DNA of 64,000 bases from Paludisphaera borealis. GTDB taxonomy: Bacteria; Planctomycetota; Planctomycetia; Isosphaerales; Isosphaeraceae. Shown in pieces: positions 1 through 64,000 of this stretch. The translations under genes were made by a program, and so were the position numbers. The DNA lies in contig NZ_CP019082.1 of the NCBI RefSeq assembly GCF_001956985.1, positions 6,262,001 through 6,326,000 on the forward strand, written 5' to 3'. The notes beneath the pieces are model-generated. The model ran no database searches. It had not been told where the DNA came from and saw nothing but the letters and a program-made list of their open reading frames with translations. The first letter of the stretch is position 1. Each line of letters opens with the position of its first letter.

Positions 1-111
1 GTTTGCGAATTCTCCGCCAAGGGCCGACGTTCCGGCCGCTCCTGAGTACATAATGAAAGAGAGGACGGCCGACGCGACGCACAGCCAGCGACGGCGGGGC
101 AGGGGGTTCAT
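1..111 (-). CDS. N-terminus of a secreted protein (partial, runs off the left edge)
   Basis: Only the first 37 codons lie in the window, read leftward from an ATG at 111-109 and open to base 1. They encode a classical export signal: MNPLPRRRW, then a hydrophobic stretch (CVASAVLSFIMYSG) and small residues before a likely cleavage site. The start is fixed by a strong Shine-Dalgarno sequence: on the minus strand AAAGGAG lies about nine bases before the ATG. The gene is divergent from the secreted protein at 273, so 112-272 must hold two promoters. Nothing of the mature protein can be judged, so no function is offered. The signal peptide and ribosome site together make a real gene likely despite the short length. 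Confidence 0.7.
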   Translation of the reverse strand, partial: MNPLPRRRWLCVASAVLSFIMYSGAAGTSALGGEFAN

Positions 112-235
112 CGATGGTGCTCCTTTCGCGGATCAGGTGGAATCGAACGACGATCGGACGCGCATTGCGGGCGTCCGCCGAGCGTCCCAGCGTACCATTC
201 CCGGCCGACGCCTCGACGGGGGTAGCGGCGAAAGC

Positions 236-265
236 TTGTCGCGCGCGAAAACCACCTCGTACAAT
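236..265 (+). promoter_or_regulatory. Probable sigma-70-type promoter with almost no leader
   Basis: TTGTCG (236-241), an 18-base spacer and TACAAT (260-265) match the -35/-10 pattern. The ATG of the next gene follows seven bases after the -10 box, so transcription would begin at or next to the start codon. No Shine-Dalgarno sequence is visible before that ATG, which is consistent with a leaderless message. Confidence 0.4.
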
Positions 266-272
266 CACACTC

Positions 273-2147
273 ATGAACGCCAACCGCGCCGCACAGACTG
301 GTTTGGGGACCATCGGAACGGCCGCCGTCGCCTTGGCCGCGGCCTGGCTCGTCGTGCAAGGCCCTTCGCGGGCCGCGGCCGACGAGCCGAAACGCGTCGA
401 GCGACTGGAGCAGGAGGGCGGTCCGCCGCTGGAGGGACGCCTGCTGCTCGACCCACGCGCGGGATTTCGATTCCAGGCTTCAAGCGAGCCGGCGACGTCG
501 AGCCGCCCCGTTGAGGCCGGGCGGGTGATCGACTTCGCCGACAGGGAGCCTTCGGCGTCGTCCATCCCGCCGTTGTTCCAGGCCCGGATCGGTGAATCGG
601 CGCGGATCTCGGGGATGCTGCGGCGGGTGGCCGAGAACGGGCTGCAGATTTCGGTCCCCTGGCAGGCTCAGGCGATCGAACTGCGGCGGCCCGGCGTGCA
701 ATCGCTGGTGCAGCGGATCGGCGAGGCCCGCGTCCTCGTCGACTCGTTCGACAAACTCGACGGCGCGACGTGGGCGGTCGGCGGCACGCCCGAGATCGTC
801 GCCGACGCGGGCCCCGCGCCGGCCGACCGGGCGCTGCGGTTGCCTCCGGGGGGGGCGTCGATCGAGCGCCGATTCGAGGAGGCGCTGGGCGCCGGGCGGA
901 TCGACCTGACGTTCCGCGACGACGGCAAGATTCATCCCGATCAGCAATGGACGCTCGTCCTGACGCTCCGCGAGCCGACCGGCCCGGCGAACATCCGGAT
1001 CGTCCTGGGATGGTCCGAAGACAGTCTGGCGGTCGAGTCGCCGGCGGGCCCGGCGCTCGCCGTGCAGCGGCTGGCTCGGGCCGAGGGCTGGCGCCGGCTG
1101 GCCGTCCGGTTCGACGCCGACCGCACCGAGATCGCGGTCGACGGCAAGGAGCTGGCGCACGGCAAGGGGCCGCCGGGACCGCTCGAATCGATCCGCATCG
1201 CCTCGTCGGGCCCTCCGTCCGAGAACGCCGGGCCAGGGGGGATCATCGGCGAGATCCAGGTGGCCCGGTTCGCCCAGCCGCCGTCGAGCCTGGAGATCGA
1301 CCCCACGCAGGACGAGGCCCGCCTGGTCGTCGGCGACCAGCTTTTCGGCGCGATCCGCCAGGGCGATTCGGACCGCGTCGAGATGACCGTCGACGACCGC
1401 CCGGTCGTGCTCGATTGGAGCGACCTGGCCGGCGTCTTCCTGCGACGCACTCCCGCCGAGGGCGCGCCCGTGCAAGGCGCGCTGGCCCGGGTGGAGTGGC
1501 GCGTGTCGGCCGGCGACCCCACGCGGGATTTCGACTTCGCCGAGGGGGCGGTGTCGGCTCTTTCGGATTCGACGCTGACCCTGGCCACGCCGTTCGCCGG
1601 CACGCTTCAGATTCCCCGCGATCGGCTGATTCGGCTCCGCGTTCTGGAGCCCGGCTGGCGACTTGTGATCGACCCCGCCTCCCATCACCTGGGCAACGAG
1701 ATCGAACCCCGGCTCGATCCTCCGCTCCCCGAGGGAAGCGTACTGGAGCGGTCGTTCGAGCTGCCGAACGGGCTCGACGGGCCGAAATTCCTGGCGCTCG
1801 ACGTGATCCTGGTCGTGGGCGAAACGCCGGGCCTGCCGTTTTCGGACTTCGTCCGGCGCGGCGAGTTGAAGACCTTCGTCGAGATCAACGGCGTCCGCTT
1901 CGATTATCTGAACCGCTTCGTCCACACGGCCAACGAGACGCCGGAGCGAATTCGAATCCCGATCCGCGCGGACCTTCTCAAGCCGGGCAAGAACCAGCTT
2001 CGGATCGTGCAGACGGGCCTTGCCAAACTCCCGACGGAGTACGACGACCTGGGAATCCTTGGCGTCGCCGTCGAGGTCGCCGACCCGAACGGCCGCCCCG
2101 GCGTCGAGGAACTCCCCAAAGAACCAGTCGCCGCGCCGACTCCCTGA
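273..2147 (+). CDS. Secreted hypothetical protein with a LamG/concanavalin-like middle
   Basis: Predicted length is 624 aa. I start at ATG 273 rather than the longer reading from 114 because the 273 start gives a proper signal peptide: a short polar head, a hydrophobic core (VALAAAWLVV) and AAA before the mature protein near residue 37. The middle (about residues 140-300) has the strand-rich pattern of a LamG or concanavalin-like fold, with phrases such as VDGKELAHG. Near residue 350 is VVGDQLFGAI, a pattern I associate with planctomycete envelope proteins. The C-terminal 150 residues look like another beta-sandwich. No catalytic motif is visible. The next gene, a diadenylate cyclase, starts 20 bases downstream on the same strand, so the two are probably co-transcribed. 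The family was not recognised; the role is unknown. Confidence 0.75.
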   Translation: MNANRAAQTGLGTIGTAAVALAAAWLVVQGPSRAAADEPKRVERLEQEGGPPLEGRLLLDPRAGFRFQASSEPATSSRPVEAGRVIDFADREPSASSIPPLFQARIGESARISGMLRRVAENGLQISVPWQAQAIELRRPGVQSLVQRIGEARVLVDSFDKLDGATWAVGGTPEIVADAGPAPADRALRLPPGGASIERRFEEALGAGRIDLTFRDDGKIHPDQQWTLVLTLREPTGPANIRIVLGWSEDSLAVESPAGPALAVQRLARAEGWRRLAVRFDADRTEIAVDGKELAHGKGPPGPLESIRIASSGPPSENAGPGGIIGEIQVARFAQPPSSLEIDPTQDEARLVVGDQLFGAIRQGDSDRVEMTVDDRPVVLDWSDLAGVFLRRTPAEGAPVQGALARVEWRVSAGDPTRDFDFAEGAVSALSDSTLTLATPFAGTLQIPRDRLIRLRVLEPGWRLVIDPASHHLGNEIEPRLDPPLPEGSVLERSFELPNGLDGPKFLALDVILVVGETPGLPFSDFVRRGELKTFVEINGVRFDYLNRFVHTANETPERIRIPIRADLLKPGKNQLRIVQTGLAKLPTEYDDLGILGVAVEVADPNGRPGVEELPKEPVAAPTP

Positions 2148-2167
2148 CGAATCGACGATGAATACTT

Positions 2168-3067
2168 ATGAAGCTGCTCACCCGTAGTCTGGTTCGACAC
2201 GCCCACGCGATCGCCCGCGAGGTCGGCGCGCGCGTGGTCCTGCTTCACGCCGACGTCGTCGAGGAAGACGCCGACCTCAACGCCCTGATCGAGGACGTCA
2301 ACTTCCGGATCATCCTGGTCTCGCGGCGATGCGGGTTCAGGCCTCCCGACGACTACAAGGACACCTGTCACGTCGTCCAGCTTCCCGACATCGCCATGAC
2401 CCGCGCGGGGCAGGTGAAGGTGGCCACCCTGGTCGCCGCCGCCGAGAGCCTCGTCCACGCCGGCGACCGCATTCTCTGCCTCACGGGCGTCGACCGGTCG
2501 GGCTCGCTCGACACGATCATGGTTCTCGACATGGGGACCGAGATCGAGATGTTCTCGGCGGGCGCGGCCGACCCGTTGCCCCCGGACGTCAGCCCGCCGG
2601 TCTTCGAGCGCGTCCTGAACGTCGCCAGCGAACTCGGCGTGGAAGGCCGCGAAGGGCGTCCCGTCGGCGCGCTGTTCGTGGTGGGAGACTGCGAGCGGGT
2701 GCTGGCTCAGAGCCATCAGCTCGTCTTCAACCCGTTCCACGGCTACCCCGAAGAGCAGCGGAACATCCTCGACCCTCGGCTCGAAGAGACGATCAAGGAG
2801 TATTCGGCGATCGACGGCGCGTACGTGATCCGAGGCGACGGCGTCGTTCTTTGCGCCGCGCGGTATCTCGCGCCGCGCGGCAAGCTCGAAGAACCGCTCT
2901 CCCAGGGCCTCGGCACCCGGCACGAGGCCGGCGCGACGATTACCGTGACCACCGAGGCGATCGCCGTCTGCGTCTCGCAGTCGACCGGCACCGTCTCGAT
3001 CTTCAAGCGAGGCCGGCTGATCCTCGACATCCAGAAGCCCCGGGGCCGGAACCCCGACGGACTCTGA
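2168..3067 (+). CDS. Diadenylate cyclase of the DisA_N/DacZ type (c-di-AMP synthesis)
   Basis: This 299-aa protein should condense two ATP into cyclic di-AMP, a second messenger. The C-terminal half carries the two DAC signatures: DGA at residues 216-218 in IDGAYVIRGDG, and GTRH at 249-252 in GLGTRHEAGA. The fourth motif position, usually Arg (GTRHR), is Glu here, as may occur in divergent branches. The N-terminal ~160 residues resemble the pyruvate-kinase C-terminal-like alpha/beta domain that accompanies DAC in archaeal DacZ enzymes, not the coiled-coil or helix-hairpin-helix architecture of DisA and not the membrane segments of CdaA. The protein is therefore predicted to be soluble. It follows a secreted protein gene by 20 bases. 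A hairpin repeat begins three bases after the stop codon and probably ends transcription. Confidence 0.8.
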   Translation: MKLLTRSLVRHAHAIAREVGARVVLLHADVVEEDADLNALIEDVNFRIILVSRRCGFRPPDDYKDTCHVVQLPDIAMTRAGQVKVATLVAAAESLVHAGDRILCLTGVDRSGSLDTIMVLDMGTEIEMFSAGAADPLPPDVSPPVFERVLNVASELGVEGREGRPVGALFVVGDCERVLAQSHQLVFNPFHGYPEEQRNILDPRLEETIKEYSAIDGAYVIRGDGVVLCAARYLAPRGKLEEPLSQGLGTRHEAGATITVTTEAIAVCVSQSTGTVSIFKRGRLILDIQKPRGRNPDGL

Positions 3068-3070
3068 GAA

Positions 3071-3149
3071 ATACAAGCCCGAAGCGCCAGCGAGTGCATC
3101 CCCCGCCGGCCATCCGTACCATGCACTCGCCGGCGCTTCGGGCTTGTAT
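3071..3149. repeat. Long hairpin repeat, copy 1 (between convergent genes)
   Basis: Two 29-base arms, 3071-3099 and 3121-3149, are inverted copies with a single mismatch (core GCCCGAAGCGCC / GGCGCTTCGGGC) around a 21-base loop. The element starts three bases after the diadenylate cyclase stop and ends 12 bases before the DUF1641 stop on the other strand, so it is well placed to end transcription from both sides. It is one of five related copies in this window (others near 10.8, 13.2, 17.9 and 36.1 kb). Confidence 0.9.
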
Positions 3150-3160
3150 CAAGGGTTGCT

Positions 3161-3637
3161 TCAGTCCTTCCCCTGGCCCGCGGCCAGGCTCTTGCCCAGG
3201 GACCTCAGCAAGGTAATCAGCGCGAAGTGGCCGCGTCGAACGTCTTTGTCCCAGGTGAAATCTCTGATCAATCTCCAGAGACTCGGCCGTTCGGGTTGTT
3301 GCGTCATCAGCTTCAGGGCCGTCGGGACCGCCCGGGTGCAGGTTGCGAGCGCCTCGGGCTCGATCGCCCCCAACATGTTGATCATGACGATCAGGCTGCG
3401 GACGCCCCGGATCGATTCCGGAGAGTTGGCGGCCTCCACGAGGATCTCAAGGACCTTGTCTCTCGATCCCACCGCGCCACGCATCAGATCGAGGGCGCCG
3501 CGATCATGCAGACCTTGCAGCAGTTCCAAGGCGGACAGCAACGCCTCCGCGTGTTCCGCCGGAGCATTCTGGAGTCGAGACTGGAGTTCGGCCCGAGGGT
3601 CGCGAGGAGGCGAATTCAATAGAATCGGTTGAGCCAT
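3161..3637 (-). CDS. DUF1641 family protein, formate dehydrogenase-associated
   Basis: Predicted length is 158 aa, helix-rich and soluble. The sequence (GALDLMRGAVGSRDKVLEILVEAANSPE split by short loops, then IVMINMLGAI) fits DUF1641, a small family found beside formate dehydrogenase alpha subunits, as with yrhD and yrhE in Bacillus. I use ATG 3637 because AAGGAG sits just before it, overlapping the end of the upstream dehydrogenase gene, whose stop codon lies only five bases away. The two genes are therefore translationally close and surely co-transcribed. The biochemical role of DUF1641 is not known; an assembly or accessory role is inferred from context only. The stop is followed by the hairpin repeat at 3071-3149. 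Confidence 0.8.
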   Translation of the reverse strand: MAQPILLNSPPRDPRAELQSRLQNAPAEHAEALLSALELLQGLHDRGALDLMRGAVGSRDKVLEILVEAANSPESIRGVRSLIVMINMLGAIEPEALATCTRAVPTALKLMTQQPERPSLWRLIRDFTWDKDVRRGHFALITLLRSLGKSLAAGQGKD

Positions 3638-3642
3638 CGCGT

Positions 3643-6600
3643 TCACTCCTTGTTCGGTCCGAGTTGAATCTGAACCAAGGGGATTCCGGGAATGGAATAG
3701 TCCGGCCGACTCCATTTCCGTTCGACCTCGACGCCTTGCTGCGGCGTCGGGTTGCCGAAGCGAAAGTTCCCCCGAGGCATCGGGCTCTCGTCCAGCTCCG
3801 GCAGCACCCGCATTCGCACGGCGGCTTCCTTGTAGGCGGGGGTGTTCGTCACGGCGTCGGTGTGGCTCCCGATCAACCGATTCACGGGCGATTCCGTCGA
3901 GTTCATCGGCATATAAAGCTGCTTTCCGTGGACGCGATCCGTCACCAGGGCTCGCAGCCGCACATGCCCGTAGCGCGAGATCAATTCCACGCGCGTTCCG
4001 CTCTGAACGCCTCGCTCCTGGGCCAGCTCGGGAGAGACCTCGACGAACACGTCGGGGGTGTTCCGCCGGATTCCCTCGACGCGGTACGTCAGGTTCCCCT
4101 CATGGAAGTGTTCGAGCAGGCGGCCGTTGTTCAGGTGCAGGTCGTATTCCTCGTCGGGTTGATCGACCGGTTCGGTCCAGGACAGGGGAAACAGCCTGGC
4201 CTTGCCGTCGGGAAAGGCGAACTTCTCGGTGTAGAGCAGCGGTTGATCGCCGCCGTCGGCGGCGACGGGCCATTGCAGCGAATTGTAGCCTTCGAGTCGA
4301 CCATAGGAGACGCCGGCGAAAAGCGGGGTCAGCGACGCGACTTCGTCCATGATCTCGGAAGGATGTTCATAACTCCAGTTCGCACCGAGGTGGTTCGCCA
4401 CGTCGCGAATGATCCGCCAGTCGGGCCGGCTCCCCGGGAGGGGGTCGAACACCTGGTACAGCCGCTGAATCCGCCTCTCCGTGCTGGTGAAGGTCCCCTC
4501 CTTCTCCAGACTCGGAGCCGCGGGAAGCACGACGTCGGCGAAGCGGCACGTCTCGCTGAAGAAGATGTCCTGGACGACGAAGAATTCGAGCTTGGCGAAA
4601 GCGTCCTGGACGTAGTTGGTGTTGGCGTCGACCAGGCTCATTTCCTCGCCGAAAATGTAGAGCGCCTTGAGCCTGCCGTCTTGAATCGCGTCAACCATCT
4701 CATGGTTGTCGAGGCCCTTGGTGGTCGGCAGCTTGACGCCCCATCCGGCCTCGAACCGCGCCCGAACTTCGGGGTCGTCGACGTGCTGATAGCCCGGAAG
4801 ATTGTTGGGCATGGCGCCGTGGTCGCTGGCCCCTTGCACGTTGTTGTGTCCGCGCAACGGATAAGCGCCTGTTCCCGGCCGCATATAATTGCCGGTGATG
4901 AGCAGCAGGTTCGAGATCGCCGTCGACGTATCGGAGCCCATCGAGTGCTGCGTCACACCCATCGCCCAGAGGATGCAGACGTCGGGCGCGTCCGCGATCA
5001 TGTGAGCGACCTTCTTCAAGGTCTCCGCAGCCAGTCCGCAATACCGTTCGGCGGCTTCGAGCGTGAAGGGTTCGAGGCTCGCGCGGTAGGCCTCCAGCCC
5101 GTTGACCCACCGGTCGAGAAACGCCGTCTTCGCCAATCCCTGGTCGAGGAGGTAGCGGCTGATCGCGGACAGCCAGACGAGATCGGTGCCGGGACGGGGC
5201 CGGAGGAAGACGTCGGCCCGGCGCGCCATTTCATGCTCGCGGATGTCCGCGACGATGAGCTTCTGGCCGTGAAGCTTGTGGGCCCGCTTGACTCGGGTGG
5301 CGAGCACGGGGTGGCTCTCCGCCGTGTTGCTGCCGACGATCAGGACGAGGTCGGCCTTGGCGATATCGGTCATCGAACCCGAGTCGCCGCCGTAGCCGAC
5401 GGTCCGGAACAAGCCCACCGTCGCGGGCGCCTGGCAGTATCGCGAGCAGTTGTCGATGTTGTTCGTGCCGACGACCGCGCGCGCCAGCTTCTGCATCAGA
5501 TAGCTCTCCTCGTTCGTGCACTTGGACGAGGAGATGAAGGCCAGGGCGTCGGGACCGTCCTGGGCCTTGATCTCCGAGAGTCGGCGGGCGACCAATCCCA
5601 GGGCCTCATCCCAACTCGCCTCTCGGAAGGCGTCGCCCTCGCGGATGAGCGGCTTGGTCAGGCGATCCTGGCTGTTGACGAAGTCCCAGGCGAATTTTCC
5701 TTTGACGCACGTCGAGATTCCGTTGGTCGGTCCCTGTTCCGGCTCGACTTTCAGGATATGTCGATCTTTCGTCCAGACGTCGAAGCTGCAACCGACTCCG
5801 CAATACGTGCAGACGGTTTTCGTTCGGCGGACGCGCGACTCCCGCATCGCCGCCTCCGCCTCGGACGCTTTGAGGATCGCGCCGTAGCCCGCCTCGGGTT
5901 CGACGGCCTTCACCATCTCGATCATGCCGTCGAGCGTCGATTTCGGCAGATCCGTGAAAAAGCCGGCATGCCCGAGCATGGACTTTTCCATCAGGGCGTT
6001 GCACGGGCAGACCGTGACGCAGTGGCCGCAAGAGACGCAGCTCGACTCGCCGATCATCGAGCCGCCGTCCCACAAAACGCGGGGATGCGCGTCTTCCCAT
6101 CGGATCGAGAGCGTTTCGTTCACTTGCACATCCTGGCATGCCTCGACGCACCGCCCGCAAAGGATGCACTGGTCGGGATCGTATCGATAAAAGGGATTCG
6201 TGTTGTCGACTTGAAAAGGTTTCGTCTTAAAAGGAATTTTCTGATGCTCGACAGCCAGCAGTTTCGTCGTGTTGTGGACGGTGCAATTGCCGTTATTATT
6301 ATCACATACGGTGCAATAAAGCAGATGATTGCCGAGAATGCGGTCGAACGCCTCCCGCCGCGCAGCGGCCGCCGCGGGTGTAGTGGTTACGACTTCCATG
6401 CCCTCGCCGACCTCGACGGCGCAGGCCCTGACCAGCTTTCCGTCCACCTGGACCATGCAGGTGTCGCACGTCTGAATCGGTCCAAGCTGGGGGTGGTAAC
6501 AGACGGAGGGGAGCTGGATTCCGGCCGAGAGGATGACGTCGATCAGACGGTCGCCGACGTTGGCGTTCCGGACTGATCCGTCGAGGGTCATCTTGCTCAT
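3643..6600 (-). CDS. fdhF: Formate dehydrogenase-type molybdopterin oxidoreductase, alpha subunit
   Basis: Predicted length is 985 aa, starting at ATG 6600 behind GAGAGG; the longer reading from 6654 adds an unlikely leader. Domains in order are a 2Fe-2S ferredoxin-like region (Cys 34, 45, 48, 60), an NADH-dehydrogenase-G-like region with YCTVC, two 4Fe-4S motifs (CILCGRC and CVSCGHC), a further 4Fe-4S site (CTYCGVGC), then the bis-MGD molybdopterin domain and its C-terminal dinucleotide-binding domain. This matches the YrhE/YjgC class of cytosolic formate dehydrogenases. The metal ligand is Cys389 (TGC, so not selenocysteine). The residue after it, His in classical enzymes, is Gln here (RYCQAPATVGL), so the substrate could differ. 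No electron-accepting diaphorase subunits or FdhD-type maturation gene occur in the window. The DUF1641 gene follows at five bases. Confidence 0.85.
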   Translation of the reverse strand: MSKMTLDGSVRNANVGDRLIDVILSAGIQLPSVCYHPQLGPIQTCDTCMVQVDGKLVRACAVEVGEGMEVVTTTPAAAAARREAFDRILGNHLLYCTVCDNNNGNCTVHNTTKLLAVEHQKIPFKTKPFQVDNTNPFYRYDPDQCILCGRCVEACQDVQVNETLSIRWEDAHPRVLWDGGSMIGESSCVSCGHCVTVCPCNALMEKSMLGHAGFFTDLPKSTLDGMIEMVKAVEPEAGYGAILKASEAEAAMRESRVRRTKTVCTYCGVGCSFDVWTKDRHILKVEPEQGPTNGISTCVKGKFAWDFVNSQDRLTKPLIREGDAFREASWDEALGLVARRLSEIKAQDGPDALAFISSSKCTNEESYLMQKLARAVVGTNNIDNCSRYCQAPATVGLFRTVGYGGDSGSMTDIAKADLVLIVGSNTAESHPVLATRVKRAHKLHGQKLIVADIREHEMARRADVFLRPRPGTDLVWLSAISRYLLDQGLAKTAFLDRWVNGLEAYRASLEPFTLEAAERYCGLAAETLKKVAHMIADAPDVCILWAMGVTQHSMGSDTSTAISNLLLITGNYMRPGTGAYPLRGHNNVQGASDHGAMPNNLPGYQHVDDPEVRARFEAGWGVKLPTTKGLDNHEMVDAIQDGRLKALYIFGEEMSLVDANTNYVQDAFAKLEFFVVQDIFFSETCRFADVVLPAAPSLEKEGTFTSTERRIQRLYQVFDPLPGSRPDWRIIRDVANHLGANWSYEHPSEIMDEVASLTPLFAGVSYGRLEGYNSLQWPVAADGGDQPLLYTEKFAFPDGKARLFPLSWTEPVDQPDEEYDLHLNNGRLLEHFHEGNLTYRVEGIRRNTPDVFVEVSPELAQERGVQSGTRVELISRYGHVRLRALVTDRVHGKQLYMPMNSTESPVNRLIGSHTDAVTNTPAYKEAAVRMRVLPELDESPMPRGNFRFGNPTPQQGVEVERKWSRPDYSIPGIPLVQIQLGPNKE

Positions 6601-7170
6601 GGTCGACCTCTCATAGCAATGGGCGTTCACGCTGCTTCGCGAGGGATTCTTCACTTGACGAGCGGGGGCCGCGGCCGAATTTCCAAGTGGCCATGGGATC
6701 GAGCGACCACGGAGGCGCTACGCCGGCTCCGCCTCATCAGCATCATCTGTTGTATTCTACGCGGCGGCGGCGATCATCTAAAGCGGTTTGCGTTTGGGCT
6801 GCACCCGTAGGGGTGCCCCTTGCAGGCTGGGCGCCCGATCGGCGACGGCGACTGCGGCGACCATCGCGATTCGGGCGCCCACAAGGGACGCCCCTACAGG
6901 GATACGGCGGCGGCGATCCTAAAGTGGTCTGCGTTTGGGCTGCACACGTAGGGGCGTCCCTTGTGGGCGCCGATCGGCGTCGGCGACTGCGGCGACCACC
7001 GCGATTCGGGCACCCACGAGGGACGCCCCTACAGGGATGCGGTCTTCCGGCCGCGCCGGGTGTGCGCAACTCGTAGGGGAATCGCTCCAGGATTCGATGA
7101 CCCGAGCGGACATGCGGCAGTCGACAGGCATGGATACTTTAGCCAAACGCCGCCCGTCCCCCCAGGGGGG
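6601..7170. other. 570-bp gene-free region holding a tandem repeat
   Basis: No ORF here has a signal of coding. The region separates the starts of the dehydrogenase gene (minus) from the end of the amidohydrolase gene (minus). Its middle is the two-unit repeat described at 6762-7042. At 7158-7170, abutting the amidohydrolase stop codon, six C and six G flank one A, which may act as a short terminator stem. Confidence 0.6.
6762..7042. repeat. Two tandem copies of a ~140-bp repeat with internal inverted arms
   Basis: Unit 1 (about 6762-6904) and unit 2 (about 6905-7042) share the run CGGCGGCGGCGATC, then GCGTTTGGGCTGCAC, then GGCGACTGCGGCGACCA and CGCGATTCGGGC. Inside each unit the ends are inverted relatives: GTAGGGGCGTCCCTTG at the left and CAAGGGACGCCCCTAC (or CGAGGGACGCCCCTAC) at the right, so each unit can fold into a long stem. 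It is typical of dispersed planctomycete intergenic elements and has no coding potential. Confidence 0.85.
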
Positions 7171-8910
7171 TCACTCGCTCCGGTCGAAAATCCGCTTTCC
7201 GTCGAGATAGGTGGACAAGACGCGCGTCGCGCGGATCTCGGCCTCGGGGCAGGCCAGCAGGTCGCGGTCGATGACGGTGAAGTCCGCCCGTTTGCCCGCT
7301 TCGAGCGACCCGATCTTGTCTTCCAGGAAGAGGAGCTTGGCGTTGTTGATGGTGTAGAGGCGGATCGCCTGCTCTCGGGTCAGGGCCTCCTCGGGGTGGA
7401 GCCGGCCCTCGTAGCCTTTTGCCCGCCGCGAGACGGCGACCCACATCCCCAGGAACGGGTTGTAGGGGTTGATCGACCGCAGCGAGCCGATCTTCTGCAT
7501 GTGGTCCGATCCGCCCCCGACCACGACCCCCGCCGCGAAGAGGCTTCTCAGCGGCTGGAAAAAGCGCAGGCGGTCATTACCGAAATGGGCCGACAGCGTC
7601 GGCGTGTCGAGGTAGAGCCAGGCCGGCTGGACGTCCACCGCGACGCCCAGGCGCGAGGCCTTCTCGATCGCCTCGCGACTCATGAAATTCGAGTGGGTGA
7701 TGCAGGGTCTGGTCGGCCCGACGGGGGTTTGCTTGTCGACCTCCTCATAAGCGTCGAGCAGCGCGTGCACGGCGCCGTCGCCGACGCTGTGGGCCGTGAA
7801 CTGAAGGCCCGACTCGACGGCCGCGCGGACCATCGGCACAAGTCGCTCGCGCGGGATGAACAGCACGCCCTTATAGGTCGGGTCGTCGATCGAATAGATT
7901 TTGCTGACTCCCCACGGCTCGCGCATGAAGGCGCTGCCGGTGAGCATGCCGCCGTCGAGGTAGAGTTTGACGCCGACGATCCGGAGCATCGGCCCGCCCC
8001 GACGGAGCGGATGAGCGGCCACCCGGCGGATCTCCGCGAGGATCTCGTCGATGGGGCCGAGATTGGTCACTCCGTGCGAGACGCCCATGCGGATCGACAG
8101 CGCGCCGGCCTCGTGCAGTCGCCCATAGCGCTCGACCGCCTGAGCGTCGGCGTCGCGATCGATCACGGCGGTGATGCCCACCGAGTTATAGTCGGCGAAG
8201 AGTTCGACCAGGCGTTTATCCCGGTCCAATTCCGAGGGCGCGCGCTCCGACGGAGTCGCTTTCACATACCGGGTGAGGTTGCGGAGGATTCCCGTCGGCG
8301 CGCCGGTGGCGGGGTCGATCTCGACCTTTCCGGGGCCCTCCGGGCGGAAATCCTTATCGATCCCGCTGAGCTTCAGGGCCGCCGAATTGAGCGAGGCGTC
8401 CGGGCCCGTCGCGAACAGCACGGGGTTCGCGGGCGCGACCCGGTCGAGTTCCTCGCGCGTCGGGTAGCGCCGCTCTTTCAGCCGGGTGATGAACACCTGG
8501 CGGACGACGACCCACTTGTCGGGCCCCAGTGCGACGGCCCGCGCGCGAATGTAGTCCAGGACGTCTCCGATCGTCTCCATTTCGGGGATCGGGTGGTCGA
8601 ACTCGGTCATGCTCGCATCGGTCGGGTGCGTGTGCGAGTCGATCAGCCCCGGAAGAACCATCCGGCCCCCGAGGTCGACCAGAACGGTTCCGGGCCCCTG
8701 GAGCTTGAGGACGTCGTCGTCGTCACCGACCCGCAGGAGCCGCCCCCCTTTGACGGCCAGGGCCTGTCGGACCGAGAAATCGCGGTCGACGGTGACGACC
8801 TTCCCATGGTGGAGGATGAGGTCGGCGACCTCGTCGCCCACGGCGTCGCGGCAGCCTCCGAACAGCGAGAGCAAACCGGCGATCCACCAAAGGGCGCGTG
8901 ACATCGTCAT
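7171..8910 (-). CDS. Exported YtcJ-like amidohydrolase
   Basis: Predicted length is 579 aa. The N-terminus is a signal peptide (RALWWIAGLLSLFGGC); the Cys could be a lipobox residue although the -3 position is atypical. The body is a metal-dependent amidohydrolase of the amidohydrolase_3 (YtcJ) type: the composite beta domain, then VLPGLIDSHTHP with the metal-binding HxH, later VDVQPAW and GGGSDHM, and a C-terminal ADFTVIDRD return to the beta domain. Such enzymes hydrolyse C-N or C-O bonds; the substrate is not predictable. Export suggests work on extracellular or periplasmic amides. Two Met codons (8910 and 8904) are possible starts and neither has a strong ribosome site. It stands alone, with 139 bases to the next gene upstream. 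Confidence 0.8.
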   Translation of the reverse strand: MTMSRALWWIAGLLSLFGGCRDAVGDEVADLILHHGKVVTVDRDFSVRQALAVKGGRLLRVGDDDDVLKLQGPGTVLVDLGGRMVLPGLIDSHTHPTDASMTEFDHPIPEMETIGDVLDYIRARAVALGPDKWVVVRQVFITRLKERRYPTREELDRVAPANPVLFATGPDASLNSAALKLSGIDKDFRPEGPGKVEIDPATGAPTGILRNLTRYVKATPSERAPSELDRDKRLVELFADYNSVGITAVIDRDADAQAVERYGRLHEAGALSIRMGVSHGVTNLGPIDEILAEIRRVAAHPLRRGGPMLRIVGVKLYLDGGMLTGSAFMREPWGVSKIYSIDDPTYKGVLFIPRERLVPMVRAAVESGLQFTAHSVGDGAVHALLDAYEEVDKQTPVGPTRPCITHSNFMSREAIEKASRLGVAVDVQPAWLYLDTPTLSAHFGNDRLRFFQPLRSLFAAGVVVGGGSDHMQKIGSLRSINPYNPFLGMWVAVSRRAKGYEGRLHPEEALTREQAIRLYTINNAKLLFLEDKIGSLEAGKRADFTVIDRDLLACPEAEIRATRVLSTYLDGKRIFDRSE

Positions 8911-9049
8911 GGCGGGGACTCATCGGGAGGGGCTGGGCGGGCGCGGACGGATACCGGCCCGCCCGCGTTCCCAAGATCGTCCAGACTCGGAGCATAACCG
9001 AGGGGATCGGCCCGGGATACAAGGCCGCACCGCGCGACGGCGAATCGCT

Positions 9050-10687
9050 CTATTTGCCCTTGTTGAGTTGATCGTAGTACGAGCGGATGTGCTTCTCGAC
9101 GCTCTTGGGGATGCGCTGGTTCGAGAGCGCGTCGGCGGCCGAGCCGGTGGCGGCTTCGAGTTCCCCCTGGATGTCGATCTTGCTCTCGCCCTTGACGGTC
9201 TTGCTGGGGTCCGTGAAGCCCTGGAAGATCGCCTTCCCCTTGCGGATCTGCTGCTGGACCTTGGTGGTGTAGAGCGAGGTCTTGTCGGCCGCCTCGGCGC
9301 GATCGCCGGCGCCCCGGCCGCGACTGCCGCCGTTGTTGCTGTTGCCGCGTCGGTCGCTGCCGGGGCCCATGCCGCCCATGCTGTCGCCGAGCTGGTTCAT
9401 GGCGTCCATGTTCATCCCATCCTTGGCGTCCATGACGTCGGCCATCGCGCCGTCGAGGGCTTCCATCTCCTCAAGCTGCTTGGCCATGTCGGCGACTTGC
9501 TTTTCGGACATCCCGAGCGCCTCGGCGGCCTTCTTCGCGTCGCCTTTCTCCAGGGCCTTCTGAGCCTCGCCGAGCTTGCCGGCGAGCTGCTCAAGCTGCT
9601 TGAGGTTCTTGGCCTGCTGCTTGAGCTTCTCCAACTCGCGCTCGTGCTGCTCCTTGCTCAGGCCGCCGTTCTTGAGGGCTTCGTCGAGTTGCTTCTTGCG
9701 CTGGTCCATATTGGCCAGGTCGTTGAGCTTCTTGGCCATCTCGCCAAGCTGTTCCTTGAGGGCTTTCTTCTCGTTGGGCGTCAGCTTGTCGGACTTCATC
9801 TTCTCCTGCAACTCTTTGATCTGCTCGGCGGCCTTCTTGAAGTCGCCCCGGGCGAGTTCCTTGGCGAGCTGGTCGGCGGGGCCTTTTTCGCCCATCTCCT
9901 TGAGCTGCTGAAGCTGCTTGCTCACCTGCTCGGGACTGCCGAGCTGTTTCTGGCGATCCTTGAGGGCGTCGCTGAGCTTGTTCATCTCGACCAGGAGCTT
10001 GTCCTTCTGAGACGGCGGGGCCTTGCCCAGCTCTTCCGACTTTTTCTCGATCTGGGCCAGCAGCTTCTCGGCCTCGGGGAACTTCTCCTTGTCGATCTTC
10101 TCGCGCTGGCTGGCGATCTTCTTGGTCAACGCCTCGGACTTCTTGGCGATCGCCGCGGGGTCGAGCTTCGCCGTCGTCCGGGCCTGGACCGTCGAAGTGA
10201 CCCAGGAGGGGACGAATAGAATCGCCACTGCGAGCGCGGCCGGGATCGCCATGACCCACGCACGGCGCGGCAGCCTTGGCCCGAACGCCGAGGTCACGTC
10301 GACCTGCTCCAGCTTGCGGATCGCGTCGGCGATCAGCGCCCGGCCCACGGGCGATTCGCGGAGGTCGTCCGGCAGGGTCAACGCCGTGCTGATCCGCTCG
10401 TTGAGCTTGTACGCCCGGTCGACGGCCACCGCCGCGTCGAGCCGGCTCGGACCGCTGAAAACCGCGACGAGGGCCGCGATCACGAACCCCACCCCGGCCG
10501 CCACGGCGAACGGAACCCATTCCGCGCAGGGCAGAGGGCGGTTGAGGACCTTGAACACCCCGAGAACGACCGCCACGACCAGGAGCGCCCCGGTCCACGA
10601 CCAGACCCCGGCGGTCACGAACCGCTGGAACCGCAACCGCCTGAAAACCCGAGCCACGGGCTTTTCCAGCTCTCGCAACGTGACCAT
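9050..10687 (-). CDS. Membrane protein with a very long charged coiled coil (DUF4175-like N-terminus)
   Basis: Predicted length is 545 aa from ATG 10687, preceded by GGGGGA; the ORF runs 14 codons further upstream but without support. The first ~60 residues hold two membrane segments (WTGALLVVAVVLGVFKVL and AVAAGVGFVIAALVAVF), then a region (LDAAVAVDRAYKLNERISTALTL) like the head of DUF4175-type proteins, and a third hydrophobic segment near residue 150. About 250 residues of Lys/Glu/Leu/Gln-rich coiled coil follow, then a Met/Gly/Asn-rich linker and a conserved-looking tail ending in HIRSYYDQLNKGK. Homologues of this layout usually sit near MoxR/VWA operons, and one lies 7 kb downstream here. 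A structural envelope role is inferred only. Confidence 0.75.
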   Translation of the reverse strand: MVTLRELEKPVARVFRRLRFQRFVTAGVWSWTGALLVVAVVLGVFKVLNRPLPCAEWVPFAVAAGVGFVIAALVAVFSGPSRLDAAVAVDRAYKLNERISTALTLPDDLRESPVGRALIADAIRKLEQVDVTSAFGPRLPRRAWVMAIPAALAVAILFVPSWVTSTVQARTTAKLDPAAIAKKSEALTKKIASQREKIDKEKFPEAEKLLAQIEKKSEELGKAPPSQKDKLLVEMNKLSDALKDRQKQLGSPEQVSKQLQQLKEMGEKGPADQLAKELARGDFKKAAEQIKELQEKMKSDKLTPNEKKALKEQLGEMAKKLNDLANMDQRKKQLDEALKNGGLSKEQHERELEKLKQQAKNLKQLEQLAGKLGEAQKALEKGDAKKAAEALGMSEKQVADMAKQLEEMEALDGAMADVMDAKDGMNMDAMNQLGDSMGGMGPGSDRRGNSNNGGSRGRGAGDRAEAADKTSLYTTKVQQQIRKGKAIFQGFTDPSKTVKGESKIDIQGELEAATGSAADALSNQRIPKSVEKHIRSYYDQLNKGK

Positions 10688-10777
10688 GTCATCCCCCGGC
10701 GCTCTTGTAGAAAAAGACCTCGAAGACAAGCTCCGACGAACGTAGTACCGATCAGTCTACGCCGTCGCGAGCCTCAA

Positions 10778-10880
10778 ATACAAGCCCGAAGCGCAAGCGA
10801 GTGAATTGTTTTGAAATGACGGCCGCCGCCGCGCGCGACGAGGTCCGGGAGATTCACTCGCTGGCGCTTCGGGCTCGTAT
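10778..10880. repeat. Long hairpin repeat, copy 2, with CATTTTGCATG tail
   Basis: Inverted arms 10778-10806 and 10852-10880 carry the family core (AAGCCCGAAGCGCAAGCGAG and CTCGCTGGCGCTTCGGGC) around a 45-base loop. About 26 bases further on is the tail motif CCCATTTTGCATGAGGCCGG (10907-10926). The element lies in the divergent gap upstream of the first ECF sigma factor gene; the second sigma factor gene has the equivalent element in the same place. Confidence 0.9.
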
Positions 10881-10987
10881 TCGGAGGCCCCCCGGCGGGC
10901 GCGATCCCCATTTTGCATGAGGCCGGGGGGCGCCACGGCGTCATGATGGTTTGTAATCGATGGTCCAATAGAAATTCACGCTCGAAC

Positions 10988-11064
10988 TTCCAGAAATCCA
11001 GATTGGGAGGCGGTCTTGGTGCAGTAATCTCTGGAAAGGGGTCGAGAACAGGGAGCAGTCCGCC
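10988..11064 (+). promoter_or_regulatory. Conserved upstream block of ECF sigma factor A
   Basis: The ~77 bases before the start codon are closely matched by 13344-13418 before the second ECF gene: AATCCAGATTGGG, CTTGGTGCAGTAA and GGGGTCGAG occur in the same order and spacing. Conservation outside the coding sequence suggests a shared promoter, possibly one recognised by the sigma factors themselves. The duplication could also be recent enough to explain it. Confidence 0.55.
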
Positions 11065-13074
11065 ATGATTCGGTCACAACAAACCTCGGTCGGCAGGGAG
11101 CTGGAGCGTCTGCTCCGCGACGGAATTCGGCCGGCGCTCAGCGATGCGCGGCTGCTCGACCGCTACCTCGTCGACCACGACGAGTCGGCCTTCGAGACCC
11201 TCGTCGAGCGGCACGGGCCCATGGTCGTGTCGCTCTGTCGCCGCTACCTTCGCGATCCGCGCGACGTCGAGGACGCCTTCCAGGCGACGTTCTTGATCCT
11301 CGTCCGCAAGGGATCGAGCCTGCGTGACGCGGCTTCGCTTTCAAGCTGGCTGTACGGCGTGGCTTATCGCGTCGCGGCGCGGGCGCGGGCTGACGTGATG
11401 AAGCGACGTGCCCGCGAGGGCGAGCCGGACGGCCTGCCGCAAGCCCTTGCACCGCTCGCGCAGCCGCCCGACGACTCGCTCGAAACCCTCGACGCCGAGC
11501 TGAGCCGGCTTCCGGAGAAGTACCGCGCGCCGCTGATTCTCTGTTACCTCGAAGGTCGGACGCACGAGCAGGCCGCCGCCGAGCTGGGCTGGCCGGTCGG
11601 CACGGTCCGCAGCCGGATGGCCAAAGCCCGCTCGATTCTGGAGACGCGATTGACCCGTCGCGGACTGGACGCCTCGGCCTGCCTGGCGGTTTTGCGGCCG
11701 GAATTCTTCCTCACCTCCACGGTCCTTCCCTCGCTGACGTCCATCTCCACCACGTGGCCGGCGACGGCCCTTGCTCAAGGAGTTCTCGCTGCGATGCTGA
11801 TCTCTCAATTGAAATGGATCGGAGTCGGAACGACGGCCGTCGGCCTCCTCGCCGCGTCGGTCGGCATGGGCGCCCTGGCGGTCAACACGCCGGCCAGCCT
11901 CGAAGACGTTCCCAGCAGGCCCACTCAGGCGGCGAAGCCGACACCGGTACCGACGCCGTCTCCCCGGCCGATTCCTCGGCCTCAGCCTAGACCGAACGAC
12001 GACGTGCAGGCCCGGCTCGCGGAGATGGAGCAGAAGATCGATCGGCTGATGGAGCTGCTTCACCGCATGGAAGAGCGTTCCTTGACCACCGCCGGCAGGC
12101 TCCCGGGTCCGTTCGAAGCTGAGCAGGACAGCCCCGAGCCGCCCCGCGCATTACATCCCCCGGCCCGGGCCCTGCCGCCCCCCGAACCCGCTTCTCCTCC
12201 CGGCGAGGCTCCCTCACGCCCTGATGCACCGCCAGGCATTCCCGAGGACGCGCCCCACCCGGACGCGCCGCCCCGTGCCGAGGCTCCCCCGGTCGAGGTC
12301 CCGGAGCCTCCCTCGCCCCCACTCCCCCCCGGCGAGCCGCCGGCCGAGTCGGCCCCGAGTCCTCTTAACACCACCTCGGAAACGCCGATCGCCGTGGCGT
12401 CGCCGCCCCGGACCGTTCCGCCCCCGGCCGCGGTCGACCCGCTCGCATCGACCGCGAGTCTGCCCGTCCTGCCGCCATCGCCGGCTCAACCCTCGCCGTA
12501 CCCCGAGACGGCCCCATTACCTGCTAGCGTCGAGGTCCGACCATTCTCGCCAATGGCTCTGGCCGACACGAACACCGGGGGGATCGGGACGTCGAGAACG
12601 ATGGTCGATCTCGTGCTTGCAAGACGCGAGCGCGGCGGCGTTCGTGAAATCGAGGCGCTTCTTCAGAACCTGCATAAGCGACAGCAGCGCAACGACGAGC
12701 TGAGGGCGCAACGCGTCATTTCCGAGGCCGATTCCATCGTTCCAACCGAACTCGCCCGAATCCTCGTGGCGCAGCTCAGAGAGCTCGAGGACGAGTTCGA
12801 GTTCGATGAGCAGTACATGAAGAATCTGGAACAATCGACCGCGGAAGGCAGGCTAGAGGTCGAGAAACTATTGAGGAGTATGAACGAGGTCGAGGGCGCG
12901 AGATCAAAGGGTAGAATCGAGGAAAAGATTCATCGACTGAATCAAGCCACGGATCGGCTGGAGAACGAACATCGTACGAGATCGCGCGAGTTCGAGATGA
13001 ACAAGTCTCGACAAAAGAATGTCCGCCGACTGATCGAATGGGCCGAGGAGCATTTCAAGGAGCTTAAGATCTGA
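11065..13074 (+). CDS. ECF sigma factor with membrane-anchored C-terminal extension (copy A)
   Basis: Predicted length is 669 aa, more than three times a plain ECF factor. Region 2 (about residues 40-112, with [16 protein letters not shown]) and region 4 (about 142-195, with [16 protein letters not shown] and [12 protein letters not shown]) are complete, so promoter recognition should be intact. A membrane segment follows at about 252-274 ([23 protein letters not shown]). Beyond it lies a ~200-residue Pro/Ala/Glu-rich linker and a ~130-residue coiled coil ending in WAEEHFKEL. The layout suggests a membrane-tethered sigma factor whose far domain senses or is clipped; this is inference. No separate anti-sigma gene is adjacent. 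It is a tandem paralogue of the next gene, sharing also the upstream DNA. Confidence 0.85.
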
Positions 13075-13098
13075 ACGTTGAGGCACCTCAAGTTCGCC

Positions 13099-13114
13099 TA
13101 ACCCGTCTGGGTTA
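13099..13114 (+). terminator. Short hairpin after ECF sigma factor A
   Basis: TAACCC and GGGTTA flank a four-base loop 25 bases after the stop codon. The stem is perfect but has no following T run, so termination is only possible. Confidence 0.3.
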
Positions 13115-13125
13115 CCTTCATAGAT

Positions 13126-13252
13126 TGCCATGAAAATAGTCGCGCGAGGGCATGCACTGGTTCGTCCCAAGGCTATTTTCATGGCAGCCCGAAGCGCCAG
13201 CGAGGGGATGGCCTCGGAGACTTGAAAACACTCCCTCGCTTGCGCTTCGGGC
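13126..13252. repeat. Long hairpin repeat, copy 3, nested beside a second inverted repeat
   Basis: A perfect 14-base inverted pair, TGCCATGAAAATAG (13126-13139) and CTATTTTCATGGCA (13173-13186), is followed directly by the family hairpin with arms GCCCGAAGCGCCAGCGAGGG (13187-13206) and its partner around 13233-13252. The tail motif CCCATTCTCATGAGGTCGGG lies at 13288-13307. The first pair contains the same CATGAAAAT core as the tail, in the opposite direction, so this copy seems to have the tail motif on both sides. Confidence 0.85.
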
Positions 13253-13343
13253 TCGTATTGAGAGGCCGTTCGCGGCACGACCCAGTTCCCATTCTCATGA
13301 GGTCGGGAACCCCAAGCTGGGGCATGACGATTCGCCGAGATCT

Positions 13344-13418
13344 TTCCAAAATCCAGATTGGGCGGCCGCCTTGGTGCAGTAACCTCGAAGTGGGGTCGAG
13401 CACGAGGAGCCGCCAGAC
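13344..13418 (+). promoter_or_regulatory. Conserved upstream block of ECF sigma factor B
   Basis: Matches the block before sigma factor A (AATCCAGATTGGG, CTTGGTGCAGTAA, GGGGTCGAG in the same order). It ends with CGAGGAGCCGCCAGAC, which provides a GAGGAG ribosome site before the ATG at 13419. Confidence 0.55.
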
Positions 13419-15263
13419 ATGATTCGGACGCGACAGACGACGATCGGAAGGGATCTGGAACGCCTGCTGCGAGACGGCGTCAGGCCGGCGCGAGGCGATG
13501 CGTACTTGCTCGACCGCTATCTCGGCGAGCGCGACGAGGCGGCTTTCGAGACGCTCGTCGAGCGGCACGGACCGATGGTGTTGTCGCTCTGCCGCCGCTA
13601 CCTCCGCGATCCGCGCGACGTCGAGGACGCGTTTCAGGCGACGTTCTTGATCCTCGTCCGAAAAGGGCCCGGACTGCGCGACAAGTCGTCGCTTTCAAGC
13701 TGGCTGTATGGCGTGGCGTACCGCGTCGCGGTGCGGTCCCGGTCCAACCTGTTGAAGCGTCGGGCGCGCGAAGTCCAGACCGACGCGATTCTCCAGGCCC
13801 CCGCGCGGACCACGAATCCGCCCGACGACTCGGTGGAGACGCTCGACGCCGAGCTGAGCCGGCTGCCGGAGAAGTATCGTGCTCCGATGATTCTCTGTTA
13901 TCTCGAAGGTCGGACGCACGAGCAGGCCGCCGCCGAGCTGGGCTGGCCGGTCGGCACAGTCCGCAGCCGCATGGCCAAAGCCCGCGCAATCCTCGCTCGC
14001 CGGCTCTCGCGACTCGGACTCGATGCACCTGCGAGCCTCGCGTTGTCGCGGCCGGATCTCCTTGTCGAAACGCTCTCCACCACGGTTCCTGCCTCACTCG
14101 TTCAAGCGACCTCGGAGGTCGCTGGCCGGTTCGTCGGCATCGCGGCGCGGGGCACCGGCGGGGCGGCTTCGGTCACGTCCATCTCCACCACATGGCCGGC
14201 GACGGCCCTTGCTCAAGGAGTTCTCACTGCGATGCTGATCTCCCAGTTGAAATGGATTGGACTCGGGACGACCGCCCTCGGCCTCCTCGCCGCGACGGCC
14301 GGCATGGGCGCCTGGGCGGTGACCCCGCCGTCCAAACTAGAAGGCGATCCCAACCCCGTCCAGGAATCGAAACCGGCCGAGGCGAAACCGGCGCCCGCAC
14401 AGACGTTACCGGGTGCTCAGCCGCAGACGCGGCCCCAAGTTGTTGACGTGGAAGCGCGACTCGCTGAGATGGACCGCAAGATGGATCGGCTCATGGAGCG
14501 GTTTGAGCGGATGATGACTCCCGCCGCGCCTCAGTCGCCGGCCGCGGCCGCGCCGCCGGTCGAGCCGGCGGGCACCGAGGCCCCGCCGCCCGCCTCGCCC
14601 AGGCCTCGCGTCCGCGCTCGCGGAGCCGAGCCGTCCCCGGCGTTCCCTTTAAATCCCAGGTCCGACGATGAGAGAAGGAATCCGTCACCGACTTTCAAGG
14701 ACCCAACCGACGGCGGACTCCGAGAGATCGAGGCTCGCCTGATGAACGCACTCAATCGCCATACTCTCACGAAGGCGCTTTTTGAGAGGGGGCAGCTTTC
14801 TCAGTTGGAGAATTTCGCCCCCCTGGAAGAATCCCGCGTGCTGATCGCTCGTCTCAAGGGAATAGAGGATCAACTGACGGGGGAACTGGAGTTCGTCGAG
14901 ACGATCGAGTCGCCCAGCGTGGGAGCGGAGGTCCTGGAAGCGCAAAGCCGTCAGCAGGATGCGAGACTCGCTGTTGAACGATATCAAGCACTTGCCAAGC
15001 AACACTCCACCTTCAAGCCCGCGTTAGCCGATGCCGAAATGGGGCTGCGAGTCGCGTCTTTCGAGTTGTTCGTCAAGAAAAAGGAACTGGAAAGGTGCAA
15101 ATTGCAGGAGGGCCTGCTCCGAACTCGCCTGAAGCAGGCCCAACGCATCCTGGACTGGGCCAAGAGCCACTTCAAGGAGCTTGGCAGCCTGGACGGTCCA
15201 GCTTTCGATCAGCCCGCTCCAGGGGTGCCGATCGTTGCTCCGCCGCCGCCCTCAGCCCGCTGA
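13419..15263 (+). CDS. ECF sigma factor with membrane-anchored C-terminal extension (copy B)
   Basis: Predicted length is 614 aa. Regions 2 and 4 are nearly the same as in copy A ([37 protein letters not shown]), which shows a tandem duplication. The protein differs after region 4: about 25 extra residues precede the membrane segment (WIGLGTTALGLLAATAGMG), the proline-rich linker is shorter, and the coiled coil diverges but ends with the same pattern (ILDWAKSHFKEL). The DNA-binding parts are thus kept while the outer parts diverge, which suggests the same promoters read in response to different signals. The gene ends 12 bases inside the convergent hydrolase gene. Both paralogues are preceded by the same regulatory block and hairpin. 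Confidence 0.85.
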   Translation: MIRTRQTTIGRDLERLLRDGVRPARGDAYLLDRYLGERDEAAFETLVERHGPMVLSLCRRYLRDPRDVEDAFQATFLILVRKGPGLRDKSSLSSWLYGVAYRVAVRSRSNLLKRRAREVQTDAILQAPARTTNPPDDSVETLDAELSRLPEKYRAPMILCYLEGRTHEQAAAELGWPVGTVRSRMAKARAILARRLSRLGLDAPASLALSRPDLLVETLSTTVPASLVQATSEVAGRFVGIAARGTGGAASVTSISTTWPATALAQGVLTAMLISQLKWIGLGTTALGLLAATAGMGAWAVTPPSKLEGDPNPVQESKPAEAKPAPAQTLPGAQPQTRPQVVDVEARLAEMDRKMDRLMERFERMMTPAAPQSPAAAAPPVEPAGTEAPPPASPRPRVRARGAEPSPAFPLNPRSDDERRNPSPTFKDPTDGGLREIEARLMNALNRHTLTKALFERGQLSQLENFAPLEESRVLIARLKGIEDQLTGELEFVETIESPSVGAEVLEAQSRQQDARLAVERYQALAKQHSTFKPALADAEMGLRVASFELFVKKKELERCKLQEGLLRTRLKQAQRILDWAKSHFKELGSLDGPAFDQPAPGVPIVAPPPPSAR

Positions 15264-15815
15264 TCCCGACTTGATCAGGCCGCTGATCGCCTTGAATTCG
15301 GGGCGGTCGGCGGTCTCGCACCATTCGAAGAGGACGGCTTCGGTGGTGGAGATGGTCGCGCCGGCGTTTTCGAGGCGGCGCAGCGCGAACTTCTGGTCGG
15401 AGCTGCTCCGGGAGGCGACGGCGTCGGCAGGGATCTGGACGCGGAAGCCGAGATCGAGCAGTTCCAGAGCCGTCTGGGCGACGCAGACGTGCGCCTCGAT
15501 GCCCGCAAGGGTGATGTGGCGGATGTGGCGGCCGTAAAGCTGTTCGAGGATCTGGGGCACTGCGCAGCACTGGAACGCGAGCTTCGACGGTCGGTCCGGG
15601 ATCAATTCGGCGATCGCCGGGATCGTGGCGCCGAGGCCCTTGGGGTACTGCTCGGTGGCTGACGCCGGGATGTTCAGCAGCTTCGCCCCGTGGATCAGCC
15701 GGACGGCGTTGGCCACGAGGCGTTCACGGTCGGGAATCGCCGCGATCAGCTTTTCCTGGACGTCGATCACCAGCAACGCGCCTCGGGGCGCGGTCAGTCG
15801 TTGGGTTGCGCGCAT
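15252..15815 (-). CDS. Isochorismatase-like cysteine hydrolase
   Basis: Predicted length is 187 aa from ATG 15815, which is preceded by GGAGGAAAAGAACG; the longer reading from 15887 is not needed. The family triad is visible: Asp in ALLVIDVQEKL, Lys in PSKLAF, and the nucleophile Cys in GIEAHVCVAQTAL, which also has the cis-peptide context typical of this fold. Relatives include YcaC-type hydrolases and nicotinamidases; substrate cannot be told. The protein is cytoplasmic, with no signal sequence. It converges on the second ECF sigma factor gene with a 12-base overlap and is divergent from the PAS/GAF/receiver gene. Confidence 0.85.
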   Translation of the reverse strand: MRATQRLTAPRGALLVIDVQEKLIAAIPDRERLVANAVRLIHGAKLLNIPASATEQYPKGLGATIPAIAELIPDRPSKLAFQCCAVPQILEQLYGRHIRHITLAGIEAHVCVAQTALELLDLGFRVQIPADAVASRSSSDQKFALRRLENAGATISTTEAVLFEWCETADRPEFKAISGLIKSGSAG

Positions 15816-16036
15816 CGTTCTTTTCCTCCATTCGGGTCGGCCCGTTCCGGGCGGTTCGCCCTGCAAAATCTGGGCCGTCGTCTCCATCCGTCGTCCCTAT
15901 TATAAGGGCTGCTCCTTGCCGGCGGGAGATCGGCGGACTACGATGTTTTTTGGAATGCCGTCGACCCGGACTTTCGCGGCTCCCCCTGCCTGTCGTGCTC
16001 GATCCGAATTCGTTTAGCCTGGACTGGGTTACCCAC

Positions 16037-17806
16037 GTGGCCGAAAAGCCCCGAGTTCTTGTCATCGAGCGGGACGCGTCGAGGGGCAAGGCGATTCTCG
16101 AAACCCTCGGCGACGCGTTCGAGGTCACGACCGTCCAATCGATCTCCAAGGCGCTCTCGATGCTCCGCGACTCGCGGTTCGAGGGGGTTTACGTCGACTC
16201 GGCCCAGCTTTCGGCCGTACGATGGGTGGGGATGATCATCCAGGCCGAGGAGATCCTCGACGCGATCGCCGACGGCGTGGCGGTCGTCGACCCGGACCTG
16301 AGGATCATCTGGGCGAACCCCGAATTCTTGTCGCTGACCAGCGCCGAGACACAGGTCATCGGCAATCGGTTCTTCCAGGCGCTCGACGAGTCGGAGATCC
16401 TCGGCCCCGAGCCCTGTCCGTTCACGACGTCCGTCGCCTCGAAGTCGCCGTCGAGCACGCTGCTGAAGATCCGCAACAATCGGTATCTCCGCGTGACGGT
16501 CACGCCGGTGTTCGACGCTCAGCACGTGCTCACCCACCTGATCGCGCTCACCCGCGAGATCACCGACGAGACCCAGCAGCAGCTCAAGGTCAACGCCATC
16601 GCCAAGGCGGGCGACGAGCTTGCCGACCTCACGCCCGAGGAACTCTCGGAGATGGGGGTCGACGAGCGGACCGACCTGCTGAAGCTCAACATCGCGCGGC
16701 ACATGAAGGACCTGATGGGTCTCGACTTCATGGAGATCCGCCTGCTCCACCGGGAGACCGGCAAGCTGATCCCGCTCTTGACCGAGGGGATGACCCCGCT
16801 CGCCGCCAACCGCGAGCTGTTGGCCCGCAAGCACGGGCAGGGGGTCACCGGCTTCGTGGCCGCCACCGGGCAGAGCTACCTCTGTCCCGACACGACCAAG
16901 GACCCGATCTACATCGAAGGGGCCGAGGGCGCCCGCAGCTCGCTCACCGTGCCGCTGATCTACCACGGCAACGTGATCGGCACGCTGAACGTCGAGAGCC
17001 CGCAGGCCGACGCGTTCGACGACCGCGACCGCCAGTTCCTGGAGATCTACGGCCGCAATGTCGCCTCGGCCCTCAACACCCTCGAACTGCTCCAGGCCGA
17101 GAAGGCGAGCACCGCGAACGCCTCGGTGCAGGCGATCAGCCGCGAGGTCGCGATGCCGCTGGACGACATCATCACCGACGCCGCCACGATCCTCGACCGC
17201 TATGCCGGGCACGACGAAGACATCATCGCGCGGCTGCGTCACCTGCTGTACCGCGCCCGGGAGATCCGGGGCATCATCCACAAGGTCGGCACGAGCATCG
17301 CGCCGCCGCCGAGCCGGGTCGTCAAGGCCCCCGCGGCGAAGCTCGCCGGCGCGCGGATTCTGGTCGTCGACGCCGACGAGGCCATCCGCCGGTCGGCCCA
17401 CCAGCTCCTGGGCATGCAAGGCGCCGACGTCGAGACCGCGCGCGACGCCCACGAGGCGCTCGCTCTGATGCGCCAGAACTCGTACTCCGCCGCCCTCGCC
17501 GACATCCGCCTGCCCGACCTCGACGGCTACGAGATCTTCCGCCGACTCCGCGAGACCCAGCCCGGCACCCCCGTCATCCTCATGACCGGCTTCGGCTACG
17601 ACCCCACCCACTCGATCGTCAAGGCCCGCCAGGAAGGCTTGCAGACCGTACTGTACAAACCCTTCCGGTCCGACCGCCTGATGGAAGCCGTCGAGCAAGC
17701 CCTGCACATCAACACCGCCCAGCCCGGCCGGGACGGCGAGAAACCCAAGTCGCCCCATCCCGATCCCGTTCCGACGCCGGCCGAAGACCCCCCGCCGGCG
17801 AGCTGA
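16037..17806 (+). CDS. Signalling protein with PAS, GAF and receiver domains but no kinase
   Basis: Predicted length is 589 aa from GTG 16037, chosen because the N-terminal receiver-like fold (RVLVIERDASRGKAILETLG) starts immediately after; no Shine-Dalgarno sequence supports it, and GTG 15995 is an alternative. Order: a degenerate receiver (1-55), PAS (about 60-180, ILDAIADGVAVVDPDLRIIWAN), GAF (about 215-355, GVTGFVAATGQSYL), a helical region resembling a kinase dimerisation domain but without its His, and a C-terminal receiver (about 458-575) with the phospho-Asp (ADIRLPD), Thr (LMTGF) and Lys (YKPF). With no ATPase domain it is likely a phosphorylation-controlled integrator. It is cytoplasmic. 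The partner kinase is not adjacent. Confidence 0.75.
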   Translation: MAEKPRVLVIERDASRGKAILETLGDAFEVTTVQSISKALSMLRDSRFEGVYVDSAQLSAVRWVGMIIQAEEILDAIADGVAVVDPDLRIIWANPEFLSLTSAETQVIGNRFFQALDESEILGPEPCPFTTSVASKSPSSTLLKIRNNRYLRVTVTPVFDAQHVLTHLIALTREITDETQQQLKVNAIAKAGDELADLTPEELSEMGVDERTDLLKLNIARHMKDLMGLDFMEIRLLHRETGKLIPLLTEGMTPLAANRELLARKHGQGVTGFVAATGQSYLCPDTTKDPIYIEGAEGARSSLTVPLIYHGNVIGTLNVESPQADAFDDRDRQFLEIYGRNVASALNTLELLQAEKASTANASVQAISREVAMPLDDIITDAATILDRYAGHDEDIIARLRHLLYRAREIRGIIHKVGTSIAPPPSRVVKAPAAKLAGARILVVDADEAIRRSAHQLLGMQGADVETARDAHEALALMRQNSYSAALADIRLPDLDGYEIFRRLRETQPGTPVILMTGFGYDPTHSIVKARQEGLQTVLYKPFRSDRLMEAVEQALHINTAQPGRDGEKPKSPHPDPVPTPAEDPPPAS

Positions 17807-17820
17807 CGCTGCCGGGATTT

Positions 17821-17940
17821 CCGGCCTCATGAAAATGGGCTCGCGGTCGGCAGGGTCCGAGTACAAGCCCGAAGCGCCAGCGAGTGCGTTTCCAGTCGGC
17901 CATTCGAATCCATGCACTCGCCGGCGATTCGGGCTTGTAC
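17821..17940. repeat. Long hairpin repeat, copy 4, with reversed CATTTTCATG tail
   Basis: Arms 17861-17887 and 17914-17940 (core CAAGCCCGAAGCGCC and its partner with one mismatch) flank a 26-base loop. The tail motif is on the left side and reversed: CCGGCCTCATGAAAATGGG at 17821-17839. The element separates two convergent genes and ends two bases before the stop codon of the BatA-like gene, a terminator-like position matching copy 1. Confidence 0.9.
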
Positions 17941-17942
17941 TT

Positions 17943-20036
17943 TTAGATATAGACGCGTTTGTTATAGATATACCACTCGATCAGGAGCACGGCCAGGCCG
18001 GCGGCGGCGAGGTATTTCCACCAGTCGAGTTTCGTGACGGGGAGCGTCTGGACGCCGGCCACGGGGCTGTAGCCGATCTTGATCTTGTACGACTCGACCT
18101 GGCCCTCCGGCGCTCCGGCGGGGACCAGCCCGCGCGGGGCGAGGTCGCTTTCGCGGAAGTCGAAGAGGTTCACCGCGAACGGCAGCAGACCGTCCTTCCC
18201 CCAGCGCGCCTGGTAGAAGCCGGTGGTCGCGGCCTCGTTGTACACGAACGTCCCCTGGGGGTTGCGCTCGACCGTCTCGGTCTTCGAGCCGTCGGCCGAC
18301 GTGACCTGGATCGTCTTCTCGGCCGTCTCGGCGCGGAGGGCGATGGGCTTGCCGGGGCTCGTCGTCAGTTCGCCATCGCCGCCCCGGACGTTGCCCATCG
18401 CCTCGACGCCGTTGAACAGGAAGAGCGGGAAGCTGATGTACCGGAACCACGTCGTATTCGGGTTCGGCCCGTCGAGCAGCGGGAACGTCACCACGGTGTC
18501 GGTGAACCCCTCGCGCGGGACCGCGAAGGCGAGCGGGCCGAGGTTGCTCTCAATCAGCGTGGTCGCCCCGGAAGGGGGCTCGACGATGCGGGCCTTGGCG
18601 ACGTAGACAAGCGCCAGGTCGCGGATGTACTGCATCAGGGGGTGACTGATGTTCCAGTCGAGGATCACCGGGTTCTCGACGTCCCTGGCCTTGTCGTACG
18701 CCGCGCCCGGCGGGAAGACGCCGAAATACAAGGCGTTGGCCTCGGGGGGCGTCTCAGGACGCCATCCGTCGTAAATCACGAGGTCGTAGCGTCCCCCTTT
18801 GATGTCCCGAGCGACCGCCTCCCCCTTGGCCTCGTCGGGCGTGACGACGAGCACGTCGGCCTGGTCGACGGCCGTGGGGGTGTTGAAGGCGTCGACCAAG
18901 TACCGGTCGCCGGCCGAGACCGCCAGCACCTGCGCCTTGCGGGCGTTGCCCACGACGGCGAAGGCTCGGTTGTCGACGGCCAGCGCGTCGTCGATCGGCA
19001 GCCGGACCTCGAATGCGGCGAGCTGGGTCTCGGGGATGTCGAACTTGAACGACTGGTCGGTCCGCGCGGGGATCTCAAGCGCGACGGCGTCGACCAGCGA
19101 GCCCTCATCGCCGGGCTTGTCGGTTTGATGGCGAAAGAGCTGAGCCTCGGTCTTCACCGGCTCGGGTCGAAAGTTATGAACCCGCCCGAAAAGCTGGTAG
19201 ACGTCGGGCTTGTCGTCGCTCGTCCGGCCCTGAAGGGCGACGATCGCGACGTTGTCGGACGGGTTGCGGGCGTCGGCCGGGCTCGAACCTTCGCCGGGGC
19301 GGACGTAAGGCGGGGGAGGAGGACCGATCACGACGACCTCGGGTTCCAGGTTGCCGAGGCTGAAGCCCTCGACGTCCGGGAAGCCGCCGTCGGTGTAGAT
19401 GAACAGCTTGGGCGTGATCTGGGCCGTCGCGACGACCCCCTCGCCGAACTGCTTCGACGGGTTCGCCAGGCCCGAGGCGACCTGAAGCGCCTCGCGCAGC
19501 GACGTCGACGACTGGGTCGGCTGAATCGCGTCGATCCGACTGAGCAGCAACCTCTTGTCACTCGTGTAGTTCGAGACCACCCGGGCCGAATCGGCGAACG
19601 AAACGACCATCGCCAGATCGTCGCCGCCCATGTTGCGGACGATCTTGCGCGCCTCCTCGCGGGCCTTCTCCAGCCGGCTCGGCGCCACGTCGGTCGCCGA
19701 CATGCTGGCCGAATCGTCGATCATCAGGACGTACCGTTGCGCCTGGCCGCCGGTCCCCTTCATCCGGGGGCCGGCGAGCGCCAGCATCGCGAGGGCGATG
19801 ATCAGCAGTTGAAGGAACAGCAGCAAGTTGCGTCGGAGCCGCTGAAACAGGCTGTTGACATGCAGGTCTTCGAGGCTTTTCCGCCAGAGCAGCGTACTGG
19901 CCACCTGCACCGGGCGTCGCCGGAGCTTGAGGAAGTAGAGCGCGACGATCCCGAGCGGGACGGCGGCGAGCGCGAGCCACCGCAGGGGCCCCAGCGGCGA
20001 ACTGAACTCGAGCGACTTTACGAAGTCCCAAGGCAT
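17943..20036 (-). CDS. BatA-like membrane protein with a VWA domain
   Basis: Predicted length is 697 aa from ATG 20036 behind GGAGG. The N-terminus is the BatA (aerotolerance regulator N-terminal) module: a membrane segment (LRWLALAAVPLGIVALYFL), the loop with LLWRKSLEDL, and a second segment (LLLFLQLLIIALAMLAL). A VWA domain follows with the metal site DDSAS plus later Thr and Asp residues (IYTDGG). The large C-terminal part is beta-rich and closes with a membrane helix (YLAAAGLAVLLIEWYIY). Proteins of this type work with MoxR ATPases and DUF58 proteins in envelope or metal-cofactor maturation. This is the last gene of the seven-gene operon, 24 bases after the small one-TM gene. A hairpin repeat follows the stop. 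Confidence 0.85.
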   Translation of the reverse strand: MPWDFVKSLEFSSPLGPLRWLALAAVPLGIVALYFLKLRRRPVQVASTLLWRKSLEDLHVNSLFQRLRRNLLLFLQLLIIALAMLALAGPRMKGTGGQAQRYVLMIDDSASMSATDVAPSRLEKAREEARKIVRNMGGDDLAMVVSFADSARVVSNYTSDKRLLLSRIDAIQPTQSSTSLREALQVASGLANPSKQFGEGVVATAQITPKLFIYTDGGFPDVEGFSLGNLEPEVVVIGPPPPPYVRPGEGSSPADARNPSDNVAIVALQGRTSDDKPDVYQLFGRVHNFRPEPVKTEAQLFRHQTDKPGDEGSLVDAVALEIPARTDQSFKFDIPETQLAAFEVRLPIDDALAVDNRAFAVVGNARKAQVLAVSAGDRYLVDAFNTPTAVDQADVLVVTPDEAKGEAVARDIKGGRYDLVIYDGWRPETPPEANALYFGVFPPGAAYDKARDVENPVILDWNISHPLMQYIRDLALVYVAKARIVEPPSGATTLIESNLGPLAFAVPREGFTDTVVTFPLLDGPNPNTTWFRYISFPLFLFNGVEAMGNVRGGDGELTTSPGKPIALRAETAEKTIQVTSADGSKTETVERNPQGTFVYNEAATTGFYQARWGKDGLLPFAVNLFDFRESDLAPRGLVPAGAPEGQVESYKIKIGYSPVAGVQTLPVTKLDWWKYLAAAGLAVLLIEWYIYNKRVYI

Positions 20037-20060
20037 CGTCCGAGTCCTCCGGCGTTCGGG

Positions 20061-20198
20061 TCAGAGTTCGGGTCCGCGACCCGCGAGGTCCGACCGTTCG
20101 CCTTTCCGCCTCACGACCATCATGTACAACACGTAGGCGACGAGAAGTCCGCCGATCCCGTAAAACACGGCCGGACTGGTGATCCAGAAGCGATCCAT
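20061..20198 (-). CDS. Small single-span membrane protein (45 aa)
   Basis: A short gene between the DUF58 and BatA-like genes, read ATG 20198 to TGA 20061. It encodes 45 residues: a polar head (MDRFWITSP), one clear membrane helix (VFYGIGGLLVAYVLYMMVV) and a basic, then polar tail (RRKGERSDLAGRGPEL), predicting the tail in the cytoplasm. GAGG lies about eight bases before the ATG. Gaps are 32 bases upstream and 24 downstream, the same as between the other genes of the operon, and the frame would be hard to keep open by chance with such composition. No family was recognised. A small subunit or stabiliser for the membrane VWA complex is a reasonable inference, not a demonstrated role. Confidence 0.7.
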   Translation of the reverse strand: MDRFWITSPAVFYGIGGLLVAYVLYMMVVRRKGERSDLAGRGPEL

Positions 20199-20230
20199 GA
20201 GAAAAACCTCGAACGACGATCCGTCTTCGC

Positions 20231-21175
20231 TTACTTGACCAGGCCACGCTCGCGAAGGTAATTGAGGATCAGCTTGTCAAAAGGATATTGATTGGTCGTA
20301 AAAATGTACGTGATCCCGCGCCGGGTGCACCATTCCTTGAGCCCGCCGACGAAGGCGTTGAGATTGTCCTTATACCGCTTGAGCAACGGCGCGCTCATCG
20401 TGATCTCGGCGACGTCGTCGTCCTCGCAGTCGACCAGCCGGAGGTCGCCCACCAGCTCGGGCTCGACTTCCTCCTGGCTCAAAACATGGATGACGTAGAC
20501 GTCCATGTTGCGGGCGAGGAGGTAGCGGAGGGCGTCTTCATAGCCGTTCTTGTCGAGGAAATCGGAGATCACCACGACGACTCCCTTGCCGCCGTGGCGG
20601 ATGGCGAAGTCGCGGGCGGCCGACGTCAGGTTGCTCTCGCCGGTCGGCTGGAGCCGTTCGAGGTACTGTATCACCCGCCACATCTGCGAACGCCCGCGCA
20701 CGCCGGGAATCCCCTGGTCGAGCTTGTTCGCGAACGTCTCCATGATGACACGGTCGTGATTGACTAGACCGACGAACGCCAGCGCCGCGGCCACCTGCTT
20801 GCCGTAGTGAAGTTTCGACGGCGTCCCGAAGCTCATCGACAGGCTGGTGTCGAGCAGCGTGTGGACTTGCAGGTCTTCCTCTTCGAGGAACAGCTTGAGG
20901 AACAGCCGGTCGAGCCGGGCGTAGACGTTCCAGTCGATATGCCTCAGGTCGTCGCCCGCCGAATACTGGCGATGCTCGGCGAACTCGACCGACGAGCCCC
21001 GCTTCTTGCTCTTGCGCTCACCCTTCATCCGCCCCGAGATGATCTTGCGGCTGACCAGCTCAAGCTGTTCGAGCTTGTGCATGAAGTCGGGGTCCAGCAA
21101 CGGCGCGGAGCCCGACCGGGACGCCGGCGGGGCCGGGTCGGTCGAGGCGGTCGGAATCGGATGGGCGCCAGGCAT
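20231..21175 (-). CDS. DUF58 domain protein
   Basis: Predicted length is 314 aa from ATG 21175; a later Met at 21082 is possible. DUF58 features are clear: LLDPDFMHKLEQLEL near the start, the basic region GRMKGERKSKKRG, then SAGDDLRHIDWNVYARLDRLFLKLF, the family hallmark, and a VWA-like core with DTSLS as the metal-binding DxSxS and VVVISDFLD later. DUF58 proteins pair with MoxR AAA ATPases; they are thought to help assemble or mature partner complexes. It is cytoplasmic, with no membrane span. It is the fifth gene of the operon, 23 bases after the three-TM protein gene and 32 bases before the small membrane protein gene. Confidence 0.9.
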   Translation of the reverse strand: MPGAHPIPTASTDPAPPASRSGSAPLLDPDFMHKLEQLELVSRKIISGRMKGERKSKKRGSSVEFAEHRQYSAGDDLRHIDWNVYARLDRLFLKLFLEEEDLQVHTLLDTSLSMSFGTPSKLHYGKQVAAALAFVGLVNHDRVIMETFANKLDQGIPGVRGRSQMWRVIQYLERLQPTGESNLTSAARDFAIRHGGKGVVVVISDFLDKNGYEDALRYLLARNMDVYVIHVLSQEEVEPELVGDLRLVDCEDDDVAEITMSAPLLKRYKDNLNAFVGGLKEWCTRRGITYIFTTNQYPFDKLILNYLRERGLVK

Positions 21176-21198
21176 GGGATAACTCGAATTCGTCTGTA

Positions 21199-21567
21199 TC
21201 AGGTCCAGTAGTGGTCCGACACCCAGAAGAGGCCGTAAATGAACGCGACGGCCGCGCTCACGCCCAGAATCCAGGGGACCAGGGCGGCCAGGAAGATCGT
21301 CCACCGGGCTTTCAGGCCCAGCGGCGGGCAGCGGTGCAAATAGGCCAAGGCCGTGAACCAGCTTTCGAGGACCACCAGGGCCCCCGCGCCGGCCGCGACC
21401 AAGGCCAGCAGCGGCTCAGACCGCCAGGCGAAGACCGACACGGCGAGCAGCAGGCCGCACAGCGAGACCAGGCAGATCACGTCGTTCTTCGAAAAGATCA
21501 ACGGTTCGGGCCTGGGACGCTTCCAGTCGATCTCGGGGACCGGCGGCGGATCGTAGATGTCGTGCAT
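21199..21567 (-). CDS. Small membrane protein with three predicted spans
   Basis: Predicted length is 122 aa. A Pro-rich cytoplasmic head (MHDIYDPPPVPEIDWKRPRP) is followed by hydrophobic stretches VICLVSLCGLLLAVSVFAW, LLALVAAGAGALVVLESWF and WTIFLAALVPWILGVSAAVAFIYGLFWV. No known domain was recognised. The gene lies between MoxR (31-base gap) and DUF58 (23-base gap) in the seven-gene operon, so it is most likely a membrane component of the same complex. The start at 21567 has only a weak ribosome site (AGG 14 bases upstream), which fits translational coupling to the gene before it. Confidence 0.75.
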   Translation of the reverse strand: MHDIYDPPPVPEIDWKRPRPEPLIFSKNDVICLVSLCGLLLAVSVFAWRSEPLLALVAAGAGALVVLESWFTALAYLHRCPPLGLKARWTIFLAALVPWILGVSAAVAFIYGLFWVSDHYWT

Positions 21568-21598
21568 GATGAGCGAGCCTGTGATCGTCGAGCCTCCG

Positions 21599-22627
<1,029 letters not shown>

Positions 22628-22676
22628 CGCCGAGGTTCCTTTCGTGTCGTGTTCGCTTATCTTGAATCGTGAGTTG

Positions 22677-25600
22677 CTAAGAGCCCGCGCCGGGGTCGGG
22701 TTTGGGCTTATCTTTTTCCTTGGGCTTGTCCTTTTCGCGATCTTCCCAGACGCGCTGCTTGGCCTTGAGGAGGCGGTTGGTGTAACCGGCCTCATCGGCC
22801 TTGGCCGACTCGGGCGCGAGTCCGGCGCCGCCGGCTCCGGGGGCGGGCCGGGCCGGTTTCGAGCGGTCTTGCGGGGCGGTCCCTTCGAGCAACGGCTCGC
22901 CGATCGGGGCGGTCCGCGGTTCGTCGCCGGGAACGGCGGTCGGATCGAAGCGAGTGGCCGCGCGGGAGCGGTCGAGCTGCTCGCCGACCTCGGCCTTGCG
23001 CGACTTGAGCTGGTCCATGTAAGTGCTGGCCATCTGGGGCTCTTGGCCACGCAGGCTCCGCCAGCGGTTGGCCAGGTCGTGCCGGATGCGGTCGACGTCG
23101 AAGGCGATCCGCCGCACGGCGACGTCGCCCAGGAACAGGCAGCCCGCCAGCCAGAGCAACGTGGGCCAGAGCGCGGCGAAGGCTCGGGGATTGATCAGCC
23201 CGGGATCGCGCCGGAAGTGGTTGGCGCCGGCGACGGTCCGCCGCAGGTCGAGCTGGCCGTCGGGGGTGTATTGCCACGACGCTTCCTGTCCGTCGGTCAG
23301 ACTGGCGGCGGTTTCGAGGGGGGCCGGATTCGACCGCAGCTCGCGGTACTCGTCGGAGTAAGGGACCGAGACGCCGCTGGAGATCACCCCCTGGTTGCCG
23401 TCGGCCCCGCGATACCCAAGGTTGACGAAATAGTTGCCGCGGGCGTCGGCGTTCTCGATGGTCGCCTCGTAGCGTCCGGGGGCCGACTGGGTCAGCTCAA
23501 GCGGAGCCGCCTTGAGGTCGGGGTCGACCACGTTCCCCTGGATGCGGAGGAAGTTCAAGAACTGGTCGTCCTTGTCGAGCGCGTCGACGACGACCTTGAT
23601 GCGTCCCTCCTCGCGGCGGACGGTCATGGCGACGTTGCCCTGCTGGGCCGGTCGCATCGTCCACCGCACGACCTGCGACCAGAACGCGGCGTAGTTCTGC
23701 CAGTCGGGCCAGGCCTTGGCCCAACGCCGGCCGGCGTCGGACGTGAACGCGAGCGACCGCCCTAGGCCGTAGGTCCAGTGGGCCAGCACCGGGTTCACCT
23801 GGCCGGTGGGGAGCGGCGAGACGATCGGCATCTCGACCAGCTCGTTCTCCTTGAGGGTCGTCAGCACCAGGCCGGTGATCCCCGGCAAGTCGTCGGACAA
23901 GCCCATGACGGGCTCGGTGATCGGGCTTTGAAGCCGGGGCGCCCAGGGCTTCTCCTGCTCGAAGATCAGCGGTCGCGAGATCGTCCGCGCTTCCTTCTGA
24001 TAGATGCGGGGCAGGGCGCTGGGGTTGGTGACGTTGTAGAATCGGCCCTTGGTTCGGCGAGCGAGGTTCTGCATCACCGACATGGCGCCCAGGTCGTTGC
24101 CGTGCGCCGCGGTGAGGACGGCCGTCACCGTGATCTTGCTCTGGGCGAGCTGGTTGATGACGCGCGGGGTCGGGGGCGTCGGGTCGCCGTCGCTGATGAT
24201 CACGATGTGCTTGGTCATCGCGTCGCGGACCGCGTTCAGGCCGGTCATGGCCTTGACCAGCGACGGGTCGAAATCGGGCATGTCGCCAGGCGTCATCCGG
24301 TCGATCGCCCGGAGCATCGAGGGGCGGCCGCTTCCGATCGTTCGAAGCGAGAACAGCCACGCTTCTTCGCCTTCCCAGTGGAGCATGCCGGCGTAGTCGT
24401 AGCTCGAAAGCGCGTTGATCGCCGCCTTGGCCACGACCTTCTGCCAGAAGTTGCCTTCGGGGATCTCGCTGGCGTGCATGATCAGGACCATCGCCCCCAG
24501 GCCTTGAATCTTCAAGGCTTTGATCTGCATGTCGACCGGCAGCGCCTTCTCGACGGGGGTGTTCATCCAGCCCCCGGCGCCGAAGCTGTCGCGGCCTCCC
24601 AGCATGATGAGGCCGGCGCCCATGTCGTGGCAGTTGGAGGCCAGAAGCTGAGTCTGGCTCTCGGTGAACGCCTCCTTGGGGACGTTCGCCAGGATCACAC
24701 AGTCGTAGGGTTGAAGCTGCGCGACGTCGGTCGGCAGTGGGTCGCCGCCGACCCCTCCCGTGCCATCGATCCGGGGAGCGGTGAGGGTCCTGACCTCGAT
24801 CTCCTTCTCCCGGAGCGCCTTGACCAGTTCGACGTGCTCGCCGGCGGTCCCCTCGATCAAGAGCACCTGGGCCTTGCCCCGGGCGTGCGTGAACCCTTCG
24901 GCCACGTTGTTGATCGACCGGCGGTCGCCGCTGTCCTTGTCGGGGATGAACTCGGCGGTGAACGTGTAAAAATTGGGCTCGGTGATCAACTGCTTGAGCG
25001 TCAACACGTTGAGCCCACGCTGAAGCTCGATCGGCGAGGGCTTCTCGTTGCCGGCCGCCGGCGCGCGGTAGCCGTCGGCCTTCTGGAAGATCTGGAGCGT
25101 CCCCGAGGTCGGCTCGCTGGCCCGGATCACGACGTTGATGTTGACCGTCTCACCCTTCTTGACGTCGGGCGGAATCGACACCTTCTCGACCAGGACCTCG
25201 CGGTCGTAGTAGTAGCTGATCGGCAGGACGTCGACCTGCACGCCGAGCGACTTGGCGACGAGCACCTGTTCGAGCAGGTTGCCGCGATTCTCGTTGCCGT
25301 CGGAGAGGATCACGATCCGCCGCGCCGTGTCTTCGGGGAACGTCGCCAGGGCGAGCTTCAGGGCGGCGGCCAGGTCGGTGTTCTCGGCGTCGATGGTGCT
25401 CTCGACGCCCATCAAGTTCAGCTCGCTGGGCGCGGGAGGGATCTCGACGCGCGGGCTCTTGCCGAAGACGATCACCCCGGCCAGGTCGTCCTTCCGACGC
25501 TTCTTCGAGGCCTCGGTCACGTACGTGAGCGCCGCCTTCTGCTGGTCGCGCGGCACGCTCTGCGAGGCGTCGACCAGGAACATGGTCGTCAGCCGGTCCG

Positions 25601-25802
25601 AGCGGCGGACGGTCTGCATCTCGGCCAGGGCCAGCACGATCAGGGTGACGACCGCCGCGCGGAACACGATCGCCAGGGCGCGGCGGAACGAGCCCAGGCC
25701 CGACAGGCTGCCGTAGCTCATCCAGACCAGCGGGGGCAGGATAAGCGGGATCAAGATCAGCCACCAGGGCTGCCCGAACGTGATCGAGACGTTTCCCAGC
25801 AT
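22677..25802 (-). CDS. Large membrane VWA protein with a GATase1-like middle
   Basis: Predicted length is 1041 aa. Two membrane segments at the N-terminus (PWWLILIPLILPPLVWM and ALAIVFRAAVVTLIVLALAE) precede a VWA domain with DASQS as the metal site and IVILSDGNENRG at the usual later position. Around residue 320 begins a glutamine-amidotransferase-like fold (AQVLLIEGTAGEH, CVILANVP, GLIMLGGRDSFG) without an evident catalytic Cys nucleophile in the usual elbow. A second VWA-like segment (HIVIISDGDPT) and a beta-rich region follow, then a membrane helix near residue 910 (LLWLAGCLFLGDVAV) and a charged cytoplasmic tail rich in Lys, Glu and Pro. It is the second gene of the operon, 24 bases after the NHL lipoprotein gene. 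It is probably the main envelope-facing subunit. Confidence 0.85.
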   Translation of the reverse strand: MLGNVSITFGQPWWLILIPLILPPLVWMSYGSLSGLGSFRRALAIVFRAAVVTLIVLALAEMQTVRRSDRLTTMFLVDASQSVPRDQQKAALTYVTEASKKRRKDDLAGVIVFGKSPRVEIPPAPSELNLMGVESTIDAENTDLAAALKLALATFPEDTARRIVILSDGNENRGNLLEQVLVAKSLGVQVDVLPISYYYDREVLVEKVSIPPDVKKGETVNINVVIRASEPTSGTLQIFQKADGYRAPAAGNEKPSPIELQRGLNVLTLKQLITEPNFYTFTAEFIPDKDSGDRRSINNVAEGFTHARGKAQVLLIEGTAGEHVELVKALREKEIEVRTLTAPRIDGTGGVGGDPLPTDVAQLQPYDCVILANVPKEAFTESQTQLLASNCHDMGAGLIMLGGRDSFGAGGWMNTPVEKALPVDMQIKALKIQGLGAMVLIMHASEIPEGNFWQKVVAKAAINALSSYDYAGMLHWEGEEAWLFSLRTIGSGRPSMLRAIDRMTPGDMPDFDPSLVKAMTGLNAVRDAMTKHIVIISDGDPTPPTPRVINQLAQSKITVTAVLTAAHGNDLGAMSVMQNLARRTKGRFYNVTNPSALPRIYQKEARTISRPLIFEQEKPWAPRLQSPITEPVMGLSDDLPGITGLVLTTLKENELVEMPIVSPLPTGQVNPVLAHWTYGLGRSLAFTSDAGRRWAKAWPDWQNYAAFWSQVVRWTMRPAQQGNVAMTVRREEGRIKVVVDALDKDDQFLNFLRIQGNVVDPDLKAAPLELTQSAPGRYEATIENADARGNYFVNLGYRGADGNQGVISSGVSVPYSDEYRELRSNPAPLETAASLTDGQEASWQYTPDGQLDLRRTVAGANHFRRDPGLINPRAFAALWPTLLWLAGCLFLGDVAVRRIAFDVDRIRHDLANRWRSLRGQEPQMASTYMDQLKSRKAEVGEQLDRSRAATRFDPTAVPGDEPRTAPIGEPLLEGTAPQDRSKPARPAPGAGGAGLAPESAKADEAGYTNRLLKAKQRVWEDREKDKPKEKDKPKPDPGAGS

Positions 25803-25826
25803 CCTCGTCAGACCCCTGAAGCCGCG

Positions 25827-26780
25827 TCAGAGTCGGAATCGTTGCACGCGGTGGTTGTTCGAGTCGACCACCGAAACTTCCCCTCGCGAATCGACGGCCA
25901 GGGCCCAGGGGTTGTACAGCTCCCCCGGTCCGCGCCCGGAACCTCCCCAGATCGCCAGCGGTTCGCCGTCGCGGGTGAACTTCTGGACGCGGCTGTTGCC
26001 GTACTCGCACACGTAAAGAATATTTCCCGGCCCCAGCGCCAGATCGTAAGGATAGCTCATCTCGCCGAGCTTCATCCCGCGCGTTCCCCACATCCGCAGC
26101 AGCCGGCCCTCGACGTCGAAAACCTGAATCCGGTGGTTGCAGCTATCGGCCACATAGATGTGATCGTTCTCGTCGATCGCCATCGCCCGGGGCCTAAGGA
26201 ACTCGCCGGGCTCGTAGCCGTGGCCTCCCCACTGCCGCAGCCACTTCCCCTCGGGCGAGAACACCTGAATCCGGTCGTTCTCGCCGTATTCCGAAACGTA
26301 GAAATTGCCCGCCTTGTCAATCACCACGTCAGTCGGATAGCCGAACCGCCCCGGAGTCGTCCCCTGCACGCCGTCGCCGATCTGGAACAGCAGGTCGCCC
26401 GACGCCCCATAGACCAGAACCCGGTAAAAATGGGTGTCGGCCACCAGCAGCCGCCCCTCGCGATCGACCGTCAAGCCGCTCGGCCCGTCGACGTTGAAAT
26501 CGGGCGTCCGCCAGCCTCGCAAAAAACCGCCGTCGCGGTCGAAGACCTGGATTCGATCGGTCAGGTCGGCGAGGTACAGATGATCGGCGCCGTCGAACGC
26601 CGCGACCCGAGGCTTGTGGATCCAGCCGTCCTTCGTCCCGTGAACCCCCCAGACCAGATCCGGCGTCGCCGACCCCCGGGCGCCGCAACCGGAAGCCGTC
26701 GCCAGCAGAATCACGCAGAGCGCCGAAGCCGCCCCGGCCTGTAAGCGAGCCGGAAGTGATTCACGCCGGTTCCACGTCAC
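25827..26780 (-). CDS. NHL-repeat beta-propeller lipoprotein
   Basis: Predicted length is 317 aa. The N-terminus is a lipoprotein signal (ALCVILLATASGC) with the acylated Cys at about residue 32. The rest is six NHL-type repeats, each with a pattern such as HLYLADLTDRIQVFD, GNFYVSEYGENDRIQVF, HIYVADSCNHRIQVFD and ILYVCEYGNSRVQKF, building a six-bladed propeller. NHL propellers bind protein partners; enzymatic activity is not implied. It heads the seven-gene MoxR/VWA operon, ending 24 bases before the large VWA gene, so it may be a surface or periplasmic binding partner for the complex. A 145-base divergent promoter region separates it from the Rieske gene. Confidence 0.85.
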   Translation of the reverse strand: MTWNRRESLPARLQAGAASALCVILLATASGCGARGSATPDLVWGVHGTKDGWIHKPRVAAFDGADHLYLADLTDRIQVFDRDGGFLRGWRTPDFNVDGPSGLTVDREGRLLVADTHFYRVLVYGASGDLLFQIGDGVQGTTPGRFGYPTDVVIDKAGNFYVSEYGENDRIQVFSPEGKWLRQWGGHGYEPGEFLRPRAMAIDENDHIYVADSCNHRIQVFDVEGRLLRMWGTRGMKLGEMSYPYDLALGPGNILYVCEYGNSRVQKFTRDGEPLAIWGGSGRGPGELYNPWALAVDSRGEVSVVDSNNHRVQRFRL

Positions 26781-26833
26781 GCCCGATTTCCTTCCCCAAC
26801 ATCGGTCCGCCCCTGGGAGACGCCTTGCGCCCC

Positions 26834-26848
26834 CAGTAGAATCTACTG
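26834..26848. promoter_or_regulatory. 15-base palindrome in a divergent promoter region
   Basis: CAGTAGAATCTACTG is a perfect palindrome of two 7-base arms around one A. It lies in the gap between the NHL-operon start (26780) and the Rieske gene (26926) and contains TAGAAT, a good -10 box. It may therefore be an operator overlapping a promoter. No -35 was assigned. Confidence 0.4.
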
Positions 26849-26925
26849 AGACCCGAGCCTCGGACGCAAGTCCTAGGTCCCGGCATTCTCAAAGAGTCGG
26901 TTCGATTCTCCCGGAAGCCCGATCG

Positions 26926-27231
26926 ATGCCCGAATGGGTTTATTTGTGCCGGATCGACGAAGTCCCCGACGGCCGCGCGCGGACGATCGAAGTCGCCGGC
27001 GCGCGCGTGGCGGTGATCCGCGACGGCGACTCCATCGTCGTGATCTCCGACCTCTGCCCGCACGCCGGCGGCTCGCTCGGCTCGGGCTGGATCGAGGAGG
27101 GCGAGCTCCTCTGCCCGCTCCACCGTTGGCGGTTCCGCCTCCGCGACGGCCGCTGCACGACCCTCCGCGGTAACGACGTGCACCGGTATCCTTCGAGGAT
27201 CGACGACCGGGCGGTTTGGGCGCGGGTTTGA
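26926..27231 (+). CDS. Stand-alone Rieske [2Fe-2S] ferredoxin
   Basis: Predicted length is 101 aa, essentially a single Rieske domain. The cluster ligands are in CPHAGG (Cys and His of the first motif) and CPLHRWRF (Cys and His of the second). Spacing and the lack of a membrane anchor match the soluble ferredoxins that serve dioxygenases or nitrite reductase (NirD type) rather than cytochrome bc complexes. The protein is cytoplasmic and carries one electron. No oxygenase or reductase gene is adjacent: the left neighbour is divergent and the right neighbour lies 420 bases away. The start at 26926 has no strong ribosome site. The partner cannot be named. Confidence 0.88.
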   Translation: MPEWVYLCRIDEVPDGRARTIEVAGARVAVIRDGDSIVVISDLCPHAGGSLGSGWIEEGELLCPLHRWRFRLRDGRCTTLRGNDVHRYPSRIDDRAVWARV

Positions 27232-27650
27232 TCGGCCAGGTAGCCGCGCTGCATCACCACTCCGACTGAGCCGGGTGGACGTCGTCAACGCAATCTCGAT
27301 TGCGGGACGAACCGCCGCGGCCCGCCTCCGGACGACTCCGCATCCAATCAACCGAACTACGACGAGACGCATCGCGAGACGATACATGTGCGGATGCAGA
27401 CGCGATTGTTGAGGATCACGGAATCCTCATGTAAAAATAATAGTAAGTTTAGCCAAACTAGGTTGACAACCGCGCGGGCCGACACCACGATATCTACGGC
27501 TTAACAAAGCCACACGGGCCGGCCTCCCCCGATCGGGCTTCGCCATGACGGCGACAGCTCGACCGACGGTCCGTCGGCAGGCAGCCGATGGGACCGACGC
27601 GATGAAGCCTCGTACGGGTTCAAGTTCACCAAGGAAATCGGAGAATCGCT
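27232..27650. other. 419-bp gene-free region before a PEP-CTERM gene
   Basis: No convincing ORF; a long minus-strand reading frame is composition-driven. The stretch 27425-27460 is unusually AT-rich (TGTAAAAATAATAGTAAG) and holds AGTTT-AGCC-AAACT, a small hairpin at 27446-27459, followed by a perfect TTGACA at 27463-27468. No -10 box lies at the right distance, so a promoter here is possible but unproved. Confidence 0.4.
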
Positions 27651-28160
27651 GTGCAGAGACGAATCATGTTCCTGGCGCTGGCCGCGAGTGTGATCGCCAC
27701 GTTCGCGCTGGCCGCACCGACGCAGGCGTCGTACATCACCACCGTGACGATCGCGGACAACACCAGTTTGCCCGCGAACGGTCTGGACACGACCTGGTCG
27801 GGCGTGGGCGGCCCGATCACCGACGTGCAGCTCCTCACGCCCGCGGGCGTGACCGGCGTCATCGGCACCGACACCGTTCACCTGGCCTTCAACAATCCGT
27901 TGGTGGCTGGCGGCATCGTGACGTTCAGCTTCGTGTCGGCGACCGCGCCGATCAGCTTCGTATCGGGAACCTGGGCGATCACCCTGGCCGGCCGAGACGC
28001 GACGGTCGACGTCAACCCGAGCCTGGACGGCCTGCTGTTCAGCACGGTGCCGATCGCCGTGCCCGAACCGGAGTCGATGAGTCTGTTGATCGTGGGCTTG
28101 TCCGGTTTGCTGGGCCTTCGTAATTGGACCAAGCGCCGCGCGAAGGCCGCCCAGGCCTGA
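27651..28160 (+). CDS. Small PEP-CTERM sorting-domain protein
   Basis: Predicted length is 169 aa from GTG 27651, supported by GGAG seven bases upstream; an in-frame ATG at 27666 lacks this. There is a signal peptide (FLALAASVIATFALAAPTQAS), a beta-rich, Thr/Val/Gly-rich body of about 110 residues with no known domain, and a textbook PEP-CTERM tail: VPEPESM, a hydrophobic helix (SLLIVGLSGLLGL) and a basic end (RNWTKRRAKAAQA). Such proteins are exported and processed by an exosortase, often into extracellular matrix. No exosortase gene is in the window. The gene stands alone and is followed by a hairpin at 28238. Confidence 0.88.
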   Translation: MQRRIMFLALAASVIATFALAAPTQASYITTVTIADNTSLPANGLDTTWSGVGGPITDVQLLTPAGVTGVIGTDTVHLAFNNPLVAGGIVTFSFVSATAPISFVSGTWAITLAGRDATVDVNPSLDGLLFSTVPIAVPEPESMSLLIVGLSGLLGLRNWTKRRAKAAQA

Positions 28161-28237
28161 TGCTTGACGCCTTCGTCCCGCCGACTGGAGAAATCGGCGC
28201 GACGACCGGACCGACCAGAACGTCCACGACGCGTCGC

Positions 28238-28252
28238 GGCGGTGGAACCGCC
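28238..28252 (+). terminator. Hairpin after the PEP-CTERM gene
   Basis: GGCGGT and ACCGCC pair across a three-base loop, followed by a pyrimidine-rich stretch (CCGACCGTCTTCATCTTC). It lies 78 bases after the PEP-CTERM stop and before the convergent hydrolase stop at 28292. There is no long T run. Confidence 0.35.
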
Positions 28253-28291
28253 CCGACCGTCTTCATCTTCACATCCCTTCACATCGATCGC

Positions 28292-29173
28292 TTACAACCA
28301 GATCTTCATCCTGCCCCGCAGTGAATCGGGCAGGCGGCGGTCGACGATCCGCTGGATCTGGTCGGGGTGCAGTCTCGTGCTGAAGTGCGAGGCGATGATC
28401 ACCTCGTTCTCGAACCGGTCGGCCCGCGCGATGAGGTCGTCGAGGTGGGTGTGGCCGAACTTGTGGATCACCGACGCGCGCTCGCCGGGCGCGACGAAGG
28501 TCATCTCCAGGATCAGGATCTGCGCGCGGTAGATCTCGGGGAAGTCGTCGAGGCCGGCGGGGGCGGTGTCGCCCATGTACGCGACCTTCGGAAGCCGGAT
28601 CTCGGCCGAGACCTCGACGCCCGAGAGCCGGATGTCGCGAATCTGGTCGCCGGTCAGGTCGTGGTACTCGGGCTTGAGCTTCCTACGGCGCTCCCAGACC
28701 AGGAAGCCCATCGACGGGATCGTGTGCCGGGTCGGAAACGTCTGGACGACCAGCTCGCGCGAGAGCTGGATCTCGACGCCCGGTTCGATGCCGACCAGGT
28801 TGACGTTCATCCGACCCCGGTCGAGCCGCTGATAGGCGCGGAGCAACTGGTTCACGCCGTCGACCGCATCGGCCGGCAGGTAGATCGTCGGCGGCTCCAT
28901 CTTCATCATCCGCCGGCGGGCGACCAGCACGGGGAGTGCGGCGATATGGTCGAGGTGCGTGTGCGAGACGAACCAGTTGGGCGTCGTCATGAACGACCAG
29001 GGCTGGGCCCCCAGATCGAAACCGATCTTCAGCTCGGGCACCCGCCAGTAGGTTTGCACGGCGGCTCGCGAATAGCCCTCGACCGTCAGGCCGTGGTGCA
29101 CCATCGAGCGCACGGGCGCATTGTCCACGGGGTGGTCGAGCGACTCCACGTCCGAATCCGATTCGATTTCCAC
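28292..29173 (-). CDS. MBL-fold metallo-hydrolase, RNase Z-like
   Basis: Predicted length is 293 aa from GTG 29173 (GGGAG about 13 bases upstream); ATG 29104 is an alternative and the far longer ORF is a shadow. The metal-binding HTHLDHI lies in [14 protein letters not shown], with the later ligands in YMGDTAPAG (Asp) and [13 protein letters not shown] (His). The region [10 protein letters not shown] just before resembles the start of tRNase Z and related phosphodiesterases, and [10 protein letters not shown] supplies a further His. It may process tRNA 3' ends or another phosphodiester; the exosite typical of true RNase Z was not recognised. Cytoplasmic. Convergent with the PEP-CTERM gene and divergent from the PfkB-like gene. 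Confidence 0.78.
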
Positions 29174-29314
29174 CGTCAACCCAGTTCTCCCAAAGCACGA
29201 CACATGAATTCGAGGAAGGCGTTCTTCATCTACTATACTCAAGAAACCAACGGCCTGAATACCGAGGCTTTCGCCGTCGGGGCGGAGCCGGACGGGTAGG
29301 GGGGGAGAGTCGCC

Positions 29315-30424
29315 ATGATCGGCCGCGTCCAGGTCTTCGGACCCGCCTATCTCGACCGCGTCCTGCGCGTCGACCGCCCCTTGCTCGATCCCGACGTCGG
29401 CCCCCCTCTTGACCAGAGCGTCGACGGCCGCCCGAGGTTCGGCGCGGGGGACCGGCTCGACATCATCGACCCGCTGGGCACGTCCCTTTCCATCGCCGTC
29501 CCCGACGACTGGCCGGGGCCGCTCGGCTTCGTCGATCTGGAACAACCGCTCGTCAAGACGCCTCAAGGCGTCCGCAAGCTGAGGGCGGTAAACTGGCGCG
29601 ACGACCTGGGAGGCATGGGCGCGGGCTTCGCGGCGGCCCTCGGCGGCACGCTCGTCAGCGTGCTCGGCTCCGAAACCGACCCGACGAGCCGGGAAATCAC
29701 GGCGCTTCTGGAAAGCCACGGCGTCTCGCATCGCTGCGTGAGAGTCGCCGATCAGCCGGCCGACTGGACGCTGTTGGTATCCAGCGGCGAACACGGCGAC
29801 AAGCTGGCGATCGGTTTTCGAGGCTGCCACGCCGCCCTCGACGCCGACGCCTTGAAATCGACCCTCGCCGAGCCTTGCGACGTCCGCGTCGTCGCCGGCT
29901 TGCCCAACCGGCTGGCTTCCGTGGCGCTGCGGGCGCCCGGCGCGCGGTTCCGGCTGTTCGCTCCGGCCATGCGGAACATGGTCGATCGTGCGCCGCCGGT
30001 CTCCGAAATGGCCGGCGCGGTCGACGTCCTCTGTTGCAACCGCCGCGAGTGGGAGGCGCTCGACGATCGCGAGGAGGTCGCCGCCCGACTCTCGATCCTG
30101 GTCGTCACCGACGGCCCGTCGGGAAGCTCGGCGCGATACACCAACCCTCAAGGAGATTCGCGGACGATCCGCGAGCCGGCTTTCCCGCGCGCTAGACCCC
30201 CGCGTGACACCAACCGCGCCGGCGAGGCGTTCGCGGCCTGCCTCGTAGCCTCCTTGTGCGAACTCGGTTGGGACTCCGCATCCGGCGTGATCGACGACCG
30301 CACGATCGCGACGGCCATGCGTCGCGCAGCGGCGGCGTCGGCCCTGGTTCTCGATCGCACCGACTTCGGATTTCCGACGGAAGCCGAGATCGACGCCGCG
30401 ACGGCCCGAGGATGCGTCGACTGA
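29315..30424 (+). CDS. PfkB/ribokinase-like carbohydrate kinase, divergent
   Basis: Predicted length is 369 aa, starting at ATG 29315 behind GGGGAGAG. The fold signature of the PfkB family is present: an early GxGxxFA-type region ([13 protein letters not shown]), a central substrate region, and the C-terminal signature, here [15 protein letters not shown]. Classical members read DTTGAGDAF: the first Gly is Arg and the catalytic Asp is Glu. Glu may still act as base, but activity is less certain. There is an unusual N-terminal extension of about 90 residues ([18 protein letters not shown] and similar) before the core. Substrate is unknown. A perfect 6-bp hairpin follows at 30478. It is divergent from the MBL-fold gene. 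Confidence 0.65.
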
Positions 30425-30477
30425 AGTCCTTCCTGGTGATTCGGCGTTGGACCTCCGGACGGTTTCGAGATAGGATC

Positions 30478-30493
30478 GAGACGTCATCGTCTC
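30478..30493 (+). terminator. Hairpin after the PfkB-like gene
   Basis: GAGACG-TCAT-CGTCTC forms a perfect six-base stem with a four-base loop, then TTCCATCC. It lies 54 bases after the stop and 35 bases before the next start. Confidence 0.4.
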
Positions 30494-30527
30494 TTCCATC
30501 CATGGGTCGTCGTCAGGGGGAATCCCG

Positions 30528-31004
30528 ATGCCGACAGATCGGCCGATGGGCCGCGGCCCGATGCGTTTGTGGCTGAAATCGACCCTCGGATCGGGCGTGC
30601 TGGAAACGCTCCGGCCGTCAGAGGCGACAGGCGGCGGCGACCCCGACTCGTTCGCCCGCGACCTCCTGGCGAAGCTCCGCGAGGCCGACGGCGGCTTCCG
30701 GCCCGACGATCCGTTGGCCCTCGCGTTTCGCGAGTTTCGCCGCTGGGTCGAGGCTGAGCGTCGGTCGAGGCGACTGGGTCTGCTCGGCCCTCCGCGCGCC
30801 CGGCAGCGGCTCCCGGAGACGATCCGGCCGCGGGACGACCGAGCGGCCGGGAAAGTCGCGACCGTCGGAAAGGCTTCGGCGGAAAAGCCGCTGACCGTCG
30901 TCAGCCGCTTGCTGACGCGCGTCCGGTCGGCCTTCGCGAGCCGCGCACGCGTGCGACCGGCCGACCTGGCGAACCCGCTCTGGGATCGCTGGCTCGACGG
31001 CTAA
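30528..31004 (+). CDS. Hypothetical basic protein
   Basis: Predicted length is 158 aa, starting at ATG 30528 behind AGGGGGAA at a good distance. The composition is Arg- and Ala-rich. The N-terminal third is hydrophilic, the middle ([39 protein letters not shown]) looks helical, and the end ([15 protein letters not shown]) is distinct. No known domain, signal peptide or membrane span was recognised. Support rests on the ribosome site, the position between two hairpins or gene ends, and the lack of a better reading on either strand. It could be lineage-specific. Function unknown. Confidence 0.55.
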
Positions 31005-31171
31005 GCGGCGGGAGTGGATTCCTCGTCCAGATGCTCAGCTCCTCCGCTCTTGACCGTGCTGGCCTGTTTTCTCGTCGCGGGTTACAATCCAGGCTCGACG
31101 GCGAGGCTCGCCCGTGTCGCTTGCCAAGAGCGCCAGGCGTTTCGCAACGTACCGTCCCGAAGGATCGTCCC

Positions 31172-31987
31172 ATGAGTCGCAGGAACCTGCTTTACGTCTT
31201 CGTCGGCCTGATCCTCGGCCTGATCGGGTCGACCCAGGTCCCTCTGCATGCGCAGAGGAATGTCATAAAAGTCACGGCAACCCCCATTCGCCAGCAAGAC
31301 ACGACCAAGGCGAGTCCGTCCCCTGACGTCGCCCCCCAGGGTGTCGAGATAGCGAGACCGGCCGCCGACGCCCCGAGTGAGATCGAGTCGAGGCCCGAGC
31401 CTCCGACAGCCACATCGAAGGTTTCGTTGCAAGAGGCGCTCCACCGGCCGTACACGTTTGTGTTCGGCAAGCCCACGACGCTCAGCGAGGTTTCGCGGCG
31501 ACTGACCGCCGACCTCGGCGGGCCGGTGGTCCTCGATCTCGCCGCCCTCGAACGGCTCGAAATCAAGCCCGACGACACCGTCGAATTGGAGCTGAAAGGG
31601 GTCCGGCTCAAGACCGGTTTGAAGCTGCTCCTCGACCAGCAACAATTGACCTTCCGGATCATCCCCGAAGACAACCTCCTGATCCTCACCGACAAGGAAG
31701 GTGCGGACGACCCGCTCGACAAGGTGTGGACCGAACTGAGCCATCTCCATCGCGACGTCCACGAAATCCAGGACGTGGTCGAGGACCTTCGCGAGCTATC
31801 GGGCGCGCCGGGCGAGATGGACGCGGAAGGGGGCCCTCGTCTGCGAAAGCCCACGATCATTGAAGAGATGCCCGAGAATCCCGACGGCCCCCCCAAGATT
31901 GATGCCGTTCCGAAGCCCGAGTCGCAGCCCGATTCCAAGGATCTACGTCCCTCGACTCCGCCGAAACGGCCGCGCACCCGACTTTGA
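31172..31987 (+). CDS. Secreted protein with an STN/secretin-like short domain
   Basis: Predicted length is 271 aa from ATG 31172, preceded by GAAGGA; the reading from 31031 is discounted. A signal peptide (LLYVFVGLILGLIGSTQVPLHAQ) is followed by a ~70-residue linker and a region (about 95-180) with the pattern of the STN or secretin N-terminal fold: TTLSEVSRRLTADLGGPVVLD, DTVELELKGVRLKTGLKLLL, FRIIPEDNLLILTDKEG. A short coiled stretch and a Pro-rich, basic tail complete it. The next gene starts about 30 bases after the stop. An envelope role is likely; the partner is unknown. No secretin or TonB receptor gene lies nearby. Confidence 0.7.
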   Translation: MSRRNLLYVFVGLILGLIGSTQVPLHAQRNVIKVTATPIRQQDTTKASPSPDVAPQGVEIARPAADAPSEIESRPEPPTATSKVSLQEALHRPYTFVFGKPTTLSEVSRRLTADLGGPVVLDLAALERLEIKPDDTVELELKGVRLKTGLKLLLDQQQLTFRIIPEDNLLILTDKEGADDPLDKVWTELSHLHRDVHEIQDVVEDLRELSGAPGEMDAEGGPRLRKPTIIEEMPENPDGPPKIDAVPKPESQPDSKDLRPSTPPKRPRTRL

Positions 31988-32016
31988 CAGCCGTCTCCAC
32001 GAGGTCTCACGACGTT

Positions 32017-33222
32017 ATGCAGTCCAGCGCCGACCGCTCCCGCGACGAAGCCGCCCCGAGCGGTCGCAACTGGCTCGCCGAACCCCGGACCGGCGTGCTC
32101 GCCGTGCTCGGCCTGGTCGTCGTGGTCGGCGGCGGCCGGAGGCTTTTGCACGCGTTCGCAGCCCGCAAGTTGATCGCGCGGCTCGTCCAGCCCAATGTTC
32201 GGCCGGAGGAAGTCGAAGCCGCGGCCCGGTTCGGCCGCGCGGGCCTGCACGAGCTGTTCCGGCTCCAGGGCGAGGCGGCCTCGGTCGCCGTCCGCGAAGC
32301 CGCCGCCCGCGCGATCGCGATCCTCTGGAGCGAGGATGAGCTGATCGCCGAGGAAGAGCAGGCGCTGGTGCGCCGGGCCTTCCACGTGACCTGGGGAGCC
32401 CGCCGACGCTACCCGCGCGACCTGAACTGCGAGATCCCGATCCGGGTCCGCTACGGGCTGCCGTTCCTGTCGTCCGAAGGCCCCGGCCTGGCTCCCGAGA
32501 ACCTGGAATGGTCGCACCGCATCAGCGGAGCGCGGCGGGCGGCGATCGAAGAAGAATCGTCACCGAACGCCGGCGAGGGAAACGTCGAGTTCTCGATCGT
32601 TCCGGCCGACTTCGAGACCGACGGCCCGCACCGGCTGGCGCTCCAGGCTCGGGTCCGCACCGTCGGACTGACCGACTCCTGGCAAATCGAACTCCCCCAC
32701 GTTCCGTTCAGCTTCGAATTCGACCCCCGGCTGGCCGTCGACTCGCTCTTGGCCTCGCCCGACGCGGCTCGCGAAGCGGCGATGAGCCGTGCCGTCCGGC
32801 TGGAAGACGCCGCGACGGCCTCTGGATCGAGTCCCCGGTTCCTCCCGCTCGGCGGAGAATTGATGATCCGCAACCCGCCGCAACTGGTCGTATCGTCCCC
32901 CTTGCCTCACGACCTGGCCCACCGCGTCTGGATCGAGATCGAAGGGGTCGAATCGCGGATCTCCGGCGGCGTGCTGATCGCTCACGGCCGGTCGATTCGC
33001 GACGATTCGGCGACGACGGCGCAACCGCCGACGCGCCACGACCTGACCCCGGCGATGGGCCCGGCACTGCCCGAAGGCGTCATCGACCGCCCCGGCCGCC
33101 GCGCGATACGCGTGATACTGATCGCCGACCCGAACCTCGGCTGGACCGATCCCGAGGTCCGCTCCGTCTGGCCGGGCGAGATCCAGACGGATTGGGTCGC
33201 CGCCGAGGTCGTGCGGCGGTAG
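32017..33222 (+). CDS. Hypothetical protein with one N-terminal membrane helix
   Basis: Predicted length is 401 aa from ATG 32017, with GAGG about 12 bases upstream; a TTG at 31984 would overlap the previous gene. A membrane helix lies near residues 22-42 (TGVLAVLGLVVVVGGGRRLL), followed by an Ala/Glu-rich helical segment (VEAAARFGRAGLHELFRLQG, AREAAARAIAILWSEDE) and a long beta-rich C-terminal part. The first ~100 residues resemble the start of HEAT-like repeat proteins, but the evidence is weak. Two genes share the same strand and near-continuous spacing, so it is probably co-transcribed with the STN-like gene. The end is six bases from the convergent fusion gene. Function unknown. Confidence 0.65.
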   Translation: MQSSADRSRDEAAPSGRNWLAEPRTGVLAVLGLVVVVGGGRRLLHAFAARKLIARLVQPNVRPEEVEAAARFGRAGLHELFRLQGEAASVAVREAAARAIAILWSEDELIAEEEQALVRRAFHVTWGARRRYPRDLNCEIPIRVRYGLPFLSSEGPGLAPENLEWSHRISGARRAAIEEESSPNAGEGNVEFSIVPADFETDGPHRLALQARVRTVGLTDSWQIELPHVPFSFEFDPRLAVDSLLASPDAAREAAMSRAVRLEDAATASGSSPRFLPLGGELMIRNPPQLVVSSPLPHDLAHRVWIEIEGVESRISGGVLIAHGRSIRDDSATTAQPPTRHDLTPAMGPALPEGVIDRPGRRAIRVILIADPNLGWTDPEVRSVWPGEIQTDWVAAEVVRR

Positions 33223-33227
33223 ACCGA

Positions 33228-35882
33228 TCAACCCTTGTGGCGGATGACCCGCCCGGGCCTGTCGCCAGTCGCCTTGCCGTTCTGGAAGACAGGGCGGCCG
33301 TTGACCAGCACGTGGACGATGCCTTCGCTGTAATGGAACGGTTCGAGATAGGTCGACTTGTCGACGACGGTCTTCGGGTCGAAGACCGTCACGTCGGCGA
33401 ACATCCCAGCGCGGAGCAGGCCGCGGTCCTGGATGCCGAGCTTGGCCGCGTTCAAGGAGGACATCTTTCGAACGGCGTCCTCGACGGCCAGAAGCCGACG
33501 CTCCCGGACGTAGACCCCCAGGACGCGCGGGAACGTGCCGAAGCTGCGGGGATGCGGATGCCCTCGGCGGAGGCTCCCCTCGACGGCCAGCGCGAGGCCG
33601 TCGGAACCGATCGAGCACCACGGCTGCCGGAGCGCCAGGTTCATGTCCTCCTCGGTGTGGTGCGCGTAGATGGTGGACACCGAGCCCCCCTCCTCGATCA
33701 GGAAGTCGAGGAAGAGGTCGAGCGGATCCGCCTTGGCCTGATCCGGGCTCGACTTCGCCTTCGCCGCGAGGATGACGTCCATCGTCTTGCCCTCGAACGC
33801 GACGTTCTTCGGGGTCAGCCGGGCGCTGACGAGCATCCGCGACCAGTCGCCGCCGACGGCCTTGTAATGGTCGTACCAGCCGGGCAGGCCGTCGCGGATC
33901 TCGGCCTTGAGCCTGTCGCGCTGCGACGGGTCTTTCAGGCGGGCGAGCAGCGCTGTTTTGCCCCCTTCGTGAGCCCAGGGGGGGATGATGGTCACGAGGT
34001 CGTTGTTGCCGCGCGTGTAGGGGTAGATGTTCGCCTGGACGTTCACGCCCCGCCGCCGCGCGTCCTCGATCCGGGCGACGACCTGATCCATCTTCCCCCA
34101 GAAGGCCTGGTCGGCGATCTTCAGATGGAGGATGTCGACGGGCACGTCCCCCCGTTCGCCGATGGTGATCGCCTCGTCGATCGCGGCGAAGACGTCCGTC
34201 CCCTCGTTGCGCATGTGGCTCGAAAAGATCCCGCCGTGCCGCCGGACGACGTCCACGAGCGCGACGAGGTCGTCCGTCGTCACCTTGAGTTCCCTCGGCC
34301 CGGCGAGCATCGTCGAGAGGCCGAACGCTCCCTCGCTCATCGCGCCGTCGAGGAGGGTCTTCACCTCCTCCAGTTGCGCGGCGGTCGGCCGGTCCAAAGC
34401 GTCGCCGGTCACGCAGTCGAGGAGCGTCCCGAGGCCGACGTACGAGGCGACGTTCGGCGCGATCTTGCTCCGTTCGAGGGCGTCGAAATAACCGCCGAGG
34501 GTCGTCCACTCGAAGGTCTTGTCGCCGAACTTGACCCTTTTGGGGTGGAGCTTGCCCAGCGAAGGCCCCCCCGACGAATCCTCGCCGAGCACCTCGGTGG
34601 TCACGCCCTGGCTGACCTTGCTCGTCCCGGCGCCGTCTTCGAATAAAGTCATATCGGAGTGCGAGTGTATGTCGATGAAGCCCGGCGCGACGATCAGCCC
34701 ACGGGCTTCGATCACGCGACGCGCGGGGGTGCCGGCCGGGATGCGGCCGACGGCCTCGATCCGGTCGCCCCGCACGGCGACGTCGCCCCGGTACGCGGGG
34801 TTCCCCGAGCCGTCGACGATCGTGCCGCCGCGGATCAGCAGGTCGAGCGGCTCGACCGCGGCCTCGGCCTTCGCAGCTTCAGGCCGCATCGCGACCGCCA
34901 GCGCGGCGACGGCCCAGCAGGTCGCGGGGGTCGAGATGAACTGGTGCTTGCCGTGCGGGTCGCCGTTGTCGAAGTACTCCTGGACCGGCTTCGCCCGCGT
35001 CTCCATCCGCCACGAACCGTCCGGCTGCTGGCTCTCCAGGAGGTAACGGACACCCCGTTCAAAGGCCGGAGAACTCGGACTCGCGCCCGACTCGCTCAGA
35101 CGCACGAGGGCCTGGCCCGAGGCGTAGGCGTCGCTCGGCAATTTGTCGGCCGACGACCAGCCGCCGTCCTCGTTTTGCCTGGCGAGCACGCTTTCTCTCG
35201 CCCGCGTGATCGCGTCCGATCCGGCGCCCAGGAGGGTCAGTCCCCAGAGCTGCGAGCTGTAATCTTCCTGGACTGACCGAGGGGCGTTCTCGATCCAGCG
35301 CAGGGCGCTGGCCACGGCGGCGTCCGCCGGCGCCTTGTCCGGCCCCCGGGCGAAACTCTTCAGCCCGTACGCCGAGATCACCGTGCATGTCACCGCCGAT
35401 TCTTCCATCGGCGGGCGCCCGCCGGTCGTCCATCGGCCGTCCTTGCCCTGCGTCTTGAGGAGGAACGACGTCATGGCGTCGGTGGTCTCGTCGGCTTCCA
35501 GACCGCCGATGTCGAGGGTCCAGAGGCCGTAACCAACCGTCATCGCGCCGCCGCCGACCCCCTTGCCCGCCTTCATCGCCGATCGCTTCTCGACGAACGA
35601 TTCCAGGGTGAACTCGGCCTGGGCCTGGAGCAGCGTCTCATCGGCGCTGACGCCCGCATCATGGGCCTTGACCGTCGCCAACATCGGCAGCGTCTGGTGG
35701 TGGCAGGAGAAGCAGTCGCGATGCGTGGGGTAATTCGAGGCCGCTTTCTGGACCAGCGCCAGCCCCTTCGTCACCGCCTCCTTGACCCTGTCATGAGGCG
35801 GGCCCGCCGCCGATGCGGGGACGACCAGGGCGAATACGACGGTCAGCAAGGCCAATGAGAAGGCGAGTGTCTTGAGCATCAT
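33228..35882 (-). CDS. Exported fusion: CxxCH/terpenoid-cyclase-like toroid plus D-aminoacylase-type amidohydrolase
   Basis: Predicted length is 884 aa from ATG 35882 (a second Met follows). A signal peptide (LAFSLALLTVVFALVVPASAA) leads into a ~340-residue region of the prenyltransferase/squalene-cyclase type, with repeats such as GGWSSADKLPSDAYASGQALV and LESQQPDGSWR. Near its start is DCFSCHHQTLP, a CxxCH motif able to attach c-type haem. The second half (about 355-884) is an N-acyl-D-amino-acid deacylase-type amidohydrolase: LIVAPGFIDIHSHSDM with the metal-binding HxH, HMRNEG, and STIYAHHTEEDMN, ending with MFADVTVFDPKT. The two folds are usually separate proteins; this joins them. The substrate is unknown, perhaps N-acyl-D-amino acids or related cell-wall fragments outside the cytoplasm. 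Confidence 0.82.
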   Translation of the reverse strand: MMLKTLAFSLALLTVVFALVVPASAAGPPHDRVKEAVTKGLALVQKAASNYPTHRDCFSCHHQTLPMLATVKAHDAGVSADETLLQAQAEFTLESFVEKRSAMKAGKGVGGGAMTVGYGLWTLDIGGLEADETTDAMTSFLLKTQGKDGRWTTGGRPPMEESAVTCTVISAYGLKSFARGPDKAPADAAVASALRWIENAPRSVQEDYSSQLWGLTLLGAGSDAITRARESVLARQNEDGGWSSADKLPSDAYASGQALVRLSESGASPSSPAFERGVRYLLESQQPDGSWRMETRAKPVQEYFDNGDPHGKHQFISTPATCWAVAALAVAMRPEAAKAEAAVEPLDLLIRGGTIVDGSGNPAYRGDVAVRGDRIEAVGRIPAGTPARRVIEARGLIVAPGFIDIHSHSDMTLFEDGAGTSKVSQGVTTEVLGEDSSGGPSLGKLHPKRVKFGDKTFEWTTLGGYFDALERSKIAPNVASYVGLGTLLDCVTGDALDRPTAAQLEEVKTLLDGAMSEGAFGLSTMLAGPRELKVTTDDLVALVDVVRRHGGIFSSHMRNEGTDVFAAIDEAITIGERGDVPVDILHLKIADQAFWGKMDQVVARIEDARRRGVNVQANIYPYTRGNNDLVTIIPPWAHEGGKTALLARLKDPSQRDRLKAEIRDGLPGWYDHYKAVGGDWSRMLVSARLTPKNVAFEGKTMDVILAAKAKSSPDQAKADPLDLFLDFLIEEGGSVSTIYAHHTEEDMNLALRQPWCSIGSDGLALAVEGSLRRGHPHPRSFGTFPRVLGVYVRERRLLAVEDAVRKMSSLNAAKLGIQDRGLLRAGMFADVTVFDPKTVVDKSTYLEPFHYSEGIVHVLVNGRPVFQNGKATGDRPGRVIRHKG

Positions 35883-36071
35883 GACGTCCGCGCGGGGGTG
35901 TCGAGACGTTGGGTGGCACGGGGCAAGCCTACACCGACGCGAGGAGGCGGGAAAGAGAGCGGTAAGGGACCTGAAAACAGAAAGCTCGTCGGAGACGCCA
36001 GGACGCGTAGCGTGCGACTGAACCGTCATTCCCTCTGGAGTATCTGAAAATGGCCTCGCGAAGGCCTGCCC

Positions 36072-36154
36072 CGAATACAAGCTCGAAGCGCCAGCGAGTG
36101 GATGCCTCCAATGGCCCGACGGAGATTCACTCGCTGGCGCTTCGAGCTTGTATT
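36072..36154. repeat. Long hairpin repeat, copy 5, perfect and with compensatory change
   Basis: Arms 36072-36099 and 36127-36154 are perfect inverted copies (28 bases) around a 27-base loop. Where other copies have GCCCGAAG paired with CTTCGGGC, this one has GCTCGAAG paired with CTTCGAGC: a C-to-T change on one arm is matched by G-to-A on the other, keeping the pair. The tail motif CCCTTTTCATGGGGTGGGG follows at 36178-36196. It sits in the gap between the fusion gene (minus) and the PEP-CTERM gene (plus). Confidence 0.9.
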
Positions 36155-36196
36155 CGGACCCGAGCCACCCCGAACCTCCCTTTTCATGGGGTGGGG

Positions 36197-36662
36197 CGAC
36201 CTTTTTAAGGTCATGAGTGTTGCTTTGTGGAATCGGCCGCGACGAAACTCAAACCGGATCGTCAAGCCTTGCACAAACATTGTGAATATTTCTTCATTTA
36301 GCGATTGAAATCCGTCTCGGCGCTTGCTAGATTCTGCGCCATGGATGTCGCCAATATTCTGTGGATGAGAAGTATGTCGCAGTATTGGTGGAGGACTACC
36401 GGTGAGGTGGGCGACGACGAAGAGCCCAATTGCAGAGGCCTCCAGGTGGTCCTGAGCCTTGGCATAAACCCCGGTACGGCGGACCTCGACAAAGGCCGCT
36501 AGAAGCGTTTCTCGTCTCGGGCCTCGGGCGTAACGGGCGTGTTGCCAAAAAGCAACATTCGTCACGAACGTCGACGTCAGCGCGCCGACCGAACTTTTGG
36601 GAATCGGATTCCTGATTGCGCAGCGAGCCTGCGCGCATCACTTCACCCTGAGGATCACTTCA
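36197..36662. other. 466-bp region without a supported gene, AT-rich in part
   Basis: No reading frame here has a ribosome site or recognisable content. Bases 36235-36310 are markedly AT-rich and contain CACAA-ACA-TTGTG (36272-36284), a small inverted repeat, with TTGCAC overlapping it. A second small hairpin, GTTGC-CAAAAA-GCAAC, lies at 36541-36556. The region precedes the PEP-CTERM gene and probably contains its promoter, which I cannot place. Confidence 0.4.
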
Positions 36663-37697
36663 ATGAAGAATGTTGATGGATTGACAGGGCGCCCGCAGCG
36701 CCACCGCTTCCTTGCCTGGGGCCTTTTGGCCCCTGTCGTCGCGGCCTCAATGCTCTGTAGCAACGCCCAGGCCTACAGTGGGTTGACGATCAACGCGACG
36801 TTCGACAGCTCGATCACCAGCCTGCCCGACGCGGTTGCGATCGAAGGCGCCATCAACTCCGCGATCAGTGTTCTTGAACACGACATCTCCAGTCCGATCA
36901 CGGTTTCGATCCTTTTCCAGAACATGAACAGCGGATTGGGCGAGAGCACGTCTGGTGTTTACACCCTATCCTATTTTGATTACTACAATGCGTTGAAGGC
37001 TCACATGACCACGCCTGAGCAGCTCACCGCCCTCGCTTCGTTGGGCCAGGCTCCCACGTCCTCGTCCTCGCCCAACCCCGTCAATGGCAGCACGTCGATG
37101 GAGATTTCGGCGCCGCAAGGCAGGATGCTTGGATTCGACACTCCTGGCGTGGTCACGGGCCCGGGAGGCACATACGACACGATCATCGGATTGAATACGT
37201 CGATCACCAGCCCGCCACAGGGCCTCGCTGGGTACTACGGCCTTCAGGCCGTCGCGAACCACGAGCTGGACGAGGCTCTCGGCATCGGCGGCCTCGGCTC
37301 GTTCCTCGGGACCAGTCTCTCTGGCGTTGGATCGTTGGATCTCTACCGATATTCCGCGCCTGGCGTCCGCAGCTTCACGACCGATCAGAACGCGAACTCC
37401 TACTTTTCCCTCGATGGGGGCAAAACGGTCCTCTCCTACTTCAATCAAATAGCAGGGGCTGACTACGGAGATTGGGCAGGCGGTGCCAATCCCCAAGTAC
37501 AAGACGCGTTCGGCACTCCCGGAACGAATCCGGCCTTGGGGGCGAATGAGCTCGCGTCATTCAGTGCGATTGGTTACAGCCTCTCGGCGCAAGCCGTGCC
37601 GGAGCCTTCGAGCTTCGCGATGCTGGGCACTGCAATTCTGTTCTTCTCGGGCCATTGCTGGTCGCGCTCCAAGCAACGCGCGAGGGTCGCGGCGTAA
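36663..37697 (+). CDS. PEP-CTERM protein resembling NF038122-type metalloproteases
   Basis: Predicted length is 344 aa from ATG 36663 behind GAGGATC. A signal peptide (GLLAPVVAASMLCSNAQAY) is followed by a beta-rich body (TINATFDSSI, SPITVSILFQNM) and a zinc-protease-like motif ANHELDEALGIG around residue 200: His, Glu, then Glu rather than the usual second His. This matches my memory of the NF038122 family, which is annotated as a metalloprotease, but the full zinc site was not established. The C-terminus is a PEP-CTERM tag: VPEPSSF, a hydrophobic helix (AMLGTAILFFSGHCW) and a basic end (RSKQRARVAA). It should be exported and processed by an exosortase. Ser/Gly/Thr-rich composition is typical of such surface proteins. 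Confidence 0.78.
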   Translation: MKNVDGLTGRPQRHRFLAWGLLAPVVAASMLCSNAQAYSGLTINATFDSSITSLPDAVAIEGAINSAISVLEHDISSPITVSILFQNMNSGLGESTSGVYTLSYFDYYNALKAHMTTPEQLTALASLGQAPTSSSSPNPVNGSTSMEISAPQGRMLGFDTPGVVTGPGGTYDTIIGLNTSITSPPQGLAGYYGLQAVANHELDEALGIGGLGSFLGTSLSGVGSLDLYRYSAPGVRSFTTDQNANSYFSLDGGKTVLSYFNQIAGADYGDWAGGANPQVQDAFGTPGTNPALGANELASFSAIGYSLSAQAVPEPSSFAMLGTAILFFSGHCWSRSKQRARVAA

Positions 37698-37731
37698 CCC
37701 GGCTGCGTTGCATCGCGTCCGTCAGGGCGCA

Positions 37732-37777
37732 GGACGAGCCCACCTGGTTGATCTCCGATCGACTTCCGAGCTCGTCC
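37732..37777. other. Inverted repeat after the PEP-CTERM gene
   Basis: GGACGAGC (37732-37739) and GCTCGTCC (37770-37777) are perfect inverted 8-base arms with a 30-base loop, 34 bases after the stop. Two 10-base palindromes, TCAGGCCTGA (37829-37838) and TTGAATTCAA (37845-37854), follow, then CCGCC/GGCGG (37869-37886). The region separates convergent genes, so a bidirectional terminator or small repeat cluster is likely. Confidence 0.35.
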
Positions 37778-37968
37778 CGCCCGTGATTCGACTCCGGCTT
37801 GGCCACGCTCTCGGAGGGGGGAAAGGGGTCAGGCCTGAATCACATTGAATTCAAGGAGCAAAACCTTGCCGCCCACCGAAAGGCGGGAAGCAAGCCGCCT
37901 CGCTCCAAATCCGACTCGAACGCTCGGGCGACTTTTGTTCTTGTGAATCCCCAGGATCACGCGGGAGG

Positions 37969-39048
37969 CTAATCACTCCGCGAGGCGGCGACGATCTGGG
38001 CGGCGACGCGGACGGCTTCGATCAGGCTGGAAGGGTCGGCGGTCCCTTGCCAGGCGATGTCGAACGCCGTGCCGTGAGCGACGCTCGTCCGCACGATCGG
38101 CAGGCCGAGGGTGACGTTCACCCCGCGCCGGAATCCGGCGGTCTTGAGCGCAATGTGCCCCTGATCGTGGTACATCGCGACCACGGCGTCGAACGCGCCC
38201 GAGAGGGCGTTGATGTAGAGCGTGTCGTTGGGAAGAGGCCCCGAGACGTCGAACCCCTCGGCCCGGGTCAAGTCGACGGCCGGCCGGATGATCGTGACTT
38301 CCTCGTCGCCGAACAGGCCGTTCTCGCCGGCGTGGGGGTTGAGCGATGAGACGGCGATCTTGGGCCGCCTGCCAGCCGTCAGTGGTCGAAGCGCCCGGTC
38401 GGCCAGCCGGATCTTGGCGGCGACCGAATCGACCGTGATCGCGTCGAAGACGTCGCGCAAGGCCATGTGCAGCGTGACGTGAACGACGCCCAGACCGGGC
38501 CGAATCGGCGCCCTGGCGGAATTCCGGTCGGCCGCGAGGTAAAGCATCATCGCGTGGTCGGGCGTCCCGCACCGGTCGGCGAGGATCTCGGTGTGCCCCG
38601 GGTGGCGGATTCCGGCCAGGTGGAGCGATTCCTTGTTCAACGGCAGGGTCGTGATCGCGTCGATTCGACCTTTCAGAGCCAGGTCGATCGCGTAATTCAG
38701 ATAGTCGTGCGCCGCGCGGCCCGCGCGAGCGTCGACGCGCGCGGGGAGGACGTCCTCGACCCGCGCCGAGCCCGGAGGATCGAGGCAGGGGGCGGTGGTT
38801 GGGGACGACTCGGCGTCCTCGGGCCGGTCGATCTCCTGGACGCGGACGTCGAGGCCCGCCAGGTCGAAGGCGCGGCGAAGGACGGCGGCGCTGCCGATCA
38901 CCAGCGGCCGGCAAAGCGCGTGCAGCGCCGGGTCGGTCCAGGCCCTGGCGATGACCTCGGGGCCGACGCCCGCAACGTCGCCCATCGTCAAGGCCACGGT
39001 CGGTCGCTCAGGGGGATGTATCGGCTTGTCGTTCGAAGGCGTGGTCAT
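37969..39048 (-). CDS. pdxA: PdxA family 4-hydroxythreonine-4-phosphate dehydrogenase-like enzyme
   Basis: Predicted length is 359 aa, close to the family norm. PdxA oxidises 4-phosphohydroxy-L-threonine in pyridoxal phosphate synthesis. Signature stretches are GDVAGVGPEVIARAW near the start, GIRHPGHTEILAD (a metal-ligand His), NPHAGENGLFGDEE, and MYHDQGHIALK with another ligand His. Near the end, LGLPIVRTSVAHGTAFDIA is also typical. The protein is cytoplasmic. No other pyridoxal genes are adjacent, and PdxA2-like relatives can serve other pathways, so the biosynthetic role is probable rather than certain. The ATG at 39048 has only a weak ribosome site. It is convergent with the PEP-CTERM gene and divergent from the radical SAM gene. 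Confidence 0.88.
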   Translation of the reverse strand: MTTPSNDKPIHPPERPTVALTMGDVAGVGPEVIARAWTDPALHALCRPLVIGSAAVLRRAFDLAGLDVRVQEIDRPEDAESSPTTAPCLDPPGSARVEDVLPARVDARAGRAAHDYLNYAIDLALKGRIDAITTLPLNKESLHLAGIRHPGHTEILADRCGTPDHAMMLYLAADRNSARAPIRPGLGVVHVTLHMALRDVFDAITVDSVAAKIRLADRALRPLTAGRRPKIAVSSLNPHAGENGLFGDEEVTIIRPAVDLTRAEGFDVSGPLPNDTLYINALSGAFDAVVAMYHDQGHIALKTAGFRRGVNVTLGLPIVRTSVAHGTAFDIAWQGTADPSSLIEAVRVAAQIVAASRSD

Positions 39049-39277
39049 CCCTATGATTGTGAGATCAAGGCTTCGGCTTGTCCAGAAGAGTCGAGGCCGC
39101 GTGGGTCGGCTGTTCAGCGGCGCAAGCCCCGGTTAAGATGCGAAGCATGACCCGTTCTCGACCAGGATTGCGAGAACGCCGGCCTTGGCTCAGGTCCGTA
39201 TGTTCTGGACGACCCTTGCGGTTGCGGAACCGACCGTTTCAGCCATTTCGACGATCACCTCGCGGGGGTACGCGCCG

Positions 39278-41071
39278 ATGCTCAACCAGAAACTCAAAGA
39301 CGCCGTCGTTTCTCGGATCTTGACGAAGGTCCGGACGCCCGCGCAGTACGTCGGCGGCGAGCTGAACAGCATCGCCAAGGATCACAGCACCGTTCAGGGA
39401 ACGCTCTGCCTGGCGTTTCCCGACACGTATTCGATCGGGATGAGCCATCACGGGCTCCAGGTCCTTTACAGCCTGATGAACGATCTGGGCTGGGCGTGCG
39501 AGCGGGCGTTCACGCCGCTCCCCGACTTCGAGGCCGGCCTCCGCGAGCACGGTCTGCCGCTCTACGGCCTGGAGACGTTCACGCCGCTCAACCAGTTCGA
39601 CGTCCTCGGCTTCACGCTCCAGTACGAGATCTCGTACTCGAACGTCCTGACGATGCTCGACCTCGGCGGGATTCCGCTCCACGCCGAGGATCGCGGCGAC
39701 GACGACACCCTGGTCATCGCCGGGGGCCCGGGCGGCCAGAACCCCGAGCTGCTCGCGCCGTTCATCGACCTGTTCGTCATGGGAGACGGCGAGCCCAGCC
39801 TGCCGGTCGTCTGCGAACAATGGCGCGAGATGAAGGGCTCGGGCCTGTCGCGCGAGGAGAAGCTGGCGCGGATCGTCGGCTCGGTCAACTGGGCGTACGC
39901 GCCTCGGTTCTACGAGCCGATCTACGCCGAGGACGGCACGATCGTCGAGATCCGCCGGCTCCGCGACGACGTGCCGGCCGGCATCCGGCCGTGCGTGATC
40001 CAGGATCTGGACGGCACGCCGTTGCCTGTCAGGCCGGTCGTCCCGGTCGTCGAGACCGCGCATGACCGGATCGCCATCGAGATCATGCGCGGCTGCCCCT
40101 GGCAGTGCCGGTTCTGCCAGAGCACGGTCATCAAGCGCCCGCTCCGCTACCGCACCGTCGAGACGATCGTCGACGCGGCCCTCGAATCGTACCGCAACAC
40201 CGGCTACGACGAGATCAGCCTGCTGTCGCTGTCGACCAGCGACTACCCCGACTTCGAGCGCCTGGTCACGCGGATGAGCGAGGTCTTCACGCCGCTGGGG
40301 GTCAAGATCTCGCTGCCGAGCCTGCGGATCACCGAGACGCTCAAGAAGATCCCGGCCTTGCTCCAGGAGGGGCGGCGGAGTGGCTTGACCCTCGCGCCCG
40401 AGGTCGCCCGCGACGACATGCGCGAGCAGATCCGCAAGCCGATCAACAACACCGACCTGTACGAAGGCTGCGCCGAGGCGTTTCGCCGAGGGTGGAAGAA
40501 GGTCAAGCTCTACTTCATGTGCGGGCTCCCCGGCGAGCGGCCGGCGGACCTGGACGGGATCATCGAGATGGCCGAGACCATCGCGCGGATCGGCAAGGAC
40601 GTCACCGGCCGGCACGCCGAGGTGATCGCCAGCGTCTCCAACTTCATCCCCAAGCCGCACACCCCCTACCAGTGGAACGGCATCCAGTCCCGCGACTACC
40701 TCAAGTGGGCCCACAAGTACCTGCGGTCCCGGGTCCGGATTCGCACGGTCACGATCAAAGGACACGACATCGAGCGGAGCATGCTCGAAGGGATCATGAC
40801 CCGAGGCGACCGCCGCGTCGCCGCCGCGCTCGAGGAAGCCTGGCGGCGCGGGGCCCGGCTCGACGCCTGGACCGAATACTTCGATCACAAGCTGTGGTGG
40901 AAGACGTTCGAGGATCTGGGCATCGACGTCGAGTGGTACAGCCACCGCGACCGGCCCACCGACGAGGTGCTCCCCTGGGACCACATCCATATCAAGTACG
41001 GCCGCGACTACCTGGTGAAGGAGCAGAACCGCTCCGTCGTCCAGCTTGAGGCCATGGCCGGGGCGGTGTGA
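39278..41071 (+). CDS. Radical SAM protein of the TIGR03960 type with an N-terminal B12-binding-like domain
   Basis: Predicted length is 597 aa from ATG 39278, which follows GGGGG; the reading from 39185 is not supported. The N-terminal ~200 residues look like the cobalamin-binding-like fold of the YgiQ/TIGR03960 group (LAFPDTYSIGMSHHGLQ, GFTLQYEISYSNVLTML, IAGGPGGQNPE). The radical SAM centre is CPWQCRFC (CxxxCxxC) in RGCPWQCRFCQST, with a downstream glycine-rich SAM motif (LAPEVARDDMREQI). In many bacteria this protein is followed by or fused to a DUF2344 partner; none is seen here. It probably modifies a macromolecule, but the substrate is unknown. The 4Fe-4S enzyme is cytoplasmic. A Uma2-type gene starts 30 bases downstream. 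Confidence 0.88.
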   Translation: MLNQKLKDAVVSRILTKVRTPAQYVGGELNSIAKDHSTVQGTLCLAFPDTYSIGMSHHGLQVLYSLMNDLGWACERAFTPLPDFEAGLREHGLPLYGLETFTPLNQFDVLGFTLQYEISYSNVLTMLDLGGIPLHAEDRGDDDTLVIAGGPGGQNPELLAPFIDLFVMGDGEPSLPVVCEQWREMKGSGLSREEKLARIVGSVNWAYAPRFYEPIYAEDGTIVEIRRLRDDVPAGIRPCVIQDLDGTPLPVRPVVPVVETAHDRIAIEIMRGCPWQCRFCQSTVIKRPLRYRTVETIVDAALESYRNTGYDEISLLSLSTSDYPDFERLVTRMSEVFTPLGVKISLPSLRITETLKKIPALLQEGRRSGLTLAPEVARDDMREQIRKPINNTDLYEGCAEAFRRGWKKVKLYFMCGLPGERPADLDGIIEMAETIARIGKDVTGRHAEVIASVSNFIPKPHTPYQWNGIQSRDYLKWAHKYLRSRVRIRTVTIKGHDIERSMLEGIMTRGDRRVAAALEEAWRRGARLDAWTEYFDHKLWWKTFEDLGIDVEWYSHRDRPTDEVLPWDHIHIKYGRDYLVKEQNRSVVQLEAMAGAV

Positions 41072-41100
41072 TCGACGAGAGTCATCCTGGAGCGTTCTCA

Positions 41101-41661
41101 ATGGCCGCCGAACTGACGACTCGCCTGCTGACCGCCGAGCAGTTCCTGACTGCGGACCTCGGAGAAGGGACGTTCGAGCTGGTCCACGGGGAGGTTGTCC
41201 GCATGTCGCCGCCGAGTCCTGAACACGGCCTGATCTGCGGCAACATCGCCGGCATTCTCTGGGAATACGGCCGGCGTTCGGGATTCGGCTACACACTCTC
41301 GAACGACTCCGCCGTCCTCACGGAACGCAGTCCGGACACGGTTCGCGGCCCGGACGTCTGCTTCTACAGCCACGCCCGGTGGCCGCGATCGCAAGTTAGC
41401 AGAGCCTTGCCCCCCGTTGCGCCAGATCTCGTCGTCGAGGTGTCGTCCCCGGGCAATCGTCCGGGCGCGATGCTTCAAAAGATCGGCGAATACCTGAACG
41501 CCGGCGTGCTGATGGTCTGGGTGGTCTATCCAAAGAGCCGGACCGTCGCCGTGTACCGCACGTTCGACGCTCCTCCTGTCGTTCTGCAACTGGATCAGAC
41601 GATCGAGAACCTCCCCGAGCTTCCCGGTTTTCGGTGCCTCGTTTCGGACGTCTTTCTTTGA
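41101..41661 (+). CDS. Uma2 family endonuclease-like protein
   Basis: Predicted length is 186 aa from ATG 41101, preceded by GGAG. The Uma2 (DUF820) pattern is present: LTAEQFLTADLGEGTFELVHGEVVRMSPPSPEHG near the N-terminus, a central VRGPDVCFYS with the conserved Asp of the PD-(D/E)XK-like core, and LPPVAPDLVVEVSSPGN with the Glu-x-x-Ser-Pro motif. Uma2 proteins are abundant in cyanobacteria and planctomycetes; a nuclease fold is clear but substrates are not established. The protein is cytoplasmic. It ends where the next gene begins, with TTGA overlap at 41658-41661, so the downstream gene may be coupled to it. Confidence 0.85.
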   Translation: MAAELTTRLLTAEQFLTADLGEGTFELVHGEVVRMSPPSPEHGLICGNIAGILWEYGRRSGFGYTLSNDSAVLTERSPDTVRGPDVCFYSHARWPRSQVSRALPPVAPDLVVEVSSPGNRPGAMLQKIGEYLNAGVLMVWVVYPKSRTVAVYRTFDAPPVVLQLDQTIENLPELPGFRCLVSDVFL

Positions 41662-43283
41662 TCCCGGCCGCATCCTCCCTCTCGCCACGCTGGATACGAA
41701 CGGTCCCCTGGATCGCCCTGCTCGCCGCGCTGGGGTGGAGCGCCGTGATCCGGGCGCCCCTGATCGTCAACGCCGACGTCCATCTCGACAGCGACCTGGC
41801 CGTCGACGGTCTCACGCTGAGCGAGGCGATTCAGGGGCACTGGCGGTGGCACTATCCGGGGACGCCCTACATGGGGACCGGCTCAGTGCTGCTGAGCTGG
41901 GTTCCCGCCAAGCTCTGGGGCGTCTCGCCCGCGACCCTCGTCAGCGGCGGGACGCTCGCATATCTGCTGCTGGTCGGCGGCGTCTTCGCGACGACCTGGA
42001 AGGGCTTCGGGCCGAGGGTCGCCGGCTGGAGCCTCGTGCCGCTGGCCTTCGCGTCGACGGGGACGATCTGGCTGACCGGCCGGATCACCGGCGGCCACAT
42101 GCTCGCCGCCGCCTGGAGCGCCTGGGCGTGGTGGCTGCTGATGCATTTCGCGTCGAAACCGAGCCCGGCGCGGGGCTTCGCGCTCGGGGTCTTCTGCGGG
42201 CTCGGCGTCTACCTCGATTCGCTGTTCCTCATGACGCTGCTCGGCCTCGTTCCGAGCGGAATGGCCGCCGTGATCGTGACGCGCGGCGACGCCTGGCGCG
42301 CTTCGCGGGCGCTGGCGTGCGGCCTATGCCTCGTCGCCGGTTTCGCGATCGGCTACGCGCCGCGTCCGATCGGCCGGTGGATGGAACCGCACGACGCCTA
42401 TAACGAGCAATTCGCGTGGAGCCTGGATTCAGCCGTCCTGACCGAGCACGCGCGGATCTTGTTCCTCGACTGCCTGCCGCGCCTGATCGCCGGCCACCGG
42501 CTTCCGGGACTGGAGGCCGACCCCGATCCGGCCTTGCTGGGCCAGGCGGCGCCTATCCAGAAGACGAGCGGACGAGCGTCATCGATCAGCCTCGTCGCGG
42601 CGTTATTGACGCCTCTTGCGGTTGGGCTTTTCGTCGCGTCGTTCGGATTTCTCGGCCGGCGGGCGGGGAAGTCCGCGATGGCGTTCGGGCTGTTGATCTC
42701 GACGGCGGCGATCCTGTCGGCCTTCGTCGTGAATCGCAACATCTTCAACTCCGACAATTATCGCTATCTCGTCTTGCTGCTGATCCCCTGGGCGTTGGGC
42801 TTCGGCCTGGCGGCCGAGGCGGTGGGGGGGTGGTCGAGACGCGGCTTGGCGGTCGTGATCGCGACGGCCGTTGCGATCGGCGGCTTGTTCACGCTCGACG
42901 CCGCGGCATGGTATCGTCGTCTGGGATGGATCGACGATCGATGGGCCGTCGTCCATCGTCCGCTCGACGATCCCGCGCTGCGGTGGCTGGGCGAGCATCC
43001 CGAGGTCGTCGACTTCGCGGCGGGCTACTGGGACGCCTACCGGCTGGCCTTCCTGAGTCGTCGGCCGCTGCGCGGGACGCCTCATCCGATCTACCCGAAC
43101 CGGTTCCCCGAGTGGTCGAAGGACCTTCCCGGCGGCCGTTCCGAGACCCTGATCGCCCGCCCCACGGCCGAGGATCAGGCGTTTCTGCGGCGGGCGATCG
43201 GCGACGGGGGCCGGATTCTGTTCCGGGAGCGCGGGACGACGATCGCGAGCTGGCCGATCGCGAAGCAGCCCGATCGACCTTGA
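41634..43283 (+). CDS. Polytopic membrane protein, possibly a GT-C type glycosyltransferase
   Basis: Predicted length is up to 549 aa. The reading opens at GTG 41634, but TTG 41658, overlapping the Uma2 stop, is an equally likely start; no ribosome site decides. There are about nine or ten membrane helices (for example IALLAALGWSAVIRA, LAYLLLVGGVFATTW, LLGLVPSGMAAVIV, YLVLLLIPWALGFGLAAEAV). The first loop has DVHLDSDLAVDGL, an acidic pattern like the active-site loop of GT-C enzymes, and the last ~110 residues form a soluble tail. It is 33 bases from the next large membrane protein on the same strand, so they are probably co-expressed. The family was not identified; a glycosyl or lipid-linked transfer role is a guess. 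Confidence 0.65.
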   Translation: MPRFGRLSLIPAASSLSPRWIRTVPWIALLAALGWSAVIRAPLIVNADVHLDSDLAVDGLTLSEAIQGHWRWHYPGTPYMGTGSVLLSWVPAKLWGVSPATLVSGGTLAYLLLVGGVFATTWKGFGPRVAGWSLVPLAFASTGTIWLTGRITGGHMLAAAWSAWAWWLLMHFASKPSPARGFALGVFCGLGVYLDSLFLMTLLGLVPSGMAAVIVTRGDAWRASRALACGLCLVAGFAIGYAPRPIGRWMEPHDAYNEQFAWSLDSAVLTEHARILFLDCLPRLIAGHRLPGLEADPDPALLGQAAPIQKTSGRASSISLVAALLTPLAVGLFVASFGFLGRRAGKSAMAFGLLISTAAILSAFVVNRNIFNSDNYRYLVLLLIPWALGFGLAAEAVGGWSRRGLAVVIATAVAIGGLFTLDAAAWYRRLGWIDDRWAVVHRPLDDPALRWLGEHPEVVDFAAGYWDAYRLAFLSRRPLRGTPHPIYPNRFPEWSKDLPGGRSETLIARPTAEDQAFLRRAIGDGGRILFRERGTTIASWPIAKQPDRP

Positions 43284-43316
43284 ACCATTGAGATCCGCAA
43301 TTCGCGAGGGCGTTTC

Positions 43317-45875
43317 GTGTCGCAGTTGGAACCGATGCCGGGTGTCGAAGACGAGTCGTCGTGGTTCCAACCGCCGGGCAGAGGGTGGGGAGACGTCGTC
43401 GCGCTCCTCGCCTGGACCGTCGCCGTCTGCTGGATCTTCTGGGACGCCGTCAGCCTGCGCGGGGCGTTCTTCTACTTCGACGTCACCGAGATCAATTATC
43501 CGTACCGCTACTTCTTCGCCGAGGAGTTGAAGGCGGGTCGGTTCTCGCGCTGGTGTCCGTGGCTCTACAACGGCCTGCCGCTGTTCAGCGAGAGCCAGGC
43601 GGGTTATCTCCACCCGCTCAAGTACCTGTTCTATCCCTGGATGGAGACCTGGAAGGCGTTCAACTTCGACACCGTGCTGTCGATCTGGCTGGCCGGCGCG
43701 GGGACGTACGGCTGGCTCCGGCGACACGTCGGACCGGCCGGCGCTCTGACCGGCGCGGCGCTCTTCGGCGTCGGCGGCTTCACCTGGGCCCATCTGGTCC
43801 ACACGAGCATGATCAACGCCCTGGCCAGCGTGCCGTTCGCCGTCTGGGCGCTCGAATGGGCGTGGGCCTCGGGCGCCTGGCGCGGGGTGGTGCTGGGAGC
43901 CCTCGCGATCGCCTGCCAGGTCTTCGCCGGCCACTTGCAAGACGTCATCCTTTGCTCGGGGATTCTCGGCTCGTACGGGCTCTACCGCGCCGCGACCGCC
44001 GCCTCGAAGCCCGAGCGTCGCGCCGTGCTCGCCCGGACGTTCGGCCTGGTCGCGCTGGGGGTCGTGCTCGCGGCCGTCCAGTGGGTCCCTTCGAAGGAGC
44101 TGCTCGACCGCTCGCCGCGGGCCGGCGGGCTCTCGTACGACGAACTGACGTTCGGCTCGTGGAGTCCCGAGCTGCTCCCCACGCTGGCACTGCGTGAAGC
44201 CTACGGCACCCGCGCCCGCGACACCGACTGGATGGACGGCTTCTATCCGTACCACGAGATGGACACCTACCTCGGCTTGCTCGGCCTGGCGCTCGCCGTC
44301 GTCGGCGCGGCGGGTCCCGGCGCGAAGGATCGCTGGACCACCTTCTGGGCGCTGTTGGCGATCACCGGCGGCCTGTTGATGCTGGGTCGGTTCACCTTCC
44401 TGTTCGACTACGCCCACAAGATCCCGATCCTCGGCAGCTCGCGCGAGCCGGTGCGGTTTCATCTCTGGGTCGCGCTGGCGGTCGCCGCGCTGGCGGCGGT
44501 CGGAGTCGAGCGGTTGCAGCGGCCCGGCGTAGTGAGCCTTCGCGCGGCGATCGGCCTCGTCGTCGTGATCGTGGTCGTCTCGGCGCCGATCCTGTTCTTC
44601 GTCTATGAGCCGATCTGGAACGACCCCAAACGCTGGACGCTCCCATACCACCTTGCCCGTTACCGCTGGCTGGGCCGCGAGCTGCTCACCGGCGCGGCGC
44701 GGACGGGCGTCCTGGTCGCGCTCGGTCTCGGGCTGGCCTGGCGCGCGTCGAAGACGTCGCGCCCCAGGCCGCGGGCGAGGCTGGCCGCGTGCCTGCCGGT
44801 CCTGGTCCTGCTCGATCTCCTCGGGGCGCACAAGGACGACGCTCCGACGGTCGATCCCGCTTACTGGACGTCGCCGCCGGAGATCGTCAACCGGCTCAAG
44901 GCCGACCCCTCGTTCATCCGCGTCTTCGCGACCGGCGACAAGAGTTCGGGCGAGCCCGGCTTCGCGTCGGAGCCGATCGATTTCATGCGGGTCCGCGACA
45001 CCCTCAACTGGAGCCTGCCGGCCGCCTGGGGCCTGGCGTCGTCCAAGGGGGAGACGCCGATGATCCCCCGGCGCATCCTCGATTACACCGACAACGCCAT
45101 GTACAAGGCGGGCCGGTTCGATCTCGACAGCGTCAGCCACATCATCACGGGCCGGCTCCAGCGATCCAGCTTCGTCCCCAATACGCCCGTCGGCGACGCC
45201 TTCGTGCATGTGAACAAGAACGCGTTGCCCCGCGCGCGCCTGGCTGGCAAACCGTTCTACGCGGCCGACCGGCAGGACGCCGTCGCCGCGCTGACTCGAC
45301 TGAACCGCGAACTGTACGCGCGGATCGTCGTCGAAGACCCCGCGCGACCGCTCAGCCCCGACGCCGAGGTCGCCGGCTCGGCGCGGATCACGACCGATCT
45401 GCCCGAGCACGTCGTGGTGTCAGTCGACGCCCAGACTCCAGCCTACCTGATCTTGGCCGACACCTTCGACCCAGGCTGGTCAGCGACCGTCGACGGCAAC
45501 CCCGCGCCGATCGCCCCCGCCTACGTCGCGTTCCGGGCCGTTTATCTCGACAAGGGCGCGCACACCGTCGAGTTCCACTACCGCCCCGCCGGCTTCACGC
45601 TTGGGCTCACTCTCACCGCGATCGGAGCGCTGATCTCCGTCGGCCTGATCGTCGCGCCGCGACGGATCGGGGTCGGATCGCTCGATCACGTCCATCTCGC
45701 GACCGCCACACGCCTGAGGCGAATCTGGATCGCCGCCGTCGTCCTCATCATCGCGCTGTCGATCTTGAAAATCGGATCGACGGGGAACGTGGCGATCCAG
45801 AACCGGTGGGACCGCGCCTGGCACAAGTTCACCTGGGGCTCGGGCATCGAGGCGATGGTCGAGAGGCGGAAGTAG
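43317..45875 (+). CDS. YfhO family membrane protein
   Basis: Predicted length is 852 aa from GTG 43317 behind GAGGG. The first 420 residues carry about ten membrane helices with the YfhO pattern: FYFDVTEINYPYRYFFAEELKAG, YNGLPLFSESQAGYLHP, and LGLALAVVGAAG, then LGSSREPVRFH. The last third is a soluble, beta-rich extracytoplasmic domain (ADTFDPGWSATVDG, a YfhO hallmark) and ends with two more helices. YfhO proteins take part in attaching sugars to envelope polymers in Gram-positives; here a related envelope glycan role is likely but unproved. It follows the previous polytopic protein by 33 bases. Convergent with the MFS gene, 34 bases away. Confidence 0.8.
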   Translation: MSQLEPMPGVEDESSWFQPPGRGWGDVVALLAWTVAVCWIFWDAVSLRGAFFYFDVTEINYPYRYFFAEELKAGRFSRWCPWLYNGLPLFSESQAGYLHPLKYLFYPWMETWKAFNFDTVLSIWLAGAGTYGWLRRHVGPAGALTGAALFGVGGFTWAHLVHTSMINALASVPFAVWALEWAWASGAWRGVVLGALAIACQVFAGHLQDVILCSGILGSYGLYRAATAASKPERRAVLARTFGLVALGVVLAAVQWVPSKELLDRSPRAGGLSYDELTFGSWSPELLPTLALREAYGTRARDTDWMDGFYPYHEMDTYLGLLGLALAVVGAAGPGAKDRWTTFWALLAITGGLLMLGRFTFLFDYAHKIPILGSSREPVRFHLWVALAVAALAAVGVERLQRPGVVSLRAAIGLVVVIVVVSAPILFFVYEPIWNDPKRWTLPYHLARYRWLGRELLTGAARTGVLVALGLGLAWRASKTSRPRPRARLAACLPVLVLLDLLGAHKDDAPTVDPAYWTSPPEIVNRLKADPSFIRVFATGDKSSGEPGFASEPIDFMRVRDTLNWSLPAAWGLASSKGETPMIPRRILDYTDNAMYKAGRFDLDSVSHIITGRLQRSSFVPNTPVGDAFVHVNKNALPRARLAGKPFYAADRQDAVAALTRLNRELYARIVVEDPARPLSPDAEVAGSARITTDLPEHVVVSVDAQTPAYLILADTFDPGWSATVDGNPAPIAPAYVAFRAVYLDKGAHTVEFHYRPAGFTLGLTLTAIGALISVGLIVAPRRIGVGSLDHVHLATATRLRRIWIAAVVLIIALSILKIGSTGNVAIQNRWDRAWHKFTWGSGIEAMVERRK

Positions 45876-45909
45876 GAAGGTCCGCCGGCCGCCCGCCTCG
45901 CGTGGTCAA

Positions 45910-47202
45910 TCAGAGCACGGCGGCTTCGAGAACGGCCTCTGAGGAGCTTCCTCCGACCGGCTCCTCGGCGGCGTTTCGGGTTTCGGGCATGGCCAGGGCG
46001 AAGAACAGACAGCCCAGCGCGGCGACGATCGCGAGCGCGATGAAACCGGCGTCGAAGCCCGCCTCCTTGACGATGAATCCGGCGATCAGGTTGCTCAGCC
46101 CCGCCCCGACGCCCGTGGCCGTCGCCAGCACACCTTGCGTGAAGTTGAATCGCCCCGTCCCCCGCGTGAGGTCCGCGACGACCAGGATCGAAACGACGCC
46201 GAAGATCCCCGCGCCGATGCCGTCGAGGAGCTGCACCGCAACCAGGTAGTAGGGGTTGACACTCAGGCAATACAAGAGTCCACGCACCGGCAGCACGGCG
46301 AAGCCGATCAGGAAGACCGGCCGACGCCCCCACGACTCGGCGTACCGGCTGGCCAGCACGGCGACCGGGATCATCACCACCTGCGCCGCGATGATACAGG
46401 CCGACATCAGGACGGCGGCCCCTTCCTTCAATCCGTCGGCCGACTTCTGGCCGACGAGCGGCAACATCGCCGCGTTGGCCAGGTGGAACAGGACGGCCGA
46501 CGCGACGAATATCGGAATCCGCCGATCCTGGAACAGCGCGGCGACGCCGATCGGTTTGCAGTTCCGCCCGTCGTCGTCGCCGCCGCGAGCCAGCACGTGA
46601 TCGATGTCCCGTTCGCGGATCAGAGCGACGGCGAAAATGGCGCACGCCGCCATTCCGGCCACGAGGAAGAACATCCCGCTATAACCGAACAGGTAAGCGA
46701 GCCCTCCCGCGAGCGCGGCGGCGACCACGTTGCCGAGGTGGTTGAACGCCTCGTTGCGACCGGTCCGGGCCGCCATCGCCACGCGCCCGACCACCCCCAG
46801 GGTCAGCGCGGCGATCGCCGGCGGCAGCAGGGCCCCGGCCGCCCCGATCGTCGCCTGCGCCATCACAACCACGGCGGGGATCGGCGCGAGGTAAAGCACG
46901 GCGCATCCGATCGCCACCACGGCCGCCGCCGCCGCCACCGCCCTCCGTTTCCAGCGGATGCGATCAATCAGCGCGCCGGCCGGCGTCTGCGCCAGCACGG
47001 TCCCGAGCTGCGACGCCGCCAGGGCGATTCCCACCCGCCCCGCGTCCCACTTGTGGGCGTCGCGGAGGTACGTCCCCAGAAACGGCCCCATGCCGTCGCG
47101 GACGTCGGCGAGGAAGAAATTCAGGCCGTCCAGAGCGCGCAGACTCGTCGGCGACGGCTCTTTCGACGCGAATTCCAGATGCACTGGCTGCGTGGTCTCC
47201 AC
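45910..47202 (-). CDS. Major facilitator superfamily transporter
   Basis: Predicted length is 430 aa from GTG 47202, which follows GAGGAGC; the longer reading from 47571 is without support. Twelve membrane helices are visible, and the first cytoplasmic loops carry the MFS-type pattern ([38 protein letters not shown], the motif-A-like repeat in the second half). This is a secondary transporter, perhaps an efflux pump; the substrate cannot be inferred. LNFFLADVRDGMGPFLGTYL near the start is a feature I associate with a lineage-specific subfamily. The gene is alone. Upstream are a strong hairpin (47465) and the rpsO promoter, so the 507-base gap holds the transporter promoter too. Confidence 0.85.
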   Translation of the reverse strand: METTQPVHLEFASKEPSPTSLRALDGLNFFLADVRDGMGPFLGTYLRDAHKWDAGRVGIALAASQLGTVLAQTPAGALIDRIRWKRRAVAAAAAVVAIGCAVLYLAPIPAVVVMAQATIGAAGALLPPAIAALTLGVVGRVAMAARTGRNEAFNHLGNVVAAALAGGLAYLFGYSGMFFLVAGMAACAIFAVALIRERDIDHVLARGGDDDGRNCKPIGVAALFQDRRIPIFVASAVLFHLANAAMLPLVGQKSADGLKEGAAVLMSACIIAAQVVMIPVAVLASRYAESWGRRPVFLIGFAVLPVRGLLYCLSVNPYYLVAVQLLDGIGAGIFGVVSILVVADLTRGTGRFNFTQGVLATATGVGAGLSNLIAGFIVKEAGFDAGFIALAIVAALGCLFFALAMPETRNAAEEPVGGSSSEAVLEAAVL

Positions 47203-47464
47203 GAACGGCTCCTCATCATGACAGCAGGAATGTCGAATCCTTATCCCACGGCCCCATCGCAAAACGCGGGCCGAGTGCAGCGCCGGCGATCGAACGGTGG
47301 ACGAACCGAGAGGGAGACCGCACGGCGTGAGAGGCCGAAAACCCACGGTTTCCAGACTCCCGGGCCAACGCGGCCGCGTAGCTCGTCGAATCCGTTCAAT
47401 TACAAGGGGGGAGGAGAATCGGCGACACGAACGCGACGCTCCCGTCGCCGCACCGCGGGAGGGG

Positions 47465-47500
47465 GGCGGAATCCCCCCGGGCCGGCGGGGGAAGTCCGCC
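47465..47500. other. Stable two-part hairpin upstream of rpsO
   Basis: GGCGGA (47465-47470) pairs with TCCGCC (47495-47500), and TCCCCC (47472-47477) with GGGGGA (47487-47492), around a nine-base loop: 12 G/C-rich base pairs with only small internal bulges. A further hairpin, GCGACG-CTCC-CGTCGC, lies at 47433-47448. They stand 110-180 bases before the rpsO promoter and could terminate or insulate transcription, in either direction. Confidence 0.45.
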
Positions 47501-47609
47501 CAAAGTCCGCGGATTCCCGAAGAAAGGGCGAGAGCGAGGCCGATAACAGGGGTTCGACGACTCGCCGTCATTTCCCGAACTTAAGGGTCGGGAAACCCCG
47601 GGGAAGGGA

Positions 47610-47638
47610 TTGTATTCCGACGCGAGTTCGCCTATTGT
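47610..47638 (+). promoter_or_regulatory. Predicted rpsO promoter
   Basis: TTGTAT (47610-47615), 17 bases, TATTGT (47633-47638). Transcription would start near 47645, giving a ~65-base leader. The 11-base palindrome CACTTGAAGTG (47643-47653) spans that point and could bind a regulator. Confidence 0.5.
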
Positions 47639-47709
47639 GGTTCACTTGAAGTGTAGAGGAATTCACAAGAACGGCTCTCAACGAGAAGGCCGGAGGTTTG
47701 AGGCGACAG

Positions 47710-47979
47710 ATGGCCATCACGAAGGAGAAGAAGCAGGAACTGATTGGGTCTTTCAGCCGCGGTGATCAGGACACCGGTTCGCCGGAGGTGCAAATCGCCC
47801 TCTTGACGGCCCGAATCAATGATCTCACCGGGCATTTCAAGACGCACAGCAAGGACCACGCCAGCCGCCGAGGGCTGCTGATGATGGTTTCCAAGCGTTC
47901 AGGTCTGCTCAAATATCTGCGGCTGCACGACAGGAAGAAATACCTCGAAGTGCTCAGCCGCCTGGGCATCCGCAAGTAG
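47710..47979 (+). CDS. rpsO: Ribosomal protein S15
   Basis: Predicted length is 89 aa, exactly the usual size. Start ATG 47710 is chosen over the in-frame TTG 47698 because the canonical protein begins MAITKEKK; GAGG lies eight bases upstream. Typical stretches are TGSPEVQIALLTARINDLTGHFK, HASRRGLLMMVSKRSGLLKYL and the end YLEVLSRLGIRK. S15 binds 16S rRNA at a three-way junction and helps form the central domain of the small subunit, and it usually controls its own translation through its leader. The order rpsO then pnp on the same strand is the classical arrangement in many bacteria. Cytoplasmic, essential or near-essential. Confidence 0.97.
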   Translation: MAITKEKKQELIGSFSRGDQDTGSPEVQIALLTARINDLTGHFKTHSKDHASRRGLLMMVSKRSGLLKYLRLHDRKKYLEVLSRLGIRK

Positions 47980-48348
47980 TCGGCGAACCGCTCTCCCCGA
48001 CGACCGGTTCCATTCGGCCGTGCCACGACTTCAGAATTTCCAACGCGCTCGGCCCCAAAGCCGACCAGGAAATTCGGTCGTCCGGGACGAACATCCGCCG
48101 GCAGCTCCCTCGTGAGCGTGAGTATGAGTCGGTCGTAGGCGATCATTCTACTTCCTGGCTGAAAAGAGCGGCCGGTCCTTTCGAGGTCCGGCCCGCTTCT
48201 GCTTGGGGCTTTGCGTTTCGCCGCCGGCGTCGTCCGGCCGCGACCCCAACGCCTGGCCCTGGGCGAGAGCCATGAGAGTCGTCGGCGACGTCCATGCTTC
48301 GCGATCATCCCGACGCCACACGACTCCGAGTCTCATCCAGGTACATTC
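47980..48348. other. 369-bp leader between rpsO and pnp
   Basis: No gene is evident. The middle holds a stable UUCG-capped hairpin (see 48170-48193), and the pnp start follows at 48349. Several short reading frames exist but are composition-driven. In E. coli the equivalent gap carries the rpsO terminator and the RNase III site that controls pnp; a comparable function here is plausible. Confidence 0.5.
48170..48193 (+). promoter_or_regulatory. UUCG-capped hairpin in the rpsO-pnp gap
   Basis: GGCCGG (48170-48175) and CCGGCC (48188-48193) pair, with CCT-TTCG-AGG (48177-48186) continuing the stem to a UUCG tetraloop; only one T-T mismatch interrupts it. Two more bases, GC with GC, extend the base. 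It is followed by CGCTTCTGCTT. Candidate rpsO terminator or processing site for pnp autoregulation. Confidence 0.6.
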
Positions 48349-50652
48349 ATGTCCAATACGCCTTTCTCCCGCAAGGTCGTCGAGCGAACCATCGGCGACC
48401 GGACGATCAGCATCGAAACGGGGCGGTTCGCCAAGCAGGCCTCCGGCGCCGTCGTCGTCCGTCTCGGCGACACCATGTCGCTCGTGACGAGTATGGCCGG
48501 CCCGGGCCGCGAAGGGCTCGACTTCTTCCCGCTCACGGTCGACTACCGTGAAAAAACCTACTCGGCCGGCAAGTTCCCCGGTGGTTTCATCAAGCGCGAA
48601 GGTCGGCCCACCACCAAGGAAATCCTCACCGCCCGGCTGATCGACCGGCCCATCCGGCCGCTCTTCCCCGAGTGGTACCGCGAAGAGGTCCAGATCCAGG
48701 CGGGTCCGATCTCGGCCGACCGCCAGAACGACCCCGACGTGCTCTCGATCATCGGGGCCTCGGCCGCCCTGATGCTCGCCAAGGCCCCGTTCCTGGGCCC
48801 GATCGGCGCCGTCCGCCTGGCACGGATCGAAGGCAAGCTGATCGCGTTCCCCACGGCCGACGAAATCGCCGCCAGCGACCTCGACCTGATCGTCGCCAGC
48901 ACGGCGAAGGCCGTCGTCATGATCGAAGGGTTCGGCGAGGAGATCCCCGAGCCCGAGATGGCCGACGCCATCATCGAGGGGCACCGGATCAACCAGGAGT
49001 TGATCGCCCTCCAGTACGAGCTGCTCGAAGCGGCCGGCCACGACCGCCCCGACCAGAGGCCGACCCCTTCCGACCCGCTCCGCCAGCTTCTTCACGACCG
49101 CTTCGGCTCGCGGCTCCGCGAACTCAAGCAGATCGTCCTCAAGCAAGAGCGGAACTCGGCCGTCAAAGAGCTGCTCGAGTCAATCGTCAAGGAGCTGATC
49201 CCGGCCGACGGCGAGGCTCTGGCCCTGCCGCTGGCCGGCCCCGCCGGCTCTTCGCAGGCCCCCGTGGCGGTCACCCCCCTGCGGATCAAGACCGCCTTCC
49301 ACGCGGTGGAAGAAAAGGTCGTCCGCAACTTGATCCTCGACGGCAAGCGGTCCGACGGCCGCGGCCCGAAGGATCTGCGGTCGATCAAGTGCGAGGTCGG
49401 CGTCCTGCCCCGGGCCCACGGCTCGGCCATCTTCCAGCGCGGCGAGACCCAGGCGCTGGTGACCACCGTACTCGGAACCGGCGCCGACGAGCAGCGCGTC
49501 GACGGCATCATGGACGAGTACAGCAAGAAGTTCATGCTCGACTACAACATGCCGCCGTTCGCCGTCGGCGAGATCCGCCCGATCCGCGGACCCGGCCGTC
49601 GCGAAATCGGCCACGGCGCCCTGGCCGAACGGTCGGTCGCCCCGATCCTCCCCGTCCCGGCCAAGTTCCCGTACACGATCCGGGTGATCTCCGACATCCT
49701 CGAATCGAACGGATCGAGTTCGATGGCCTCGGTCTGCGGCGCCACGCTCAGCCTGATGGACGCCGGCGTGCCGATCACCGACCCGGTCGGCGGCATCTCG
49801 ATCGGCCTGGTTCAGGACGACGAGACCGGCCGATACGTCCTTCTGACCGACATCATCGGCGACGAAGACCACTTCGGCGACATGGACTTCAAGGTCGCCG
49901 GCACCCAGCGCGGCGTCACCGGAATCCAGCTCGACCTCAAGAACCAGGGGATCACCGAGGACATCATCCGTGAGACCCTCGAACAGGCCCACGAGGCCCG
50001 GCTCGAGATCTTGCGGGCCATGCTGCGATCGATCAAGCGGCCGCGCGAAGAGATCTCCACGAACGCCCCCCGGCTGATCCAGATCCAGGTCAACCCCGAG
50101 AAGATCGGCCTGATCATCGGCCCCGGCGGCAAGACGATCCGTCGCCTCCAGGACGAGACCGGCGCCAAGATCGACATCGACGACAGCGGCGTCGTGACGC
50201 TTTCGAGCCTCGAAGCCGCCGGTGCCGAAGCGGCCCGCGACAAGATCGTCGCCATGACCGAAGGCGTCCAGATCGGCCGGATCTACGAAGGCCGCGTGAC
50301 CTCCATCAAGGAGTTCGGCGCGTTCGTCGAGATCCTCCCCGGCAAGGACGGCCTGGTCCACATCAGCGAGCTGTCCGACGGCTACGTCGGCAGCGTCACC
50401 GACATCTGCCATGTGGGCGACCCGATGCTGGTCAAGGCGATCGCCGTCGACGACCAGGACCGCGTCAAGCTTTCCCGCAAGGCGGCCCTCGCCGAGCGCG
50501 GCGAGCCCGACGAGTTCGCCTCGCGGACCCGTCCCGCGGGCGCTCCCGACCGTCCCCAGGGCGGACCCGGCGGCGGTCCCGGCGGACCTCCCCGGCGGCC
50601 TTCCGGCCCCGACGGCGGCCGCGGCGGCTACGGCGGTCCTCCCCGACGCTGA
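48349..50652 (+). CDS. pnp: Polynucleotide phosphorylase
   Basis: Predicted length is 767 aa from ATG 48349. PNPase degrades RNA 3' to 5' using phosphate and can add tails. Order: first RNase PH domain (to about 145, with [15 protein letters not shown]), helical linker, second RNase PH domain (about 320-560, [21 protein letters not shown] and [18 protein letters not shown] with the catalytic region), KH ([20 protein letters not shown]) and S1 ([33 protein letters not shown]). About 50 residues beyond S1 form a Pro/Gly/Arg tail with [13 protein letters not shown] and GGRGGYGG, a low-complexity RNA-binding-like extension. It is trimeric, cytoplasmic and likely part of an RNA degradosome. A perfect terminator follows at 50680. 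Confidence 0.96.
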
Positions 50653-50679
50653 GATCCTTGAAATCCGGTCCATGCGAAC

Positions 50680-50705
50680 AGCGCCGGGGCCTCGTCCCCG
50701 GCGCT
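50680..50705 (+). terminator. Strong intrinsic-type terminator hairpin after pnp
   Basis: AGCGCCGGGG and CCCCGGCGCT form a perfect 10-base stem with a six-base loop, 28 bases after the pnp stop. The T run is short (TTGCTCGCGACTTATC), as is common in high-GC genomes. Confidence 0.65.
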
Positions 50706-50773
50706 TGCTCGCGACTTATCATCCCCTTGCGGCTCTGACCGTCTCCACGCCCCTGAACCGGCAATCGAGACCT

Positions 50774-51562
50774 ATGGCCAATCCCGTCGCAGGCGCCGCC
50801 GTCAGCCCGTCCACCGCCGCATCGCCGGCCGTCGTCGGTGAAGCGGCCGCCGAACATGAGATCGCACGTCGACTGCGGGTCCAGAACGCCCAGATCTCGC
50901 AACTGGCCGGCGGCCTGGCGCACGAGATCCGCAACCCACTGTCGACCCTGTCGCTCAACCTCGACCTGCTGGCCGAGGATTTTCAGGGGGCCGAGTCCCC
51001 CCGAGACCGCCGCGCCGGCCAGCGGATCGACCGGCTCAAGCACGAGGTCCGCAGGCTTCACGACATCCTTGAGAACTTCCTCCGCTTCGCGCGGCTTCAG
51101 GATCTGAAGCCGTCCCCGACGAACCTCAACACGGTCGTCGAGGAGATGTGCGATTTTTACGAGCCGCAGGCCTCGACGCGCGGGGTAGTGGTCCGCACCC
51201 ACTTCGCCCCCGACTTGCCACTCGTCCCCCTCGACGCCGACGTCTTCAAGCAAGCGGTCCTCAACCTGATGCTCAACGCCGAGCACGCGATGCCCGACGG
51301 CGGCGAGCTGATCCTGACCACCCGCCGCGACGGCCACTGGGTCGTGCTCGACGTGACCGACACCGGGATGGGCATGACCGACGACGTGCGGGCCAAGATC
51401 TTCGACCCGTTCTACTCGACCCGAAAAGGGGGGAGTGGACTCGGCCTGCCGACGACCCGCAACATCATCGAAGGACACGGCGGCTCGATCGAGGTGCTGA
51501 GCGTGCCGCACAAGGGGTCGCAATTCTCGATCCGCCTGCCGGCCCCGCCGAGGACGTCTTGA
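50774..51562 (+). CDS. Soluble histidine kinase without a sensor domain
   Basis: Predicted length is 262 aa from ATG 50774; the ORF extends upstream into pnp without meaning. The whole protein is kinase core: DHp with the phospho-His in [15 protein letters not shown] box [13 protein letters not shown]1 DTGMGM, and [17 protein letters not shown] as F and G2 boxes. It lacks a signal peptide or membrane span, and the first ~45 residues are Ala-rich and unstructured. It is therefore a cytoplasmic NtrB-like kinase that must receive its input from a partner protein. The response regulator with a sigma-54 AAA+ domain starts 56 bases downstream on the same strand, forming a two-component pair. It is separated from pnp by a terminator. 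Confidence 0.9.
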
Positions 51563-51618
51563 CCGTCAAGACGCGCGTTCAACCTCATCCCGCCGATCTG
51601 GAGAGACCAGGCAGTCCG

Positions 51619-52986
<1,368 letters not shown>

Positions 52987-53026
52987 GACCTGGCGGGATC
53001 GGGTCGCGTTCCACGTCTCGGCGCGC

Positions 53027-53693
53027 CTACAAGACGTCGAATCGGCCACCCGAAGCCAGGATCTCCCGTTCCGTCGCCAGATTCGTCATCGCCGCCGCGT
53101 CGAGCGGCGCGTACGTCGAGGTCACGAAGACGGAGCCCCGTGCGAGGATCGGGTTCAGGAAGAGCTCAACGCGCCCTTTGCGGTAGGCTTGATCCCCGGA
53201 GGCGGGGGTGTACTCCCGCATCACCCCTTCCGCGTACTTCGAGTACTCCGGCCACGACGCGGCGAGGATCGACATGTCCACGTCGATGAACAGGTCGACG
53301 CTCGGATTGCCCGACATCCGATGCTCTCCGGTCGCCATGATCAGCTCGCAAGCCCTGTCGATGACCTGGGCGTCCTCGACCTCGGCGAGCAACGACGCCA
53401 ATCGCTCCGCGCTGCGTTGCTCGTTGTCCGTACGTCCGGGGAGATAGACGACGTCGTGGAAGAATGCCGCGAGTCGGGCCGCGTCCGGGTCCTGAAATCG
53501 GGCCTCGAACCGCTCGATTGCATCGAGCATCGTCAGGATGTGACTGACGCCGTGATAGTGCCGATCCTCGCTGCTGTAGGCTTCGACAAGCTCCCGCCCG
53601 ACGGCCGATCTGGGCTCGTCGCCAATCCCTAACTTCCGCGCAAGACCATCCCAAAGTGGGACGAACCGATCGCGGTCGACGTCAATAACCCAT
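53027..53693 (-). pseudogene. HD-superfamily hydrolase gene with an apparent 5' frameshift
   Basis: The conserved protein (about 220 aa, 53689 to 53027) is of the COG4339 type, a predicted metal-dependent HD phosphohydrolase: HYHGVSHILTMLDAIERFEA, AAFFHDVVYLPGRTDNEQRSA (the HD pair), and GEHRMSGNPSVDLFIDVDMSILA. It lacks an in-frame ATG, GTG or TTG before the domain. Instead, an ATG at 53693 preceded by GGAGGGCCGCA, a near-ideal ribosome site, opens the neighbouring frame and stops after three codons (ATG GGT TAT TGA). Dropping one T gives ATG GGT TAT GAC, restoring the long frame. So the gene carries a one-base insertion, is a sequencing error, or uses an unusual start such as ATT 53686. Downstream coding appears intact. 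The 66-bp repeats lie 45 bases upstream. Confidence 0.65.
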
Positions 53694-53737
53694 TGCGGCC
53701 CTCCATCGTATCGCAGCCCTTGGGACCGACTGCAGGA

Positions 53738-53870
53738 TTGTAGCCGGCCTCTGCGAGGCCGGGACGCGCGCCTTGGGACCGAACCGGCCTCCTCTTGTGG
53801 AGTGTTGTAGCCGGCCTCTGTGAGGCCGGGACGCGCGCCTTGGGACCAAACTAGCCTCCTCTTGTGGAGT
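53738..53870. repeat. Two tandem 66-bp repeats (67-bp period)
   Basis: Copies 53738-53803 and 53805-53870 begin TTGTAGCCGGCCTCTG and end CTCCTCTTGTGGAGT. They differ at only about four positions, all C/T or G/A. Each contains a GAGGCCGGG and CCGGCCTC inverted pair. They sit immediately upstream of the HD-domain gene on its 5' side. Confidence 0.9.
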
Positions 53871-53972
53871 ACGGGAGCTTGTCCCGCATGGGCCGCGTTG
53901 TTCAGCGCGGCGGCAAGCCGCCGCACTCCACAACCGCGCATGGAACCGACCTCACAGAGGCCGGCTACAGAT
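53862..53972. repeat. Nested hairpins and an inverted partial copy of the 66-bp repeat
   Basis: TTGTGGAGT (53862-53870) pairs with ACTCCACAA (53925-53933). Between them are CGGGA-GCTTG-TCCCG (53872-53886) and GCGGCGGC-AA-GCCGCCGC (53907-53924). Just beyond, CCTCACAGAGGCCGGCTACA is an inverted copy of the start of the 66-bp unit. Confidence 0.8.
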
Positions 53973-54221
53973 CGGATCGCTTTCAACCCCACCTCAAATT
54001 TCGTGCCGAACACTCTTGCCGTCCGCCACGCTTTTCCATCGGCTTTCTTCACGGGTCGTCATCCGATGAGTCGCAATCGGTAGTAGATTCATAGTGGGAG
54101 GTTCTCTTCCCGCCCGCCGCGCTCTTTTCCAATCCGGTTGTCAGCCCACGCCGACCCGGTCGGCCGAACGGGACGAAGAGCCGCAACCTCCCCGCCTCGG
54201 CGACGCCGAAATCGGCGCGAT
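53973..54221. other. Gene-free stretch between repeat clusters
   Basis: No gene, hairpin or promoter of note was seen in these ~250 bases. They lie between the 66-bp repeats and the CGAACCCAAT array. Reading frames crossing it on either strand have no recognisable content. Confidence 0.4.
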
Positions 54222-54604
54222 CGAACCCAATCTCGCCTCCGACCGATCGGGTCGAAGCGAGCCGATGGTCAGCCTCGACAGAGCCGCTTTGGGGGACGAT
54301 CGAACCCAATCCCCGGCCAACCGCCGAAGCTCGCCGGAGCTTGAATGGGGCCTCGTTTTCGGCCGATCGAAGCCAATCCACCAGCGTGCGAGTCGGTCGC
54401 CTATGGATCGTTAATCGATTATGGCCAAAAGCTTTCGGACGACTGGAGGCACCCGTTCCACGAGGTTGACTCGGTGAAACACGGGCCGAACGAACCCAAC
54501 GGCGACGGACGCCGGTTCCAGCGGTTTTCGAGCAAACGAACCCAACGCCGTCCAGGGTGTTTCTGACCGATGGGGCGCGGTGTTCGGCGACGAACGAACC
54601 CAAT
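54222..54604. repeat. Array of six CGAACCCAAT-type motifs
   Basis: CGAACCCAAT or a one-base variant occurs at 54222, 54301, 54368 (CGAAGCCAAT), 54491 and 54537 (both CGAACCCAAC) and 54595. Spacings are 79, 67, 123, 46 and 58 bases, so they fall in changing frames and are not a coding repeat. Several are preceded by CGAT or GAACGA. The stretch lies upstream of mutL and has no supported gene. The 204-residue minus-strand frame through it is translation of the motif in alternating frames. Confidence 0.7.
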
Positions 54605-54721
54605 CTCGGAGTCGTCGGTCGGGAGAAGGGCGAGGAATCGGAAACGCTGCTTTCTGTACGCAAGATCAGCAGGTAAAATAGAGGATGATGAAGGGCAGGG
54701 GCGTTAGCGGAGGTCGCCGGG

Positions 54722-56704
54722 ATGGGCGTGATTCGGAAGTTGTCGCCGTCGGTCGTGAATCAGATCGCCGCGGGCGAGGTCGTCGAACGACCGGCGTCGG
54801 TGGTGAAGGAGTTGATGGAGAATGCGATCGACGCCAAGGCCAGGCGGGTCGAGGTCAGCGTTGAGCGCGGAGGGAAGGACCTGATCCGGATCGCCGACGA
54901 CGGCGAGGGGATGGCGCCCGACGACCTGCTGCTGGCGTTTCAACCGCACGCGACGAGCAAGCTTTCGGAGGTCGACGACCTCCACAAGATCCGCACGCTC
55001 GGGTTCCGAGGTGAGGCGCTGGCGGCGATCGCCGAGATCTCCAAGCTCCGTTGCCAGACCCGGCGGGCCGACGCCGACGAAGGGTCGGAAATCCAGATCG
55101 AAGCCGGAATCGCTGGCCCCATCAAGAGTTGCGGCGGTCCACCGGGCACCGTGATGGAGGTCCGCAACCTGTTCTTCAACACCCCGGTGCGGCGGACGTT
55201 CCTGAAGTCGGACGGCACCGAGGCGGGGCACGTCGCCGAGACGTTCTCGCGGATCGCCCTGGCCCATCCGGAGGTCCACCTGACGTTCCGGTCGGGGGGG
55301 AAGATCGTCCACGACCTGCCGGCGGTGACCGGCATCCGCGACCGGATCGCCACGTTCTTCGGCCGAGAGCTGGCCGAGTCGCTCCTCTGGGTCGAGGGCC
55401 GGCTCGACGGGATCAGCCTTTGGGGGTACGTCGGCCACCCGTCGCAGAGCCGGTCGAGCACCAAGAACCAGTTCCTCTTCCTGGGAGGCCGGTACGTCCG
55501 CGATCGCTCCCTGAGCCATGCTCTCAACGAGGCCTATCGCGGCCTGCTCATGGTCGGCCGCAACCCGATCGCGTTCCTCAACCTCGAAATCCCCCCCGAG
55601 GAAGTCGACGTCAACGTCCACCCGACCAAGATCGAAGTCCGGTTCCGCGACCCCCAGCGGATCTACAGCCATCTGCTGTCGACGCTCCGGCAAACCTTCC
55701 TCGCCAGCGACCTCCACAGCCGGCTGCAAGCCGTCCCCGCCGAGCAGCCCGCCGAATCCGCTCCCCGCCCGGTCGCGCCCCCCCCTAATCCGTCGGTCGG
55801 ATCGAGCGATTCGCCGTACGGCCTGGGCTCGGGGCCGACCGACCGCCAGGCGGTGGCGTCGTGGTTCGAGCCGACGAGCCGTCGGCCCGCCGGCGAGCCG
55901 CCGAAGTTCCCCGACGACATCGGCCAGATCCAGCCTCCCGAGTGGTCGCGGTCGCTCCCCGGCCGATTCGAGTTCGCCTCGGGCCCGACGTTCGACGAGT
56001 TCGCCGGGGCGAAGGCGGCCGATGTGGAGATCGACGAGGAAGACCGAGGGGCGGGGGGCCGCATGCCCGCCTCGGCCTCGCCCCCGGTCGAGCCAGCCCA
56101 GGCGATCGGCGCGGAGTTGAAGCTGAAGGGGGCGGGCTCGAAGGCGATCCAGGTTCACGACAGCTACCTGATCGCCGAGACCAACGAGGGGATGATGGTC
56201 ATCGACCAGCACGCGCTTCACGAGCGGATTCTTTACGAGGAGCTTCGGAAGAAGGTGGCCGACGGCCGGGTCGAATCGCAGGGGCTGCTCGTCCCCGAGC
56301 CGGTGCCGATGGCCGCCGACGAGGCGGCGACGCTGCTGGAACACGCGGATTTGCTGGCTGAGCTGGGGATCGAGGTCGAGGGGTTCGGTCGCGACACGGT
56401 GCTTGTCCGAAGCACGCCGGTGATGCTCTCGCGGATGCAGCCCGACCGGCTGGTTCGCGACCTGGCCGAGCATCTTGCGACCCAGCCGTTGCCGCCGACC
56501 CGCGACGGGCTGGTCGCCGAGTTGTTGCACATGGTGGCCTGCAAGGCCGCGATCAAGGCGGGGCAACGGCTGACGCCCGAGGAGATCGACGCCCTGCTGG
56601 ATCGCCGCGAGCTGGCCGCCGACGCCCACCACTGTCCGCACGGTCGGCCGACGGCCTTGATTTTCACCAAAAGCGAGCTGGAGAAGCAGTTCGGGCGAAT
56701 TTGA
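54722..56704 (+). CDS. mutL: DNA mismatch repair protein MutL with endonuclease motif
   Basis: Predicted length is 660 aa from ATG 54722 behind GGAGG. The N-terminal GHKL ATPase has VVNQIAAGEVVERPASVVKELMENAIDA, IADDGEGM and GFRGEALAAIAEI. After the transducer domain (DVNVHPTKIEVRF) comes a ~150-residue Pro/Ser/Ala-rich linker, then the dimerisation domain with DQHALHERILYEE, the DQHAxxExxxxE metal site of MutL endonucleases, and later ACKAAIKAGQ and HCPHGRP. So the protein should nick DNA, as in bacteria lacking MutH. MutS is not in the window. TAAAAT at 54674-54679 is the likely -10 box, about 43 bases before the start. Next gene is aroD-aroE, 166 bases downstream. Confidence 0.95.
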   Translation: MGVIRKLSPSVVNQIAAGEVVERPASVVKELMENAIDAKARRVEVSVERGGKDLIRIADDGEGMAPDDLLLAFQPHATSKLSEVDDLHKIRTLGFRGEALAAIAEISKLRCQTRRADADEGSEIQIEAGIAGPIKSCGGPPGTVMEVRNLFFNTPVRRTFLKSDGTEAGHVAETFSRIALAHPEVHLTFRSGGKIVHDLPAVTGIRDRIATFFGRELAESLLWVEGRLDGISLWGYVGHPSQSRSSTKNQFLFLGGRYVRDRSLSHALNEAYRGLLMVGRNPIAFLNLEIPPEEVDVNVHPTKIEVRFRDPQRIYSHLLSTLRQTFLASDLHSRLQAVPAEQPAESAPRPVAPPPNPSVGSSDSPYGLGSGPTDRQAVASWFEPTSRRPAGEPPKFPDDIGQIQPPEWSRSLPGRFEFASGPTFDEFAGAKAADVEIDEEDRGAGGRMPASASPPVEPAQAIGAELKLKGAGSKAIQVHDSYLIAETNEGMMVIDQHALHERILYEELRKKVADGRVESQGLLVPEPVPMAADEAATLLEHADLLAELGIEVEGFGRDTVLVRSTPVMLSRMQPDRLVRDLAEHLATQPLPPTRDGLVAELLHMVACKAAIKAGQRLTPEEIDALLDRRELAADAHHCPHGRPTALIFTKSELEKQFGRI

Positions 56705-56870
56705 AACATGTCGAGCGGGGAACCGGGCCGACCGCGAGGTCCCTCTTTCTCGATCTTCGCGGCTGGCGTAGAATCACTCATAGTGGGGTGCCGCCGCGAG
56801 TTTTTCGAGGGTTCGGGCGGGCGCGAGGCGAGGCGAAACGAGTTCTCCCAGAGCGGGGAGCGATCCGGCG

Positions 56871-58373
56871 ATGATCTGTGTAACAATCGGTCGTGGACGA
56901 CACACCTCGCTCGTCGAGGAATGGGAGGCCGCGGCCAAAGCCGGTGCCGAGCTCGTCGAGCTGCGCGTCGACTGCCTCCGCCGCGAGCCGGACCTGAAGC
57001 GAATCCTCAAGGACCGGCCGACGCCGATGGTCTTCACGATCCGTCGCGGCGCCGACGGCGGCATGTGGCGGGGCCAGGAAGAGAAGCGCCAGCAGTTGCT
57101 CCGCGAGGCGATCGCGCTGGGCGTCGACTACGTGGACCTTGAAAACGACATCGCCGACAAGATCCGCCGATTCGGCAAAACCAAGAGAATCGTCAGCCAC
57201 CACAACCTCAAGAACACCCCGATCGACCTGGCCGACGTCGCCGAGCAGTGCGCGACCTGCGACCCGGACGTGGTCAAGATCGCCACGCTGGCCCACAACT
57301 TCGCCGACGCCGCCCGCGTCCTGAAGCTCGGCGCGACCTCCAAGCGTCCGACGATCGCCATCGCCATGGGCGAGGTCGGTACGTTCACGAGGATTCTGGG
57401 GGCCAAGTACGGCGCTCCGTTCACCTACGCGGGCTTCAACCCCGAGCGGGTCTTCGCCGCCGGGATGCTCAGTTTCCCGAGCCTCAAGAAGGACTACTTC
57501 TACGACCAGATCGACGCCCAGACCGAGGTCTACGGCGTCGTCGGCGACCCGATCGGCCACAGCCTGAGCCCGGCCATCCATAACGCGTCGTTCCGCCAAC
57601 TCGGCCTGAACAAGGTCATGGCGCCGTTCCTGGTCCCGGCCGGGGAGCTTGAGACGTTCTACGAGGACCTGGAGTGGGTCGGAATCAAGGGGTGCAGCGT
57701 CACGATCCCCCACAAGGTGGACGTGATCCCGCTGCTCCAGCACAAGGAGAACTCGGTCGAGCGGACGGGCTCGTGCAACACCGTGGCGCTGAACGAGGAC
57801 GGCAAGTGGACCGGTTACAACACCGACTACCGGGCCGCGATGGACTCGATCGAAGCCGTCATGGGCAAGAGCGAGGACCCCGAGGCGCCGAGCCCGCTGC
57901 TCGAGAAGCAAGTCCTGATCCTGGGCGCCGGCGGCGTGGCCCGGTCGATGGCCTTCGGCGTGGCGCGCCGGGGGGCGAACGTGACCATCACCAACCGCCA
58001 CGACGAGCGGTCGACGAGCCTGGCGGAAGAGGTCGGCTGCCGCGCCGTGACCTGGTCGATGCGGGCGACGTCGATCGCCGACGTGGTCATCAACTGCACC
58101 CCCGTCGGCATGCACCCAAACGTCGACGACACCCCGTTGCCCCCCTCGGCGTTCCAGCGGTCGAGCCTGGTCGTCTTCGACACGATCTACCATCCCGAGA
58201 ACACCATGATGCTCAAGCTGGCGCGCGAGCGCGGCTGCACGACGCTGACGGGAGTCGATATGTTTGTGCGTCAGGCCGCCCTTCAGTTCAAGATCTACAC
58301 CGGCCAAGAGGCCCCCACCGACCTGATGAGGTCGGTCCTGAAGCGCAAGCTGGGGCCGCTCCGCGACGAATGA
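56871..58373 (+). CDS. aroDE: Fused 3-dehydroquinate dehydratase (type I) and shikimate dehydrogenase
   Basis: Predicted length is 500 aa, two enzymes in one chain carrying out consecutive steps of the shikimate pathway. The first ~215 residues are type I dehydroquinase: VELRVDCLRREPD, the His in IVSHHNLKNTP, and the Schiff-base Lys in DVVKIATLAHN. The second part is shikimate dehydrogenase: GDPIGHSLSPAIHNASF for substrate, the catalytic Lys in CSVTIPHKVDV, Asp in GYNTDYRAAM, and the NADP fold ILGAGGVARSMAFG. The fusion is like the plant and chlamydial arrangement, giving a bifunctional protein. The gene ends in ATGA overlap with aroK, so the two are co-translated. TAGAAT at 56769-56774 is a possible -10 box. 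Confidence 0.94.
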   Translation: MICVTIGRGRHTSLVEEWEAAAKAGAELVELRVDCLRREPDLKRILKDRPTPMVFTIRRGADGGMWRGQEEKRQQLLREAIALGVDYVDLENDIADKIRRFGKTKRIVSHHNLKNTPIDLADVAEQCATCDPDVVKIATLAHNFADAARVLKLGATSKRPTIAIAMGEVGTFTRILGAKYGAPFTYAGFNPERVFAAGMLSFPSLKKDYFYDQIDAQTEVYGVVGDPIGHSLSPAIHNASFRQLGLNKVMAPFLVPAGELETFYEDLEWVGIKGCSVTIPHKVDVIPLLQHKENSVERTGSCNTVALNEDGKWTGYNTDYRAAMDSIEAVMGKSEDPEAPSPLLEKQVLILGAGGVARSMAFGVARRGANVTITNRHDERSTSLAEEVGCRAVTWSMRATSIADVVINCTPVGMHPNVDDTPLPPSAFQRSSLVVFDTIYHPENTMMLKLARERGCTTLTGVDMFVRQAALQFKIYTGQEAPTDLMRSVLKRKLGPLRDE

Positions 58374-58954
58374 ACGCCCTACTGAGCCGCCGCGAGGGTC
58401 TGGTGCTGGTGGGTTATCGAGGCACGGGCAAGTCGACCGTCGGGCGGCTGCTCGCCGAGCGGTCGGGCCGGCCGTTCGTGGACGCCGACTACGAGATCGA
58501 GGCCCGCGCCGGGCGGTCGATCCGGGCGATCTTCGAGGAGTCGGGCGAGCCGGCCTTCCGAGACTGGGAGGAGCGCGTGCTCCGCGAGGTCGCCGAGGCC
58601 CGGCCGGGCGCGGTCCTGGCTACGGGGGGCGGGGCGATCCTCCGGGAAGCCAACCGCCGGGTGCTGCGGTCGTTCGGCCGGGTCGTCTGGCTCCGGGCCG
58701 AGCCTCACATCCTGGTCCGCCGCCTCGAAGCCGACGCCCGGACCCGAAGCACCCGACCCGCCTTGACCTCGGGCGGGGTCCTCGACGAGATCGCCGACGT
58801 GCTGGCCGCCCGGACGCCGCTCTACGAGGAAGTCGCCCACGCCTCGGTCGAGACCGAGGGGAAGCCCGCCCACGAGATCGCCGACTGGATCCTCGAAGAC
58901 TGGTCCCGCTGCTCCGAACCCCGTCCTCCGCAGGAACCGCATCCGTGTTCGTAA
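58370..58954 (+). CDS. aroK: Shikimate kinase
   Basis: Predicted length is 194 aa from ATG 58370, overlapping the aroD-aroE stop in ATGA. Shikimate kinase phosphorylates shikimate at O3 with ATP. Visible motifs are Walker A GYRGTGKST, shikimate-binding DADYEIE and RDWEERVLREV, the GGGA loop in LATGGGAILRE, and the LID-region arginine in TRSTRPALTS. Length and layout match the family, with about 20 extra residues at the C-terminus that overlap the next gene by 10 bases. It completes three consecutive shikimate-pathway activities encoded here; aroA, aroB and aroC are not in the window. Cytoplasmic. Confidence 0.93.
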   Translation: MNALLSRREGLVLVGYRGTGKSTVGRLLAERSGRPFVDADYEIEARAGRSIRAIFEESGEPAFRDWEERVLREVAEARPGAVLATGGGAILREANRRVLRSFGRVVWLRAEPHILVRRLEADARTRSTRPALTSGGVLDEIADVLAARTPLYEEVAHASVETEGKPAHEIADWILEDWSRCSEPRPPQEPHPCS

Positions 58955-59895
58955 CCTGGCCGATCTTGGTCTTTCTGGGGTTCGGCGTGTTCGTCGTCGG
59001 CAGCGTCGTCGGCAGCTTCCTGAACGTCTGCATCTACCGGATTCCCTGGCAAAAGAGCGTGATCTGGCCGAGTTCGCGATGCCCCCGCTGCCTCGGGACG
59101 ATCGCCGCCAGCGACAACGTCCCGATCGTGGGATGGCTCGCCCTTCGCGGGGAATGCCGGACGTGCGGTCTGCCGATCTCGATGCGATACCCCCTCATCG
59201 AGGCCCTCGTCGGCCTGCTGTTCGTGGGGCTCTACGTAACGGACGTCCTCTGCGCCGTCAGGGGGGATTACGGCCAGATTCCGACGGCGTCGCTCGCAAC
59301 GTTCGCCTACCACGCCCTGCTGACGGCCCTGCTCGTCGCCGCGACGTTCATCGACTACGACTTATACATCATCCCCGACCAGGTGACGGTGACCGGCATG
59401 GTGCTGGGCCTGCTGATCGGGACGATGTCGCCCGACATCCGGCCGCTTCCGGGGACGGCTTCCAGCTACGGAGGGGGATTCTGGGTCGGGTTCGTCGGCC
59501 TTCTGGTCGGGGCGGGTCTGACCGCCGGGGTCCGGACGTTCGCCTCGGCGCTGCTCCGGCGCGAAGCGATGGGTTTCGGCGATGTGACTCTGATGGCGAT
59601 GATCGGTTCGTTCCTGGGGTGGCAAGCCGCCGTGCTGACCTTTTTCCTGGCCCCGTTCTTCGGCCTGGCCCACGCCCTCTTCAAGTTGACGACCTACCTG
59701 CAAAAGCGGCTGCGAGGCGGCCAATTATCGAGCGCCGATCGCGAAATCCCTTTTGGGCCTTACCTGAGCATGGCCGCCGTCGCCCTGTTGCTTTCCTGGA
59801 ACTGGCTCTGGCCGTTCTGGGCGGGGGACCTCTTCGAGATGTACCGCACCGTCTTCTGGCTGCTGCTCGGCGTCAAGGTCGGGCCGCCCCGCTGA
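58945..59895 (+). CDS. Type IV prepilin peptidase (A24 family)
   Basis: Predicted length is 316 aa from GTG 58945, inside the end of aroK. Prepilin peptidases cleave and N-methylate type IV pilin-like precursors in the membrane. The N-terminal domain SVVGSFLNVCIYRIP with four cysteines (CPRC and CRTC) is typical, and the catalytic Asp pair is in FIDYDLYIIPD and MGFGDVTLM. About eight membrane helices are present. No pilin, secretin or pilus ATPase gene is in the window, so its substrates lie elsewhere; general secretion pseudopilins are likely. Overlap with aroK suggests the peptidase is transcribed with the shikimate genes, an unusual pairing without clear metabolic sense. Confidence 0.92.
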   Translation: MFVTWPILVFLGFGVFVVGSVVGSFLNVCIYRIPWQKSVIWPSSRCPRCLGTIAASDNVPIVGWLALRGECRTCGLPISMRYPLIEALVGLLFVGLYVTDVLCAVRGDYGQIPTASLATFAYHALLTALLVAATFIDYDLYIIPDQVTVTGMVLGLLIGTMSPDIRPLPGTASSYGGGFWVGFVGLLVGAGLTAGVRTFASALLRREAMGFGDVTLMAMIGSFLGWQAAVLTFFLAPFFGLAHALFKLTTYLQKRLRGGQLSSADREIPFGPYLSMAAVALLLSWNWLWPFWAGDLFEMYRTVFWLLLGVKVGPPR

Positions 59896-60019
59896 TCGGA
59901 TCGGCGGTCCTGGCTTCGAAAGTCAGGGCGACGAGAGTAGGCGTTCAGGCTAGAATCCGCATGATCGCCCCGCCGAGGCTTGGGGCGGGTCGGCGACCCG
60001 AACCGAGGAGGTTGAGGAC

Positions 60020-60391
60020 ATGGCCTATCAATATAAACGTCGGCGGCCTTCCATCATCCGCAACTTCTGGGTGTATCGCCGTCTGATCGGCTCGGCCGTC
60101 CTCCTGGGCCTGATGCTCTGGTTCATCTGGGCCAACGGCGCCCCCGTGACGGTCGCCTTGCCCTTCCGACTCGGCATGTTCGACAGCACCGTCGGGGTGA
60201 TCATCCTGCTGAGCGCCCTGTGCGGGTCGCTGGTGACGATTCTGGTCATGACGGTCTTTTTCGCTCTCCGGAGAATCCGGGGGCCGCAAAACCCCTCGGA
60301 CCCGCAGAACGCCAAGATCCTCGACGAAGATCGCCCTCCAGCGGACTATGCTTCGAAAACCGAGGAAGGGTTTCCGAATTCCGGATGGTGA
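60020..60391 (+). CDS. LapA-like membrane protein (DUF1049)
   Basis: Predicted length is 123 aa from ATG 60020 behind GAGGAGG. Two membrane helices (IGSAVLLGLMLWFIWANGA and VGVIILLSALCGSLVTILVMTVFFAL), the second followed by basic residues (RRIRG), match the LapA/DUF1049 pattern of small inner-membrane proteins involved in lipopolysaccharide regulation. The C-terminal 35 residues are polar and probably cytoplasmic. The gene is 124 bases downstream of the prepilin peptidase gene; TAGAAT at 59951-59956 is a good -10 box, suggesting its own promoter. Family assignment is moderate because the proteins are short and divergent. Confidence 0.7.
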   Translation: MAYQYKRRRPSIIRNFWVYRRLIGSAVLLGLMLWFIWANGAPVTVALPFRLGMFDSTVGVIILLSALCGSLVTILVMTVFFALRRIRGPQNPSDPQNAKILDEDRPPADYASKTEEGFPNSGW

Positions 60392-60454
60392 AATGACCGA
60401 AGATAGGACTAGATGCCATCTCCGATCCCGATTCCGATCCGTTGAAAGGATGTC

Positions 60455-61117
60455 GTGGACCGCGCAACGCCGCTGAACGCTGATCTGGTGAACGTCGCGA
60501 GCCCCCGGCTCGCCGCGTGGTCGCGCGCCCTCGGCTCGCCGCGGGGGGCGTTCGGGCCGGCGCGGCTTGGCTTGCTTGCGTGCGTGGCCGCCCTCGTCTC
60601 GTCGGGCTGTTCGGGTCGCACGTCGTACATCACCGGCGGCCCGTCGACGGGTCAGCTCAAGACCAGCCTCAGCCATCTGGAGTACGAGAACGACCAGCTC
60701 AAGACGCAGGTCGCCCGGCTGAAGGAAGAGAACCGGACGATGGAGGATCGGCTCGTCCAGGAGCAGATGCACACCGGCACGCTCACAGCCAAGCTCGACG
60801 ACGCCCGCAACGCCATGCGGGATCGCGGTTTGGACGTCGACGAGGTTCCCGCCCATCCCCGGACGCTGCCCGCGGGCCGAAAGACCTCTAAACCGAGGAA
60901 GCCCCCCACCGCGCAGATCTCCACCGTGGACGACGACGACGATCCGCCGCCGCTCAAGATTGACGACGACCCGCGGCCGCGTTCCAGCTCCAGCCGCGCA
61001 AAGCCGCGCCCCAAGCGGCCCGCCGACGACTCGGTCTCCCTGAACATCGATGATGAGAACGTGAACTGGCTGCCGGTCGCCAATGGTGCCGACGCCAAGG
61101 CCCCCGCGAAGCGCTGA
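60455..61117 (+). CDS. Lipoprotein with a coiled coil and acidic/basic tail
   Basis: Predicted length is 220 aa from GTG 60455, right after AAAGGA. The export signal is unusual in having about 36 residues before its core (LGLLACVAALVSSGC); the Cys in LVSSGC is a proper lipobox, so the mature lipoprotein starts near residue 52. Next is a coiled coil (LSHLEYENDQLKTQVARLKEENRTMEDRL split by short breaks, about residues 70-120), then a Pro-rich, repeated segment with DDDDDPPP and Lys/Arg clusters. No domain was recognised. It may tether another envelope component. It lies between LapA-like and hisH genes, with its own ribosome site. Confidence 0.7.
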   Translation: MDRATPLNADLVNVASPRLAAWSRALGSPRGAFGPARLGLLACVAALVSSGCSGRTSYITGGPSTGQLKTSLSHLEYENDQLKTQVARLKEENRTMEDRLVQEQMHTGTLTAKLDDARNAMRDRGLDVDEVPAHPRTLPAGRKTSKPRKPPTAQISTVDDDDDPPPLKIDDDPRPRSSSSRAKPRPKRPADDSVSLNIDDENVNWLPVANGADAKAPAKR

Positions 61118-61241
61118 GGCGTCGCCCTCGGCGCATGCGGCGAACCGCTCCTGGGCCAGAGCGTGTCGGAGTTGCCGGGCGAGAAATCGGATTGGTACGA
61201 TTGGTCGCAGAGCAGCCGGATTTTGAACACCGAGGGGCGGA

Positions 61242-61847
61242 ATGATCTTCATCATCGACTACGGGATGGGCAACCTGAGAAGCGTGCAGAAGGCGATCGA
61301 GGCCGTGGGCCATTCCGCCGAGATCACCACCGACCCGGACCGGGTGCGCCAGGCCTCGCATGTCGTCCTTCCCGGCGTGGGCGCGTTCGCCGACGCCATG
61401 ACCGAACTGCGGCGCACCGGAATGGACGAGGCCTTCACCGAGGCCGTCCGAGCCGGCAAGCCCTGCCTGGGAGTCTGCCTCGGGCTTCAGCTCCTGTTCA
61501 CCACGAGCTTCGAGGACGGCGAGTTCCGGGGGCTTGGGCTGATTCCCGGCCGGGTCGTCCGGCTCAGGTCTCAGCCGGGTCTGAAGATCCCTCACATGGG
61601 CTGGAACACGCTCAAGATCCGCCGGCCGATCCCGCTCCTGGAGGGCGTCGGTCCCGAAGCGTCGGTCTACTTCGTCCACTCCTATCACGCCATCGCCGAC
61701 CGCCCCGACGACGTCGCCGCCGAGACCGACTACCCCGGACCGATCACCGCGGTGGTCAACCACGAGAACCTCACCGCCTGCCAGTTCCACCCGGAAAAGA
61801 GCCAGCAGATCGGCCTGACGATGTACGCCAACTTCGCCCGGCGCTGA
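61242..61847 (+). CDS. hisH: Imidazole glycerol phosphate synthase, glutaminase subunit
   Basis: Predicted length is 201 aa from ATG 61242, which follows GAGGGGCGGA. HisH releases ammonia from glutamine and passes it to HisF, which closes the imidazole ring in histidine synthesis. The class I glutaminase triad is complete: Cys in CLGVCLGLQLLF, His and Glu in CQFHPEKSQ. Start motif IIDYGMGNLRSVQKA and VVLPGVGAFADAM are family hallmarks. HisF is not in the window. hisA begins 1.6 kb downstream on the same strand, after a protease gene; the two histidine genes are thus separated by an unrelated gene, so the operon is interrupted or they have separate promoters. Confidence 0.96.
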   Translation: MIFIIDYGMGNLRSVQKAIEAVGHSAEITTDPDRVRQASHVVLPGVGAFADAMTELRRTGMDEAFTEAVRAGKPCLGVCLGLQLLFTTSFEDGEFRGLGLIPGRVVRLRSQPGLKIPHMGWNTLKIRRPIPLLEGVGPEASVYFVHSYHAIADRPDDVAAETDYPGPITAVVNHENLTACQFHPEKSQQIGLTMYANFARR

Positions 61848-62085
61848 GCCGCCGCGAAGGCTGCTCTCGACCCCGCCGGATCGATCGAATCCGACCGACT
61901 CGTATTTTCGGCACGACCGCAACTCCATGTCGTAAACAGGCCCGTCCGTAGGGCGGTTCGAGGCATGCGATAACCGATGACAGGTGTGCCGCTTCCACCG
62001 ACAGGGGCAAGGAGGGAGCGGCGACCTACGCAGGGTCGATGGATCGACCAGCGATCGGCCGCATGTTCGTCGGAGGAGTGGAGTT

Positions 62086-63396
62086 ATGATCAGCCGCCAG
62101 CGCGGCCGCCGCCTCCGTCCGGGGGTCGAGCCCCTTGACGACCGCAGTCTGCCGTCCGGCTTCACACCGTCGCAGATCGCCGCCGCGTACGGGCTTGGGC
62201 CGATCACGTTGACCTCGCCGTCGGGCCAGGCCGTGGCGGGAGACGGCTCGGGGCAGACGATCGCCATCATCGGCGCGTTCCACAATCCGAATCTCCCGGC
62301 CGATCTCGGGGTATTCAGCCGGACGTTCGGCCTGCCCGACCCCAAGCTCACCGTCGTCAACCTGGCGGGTTCGCAAACCAACGCGGCGTGGGCGTCCGAG
62401 TCGGCGCTGGACGCCGAGTGGGCGCACGCTCTGGCACCGGGCGCGTCGATCCTCATGGTCGAAGCGAAATCCGATACCCAGACCGACCTGATGGAGGCCG
62501 TGAACGTCGCCCGGAATACGCCGGGGGTCGTCGCGGTCTCAATGAGCTGGGGCCTGCCGGAATCGGCCAGCCAGAAGTCCCTGGATCACCTGTTCACGAC
62601 CCCGGCCGGACACACCGGGATCACGTTCGTCGCGGCCAGCGGCGACGGCGGGGCCGGGAAAGGCGCGGTCTACCCGGCCAGCTCGCCGAACGTCCTGGGC
62701 GTGGGAGGAACCACGCTGACCCTCGACGCCTCGGGCGGGTATCAGTCGGAAGCGATCTGGGCCGACAGCGGCACCGGCGTCAGCCGGATCACCGCCGAGC
62801 CGAGCTATCAACGGTCGCTCCAGAAGACCGGCGGCAAGAGCGTCCCCGACGTCTCGTTCCTCAGCGATCCCGAGACCGGCGTCCAGGTCTACTCGACGCC
62901 TCCTGGCGCGACGACGGGCTCGTGGCAGGTCGTCGCCGGCACGAGCCTCGGCACGCCGGCGTGGGCGGCGATCGTCGCGATCGTCGCGCAGGGACGCGCC
63001 CTCGACGGCAAACCGGGCCTCGACGGCGGCTCGCAGACTTTGCCCTTGCTGTACGGCCTGCCAAGTTCCAGCTTCAACCAGGTCGCGTCGGGACGCGTCG
63101 GGAGCCTGGCGGCCGGCCTGGGGACGCCTCGGGGGGATGCGGTGATTCGCGGGCTGATCTCGATCGCCTCGGTGAGCACCGACCTGACATCGACGACGCA
63201 GACGCCGCAGACGCAGACGCAGACGCCTCCCGTCGCACCCGCCCGCCCCGTCCTCGCCGCGAAGGGCCCGAAGAAGGTCGTGATTGTTCGGCGCAAGGCG
63301 GCGAGCCAGCCGCGGCCCCATCTGGCGGCCGCGCGCTGGAGCCGGCTGATCGCCCAGACGACGGCTCGAAAAGCGGCGGCGGCCGCCTCGCGATAG
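62086..63396 (+). CDS. Sedolisin-like (S53) secreted serine protease
   Basis: Predicted length is 436 aa from ATG 62086 behind GGAGGAGTGGAG. The N-terminus MISRQRGRRLRPGVEPLDDRSLPSG is the RLRPxVExLEDR-type head found on many planctomycete exported proteins (shown in shorter parts here: RLRPGVEPLDDR). The protease core carries the S53 set: Glu and Asp in SESALDAEWAH (ExxxD), the oxyanion Asp in AASGDGGAGK, and the Ser in GTSLGTPAWAA. There is no prodomain of the usual ~180 residues, which is odd for the family. The last ~70 residues are Thr/Gln-rich (TQTPQTQTQTP), then Lys/Arg-rich. It would act outside the cytoplasm at acidic or neutral pH; the substrate is unknown. It interrupts the hisH-hisA pair. 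Confidence 0.82.
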   Translation: MISRQRGRRLRPGVEPLDDRSLPSGFTPSQIAAAYGLGPITLTSPSGQAVAGDGSGQTIAIIGAFHNPNLPADLGVFSRTFGLPDPKLTVVNLAGSQTNAAWASESALDAEWAHALAPGASILMVEAKSDTQTDLMEAVNVARNTPGVVAVSMSWGLPESASQKSLDHLFTTPAGHTGITFVAASGDGGAGKGAVYPASSPNVLGVGGTTLTLDASGGYQSEAIWADSGTGVSRITAEPSYQRSLQKTGGKSVPDVSFLSDPETGVQVYSTPPGATTGSWQVVAGTSLGTPAWAAIVAIVAQGRALDGKPGLDGGSQTLPLLYGLPSSSFNQVASGRVGSLAAGLGTPRGDAVIRGLISIASVSTDLTSTTQTPQTQTQTPPVAPARPVLAAKGPKKVVIVRRKAASQPRPHLAAARWSRLIAQTTARKAAAAASR

Positions 63397-63409
63397 CCTC
63401 GCTCGGTGC

Positions 63410-63438
63410 TTGCGACGACTTGCAGCGACGGCTACAGT
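63410..63438 (+). promoter_or_regulatory. Possible hisA promoter
   Basis: TTGCGA (63410-63415), a 17-base spacer and TACAGT (63433-63438) fit the -35/-10 pattern and would give a leader of about 35 bases before the ATG at 63479. It would let hisA be expressed apart from the protease gene. Confidence 0.4.
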
Positions 63439-63478
63439 GGGGGAATTGAATTCCTGTCCGTTGTTTCGGTGAAGATCC

Positions 63479-64000
63479 ATGCAAGTTATCCCGGCCATCG
63501 ATCTGCGGGGAGGCCTGTGCGTGCGTCTCCGCCAGGGTGATTACGATCGCGAGACCGTGTTCGGCGACGACCCCGCGGCAATGGCGGCCCGCTGGGAATC
63601 GGAAGGCGCGACCCGCATCCACCTGGTCGATCTCGACGGCGCGAAGGCCGGCAGTCCCGTCAACGTCGATTCCGTCCGCGCGATCATCCGCGCCGTGTCA
63701 GTCCCCTGTCAGCTCGGCGGCGGCGTCCGCGACGAGCGCACCATCGCCGCATGGCTCGACGCCGGCATCGAACGGGTGATCGTTGGCACGCAGGCGCTCC
63801 GCGATCCCGAATGGTTCCGGACCATGGCCGAGACCTTTCCCGGCCGCCTGATCCTGGGCCTCGACGCGCGCGACGGCCGGGTCGCGACCGACGGCTGGCT
63901 GGAGACGTCGAACGTCACGGCGCCGCTGCTGGCGGAGCAGTTCGACGACCTGCCGCTGGCGGCCATCATCTACACCGACATCGCGCGCGACGGCACGCTC
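63479..64000 (+). CDS. hisA: HisA, phosphoribosylformimino-5-aminoimidazole carboxamide ribotide isomerase (partial)
   Basis: The first 174 codons, cut by the right edge. HisA isomerises ProFAR to PRFAR in histidine synthesis, on a TIM barrel. The start [22 protein letters not shown] includes the first catalytic Asp (in PAIDL), followed by [23 protein letters not shown] with the phosphate-binding glycines, and [12 protein letters not shown]. The second catalytic Asp is expected in the stretch [10 protein letters not shown], with which the window ends. So it is HisA rather than HisF. The ATG 63479 lacks a strong ribosome site (GTGAAG eight bases before). It lies 82 bases after the protease gene. 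Confidence 0.95.

Follow-up and report, generated by a model that had tools for sequence, protein, structure and literature searches.

Two neighbouring genes of Paludisphaera borealis encode homologous ECF sigma factors, here called ECF1 and ECF2 (Table 1), and we put at about 0.75 the probability of the explanation that best fits them as a whole: a lineage-specific tandem duplication in which the promoter and the sigma half were kept and the C-terminal half diverged, together with the auto- and cross-activation that we propose for the pair. One ancestral sigma gene, together with its promoter, would have been copied in tandem in the P. borealis lineage; thereafter the promoter and the promoter-reading half would have stayed alike, and the predicted membrane-anchored C-terminal half would have diverged. 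The window referred to below is the whole stretch of DNA analysed, 64,000 nucleotides in length.

Table 1 Features of the sigma factor locus (positions counted from the first letter of the window)
Feature	Position	Strand	Description
Divergent neighbour	9050..10729	-	Without Pfam family above cut-off; ancestral 5' flank
Dispersed repeat, subtype A	10777..10960	.	Hairpin 10777-10881, tail 10907 to about 10960
ECF1 promoter-like element	10993..11030	+	A-rich part GAAATCC, GATTGG (11001-11006), GCAGTAAT (11021-11028)
ECF1	11065..13074	+	669 aa ORF, ECF sigma factor; sigma-70 regions 2 and 4, predicted membrane helix, long Pro-rich linker, C-terminal part
Dispersed repeat, subtype B	13184..13334	.	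Hairpin 13184-13259, tail 13288 to about 13334
ECF2 promoter-like element	13348..13385	+	AAAATCC, GATTGG (13356-13361), GCAGTAAC (13376-13383)
ECF2	13419..15263	+	614 aa ORF, ECF sigma factor; sigma-70 regions 2 and 4, predicted membrane helix, helical C-terminus
Isochorismatase-domain gene (PF00857)	15252..15887	-	Ancestral 3' flank; converges on ECF2

The assignment of both proteins rests on their domains. Pfam places Sigma70_r2 and Sigma70_r4_2 at residues 46-108 and 140-190 of ECF1 and at 46-107 and 142-190 of ECF2, and these region-2 and region-4 models are the sole ones above cut-off in either protein, as is characteristic of ECF group IV; NCBIfam TIGR02937 lies above cut-off for the pair as well, and ECF2 matches ECF sigma factors in the PDB both by sequence and by fold. 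Each protein has a single hydropathy peak (1.64 at residue 255 in ECF1, 1.39 at residue 280 in ECF2). In the structure model of ECF2, built from 5 sequences and reaching a mean pLDDT of 60.6, most of the hydrophobic stretch has a pLDDT below 50, and helices are found at 434-584. Foldseek likened this helical C-terminus to HlyD and further helical proteins at E values no better than about 0.01; these similarities were set aside as evidence. No non-sigma Pfam model was found above cut-off in the C-terminal parts of the pair or in three homologues.

At the DNA level, the locus contains two longer direct repeats, one 300 nt in length with 81% identity (11038/13392) and one of 184 nt with 87% (11731/14169), as well as an upstream repeat of 48 nt at 83% (10984/13339). 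The original prediction, made from the sequence of this locus, had described near-identical promoter-binding domains; this holds for the region-4 helix-turn-helix (residues 157-189), in which 1 of 33 positions differs, and for a 27-residue sigma-2 stretch identical in both proteins, but it overstates the likeness of the sigma region overall, because 162 of its 205 residues are identical. The predicted divergence of the C-terminal halves is borne out, with 37 of 144 residues identical (26%). The proline-rich linker is longer in ECF1 than in ECF2, and residues 228-252 of ECF2, 25 in all, located after sigma region 4 and ahead of the hydrophobic stretch, are lacking in ECF1, a difference that had gone unnoticed in the first reading.

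Trees of the sigma region, from protein as well as from DNA, join ECF1 and ECF2 as sisters with 100/100 support, and so does a tree of the sigma plus membrane part; the tree of the C-terminal parts joins them at 84/87 only, and the pair was left unresolved by an earlier tree of sigma residues that took in six distant paralogues. Fourfold sites also speak for sisterhood, 66 of 99 being identical between the copies vs a fraction of 0.39-0.56 to eight of the 10 full-length congener homologues. Three of five congeners (G001, G002, G003) have one full homologue between the same flanking genes, a fourth (G004) has at this place a homologue truncated to 133 aa, which does not figure in the 12-row trees, and at the corresponding place in the fifth (G005) none was found. 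A homologue of the divergent 5' neighbour, 67-70% identical, adjoins the ECF gene in four of the five, and the isochorismatase-domain 3' neighbour is present in all five. Two adjacent copies were found in no congener region examined. The start codons of the congener genes were picked by script; of the 52 matching stretches of the P. borealis genome, 20 were taken up as loci, 18 of which are the other paralogues compared, and a contig scan of named relatives gave 79 loci, three of which (L053-L055) were used further. The search for singletons in relatives, which had been suggested as a check, thus returned one copy or none in the five congeners, a related promoter in the four that have one, and no refutation. 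These data support a tandem duplication specific to the P. borealis lineage, which would have followed its split from the five sampled congeners.

Both genes are preceded by a two-part promoter-like element of the form GATTGG-N14-GCAGTAACC. The words originally reported as a shared upstream block are indeed present at both genes, AATCCAGATTGGG at 10995 and 13350, GGGGTCGAG at 11038 and 13392, and CTTGGTGCAGTAA at 11015 and 13370, the last two sites being the sole matches of CTTGGTGCAGTAA when as many as 2 mismatches are allowed across the window, where chance would give 0.20 matches and a count of 2 was attained in 1 of 100 shuffles. The block is specific to a subgroup of 13 sigma genes, which was delimited without regard to the promoter, from protein matches at E 1e-80 or better, with the truncated gene of G004 added. 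At up to 1 mismatch, the element occurs at 7 sites in six Paludisphaera genomes, all 7 before genes of this subgroup (control 0), and the remaining 6 subgroup genes carry a more diverged form; a related, looser element, ungapped between its two words, precedes 13 of 13, with leave-one-out scores of 29.4-47.6 vs at most 1.0 for 18 further sigma paralogues from the P. borealis genome. The P. borealis form has, at up to 3 mismatches, 2 matches in 45 family genomes (its own included), both in the window and none outside it, and common background sequence is thereby ruled out for the block. Another reading of the promoter (-35 GAAATC, -10 CTCGTT) was judged by eye and held less likely, because in the paralogues p10, p18 and p19 the site of GATTG is overlapped by GGAAC, which is the -35 word usual for ECF sigma factors, one or two bases out of step with GATTG in a register chosen by the matrix.

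Autoregulation, with cross-activation within the pair, is the best reading of this arrangement. The C-terminal half would hold each sigma factor inactive at the membrane, and a signal would free or reshape the sigma part, leading to transcription from GATTGG-N14-GCAGTAAC; since both genes carry this promoter, activation of either sigma factor should raise both. Positive autoregulation is common among ECF sigma factors, albeit not universal. The further proposal that the two read one regulon from two inputs finds no support beyond the two sigma promoters themselves: a search of the six genomes for GATTGG-N14-GCAGTAAC at 2 mismatches gave 64 matches, sigma sites included, vs 67 in the control, so that, the sigma genes aside, no shared regulon can be discerned. 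Seven of the 64 matches are one identical sequence, probably rRNA-like, that recurs in three of these genomes.

It is somewhat unlikely, in our opinion, that some sigma factor other than ECF1 and ECF2 reads the block, or that a repressor binds there instead. Such a role would agree with G004, which retains the element ahead of its sigma gene cut to 133 aa; however, at up to 1 mismatch the block stands only before genes of the sigma subgroup, and its first word appears to vary with the sigma factor. This word reads ACCT in all five genes of group b, vs ATTG in seven of the eight others, and four sigma positions separate group b from the others, two of them (167 and 178) inside the region-4 helix-turn-helix; this covariation is suggestive only, because it may go back to one event. 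Still less probable is that the pair predates the genus and that gene conversion has kept promoter and sigma halves alike, leaving the C-termini to show the true age. The C-terminal identity of the copies is, in keeping with this, no higher than that to the congener proteins (19-29%), and the membrane stretch is 88% identical between the copies vs 31-45% to others, with 31 of 37 fourfold sites equal. Silent identity is thus higher here than over the sigma half with its 66 of 99 fourfold sites, so that partial gene conversion between ECF1 and ECF2 may have occurred. Yet an older pair is at odds with the lack of adjacent copies in the congener regions examined and with the C-terminal tree, which still favours the pair, and these C-termini evolve fast in general, the pairwise mean among the other proteins being 29%.

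The hairpin and CATTTTGCATG-type tail, originally counted as part of the duplicated unit, turned out to be common background in this genome. The half-site of the hairpin occurs in 415 copies at up to 1 mismatch (control 0) and the tail at 36 places; five such hairpins lie in the window (10 half-sites at up to 2 mismatches; the stems of five copies were folded). Being a short palindrome in many copies, the hairpin resembles REP-type repeats, of which a GTAG/CGTC tag and a linked RAYT transposase are further marks. As a dispersed repeat, it is rejected as a locus-specific regulator. Co-duplication is unsupported because the local copies are different subtypes, each nearer to copies elsewhere than to the other, subtype B being 86% identical along some 150 bp to the copies located at C1:2083973 and at C1:434323. 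On present evidence subtype A lies outside the duplicated unit and subtype B is read as an independent copy; members of the genome-wide repeat would have settled separately in both upstream gaps. That the whole unit was duplicated at once, and that its hairpins were later altered by conversion with other genomic copies, we consider improbable, even though both hairpins stand just upstream of the promoter and in the same order with the tail. Aligned with each other, the copies agree at 111 of 138 positions and score 46.0, whereas the best score with an element elsewhere is 108 for copy 2 (L170) and 100.5 for copy 1 (L160), and 18 of 18 outside elements, picked for similarity (9 per copy), beat the mutual score. 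Moreover, the tails differ in form, independent insertion is easy given the 415 half-sites, and none of the 12 congener regions examined contains a half-site at up to 2 mismatches. A thirteenth region, L045 of P. borealis itself, has one by the same threshold. The duplication originally envisaged, with its regulatory DNA and a changed sensing half, therefore stands for the promoter, the sigma half and the C-terminal half, but not for hairpin and tail. General caution should be exercised before shared hairpins in the P. borealis genome are taken as regulatory.

The same genome contains a second tandem sigma pair (C1:3153151 and 3155772), in which identity is 81-92% over the sigma and membrane parts and 32% and 43% in the C-terminal stretches that follow, with promoters alike and spacing equal. 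Tentatively, and with considerable doubt, one might suppose that tethered sigma factors of planctomycetes multiply in a repeatable manner, by tandem copying of promoter and gene, with the sigma half frozen and the sensing half rapidly replaced, giving cross-wired pairs that later acquire private promoters. If so, either input of a cross-wired pair would switch on both genes, and a copy would gain its private promoter as region 4 and the -35 element subsequently changed, the latter from ATTG to ACCT. Many planctomycete ECF sigma factors carry unexplained C-terminal parts, and the steps from duplication to separate specificity become directly testable with a pair that shares a single promoter class, another tandem pair in the same genome and two promoter classes among the congener homologues; these also supply a predicted target sequence for this subgroup.

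Fusion of the sigma part to a C-terminal membrane part, as predicted for ECF1 and ECF2, is described for IutY of Pseudomonas putida (ECF243) and SCO4117 of Streptomyces coelicolor (ECF52), the latter with a proline-rich outer region as well (PMC8999054; further literature: PMC8567305, PMC5352709). Unlike these, ECF1 and ECF2 have no zinc-finger anti-sigma or other non-sigma Pfam domain above cut-off, and no Pfam match was found in them to the zinc-finger (ZAS-like) domain that marks the fused membrane anti-sigma factors of ECF48/52/53, groups further characterised by a transmembrane helix in the extension and by activation through regulated proteolysis. With the ECF57 group, for which a link between sigma 2 and sigma 4 through two conserved cysteines has been proposed and in which WD40-like C-termini prevail, they share the cysteines C58 and C160, which are both present in 27 of 31 rows compared (the truncated G004 protein being one of the four misses), but not a WD40 family match in Pfam at E 0.1. 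The hairpin resembles REPs, short high-copy palindromes reported from Planctomycetes (PMC3733652), the P. borealis repeat being a longer composite of hairpin and tail. Finally, EcfG1 and EcfG2 of Rhizobium etli are paralogous sigma factors that share some targets and are located on chromosome and plasmid (PMC8103513); ECF1 and ECF2 are likewise paralogous ECF sigma factors of one genome, but they lie in tandem, and the sole shared targets seen are their own promoters.

The two sigma genes ECF1 and ECF2 lie in tandem in the window, which spans G000:C1:6262001-6326000 of a genome of 7,651,896 bases on 3 contigs (see table). Both products match sigma-70 regions 2 and 4 above the cut-off of the domain search, in which no non-sigma domain rose above the cut-off in either protein. 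Direct repeats connect the copies (300 nt at 81%, 184 nt at 87% and, upstream, 48 nt at 83%), with a start-to-start spacing of 2354-2438. The promoter-binding domains, originally predicted to be near-identical, are indeed alike, but over the whole sigma region the identity is 162/205; it reaches 42/48 in the membrane stretch and falls to 37/144 in the C-terminal part, so that the predicted divergence of this half is confirmed. ECF1 has no counterpart of ECF2 residues 228-252, 25 in number, which follow region 4 and precede the hydrophobic stretch; all ten full-length congener proteins retain roughly the first ten of these or more.

Coordinates of the sigma gene pair and of the hairpins belonging to one dispersed family (n=5)
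Feature	Position	Strand	Remark
ECF1	11065-13074	+	669 aa, ORF
ECF2	13419-15263	+	614 aa, ORF
Hairpin	3076-3144		
Hairpin	10783-10875		
Hairpin	13186-13253		
Hairpin	17866-17935		
Hairpin	36080-36148		

The flanking genes were located in five congeners (G001-G005). A single full-length homologous sigma gene lies between them in G001, G002 and G003; in G004 (L043, 7761-8162) it is reduced to its first 133 residues, with the promoter-like element intact, and in G005 neither a sigma match at E 1e-15 nor a homologue of the 9050-10729 neighbour was found within 18 kb around the isochorismatase gene. None of the congener regions examined holds two copies. The otherwise syntenic interval of G003 (L042) contains an extra open frame of ~750 codons between the sigma and isochorismatase genes, which may resemble the pectate-lyase/GH28 type. 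Protein and DNA trees of the sigma region join ECF1 and ECF2 as sisters at 100/100, as does the tree of sigma plus membrane part; the pairing was unresolved in a first tree, which took in six distant paralogues, and the C-terminal tree supports it at 84/87 only. At fourfold-degenerate sites the copies agree in 66/99 cases, and either copy agrees with the eight congener homologues at 0.39-0.56. Single or absent copies at the congener sites, sister support and fourfold-site identity together indicate from sequence comparison that the duplication, tandem as predicted and lineage-specific, is younger than the split from the five congeners, though not recent. Silent sites of the membrane stretch are locally very similar (31/37 equal), which leaves room for gene conversion between the copies.

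The prediction that both genes share an upstream block held: CCAGATTGGGNGGCNNNCTTGGTGCAGTAA at <=3 mismatches matches only twice in 45 family genomes (own included), both times at ECF1/ECF2, since the form found at the congener genes has diverged. In all 13 genes of the subgroup (ECF1, ECF2, ten full-length congener genes and the truncated G004 homologue), a GAAATC-like stretch is followed by a GATTGG-like or GACCTG-like word and then by GCAGTA(A/G)C (GCATTAAC in the syntenic G002 gene, GCAGTAAT in ECF1); the alignment is ungapped between the last two words throughout, and the last word begins 23-44 bases 5' of the start codon. Leave-one-out matrix scores of these genes range from 29.4 to 47.6, those of 18 further sigma paralogues in the same genome from -29.4 to 1.0. 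Measured against 2000 random slices of the window (99% level -3.6, 95% level -10.2; the top slice, at 49.2, is taken to be that over the ECF1/ECF2 promoters themselves), paralogue p19 (1.0) lies above the 99% level and five others (p03, p05, p12, p15, p18) above the 95% level, so that their promoters may, in general, be weakly similar. Upstream of p10, p18 and p19 (L010, L018, L019) an A-tract, a GGAAC word and a TA-containing -10-like word stand nearly in the register of the subgroup promoter; this hints at autoregulation of many such sigma genes.

Within the block, the first word reads ACCT in all five genes of one clade (group b; support 97/95, 96/95 and 82/91 in three trees) while 7 of the 8 others, a set not established as a clade, have ATTG (G005a has ATCG). 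Among the 12 full-length proteins, sigma positions 101, 125, 167 and 178 separate the ACCT group from the rest without overlap; ECF1 and ECF2 are identical at all of these except 125. Positions 167 and 178 fall in the helix-turn-helix of region 4, by which the -35 element is read. This co-variation is only suggestive of the subgroup reading the block, and the split may represent a single evolutionary event.

The hairpin, predicted to be part of the duplicated unit, is instead a dispersed repeat. Its half-site AGCCCGAAGCGCNAGCGAG occurs 415 times in the genome at <=1 mismatch (216 + 199; control 0) and 272 times exactly; exact copies are absent from G001-G005 and present in 9/39 other family genomes (1 to 40 each), which suggests a lineage-specific burst. 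At G000:C1:47373-47592, six half-sites form an array in direct orientation with starts 37-41 bases apart, unlike the usual hairpin pairs. Nor is the tail the same upstream of both genes, as had been proposed: CCCATTN{2,3}CATGAGGNCGG is found in 36 places (control 0), continuing as ...GGCGTCATGATGGTTTGTAATC in copy 1 and ...CCCCAAGCTGGGGCATGACGATTCG in copy 2, and both forms occur elsewhere. Half-sites (<=3 mismatches) lie within 230 bases of the tail at all 13 loci displayed of 20 fetched, the first three being one and the same place. Copy 2 shares 86% over ~150 bases with C1:2083973 and C1:434323 (40/245 candidates scored), and the element nearest to copy 1 is C1:7288118 (40/348 scored). The copies match each other at 111/138 positions, with a score of 46.0, below each of 9 + 9 outside elements, all chosen for similarity. 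The most likely reading is that the two hairpins inserted separately; co-duplication with the sigma genes followed by alteration through conversion is a less likely alternative. At 13126-13186 a perfect 14-base inverted repeat (TGCCATGAAAATAG...CTATTTTCATGGCA) runs into the second hairpin, and a similar stretch, TGAAAATA, stands beside some other copies of the dispersed repeat.

Another tandem pair of long sigma genes in this genome (C1:3153151 and 3155772, L045) is 81-92% identical in its sigma and membrane parts, 32% and 43% in the next stretches and 67% at the far C-terminus. Its promoters both contain GAAATCGCGTATCC-N15-CGCAGTAC at equal spacing (31/42 identical), and no half-site (<=2 mismatches) lies between the genes, the single one in L045 being downstream at 9674.

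GATTGG-N14-GCAGTAACC at <=1 mismatch yields 7 sites in six genomes, all before subgroup genes (control 0), the remaining 6 genes having a more diverged form. With the pattern shortened by one base, 2 mismatches give 64 sites, the control 67, and a wider regulon is therefore not visible. Of the idea of one regulon read from two inputs, the common promoter class of both sigma genes stands, but the shared regulon so far comprises only the pair itself. A review states that nearly 70% of known ECFs allowed a regulon prediction, about 55% of them being autoregulated (PMC8103513). With a single promoter class retained in the two copies, each sigma would be predicted to drive both genes.

We regard as real the lineage-specific tandem duplication, in which the promoter-like element was conserved and the C-terminal half diverged. 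Both of the cysteines that are proposed, for ECF57, to connect sigma 2 with sigma 4 are present in 27/31 rows compared. For the C-terminal part of ECF2, a structure model predicts long helices (434-584, ten-residue blocks at pLDDT 69-94), and the domain search returned no known domain there. By analogy with reported ECF factors bearing membrane extensions, namely IutY and SCO4117 (PMC8999054), the C-terminal part of these proteins would probably hold the sigma part inactive until an outside signal leads to release.
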